Below are positions 1 to 12,597 of a stretch of 12,597 nucleotides of DNA, piece by piece (positions within the stretch are counted from its first letter, which is position 1; the number at the start of each line of letters is the position of its first letter). Position numbers and translations under genes: made by a program. This DNA comes from Sphingobacteriia bacterium (GTDB lineage Bacteria; Bacteroidota; Bacteroidia; Chitinophagales; Chitinophagaceae): NCBI GenBank assembly GCA_004293505.1, contig RDYY01000139.1, positions 1-12,597 of the forward strand, in the 5' to 3' direction. The notes below the pieces were generated by a model. That model saw nothing but the letters and a program-made list of their open reading frames with translations. It did no database searches and was not told the origin of the DNA.

Positions 1-1091
1 CTGGCAGTGCGAATGACAGGTCCTTTTTTGTCCACCCAAATGGTATCGAAAGACCAAAATGGAAGACCTTGCAATCCTGGCAGAATGCCTGCAGCCTGGG
101 CCAATCCCAAAACCACATAACCCTGTCCACTACCCGTTACTACGCTGGCTTGGTATGATTTCCCTTCTCCCGTCACATGGGCCAAATGGGCCCCTGAAAG
201 ACCTTGGGCAACCAAAGAAAAATGCTGGGGGCCCAAGCCCAAAACATTGCCATTGAATTGAATGCCATAGGCTACGGTATCTGCCCGGGTGGGGCTGGGG
301 GAAAGGGCCACTAAACTGTCTACTGTTGGCAGCGGCACCGATCCTGGGTGGGCCGTGAATTGAAACTGGTCGATGGCCATGATGTCGTCACTGCCCGCTT
401 CATCCATGTCTTCCCAACGCAGCATGAGCCAGTTGCCGGGCAACCAACCCACTTGGGTTATTTGGGCCGATAAAACCTGTTTGTTTTCAGCCAATTGGCC
501 ATTCAAAGTAACCGCACCCGTGCTGCTGTGCAAAGACCTGAGGGTCAGGTTAGGCACTTCTGTCCATTGGGCCAATGCTTCTTCACCAGGCTGGCCGGTG
601 GCCATTTTGCACACCCATCGGTTGGCATTCCCGGATCCGCCCTTGCGCCATTGTTCAGCCGTTAATTCTACCACTAATTCTTGCAAGGTTTGGCCGCTTT
701 GGTTGACCAATTTGGTACCGATGGCATAAATACCCGTACTACTGGCCAAGCAGCCCAAGGCCCTTTCACTGCTGCCGCTGCTGCCCACGCTGTACACCCC
801 TGATGCAGTGGCAGAACCTGTGGTGATGCCAAAAATGGCGTTGCTGCCTGATCCCCCCAACTGCCAAGCCATCCACCCAGGTAAAGCGCTGGCATTGATG
901 GGGACTCCGCCCAAAAAATGAGGACCCTTGCCCACCCAGGCAAAGCTGCCGCTGCTGGGCAGGCCATTGAAATCTTGGGTAAGGGTTTGCCCTGCTTGGA
1001 CATAACCCCAGCTGTTCTGCGCGCTGACCCCTGGCAGCAAGGAAAAGGAGAGGAGCGTGGCCACGACCAGTCCCCCGATCAATTTTTTCAT
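1..1091 (-). CDS. Secreted multidomain beta-rich protein, 5' part (3' end beyond the left edge)
   Basis: The minus strand reads without a stop from an ATG at 1091 to the window edge, giving 363 complete codons. Residues 1-24 look like a Sec signal peptide: MKK, a hydrophobic core, then a VSA/Q cleavage site. Residues about 30-246 contain SSERALG (107-113), EQWRKGG (146-152) and RWEDMDEAGSDD followed by AIDQF (225-243). I recognise this pattern from the beta-sandwich region at the start of large secreted proteins of Bacteroidota and related phyla. Residues about 256-358 resemble a bacterial Ig-like repeat (SPSPTRADTVAYGIQFNGNV near its start, a VDKKGPV linker at its end). Many such proteins leave through the type IX secretion system, but a C-terminal sorting domain, if present, lies outside the window. 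The function is unknown: it could be an adhesin, a nuclease or another exoenzyme. Codon-level continuity over 363 residues plus the signal peptide make the gene itself secure. It is divergent from rpsL and functionally unrelated to it. Confidence 0.85.
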   Translation of the reverse strand, partial: MKKLIGGLVVATLLSFSLLPGVSAQNSWGYVQAGQTLTQDFNGLPSSGSFAWVGKGPHFLGGVPINASALPGWMAWQLGGSGSNAIFGITTGSATASGVYSVGSSGSSERALGCLASSTGIYAIGTKLVNQSGQTLQELVVELTAEQWRKGGSGNANRWVCKMATGQPGEEALAQWTEVPNLTLRSLHSSTGAVTLNGQLAENKQVLSAQITQVGWLPGNWLMLRWEDMDEAGSDDIMAIDQFQFTAHPGSVPLPTVDSLVALSPSPTRADTVAYGIQFNGNVLGLGPQHFSLVAQGLSGAHLAHVTGEGKSYQASVVTGSGQGYVVLGLAQAAGILPGLQGLPFWSFDTIWVDKKGPVIRTA

Positions 1092-1273
1092 GGTTCCCGT
1101 TGGGGAGGAGCAAGTGCAATCTAAGGTCAGGGAGTGCCCAAAAACAAGGCCAAGGCCCAAATTGGGTGTAAAAACCCTTTATTTGCGCAGATTTCCCACA
1201 TTTTTTGCTAAAAGTTTTTGGAAATCCAATAGCGAACATTACCTTTGCCGTCCCAAATTTTAAACGCATTCAA
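1092..1273. other. Divergent intergenic region between the secreted-protein gene and rpsL
   Basis: These 182 nt separate two divergent starts. The right half holds the rpsL promoter (1217-1247). Near 1159-1169 there is a short palindrome, CCCAAATTGGG, which could be an operator half-site pair or chance. On the minus strand I see only an imperfect -7-like TAGATTG near 1117-1124 with a poorly spaced TTTG, so I do not call a promoter for the leftward gene. No coding sequence is evident here. Confidence 0.6.
1217..1247 (+). promoter_or_regulatory. rpsL promoter (Bacteroidota primary-sigma type)
   Basis: The -33 element TTTG lies at 1217-1220 and the -7 element TACCTTTG at 1240-1247, separated by exactly 19 nt. 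This matches the Bacteroidota consensus TTTG-N19-TAnnTTTG. Transcription would start about 5-8 nt after the -7 box, giving an untranslated leader of only about 20 nt before the rpsL ATG at 1274. Confidence 0.85.
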
Positions 1274-1654
1274 ATGCCTACAATACAGCAATTAGTTAGA
1301 AAGGGTCGCGAAATCATCAGAGCCAAAAGCAAATCCAGGGCCCTGGATGCCTGTCCCCAGCGCCGTGGCGTATGTACCCGTGTGTACACCACCACACCCA
1401 AAAAACCCAACTCTGCTTTGCGTAAAGTAGCCAAAGTGCGTTTGACCAACAAAGTAGAAGTCATTGCCTATATCCCAGGTGAAGGACACAACTTGCAAGA
1501 GCACTCCATTGTACTGATCCGTGGTGGAAGGGTAAAAGACCTCCCCGGTGTACGTTACCACATTGTACGGGGTAGCTTGGACACTGCCGGTGTAAAAGAC
1601 CGCAAGAAGAGCCGTTCCAAATACGGTACCAAGAAAGAAAAAGCCAAGAAATAG
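1274..1654 (+). CDS. rpsL: Ribosomal protein S12 (uS12)
   Basis: This 126-residue protein of the small subunit sits at the decoding centre and takes part in tRNA selection. The family signature [13 protein letters not shown] (40-52) and [13 protein letters not shown] (84-96) are intact. Both lysines whose substitution gives streptomycin resistance in E. coli (K43 and K88 counting Met) are lysine here, and Asp89, the methylthiolation target in E. coli, is present. I chose the ATG at 1274 because it gives the universal N-terminus [13 protein letters not shown]. An in-frame upstream start at 1205 would lie ahead of the promoter -33 box and add 23 residues unlike the family. There is no Shine-Dalgarno sequence; the start follows an A/T-rich stretch. 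It is the first gene of a short rpsL-rpsG unit and ends with TAG, 61 nt before rpsG. Confidence 0.98.
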
Positions 1655-1662
1655 TTTCACCC

Positions 1663-1703
1663 GGCTGAGTAAAGTTTTAATACTTGAAGACCTTCAGCCT
1701 TTT
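1663..1703 (+). promoter_or_regulatory. Stem-loop in the rpsL-rpsG spacer, possible S7 operator or attenuator
   Basis: GGCTGA (1663-1668) pairs perfectly with TCAGCC (1694-1699), followed by TTTT. A nested AAGT/ACTT stem (1672-1675/1682-1685) lies in the loop. It sits just upstream of rpsG, the place where S7 binds to repress translation in E. coli. The pairing is seen directly; the regulatory role is inferred from that parallel. Confidence 0.45.
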
Positions 1704-1715
1704 AAAAATTAACCG

Positions 1716-2183
1716 ATGCGTAAATCACAACCCAAAAAGATTCCCTTAGCACCAGACGGTCGCTTCAACGACAAACTGGTTACCCGCTTCATCAACAACC
1801 TGATGTGGGACGGCAAGAAAAGCACTGCCATCAATATTTTCTACGATGCAGTAGACAAGGTTTCCAAAACCACTGGCGAAGATGGTTATGAGATTTGGAA
1901 AAAAGCCATTGCCAATGTTACTCCCGCCGTAGAAGTGCGCAGCCGCCGCATTGGTGGTGCCACTTTCCAGATTCCTTCTGAAGTGCGCCCCGACCGCAAA
2001 ATTTCTTTGAGCATGAAATGGTTGATCCGTTTCAGCCGCGAGCGCAATGGTCGCACCATGGCCGACAAATTGGCCAATGAGATCATGGCTGCCGCCAAGG
2101 GTGAAGGTGCTGCTTTCAAGAAGAAAGAAGATACCCACCGCATGGCAGAAGCCAACAAGGCTTTCTCACACTTCAAAGTATAG
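1716..2183 (+). CDS. rpsG: Ribosomal protein S7 (uS7)
   Basis: This 155-residue protein nucleates assembly of the 30S head by binding the 3' major domain of 16S rRNA and lies next to the E-site tRNA. The family-typical core is clear: the N-terminal [22 protein letters not shown] (around residues 14-35), [18 protein letters not shown] (70-87), the arginine-rich [18 protein letters not shown] (about 104-121), and a C-terminal [18 protein letters not shown]. The length matches the usual 155-158. The ATG at 1716 gives the expected MRKSQPKK start and has no Shine-Dalgarno sequence. It is co-transcribed with rpsL and is closed by an intrinsic terminator 18 nt after the TAG stop, so it is the end of the first unit. 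Confidence 0.98.
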
Positions 2184-2200
2184 TTTACCTGCTGTATAAC

Positions 2201-2227
2201 AAGCCACCTTCGGGTGGCTTTTTTTTT
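2201..2227 (+). terminator. Intrinsic terminator after rpsG
   Basis: The perfect 8-bp stem AAGCCACC/GGTGGCTT (2201-2208/2213-2220) is closed by a stable TTCG loop and continues into a T run to 2227. This is a textbook Rho-independent terminator. It lies 11 nt upstream of the fusA -33 element, so fusA is expected to rely mainly on its own promoter. Confidence 0.93.
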
Positions 2228-2237
2228 GCCCTTTCCC

Positions 2238-2267
2238 TTTGTGGTACGGGATTATTGGCTACCTTTG
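2238..2267 (+). promoter_or_regulatory. fusA promoter (Bacteroidota primary-sigma type)
   Basis: TTTG (2238-2241) and TACCTTTG (2260-2267) are separated by 18 nt. The 9-nt block TACCTTTGC is identical to those ahead of rpsL and rpsJ. The predicted leader to the fusA ATG at 2295 is only about 20-25 nt. Confidence 0.82.
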
Positions 2268-2294
2268 CGGCCTCTAAAAATAATAATCCGTTTT

Positions 2295-4445
2295 ATGGCT
2301 GATTTGAAATTTCAACGCAACTTCGGGATTGCCGCCCACATTGATGCCGGCAAGACCACTACTACCGAGCGTATCCTGCGCTACACCGGTATGATTCACA
2401 AAATCGGGGAAGTGCACGACGGTGCGGCAACCACCGACTGGATGGAGCAGGAGAAAGAAAGAGGGATCACCATCACCTCAGCAGCCGTAAGCTGTCAGTG
2501 GAATTTCCCTACCGTTCTGGGTAAAGCCACTGCCGATACCAAAAAATATTCTTTCAACATCATCGATACCCCTGGTCACGTGGATTTTACTGTAGAGGTA
2601 GAACGTTCCATGCGTGTATTGGATGGTTTGATTGCCCTTTTCTCTGCCGTTGACGGTGTAGAACCCCAATCTGAAACTGTATGGCGCCAAGCCAACCGTT
2701 ACAAGGTTCCCCGCATTGGATTTGTGAACAAGATGGACCGTGCGGGTGCCGACTTCCTGATGGTGGTAAACCAAGTAAAGGAAATGTTGGGTGCCAAAGC
2801 CGTTCCCTTGCAATTGCCCATTGGCGCCGAAGACAATTTCAAAGGCGTGGTGGACTTGATCAAAATGAAAGGCATCATCTGGCACATGGAAACCGAAGGC
2901 ATGACCTTTGATGAAATTCCTGTTCCCGAAGACATGGTAGAAGAAGCCAACGAATGGCGCCAAAACTTGGTAGAAGCCGTGGCCGAATACGATGATACCC
3001 TGATGGAGAAATTCTTTGATGATCCCAACAGCATCACCGAAGCAGAAATGCACGAAGCCATCCGCAAAGCCACCATCGACCTGAGCATTGTGCCCATGAT
3101 GTGTGGATCTTCATTCAAGAACAAAGGAGTGCAAACCGCTTTGGATGCAGTTTGTCGCTACCTGCCTTCTCCTGTAGACATTGAAGACACAGTGGGTACC
3201 GATCCTGATAGCGGCGAACAAATTACCCGCAAGGCCGATCCCAAAGAACCTTTTGCTGCCTTGGCCTTTAAAATCATGACCGATCCTTTTGTGGGCCGTT
3301 TGGCTTTCTTCAGGTGTTATTCTGGTCACTTGGATGCGGGTTCTTATGTTTTGAACGTGCGCAGTGGCAAAAAAGAACGCATCAGTCGGATCATGAAAAT
3401 GTTTGCGAACAAGCAAAACCCCATCGACTTCATCGAAGCCGGTGACATTGCTGCTGCTGTTGGTTTCAAAGAAATCAAAACCGGTGATACCCTTTGCGAT
3501 GAGAACCATCCCATCACTTTGGAAAACATGTTCATCCCTGAGCCTGTGATCGCCATTGCCGTTGAACCCAAGACCCAAGCCGACGTAGACAAAATGGGCA
3601 TGGCCATTGCCAAATTGGTAGAAGAAGATCCTACCCTGCGTGTGAACACAGATGAAGACACGGGTCAAACCATCTTGCGTGGCATGGGTGAATTACACTT
3701 GGAAATCATCATCGACCGGATGCGCCGCGAATTCAAAGTAGAAGTGAACCAGGGTGCTCCCCAGGTAGCTTACAAAGAATCCTTTGGCAAGCCCATCCAA
3801 CACCGCGAAGTGTTGAAGAAGCAGTCTGGTGGTCGCGGTAAGTTTGCCGATATCCAATTTGAATTGGGACCTGCCGATGAAGAGTGGCTGAAAGAAAACG
3901 AAGGCAAGAGCTTCCAATTTGTGAACGATTTGTTTGGTGGATCCATCCCCAAGGAATTTGTTCCTGCCATCATCAAAGGTTTTGAAACCTCAATGACCAC
4001 TGGTGTTTTGGCTGGCTACCCTGTCAACAACATGAAAGTGCGTGTATTTGATGGTTCTTACCACGATGTGGATTCCGATGCCATGAGCTTTGAATTGTGT
4101 GCCAAAGGCGGTTTCCGCGAAGCTGGCCGCAAAGCCAAGCCCACTTTGTTGGAGCCCATCATGAAAGTAGAAGTATTGACACCCGACCAATACATGGGAG
4201 ACGTGACCGGTGACTTGAACCGCCGTCGCGGTATGTTAGAAGGCATGGACAGCCGTGCCAACCTGCAAGTGATCAAGGCCAAAGTACCTTTGAGCGAAAT
4301 GTTTGGTTATGTGACCCAACTGCGTTCCTTGAGTTCTGGTCGTGCCACTTCTACCATGGAGTTCTCGCATTACTCTCCTGCGCCCACCAACGTGGCCGAG
4401 GAAGTGATTGCCAAGAACAAGGGCAAAGTGAAGATTGAGGACTAA
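2295..4445 (+). CDS. fusA: Translation elongation factor G
   Basis: This 716-residue GTPase drives translocation and, with ribosome recycling factor, splits post-termination ribosomes. The G-domain motifs are complete: G1 AHIDAGKT (14-21), G2 RGIT (56-59), G3 DTPGH (91-95) and G4 NKMD (145-148). Between G2 and G3 the chain is about 6 residues longer than in E. coli, as is common in this phylum. Domain IV and V blocks are recognisable, including [24 protein letters not shown] sequence and [10 protein letters not shown] near the C-terminus. I chose the ATG at 2295, which gives [20 protein letters not shown]. An upstream in-frame start at 2214 lies inside the preceding terminator and ahead of the promoter, so it is rejected. 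It is a single-gene unit with its own promoter and terminator; no tuf gene follows. Confidence 0.98.
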
Positions 4446-4466
4446 TCAAAGGATCATTCCCGATAC

Positions 4467-4503
4467 AAAAAGCGCTCTTTTTAAAAAAGAGCGCTTTTTT
4501 TTG
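4467..4503 (+). terminator. Intrinsic terminator after fusA
   Basis: AAAAAGCGCTCTTT (starting 4467) pairs with AAAGAGCGCTTTTT, giving a stem of more than 10 bp around a short A/T loop, followed by a T tract to about 4502. Its A-rich left arm and T-rich right arm make it potentially bidirectional. It separates fusA from the rpsJ promoter. Confidence 0.92.
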
Positions 4504-4542
4504 TAAAAAACCGCTGTTTTTAGGAAAAATAAATTCCAAAAA

Positions 4543-4574
4543 CTTGTCTAAACCAATCAGGCTGCTTACCTTTG
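4543..4574 (+). promoter_or_regulatory. Promoter of the S10-spc gene run
   Basis: The -7 element TACCTTTG (4567-4574) is followed by C, identical to the rpsL and fusA promoters. The best -33 candidate is CTTG at 4543-4546 with a 20-nt spacer, one base off the TTTG consensus. The rpsJ ATG is at 4605, so the leader would be about 25 nt. Confidence 0.78.
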
Positions 4575-4578
4575 CAAC

Positions 4579-4596
4579 CCCAACGTAAAAATTGGG
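4579..4596 (+). promoter_or_regulatory. Small hairpin at the predicted 5' end of the rpsJ mRNA
   Basis: CCCAA (4579-4583) pairs with TTGGG (4592-4596) around an 8-nt loop. It begins at about the expected transcription start and ends 8 nt before the rpsJ ATG. It could protect the 5' end or modulate initiation; with only 5 bp it may also be incidental. Confidence 0.35.
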
Positions 4597-4604
4597 TAAA
4601 CCAT

Positions 4605-4910
4605 ATGTCTCAGCGAATCAGAATAAAATTGCAGTCTTACGACCACAACTTGGTAGACAAATCTGCCGATAAAATCGTAAAAACCGTGCGCAGCACAGGT
4701 GCCGTTGTAACCGGACCCATTCCATTGCCCACCCACAAAAGGGTGTTCACTGTTTTGCGTTCTCCCCACGTCAACAAAAAGAGCCGTGAGCAGTTCCAAT
4801 TGGCTACCCACAAGCGCCTGATGGACATCTACACCACCAGTTCTAGAACCGTAGATGCGTTGAGCAAACTCGATCTCCCTTCCGGTGTGGAAGTGGAAAT
4901 CAAAGCTTGA
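4605..4910 (+). CDS. rpsJ: Ribosomal protein S10 (uS10)
   Basis: This 101-residue protein of the 30S head also serves, in bacteria studied, as the NusE antitermination partner. The family core is intact: [19 protein letters not shown] (3-21), [28 protein letters not shown] (about 37-64), and THKRLMDIY. The ATG at 4605 matches the family N-terminus [13 protein letters not shown] start at 4572 lies within the -7 promoter element and is rejected. It is the first gene of the long S10-spc run, but is followed by an unusually long untranslated gap before rplC. Its TGA stop is part of the first hairpin of that gap. Confidence 0.98.
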
Positions 4911-5187
4911 TTCTAAGGAATCAGGAACGGCCCCCGGGCCATCGTTCTTATCCCATTCACCTGCCAACCGGTTCTGCCGGGAAAGCAGCTCTGAACAAAC
5001 CGTAAAATTCACCCGTTTCAAACCGGGTGGTGACATATAAACAAGCCCTTCGAGGTCTGTTTGCTTCCGGTACTTCCCCTTTCCAATTACTTGGAAAAAC
5101 ACAGGAAAAGGTCGGCAGAGACAAGGATTGAATCCCGCTTCATCGGTGGGATGTCCTCATACCTTGCGGGGCATAAACCGCAAAACG
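4908..5187 (+). promoter_or_regulatory. Long structured untranslated region between rpsJ and rplC, candidate leader RNA
   Basis: The 277 nt after the rpsJ stop hold no convincing gene but many local stems. TGATTC/GAATCA (4908-4913/4918-4923) includes the stop codon. GAAC-GGCC pairs with GGCC-(ATC)-GTTC (4925-4932/4937-4947). CCGG/CCGG lies at 4968-4971/4977-4980. CACCCG/CGGGTG is at 5010-5015/5024-5029. TTTCCAA/TTGGAAA forms a 7-bp stem at 5080-5086/5091-5097. AGGA+ATCCC pairs with GGGAT+TCCT (5124-5136/5148-5157). TTGCGG/CCGCAA (5164-5169/5178-5183) sits immediately before the rplC ATG. No T-run terminator or good TTTG/TAnnTTTG promoter is visible. Other spacers in this run are 0-78 nt. In E. 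coli the S10 operon is controlled by L4 through a leader upstream of rpsJ; here the comparable structured space lies after rpsJ and upstream of rplC-rplD (L3-L4). The regulatory role is inference. Confidence 0.6.
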
Positions 5188-5805
5188 ATGAAAGGATTGA
5201 TTGGAAAAAAAATCGGGATGACCAGCATCTTTTCCGCTGATGGCAAGCAAACGGCTTGTACCATCATCGAAGCTGCTCCCAACACGGTGACCCAGGTAAA
5301 AACACTGGAAACCGACGGCTACACTGCCGTTCAGCTCGCAGTAGGCGACAAAAAAGAAAAGCACAGCTTGAAAGCTGAGCTGAATCACTTTGCAAAGGCA
5401 CAAACCGCTGCCAAAAAATTCGTCAAAGAATTTCGTAATTATTCCATCGAGAAGCAACTGGGAGAAACCGTATCCGTTGACATCTTTGCCGAAGGCGAAA
5501 GCGTTGAAGTGGTAGGTACTACCAAGGGTAAAGGTTTCCAAGGTGTCGTGAAGCGTCACGGGTTTTCCGGTGTGGGCGAAGGCTCTCACGGTCAACACGA
5601 TCGCCAGCGTGCACCCGGTTCCATTGGTGGATCTTCTTATCCTTCCCGCGTATTCAAAGGCATGCGCATGGCCGGCCGTATGGGCGGTGACCGCGTGAAA
5701 ATGAAAGGGTTGAAAGTGGTTAAAATTTTCCCCGAAAAGAATTACATCCTGGTGAGCGGTTCCGTTCCCGGACACAACGGATCGATTGTTTTAATCCAGA
5801 AATAA
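5188..5805 (+). CDS. rplC: Ribosomal protein L3 (uL3)
   Basis: This 205-residue early-assembly protein of the 50S subunit binds 23S rRNA and sends a loop towards the peptidyl-transferase centre. [12 protein letters not shown] (1-12), [15 protein letters not shown] (112-126) and [13 protein letters not shown] (154-166) are family blocks. In the central loop, GSIG (144-147) is followed by Gly148 where E. coli has the glutamine methylated by PrmB, so that modification site is absent. The ATG at 5188 is supported by the family N-terminus. A TTG at 5128 would add 20 residues unlike the family and run through a hairpin. A perfect 6-bp hairpin ends 4 nt before the start codon, which could restrict ribosome access. 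It is 23 nt ahead of rplD. Confidence 0.98.
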
Positions 5806-5828
5806 TTCACCTCTTTAACTGAATGATC

Positions 5829-6467
5829 ATGCAAGTAGATGTTTTAAATATACAAGGCCAAAAGACCGGTAGAACGGTTGAATTGCCCCAGGAAATTTTC
5901 GGCATTGAGCCCAACGACCACGTGATTTACTTGGCCGTTAAACAATACCTGGCTGCCCGCCGTTCCGGTACGCACAAGGTAAAAACCCGTGCTGAAGTAC
6001 AGGGTGCCAGTCGCAAGCTGCACAAGCAAAAAGGTACAGGTGGATCCCGTAAGGGCAATATCCGCAACCCTTTGTACAAGGGTGGTGGTACCATTTTTGG
6101 ACCCAAGCCCCACAGCTATGATTTCAAATTGAACCGCAAGGTGAAGGACTTGGCCAAAATGTCTGCCCTCAGCTACAAATCCAAAGAAAATGCAATTGTA
6201 GTAGTGGAAGACATCAACATGGAAGTGCCCAAGACCAAGCAGGTTTTGGACATCATGGGTAAATTGAACGTATCCGACAAGAAAACCTTGTTGGTATTGC
6301 CTGAGTACAGCGACAATTTGTACTTGAGCACCCGCAACGTGCCCAATGTGGCCAGCACTTTGCTTGCCGACATCAACACTTACGACATCATGAATGCCGA
6401 AGTACTGGTGATCACTGAAAACACTGTGAAATTGCTGCAACCCGAAGAAGCCGGAGCCGAAGCCTAA
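5829..6467 (+). CDS. rplD: Ribosomal protein L4 (uL4)
   Basis: This 212-residue 50S protein has a globular domain on the solvent side and a long basic loop that lines the exit tunnel. The loop is visible at about residues 50-95, with KTRAEVQGASRKLHKQKGTG (52-71) and NPLYKGGGTIFGPKP. Changes in the KQKGTG region are linked to macrolide resistance in other bacteria. Two in-frame ATGs occur, at 5823 (MIMQVDV) and 5829 (MQVDV). I prefer 5829 because family members usually begin M-x-V-x-V-L-N, but 5823 cannot be excluded. In E. coli L4 is the autogenous repressor of the S10 operon, which is relevant to the structured region ahead of rplC. The C-terminus is acidic (EEAGAEA). Confidence 0.96.
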   Translation: MQVDVLNIQGQKTGRTVELPQEIFGIEPNDHVIYLAVKQYLAARRSGTHKVKTRAEVQGASRKLHKQKGTGGSRKGNIRNPLYKGGGTIFGPKPHSYDFKLNRKVKDLAKMSALSYKSKENAIVVVEDINMEVPKTKQVLDIMGKLNVSDKKTLLVLPEYSDNLYLSTRNVPNVASTLLADINTYDIMNAEVLVITENTVKLLQPEEAGAEA

Positions 6468-6492
6468 TTAAGAATCGTTTCAACAACATAAC

Positions 6493-6792
6493 ATGAGACA
6501 GACAGACATTTTGATCAAACCCATTTTAAGCGAGAAGGCCAATGCCCAGCAGGAGAGCCTGCGCCGCTATGCGTTCCGTGTGAACCGCAAGGCCAACAAA
6601 CTGGAGATCAAAAAAGCCATCGAAGATTTCTATGGTGTAACCGTGGTGGATGTAAACACTGCTGTTGCCCCCGGTAAAAACAAAGCCCGCTACACCAAAG
6701 CTGGTTTTATCCAAGGAACCAAGTCGGCTTATAAAAAAGCATTTGTAACTGTTGCAGAAGGTGAATCCATCGATCTGTACGCCAACATCTAA
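6493..6792 (+). CDS. rplW: Ribosomal protein L23 (uL23)
   Basis: This 99-residue 50S protein lies at the exit of the polypeptide tunnel, where trigger factor and the signal recognition particle dock in studied bacteria. It has the expected DILIKPILSEKA start, the RYAFRVNRKANKLEIKKAIE core (25-44), and the FYGVTVVDVNTAVAPGKNKAR segment with the tunnel-facing loop. The length is normal. The start at 6493 follows an A-rich stretch (CAACATAAC) without a Shine-Dalgarno sequence. It follows rplD by 25 nt and precedes rplB by 46 nt. Confidence 0.97.
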   Translation: MRQTDILIKPILSEKANAQQESLRRYAFRVNRKANKLEIKKAIEDFYGVTVVDVNTAVAPGKNKARYTKAGFIQGTKSAYKKAFVTVAEGESIDLYANI

Positions 6793-6801
6793 TCTATAGC
6801 C

Positions 6802-6820
6802 GCGGAGCTGAGAATTCCGC
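6802..6820 (+). promoter_or_regulatory. Hairpin in the rplW-rplB spacer
   Basis: GCGGA (6802-6806) pairs with TCCGC (6816-6820) around a 9-nt loop. It is only 5 bp, ends 18 nt before the rplB ATG, and has no following T run, so it is not a terminator. Confidence 0.3.
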
Positions 6821-6838
6821 ACAAAACAAACGTCAAAC

Positions 6839-7678
6839 ATGGCACTGAAAAAGTACAAACCCATTACCGCAGGCACCCGCTGGAGAATCGGTAATGCGTA
6901 TGCAGAAATCACCACCAACCAACCTGAAAAGAGTTTGTTGGAGCCCCAGAAAAAAACCGCTGGTCGCAATTCCCAAGGTCGTCGCGTGATGCGCTACATG
7001 GGTGGTGGCAGCAAACAACATTACCGCATCATCGACTTCAAACGCAACAAGCGTGAAGTGGCGGCCACTGTTGTATCCATTGAATATGATCCCAACCGTA
7101 CCGCTTTCATCGCGTTGTTGCAATACACCGATGGCGAGAAGCGCTACATCATTGCCCCCCAAGGCATTCAGGTAGGTGCTACCATCCAAGCGGGTGACAA
7201 TGTGGCCCCCGAAATTGGCAATGCCCTTCCCATGAAGAACATGCCCTTGGGTACCATGATCCACAACATTGAACTCCAACCTGGTCAAGGTGGCAAAATG
7301 GTGCGCAGCGCCGGTGCCTCTGCCCAGTTGGCGAACAAGGAAGAAAAATATGCTGTGTTGAAAATGCCTTCTGGTGAACTCCGCAAGGTGCTGATCAACT
7401 GTTACGCTACCGTAGGGGTAGTATCCAACAGCGACCACAACCTGGAAACTGCTGGTAAAGCAGGTAAGAACCGTTGGAAAGGCATCCGTCCCCGCGTACG
7501 TGGTGTGGCCATGAACCCTGTCGATCACCCCATGGGTGGTGGTGAAGGTAAAGCCTCTGGTGGTCACCCCCGCAGCCGCACCGGTAAATATGCCAAGGGC
7601 GAGAAAACCCGCACCAAAGGAAAGGGCAGCGACAAGCTGATCATCCAGCGCCGCGACGGTAAAAAACTGGCCCTCTAA
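6839..7678 (+). CDS. rplB: Ribosomal protein L2 (uL2)
   Basis: This 279-residue protein is one of the most conserved in the 50S subunit; it helps join the subunits and supports the peptidyl-transferase region. [16 protein letters not shown] at the N-terminus and the C-terminal [13 protein letters not shown] (225-237) are diagnostic. The histidine equivalent to E. coli His229 is present at residue 230. The second histidine of the E. coli DHPHGGG motif is methionine here (DHPMGGG), as in other Bacteroidota. The glycine- and basic-rich tail [18 protein letters not shown] follows. The start at 6839 is A-rich and has no Shine-Dalgarno sequence. A 404-residue reading frame on the opposite strand (6833-8047) is a shadow of this and the next gene. 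Confidence 0.98.
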
Positions 7679-7711
7679 TTCATTAACTAACACAGGAAAA
7701 TACCAAATCAT

Positions 7712-7981
7712 ATGGGTCGTTCGATTAAAAAAGGTCCTTACGTAGACGCCAACCTGGAAGGCAAAGTGTTCTCCATGAACGATGGCAAGACCAAGAAAAA
7801 TGTCATCAAAACCTGGAGCCGCCGCAGCACCATTACACCGGATTTCGTGGGCCACACTTTTGCCGTGCACAACGGGAACAAGTTCATCCCCGTGTATGTA
7901 ACTGAATTCATGGTAGGACACAAACTCGGTGAGTTTGCCCCTACCCGGAACTTCAAAGGACACGCCGGTACCAAAAAATAA
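7712..7981 (+). CDS. rpsS: Ribosomal protein S19 (uS19)
   Basis: This 89-residue protein of the 30S head contacts the large subunit through the intersubunit bridges formed with L5. It begins [15 protein letters not shown], has the [22 protein letters not shown] core (34-55) and ends with the [16 protein letters not shown] signature (71-86). Length and both termini are as expected. It follows rplB by 33 nt and precedes rplV by 40 nt; that second spacer holds a perfect hairpin. Because S19 pairs with L5 in the ribosome, its intact state matters when judging the damaged rplE downstream. Confidence 0.98.
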
Positions 7982-7982
7982 T

Positions 7983-8006
7983 TCACCGTCCCGGCCCGGC
8001 CGGTGA
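7983..8006 (+). promoter_or_regulatory. GC-rich hairpin in the rpsS-rplV spacer
   Basis: TCACCG (7983-7988) pairs perfectly with CGGTGA (8001-8006), enclosing a C/G-rich 12-nt loop that can add two more C-G pairs. It begins 2 nt after the rpsS stop and ends 15 nt before the rplV ATG. There is no T run, so termination is unlikely; mRNA stability or translational control is possible. Confidence 0.4.
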
Positions 8007-8021
8007 CCAAACAATAAAGAA

Positions 8022-8369
8022 ATGGAAGCAGTAGCTAAATTGAACAACTATCCCACAGGACCGCGCAAAATGCGCCTGTTGGCCGATGTGATCCGCGGCA
8101 TGGAAGTGGAGAAAGCCCTCGCCATCCTGGAACACCACCCCCAGCACAACGCCACCCCTTTGGCCAAATTGCTGAAGAGTGCCATCAGCAACTGGGAGCA
8201 AAAAAACAACGGTGCCAGTGCAGCCGACAGCAGCTTGGTCGTTAAAACCGTATTTGTAGATGGTGGACGTGTCCTGAAGCGGATGCGCCCTGCGCCCCAA
8301 GGCCGCGGCTACCGCGTACGCAAGCGCAGCAACCACGTAACCCTCATTGTAGATTCTAATACTAAATAG
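8022..8369 (+). CDS. rplV: Ribosomal protein L22 (uL22)
   Basis: This 115-residue 50S protein spans the outer surface and sends a beta-hairpin into the exit tunnel, where it forms part of the constriction with L4. The globular part is seen in [20 protein letters not shown] (1-20), with the [13 protein letters not shown] helix usual for the family. The tunnel hairpin is at about residues 84-102, with [19 protein letters not shown]. Changes in this loop confer macrolide resistance in other bacteria. The start at 8022 follows AAAGAA, which is at best a very weak ribosome-binding site. It precedes rpsC by only 13 nt. Confidence 0.97.
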
Positions 8370-8382
8370 ATAAAACCATCAT

Positions 8383-9153
8383 ATGGGTCAGAAAGCAAAT
8401 CCAATTGGTAACAGATTAGGCATCATCCGCGGATGGGACAGCAACTGGTACGGCAGCAAGAAAAACTATGCTTCCAAACTGATTGAAGACCACAAAATCC
8501 GGACTTATCTGACTGCCCGTATCAACAAGGGCGGTATTGCCAAAATCGTTATCGAACGTACCCTCGGCAAATTGATCGTGACCATCCATACTTCCAAACC
8601 CGGTATCATCATCGGTAAAGGGGGCAATGAAGTGGACCGCATCAAAGAAGAACTGAAAAAATTGACTGGTAAAGACGATGTTCAAATCAACATCCTCGAG
8701 ATCCGTCGCGCAGAATTGGATGCCACCATCGTGGGGGACACCATTGCCCGCCAGATCGAAAACCGGATCAACTTCAAGCGTGCTACCAAAATGGCCATTG
8801 CTTCTACACTCCGCATGGGTGCAGAAGGCATCAAGGTTAAGTTGAGCGGACGTTTGGGTGGTTCTGAAATTGCCCGCAGCGAAGAGTTCAAGCAGGGTCG
8901 TACCCCGCTCCACACTTTCCGCATGGACATCGACTACGCCAATGTTACTGCCCAAACCGTATATGGTAAAATCGGTATCAAGGTATGGATCTGTAAAGGC
9001 GAAGTACTGGGCAAGCGCGAACTGAACCCCAATTTTGTGGGTGGCAAGAGCGACTTGAGCGAGCGCCGCGAAAGAGTAGGAGGTGATGACCGCCGCGACA
9101 GAAGAGACGACCGTGGAGGCCGCAGCGGTGGCGGAAGAGATCGCAGAAACTAA
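8383..9153 (+). CDS. rpsC: Ribosomal protein S3 (uS3) with arginine/glycine/aspartate-rich tail
   Basis: This 256-residue protein of the 30S head forms part of the mRNA entry channel and, in E. coli, contributes to mRNA helicase activity. [14 protein letters not shown] is the family N-terminus. The KH domain carries its GIIIGKGG loop at 74-81 and is followed by [17 protein letters not shown]. The C-terminal domain shows [14 protein letters not shown] and [20 protein letters not shown]. The last 30 residues (about 227-256) are a low-complexity tail of Arg, Asp and Gly ([19 protein letters not shown]), making it longer than the 233-residue E. coli protein. Such a tail is likely disordered and RNA-binding. 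It follows rplV by 13 nt and precedes rplP by 52 nt. Confidence 0.98.
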
Positions 9154-9171
9154 TTCAAACCCATTCAATCC

Positions 9172-9191
9172 CTGTGGACAGCGTTTCACAG
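9172..9191 (+). promoter_or_regulatory. Weak hairpin in the rpsC-rplP spacer
   Basis: CTGTG (9172-9176) pairs with CACAG (9187-9191) around a 10-nt loop. It ends 14 nt upstream of the rplP ATG. The short stem makes a function uncertain. Confidence 0.25.
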
Positions 9192-9205
9192 ACAAAAGAT
9201 AAAAG

Positions 9206-9625
9206 ATGTTACAGCCTAAAAGAAGCAAGCACAGAAAACAGCAGAAAGGTCGCATTCGCGAAGTAGCGAAGCGTGGTACTGCTATTTCATTTGGATCATT
9301 TGCCCTGAAAGCCCTGGAGCCCATCTGGTTGACCAACCGTCAAATTGAGTCTGCCCGTCAGGCCATGACCCGTGCCATGAAGCGGGAAGGAAACGTTTGG
9401 ATCCGTGTTTTCCCCGACAAAATCATTACCCGCAAGCCTGCTGAGGTGAGGATGGGTAAGGGTAAAGGTAACCCCGAGTTTTGGGCTGCTGTGGTAGAAC
9501 CAGGACGCATCATTTTTGAGTGCGATGGTGTTACCGAAGCAGTGGCCAAAGAAGCCATGGGATTGGCAGCACAAAAACTGCCCATCGCTACCAAATTCAT
9601 CATCAGAAGAGACCTGCAGGCATAA
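9206..9625 (+). CDS. rplP: Ribosomal protein L16 (uL16)
   Basis: This 139-residue 50S protein helps organise the A-site tRNA binding region and joins late in assembly. [16 protein letters not shown] is the expected start. [20 protein letters not shown] (about 50-69) and [13 protein letters not shown] (80-92) are the two family signatures. The arginine in VRMGKGKG corresponds to the residue hydroxylated by YcfD in E. coli; whether it is modified here cannot be told. The start at 9206 follows AAAAG. It is 18 nt ahead of rpmC. Confidence 0.97.
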
Positions 9626-9643
9626 TTTTTAAAAGTATTTGCA

Positions 9644-9859
9644 ATGGCCAACAAAAAAACATACGAGTTCAACAAGAACGTTTCCGGTCTCTCAGTAGAA
9701 GACCTGAAAGCCAAGCTCCAGGAAGATACCCTCCGCCTGAAGAAATTGGAATTCGCCCACGCGATCTCTCCCCTGGAGAATCCCATGAGCATCCGCGGTC
9801 TGCGCCGTGACGTCGCCCGTCTGCGGACAGAATTGAAGAAAAAAGAAATGGGTATTTAA
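9644..9859 (+). CDS. rpmC: Ribosomal protein L29 (uL29)
   Basis: This 71-residue, mostly helical protein sits at the tunnel exit beside L23. The pattern [20 protein letters not shown] (16-35) and the C-terminal [20 protein letters not shown] are typical of its two-helix, coiled-coil-like fold. It is slightly longer than the E. coli protein (63 aa) because of an N-terminal extension, [15 protein letters not shown]. An alternative start inside that extension is not supported, since no ATG occurs between 9644 and the conserved part. It lies 18 nt after rplP and 17 nt before rpsQ. Confidence 0.95.
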
Positions 9860-9876
9860 ACCATAAATCAAACACA

Positions 9877-10134
9877 ATGGCTGAAAGAAATTTGCGCAAA
9901 ACAAGGACAGGGATCGTGACCAGCGATAAAATGGACAAAACCATTACTGTTGCCGTCGAGAGAAAGGTAAAGCACCCCATCTACGGAAAATTCGTGAAGA
10001 AAACCACCAAGTTCCACGCCCACGACGAAAAAGGTGAGTGCGGTGTAGGCGACGTGGTGAAAATCATGGAAACCCGCCCCTTGAGCAAGACCAAGCGCTG
10101 GAGACTGGTAGAAATCGTAGAGAAAGCGAAATAA
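9877..10134 (+). CDS. rpsQ: Ribosomal protein S17 (uS17)
   Basis: This 85-residue OB-fold protein binds 16S rRNA early in assembly of the 30S body. [22 protein letters not shown] (7-28), [21 protein letters not shown] and the signature [20 protein letters not shown] (58-77) are all present. It is the last gene before a 78-nt spacer that falls where E. coli has the boundary between its S10 and spc operons. The start at 9877 is preceded by an A-rich, Shine-Dalgarno-free stretch. Confidence 0.97.
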
Positions 10135-10152
10135 ATGGTTTTTTGATTCGTG

Positions 10153-10176
10153 CGTTTGCCGCCCGGCGGAGAAACG
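10153..10176 (+). promoter_or_regulatory. GC-rich hairpin in the rpsQ-rplN spacer
   Basis: CGTTT (10153-10157) pairs with AAACG (10172-10176). After a small internal loop, CCG (10159-10161) pairs with CGG (10167-10169) around CCCGG. The hairpin is in the 78-nt spacer at the position of the E. coli S10/spc operon boundary. No TTTG/TAnnTTTG promoter is visible in the spacer, so transcription probably runs through. Processing or translational control of rplN is possible. Confidence 0.42.
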
Positions 10177-10212
10177 ACAATCTGAAATTTAATAAAGTAC
10201 AAATTCAATAAA

Positions 10213-10581
10213 ATGATTCAGCAAGAAAGCAGGTTAAACGTAGCTGACAATAGTGGTGCCAAAGAGGTACTCTGTATCAAGGTACTGGGAAACAGTGGCC
10301 AGGACTATGCTAAAATCGGCGATAAGATTGTTGTTACCGTAAAAGACGCCATTCCCGCCGGCGGTATCAAAAAAGGTACCGTATCCAAAGCGGTCATCGT
10401 CCGAACCAAAAACAAATTGCGCAGAAAAGACGGTTCTTATATCCGTTTTGACGACAACGCCGTGGTGTTGTTGAACAATTCTGACGAGCCCCGTGGTACC
10501 CGTATTTTCGGACCAGTGGCCCGTGAGCTGCGCGACAAGGGATACATGAAGATCATTTCTCTTGCCCCTGAAGTATTATAA
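10213..10581 (+). CDS. rplN: Ribosomal protein L14 (uL14)
   Basis: This 122-residue beta-barrel protein of the 50S interface forms subunit bridges and, in studied bacteria, contacts the silencing factor RsfS. The universal block [19 protein letters not shown] (1-19), the [20 protein letters not shown] segment (37-56) and the C-terminal [21 protein letters not shown] (97-117) are intact. The length of 122 is exactly the family norm. It begins 78 nt after rpsQ and is followed by rplX after 22 nt. Confidence 0.98.
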
Positions 10582-10603
10582 TCAACGTTAAAAGCCAGAT
10601 CAA

Positions 10604-10942
10604 ATGAGCACAAGATTTAAAGCCAAATTCAGCATCAAAAAAGGGGATACCGTTGTGGTAATTGCCGGTGATGACAAGGATTTGAAAAAACCCCGCCAGG
10701 TGTTGGAGGTGATCGTGGACAAAGGCCGTGTGGTGGTTGAAGGCGTGAACATCGTCACCAAACACACCAAACCCTCTGCTACAAATACCAAAGGTGGCAT
10801 CGTGAAAACCGAAGCCCCTATCAACATCAGCAACGTGATGCTGTGGGATGCCAAGAAAGGCGAACCCACCAAGGTGAAGCGCACCCGCGAAGCAGGCAAA
10901 TTAATTCGTGTATCTAAAAAATCAGGGGAGGTAATCAAATAA
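10604..10942 (+). CDS. rplX: Ribosomal protein L24 (uL24)
   Basis: This 112-residue assembly-initiator protein of the 50S subunit binds the 5' part of 23S rRNA near the tunnel exit. The KOW motif is at about residues 10-27 ([19 protein letters not shown]). The family blocks [20 protein letters not shown] and [18 protein letters not shown] follow. The C-terminus ends in KKSGEVIK. Its stop overlaps the rplE start by one base (TAATG at 10940-10944), so the two are likely translationally coupled. The codons for GEV contain the only strong Shine-Dalgarno sequence in this run, serving rplE. Confidence 0.97.
10927..10932 (+). promoter_or_regulatory. Canonical Shine-Dalgarno sequence for rplE
   Basis: GGAGGT ends 9 nt before the rplE ATG and lies inside the last codons of rplX. 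No other start in the window has a match of this strength. It may support re-initiation at the overlapping TAATG, or simply reflect the codons needed for GEV in L24. Confidence 0.6.
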
Positions 10943-11444
10943 TGAGCACAGTAAAATATACACCCAGACTGGCCACGAAATACACCAAAGACGTGGTGCC
11001 CGCACTGATGAAGAAATTTTCATACAGCACGGTTATGCAAGCCCCCAAATTGGAGAAGATTTGCATCAACCGTGGTGTGAACGGTGCCGTGACCGATAAA
11101 AAATTGGTAGACATCGCCGTGGAAGAACTGAACATGATCACTGGTCAGAAAGCGGTTCCCACCATGTCTAAAAAAGACATCTCTAATTTCAAACTCCGCA
11201 AAGGAATGCCCATTGGCGCCCGCGTAACATTGCGTGGCGAAAAAGCGACAAAGCATTTGATGGCCGCGGCAACTATACTTTGGGTGTCACCGAGCAAATC
11301 ATTTTCCCCGAGATCGACATCGACAAAGTGAACAAGATCACCGGATTGGACATCACATTCGTTACCACTGCCAACACCAATGAAGAAGCTTACGAGCTTT
11401 TGAAAGAATTGGGTATGCCGTTCAAAGGAACCAAGAAAGATTAA
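10942..11444 (+). pseudogene. rplE: Ribosomal protein L5 (uL5), interrupted by an internal deletion and frameshift
   Basis: L5 is an essential 5S rRNA-binding protein of the 50S central protuberance and forms a bridge to S19. From the ATG at 10942, codons 1-101 are clearly L5, from [14 protein letters not shown] to [14 protein letters not shown]. After 11244 this frame degenerates into non-family sequence and stops at 11331. From 11244 the -1 frame reads [15 protein letters not shown], then [20 protein letters not shown], and ends KGTKKD with TAA at 11442-11444: the last 66 residues of L5. The block in between, in E. coli MWEFFERLITIAVPRIRDF plus RGL (22 residues), is absent. A single loss of about 67 nt explains both the missing block and the frameshift; restoring it gives about 189 residues, the normal length. 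As written, the gene cannot make L5. A sequence or assembly error is the likeliest cause; a true mutation would need a second rplE copy. Confidence 0.9.
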
Positions 11445-11467
11445 TCAACTCATCATCTACAACAACT

Positions 11468-11737
11468 ATGGCAAAAGAATCAGTTAAAGCCAGACAAAGA
11501 AAACGCGAGAAAATGGTAGCCCAGTACGCCGACAAGCGTGCCGCGCTGAAAGCTGCAGGCGACTACGCTGCCTTGGACCAACTCCCCAAGAATGCCTCTC
11601 CTGTGCGTTTGAAAAACCGTTGTCAACTCACCGGACGTCCCAAAGGCTACATGCGTTATTTTGGACTTTCCCGTGTGATGTTCCGCGACATGGCCTTGAA
11701 CGGTCTCATCCCCGGTGTGAAAAAAGCCAGCTGGTAA
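11468..11737 (+). CDS. rpsN: Ribosomal protein S14 (uS14), zinc-free type
   Basis: This 89-residue protein of the 30S head contacts S3 and S19. It begins [20 protein letters not shown] and has the C-terminal signature [20 protein letters not shown] (about 44-63), then [14 protein letters not shown]. Only one cysteine occurs, in NRCQLTG, so the CxxC pairs of the zinc-binding form are missing; this is the C-minus type. Relative to the 101-residue E. coli protein, the middle insertion is shorter. The start at 11468 lies 23 nt after the rplE stop and has an A/C-rich context without a Shine-Dalgarno sequence. Confidence 0.97.
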
Positions 11738-11776
11738 TTCCTCAACAACATTTAGAACTCGTTTAATTACAACAAT

Positions 11777-12175
11777 ATGGTAACAGATCCTATAGCAGAC
11801 TTCCTGACCAGAATCCGCAATGCGCAGATGGCCGGACACCGTCTGGTGGAAATCCCTGCTTCCAATCTGAAGAAGCGGTTGACTGAAATTTTGTATGCAC
11901 AGGGCTATATCCTGAAATACAAATTCGAAGACGACAACAAACAAGGCCTGATCAAAATCGCCTTGAAATACGATCCTTCTACCAAAGAACCCGCTATCCG
12001 CAGTTTGGAGCGTGTGAGCCGTCCCGGTTTGCGCCAGTACGCCAAGCCTGCTGAAATCAAGCGTGTGATCAATGGATTGGGTGTGGCCATCCTCAGTACC
12101 TCCAAAGGTGTACTGACCGATAAGGAAGCCAAAGCCCAAAACGTGGGTGGTGAAGTGTTGTGTTATATCTCTTAA
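11777..12175 (+). CDS. rpsH: Ribosomal protein S8 (uS8)
   Basis: This 132-residue primary binding protein organises the central domain of 16S rRNA; in E. coli it also represses the spc operon by binding mRNA near rplE. The N-terminal [20 protein letters not shown] and the C-terminal signature [12 protein letters not shown] (107-118) are intact, with [12 protein letters not shown] in between. The length is normal (130 in E. coli). It starts at 11777, 39 nt after rpsN, and is followed by a 77-nt spacer containing two possible stems before rplF. Confidence 0.98.
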
Positions 12176-12183
12176 TTCATAAG

Positions 12184-12227
12184 GGTTCTGACAATTAAGC
12201 CTCTTAGTCGTGGCTGAACACGGAACC
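12184..12227 (+). promoter_or_regulatory. Two-stem structure in the rpsH-rplF spacer
   Basis: An outer stem GGTTC/GAACC (12184-12188/12223-12227) encloses an inner AGCC/GGCT stem (12198-12201/12212-12215). It ends 25 nt before the rplF ATG. No T run follows. A regulatory role is speculative. Confidence 0.32.
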
Positions 12228-12252
12228 TGGTACATTCAAATAAAAAGCGACT

Positions 12253-12597
12253 ATGTCTAGAATTGGTAAACAACCGGTAGTACTCCCCAAGGGCGTAACC
12301 GTTACCGTTAGCGCCGACAACCAAGTGACCGTGAAAGGTCCCAAAGGCGAATTGAAGCAATCCATTGACCGCGACATCGTGATCAATGTATCTGAAACCG
12401 AAGTGACTTTTTCTCGTCCCACTGACCAGATCCGTCACCGCGCCATGCATGGTCTGTACCGTGCCATTGTGGCCAATTTGGTAAAAGGTGTAACCGAGGG
12501 ATTCAAAAAAGAATTGGAATTGGTAGGGGTAGGTTTCAAAGCCGCCAACACCGGTAACATGCTGGACTTGGCCTTGGGTTATTCGCACAACATCATT
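12253..12597 (+). CDS. rplF: Ribosomal protein L6 (uL6), N-terminal part
   Basis: The first 115 codons of L6 are present and the gene runs off the right edge; full-length L6 is about 175-185 residues. L6 lies near the factor-binding site and the sarcin-ricin loop of the 50S subunit. MSRIGKQPVVLPKGVTVTV is the expected start, followed by VTVKGPKGEL and the RHRAMHGLYRAIVANLVKGV segment (about 62-81) of the first of its two duplicated domains, ending in LVGVGFKA. The ATG at 12253 has an A-rich upstream region. Placement after rpsH matches the usual spc order. Confidence 0.97.
   Translation, partial: MSRIGKQPVVLPKGVTVTVSADNQVTVKGPKGELKQSIDRDIVINVSETEVTFSRPTDQIRHRAMHGLYRAIVANLVKGVTEGFKKELELVGVGFKAANTGNMLDLALGYSHNII

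Follow-up and report, generated by a model that had tools for sequence, protein, structure and literature searches.

A frame-breaking 67-nucleotide gap in rplE of a Sediminibacterium-group draft genome is almost certainly an error of assembly

Results

The window, meaning the whole stretch of DNA that was analysed, is the entire 12,597-nt contig C147 of the metagenomic draft G000, an assembly of the Sediminibacterium group with 1,853,336 bases in 483 contigs and a completeness of 88.17%. It carries rpsL, rpsG, the gene for EF-G, the S10 operon, and the spc operon as far as rplF, which is truncated by the contig end (12253-12597). The uL5 gene rplE lies on the plus strand at positions 10942-11444, at its expected place in the operon between rplX (L24; 10604-10942, plus strand) and rpsN (S14; 11468-11737, plus strand), both of which are intact by comparison with the single-contig genome G017. 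An earlier note on this DNA, made from the sequence, had described the neighbours of rplE as intact, and this holds throughout the window, where the 19 other genes compared, from rpsL to rplF with EF-G included, each align with G017 in a single frame; rplF is cut short only by the contig end. That end matches other contigs over 14 to 20 nt only, which is the chance level. SecY has no match among the readable contigs of the draft, which may reflect the masking of small contigs, and because of this masking its absence is not taken as evidence on how the operon continues. At the opposite end, a divergent gene resembling those for secreted proteins starts on the minus strand of positions 1-1110 and continues past the contig end; it shares about 42% identity with the corresponding gene of G017.

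The two parts of rplE are read in different frames. The 5' part (10942-11244, plus strand) keeps its frame through uL5 residues 1 to 101, shows 90% identity to protein P0062 (residues 1 to 108), and matches the uL5 N-terminal domain PF00281 (E value, 8.3e-22) with 77.7 bits, above the curated cut-off of 34.9. The 3' part (11244-11444, plus strand) encodes, in the other frame, the last 66 residues (codons at 11244-11441) followed by the stop codon (11442-11444), with 100% identity to residues 124 to 189 of P0062. The full C-terminal domain PF00673 is not present in the frame of the 5' part; only positions 35 to 94 of its 94 are found, and these lie in the 3' part. The open reading frame called mechanically at 10942-11331 ends in an out-of-frame tail (11245-11331, plus strand) that consists of 28 residues of unrelated sequence and is not a real coding end. 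The domain matches in each half thus agree with the earlier description of two recognisable ends of L5 in frames of −1 relation that meet at 11242-11244; the meeting point is 11244, and the gap lies at 11243/11244.

The relatives of the draft are titled Sediminibacterium and other Chitinophagaceae. Loci of 29 relatives were compared with the window, and 27 of them yielded an alignment, L023 and L029 having no usable match. All 27 have exactly 67 nt, or 22 codons plus 1 nt, that the window lacks within the junction GAAAAAGCGAC (11239-11249, plus strand), which occurs once in the window. The gene measures 503 nt in the window and 570 nt in 26 of the 27 relatives; the remaining one, L013, spans 461 nt owing to a separate gap at another place in rplE. 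A frameshift with a shortage of about 22 residues, both explained by one deletion of about 67 nt, had been proposed before, and the DNA alignment bears this out. The exact break point is ambiguous by one base, a single A common to both sides, and beyond this A the alignments contain no direct repeat flanking the lost segment.

The lost block corresponds approximately to residues 96 to 117 in E. coli numbering, by a constant offset of 6 (query residues 13 to 184 aligned to E. coli residues 7 to 178 of solved uL5 chains), and so lies outside the P-site loop formed by residues 73 to 80. This position bears on whether the shortened gene could be functional, with a −1 slip joining the two frames and a uL5 without 22 residues being used. 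According to a published study, E. coli cannot do without uL5, but survives, growing slowly, with a uL5 lacking loop residues 73 to 80 (PMC10531944). That deletion, like the gap in the window, is internal to rplE, and the frames in the window do stand in a −1 relation at the A run. However, the E. coli deletion as described there (PMC10531944) is in frame and removes 8 residues of the P-site loop, whereas the window has lost 67 nt elsewhere in a frame-breaking manner. The lost block is present in 27 of 27 aligned relatives, the A run forms no two-codon slippery heptamer in the reading frame, and, as the earlier note had pointed out, the joined frames would still lack the 22 residues, which are conserved. 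A functional short uL5 would also leave unexplained the six other breaks described below, and is hardly conceivable.

When 101 genomes of the genus, themselves taken from a larger group, were searched for rplE, 65 gave a match and 36 did not, the latter often being less complete drafts. Among the 64 matching genomes other than G000, the gene is full-length and free of stops in 62, four of which are single-contig genomes (G010, G017, G060, and G103). Only G023 and G091 depart from this. In G091, rplE is divided between two contigs (L169 and L170; C16 and C44) that overlap by exactly 99 nt, from residue 86 to about residue 117, and this overlap spans the place where the gap of the window begins. 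An exact terminal overlap of this kind is what an assembly graph broken at a fixed word length leaves behind. In G003, a contig stops 30 nt into rplE. The overlap in G091 and the contig end in G003 therefore show that assemblies do break at this conserved stretch of rplE. In G023 (L122, G023:C23, approximately 2970-2997), 109 nt are missing at a different place, also breaking the frame.

A real lesion could be tolerated if uL5 were supplied by a second, intact rplE elsewhere in the genome, as the earlier note had considered. Searches with PF00673 and with the protein of an intact relative found no other rplE in the readable contigs of the draft, an incomplete search since contigs shorter than about 3 kb are masked as N. 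This masking, together with the 88% completeness of the draft, leaves some room for a second copy. Yet rplE has a single match in 61 of the 62 genomes of the genus with a full-length gene, and the two matches in the remaining one, G035, are on two contigs. The operon copy itself is also constrained in both halves. Compared with G017, the 3' part shows 26 silent and 0 replacement codons and the 5' part 44 silent and 6 replacement codons, and in five further relatives, where differences are again mostly silent, replacement codons number 0 to 5 in the 3' part and 5 to 11 in the 5' part. These counts indicate strong purifying selection on both halves and, because both sides of the break are so constrained, a gene that was functional until very recently at least. 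Supply from a second copy is accordingly extremely unlikely. The relaxed constraint that would be a sign of a pseudogene was not seen in the remaining rplE against the six relatives, although a very recent loss would not show in this comparison. Among the 120 listed proteins of 7,978 matches, there is no near-identical intact uL5 of the same species, which counts against an assembly error; the best of these 120 are 89 to 93% identical over most of the open reading frame, with one at 77%, and their lengths are 185 to 193 residues except for P0108, a partial protein of 106 residues. The two copies in G035 are both full-length (C8 and C150) and are perhaps due to two strains in one bin.

The draft was scanned for further frame-breaking junctions with a codon-usage frame model, which is blind to deletions that keep the frame. 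The sample comprised 77 of the 483 contigs, of which 37 consist wholly of N (the longest, 2,867 nt) and 40 are readable (256,841 nt); with the window, the scanned set amounts to 41 contigs and 269,438 nt. The 40 readable contigs and the window contain zero N letters. A stricter first pass over 34 contigs flagged 6 rows, 3 of which are lesions, and a looser setting flagged 18 rows in the draft, 7 of which were confirmed against 6 to 27 relatives each. Besides rplE, with 27 relatives, these are a loss of 80 nt with a change of frame in uvrC, so named from Pfam (L196, approximately 9024, G000:C332; 8 relatives), and a frame-breaking loss of 29 nt in an unnamed conserved gene (L198, approximately 1650, G000:C139; 8 relatives). 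The loss in uvrC removes the start of the RNase H-like domain, so that PF08459 lacks positions 1 to 32 of its 159. The other four, each compared with 6 relatives, lie in genes that we take from sequence recognition to be ftsA-like (a loss of about 61 nt, with other small gaps in the same region; L200, minus strand), korB-like (20 nt missing; L267, approximately 2875), ftsW-like (32 nt missing; L273, approximately 2025), and galE-like (10 nt gained, through ten bases being repeated in tandem; L275, 2123-2142). The junctions have few bases in common between their sides, and mostly represent losses of 20 to 80 nt, with one short tandem duplication. The 11 other flagged rows (L174, L185, L194, the second of L198, L206, L207 on both strands, L208, L209, L266, and the minus strand of L275) were left out of the count; they resemble ordinary gene boundaries or non-coding strands, as judged by reading, with Pfam searches in addition for L185, L194, and the plus strand of L207.

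As a control, twelve stretches of 20,000 nt (240,000 nt in all) from the single-contig genome G017 were scanned, and 10 rows were flagged. None is a lesion; when read, they are ordinary gene ends and starts, and one row at the edge of a stretch proved to be an uninterrupted gene once the neighbouring DNA was added. Seven lesions against none has a probability of 0.012 at equal rates, in a comparison where treatment was not quite alike, the control being judged by reading and the lesions of the draft by alignment to relatives. In G023, the other draft with a gap in rplE, 17 readable contigs (144,772 nt) showed no lesion beyond rplE. A broken rplE thus need not come with a badly joined draft. 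The fault is therefore strong in the G000 draft and not general to all drafts.

Discussion

The rplE lesion is almost certainly an error of the metagenomic draft assembly, because several core genes elsewhere in the draft, unrelated to rplE, are broken in a similar way, and the real gene is in all likelihood full-length. The earlier note had favoured an assembly or consensus error on the strength of rplE and its neighbours, and that view becomes much stronger with the six other conserved, unrelated genes in which the frame is broken at a junction. It is difficult to see how a cell could live with its uL5, FtsA-like, and FtsW-like genes all broken. Were the draft faithful, rplE would carry a frame-breaking 67-nt deletion between two conserved halves, and an intact copy would have to exist either in sister cells or in unread regions of the genome, which is highly improbable. 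There is no new biology at the rplE break.

Errors of joining, gap closure, and consensus occur in short-read metagenome-assembled genomes. Draft G000 resembles such cases in being fragmented and in showing clean, frame-breaking gaps in conserved genes that are intact in single-contig relatives. It differs from the usual errors in their density, with 7 confirmed junctions in 269,438 nt, and in combining losses with one duplication and zero N. This density and this mix point to one faulty joining step. The losses, the short duplication, and the lack of N in readable contigs suggest contig ends that were butted together. In rplE, the ends of two contigs, separated by 67 nt in the real gene, would have been joined directly, so that the stretch between them went missing from the record and the frame was broken, while the living organism would have an ordinary full-length uL5 gene. 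Butting contig ends without gap letters would either lose the intervening sequence or keep an unmerged overlap twice, and the 10 nt repeated in tandem in the galE-like gene may be such an overlap. Removal of runs of N from scaffolds would also yield such junctions. A paper on exactly this butt-join error in drafts was not found in one open library of literature, which is not proof that none exists.

The junctions could also be read as natural. A real deletion allele, carried by part of the sampled population and taken as the consensus even though the normal gene persists in other cells, would account for a clean junction without an overlap of k-mer length, which normally should need spanning reads, and the 1 to 4 common bases at the junctions fit natural short deletions. 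But all seven breaks in 269,438 nt, several of them in core genes, would have to be major alleles, and one of the seven is a tandem duplication and no deletion at all. This makes a population allele very unlikely, and faulty joining remains the preferred reading.

The apparent loss of an essential gene in the G000 draft should thus be treated with caution and not be taken as biology, and the broken ftsA-like, ftsW-like, uvrC, korB-like, and galE-like genes show the same flaw. A rough extrapolation from 7 junctions in 269,438 nt gives about 48 frame-breaking junctions in the 1.85-Mb draft. Counts of pseudogenes or of gene losses from this draft would be unreliable.

Comparable interruptions were seen in other drafts in a survey of the operon, in which rows were set aside if they had been flagged only through an erroneous reference start (rpsL and rpsJ), distant relatives, or contig ends. 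The rplE of G023, rplN of G029, rpsH of L037, and rplO of G026 resemble the window in showing an abrupt loss or a gap of N in an essential ribosomal gene of a draft, and differ from it in the gene, place, or size of the break. The break in rplO of G026 (L124, approximately 3820-3920) is openly shown as 98 N, unlike that in the window. The rplE of L110 was flagged in the survey but reads intact. Both rplN of G029 (L123, approximately 7395, G029:C169) and rpsH of L037 (approximately 3916) are without their 5' ends, and at L066 (904-1299) the rpsH of another draft contains an in-frame stop.
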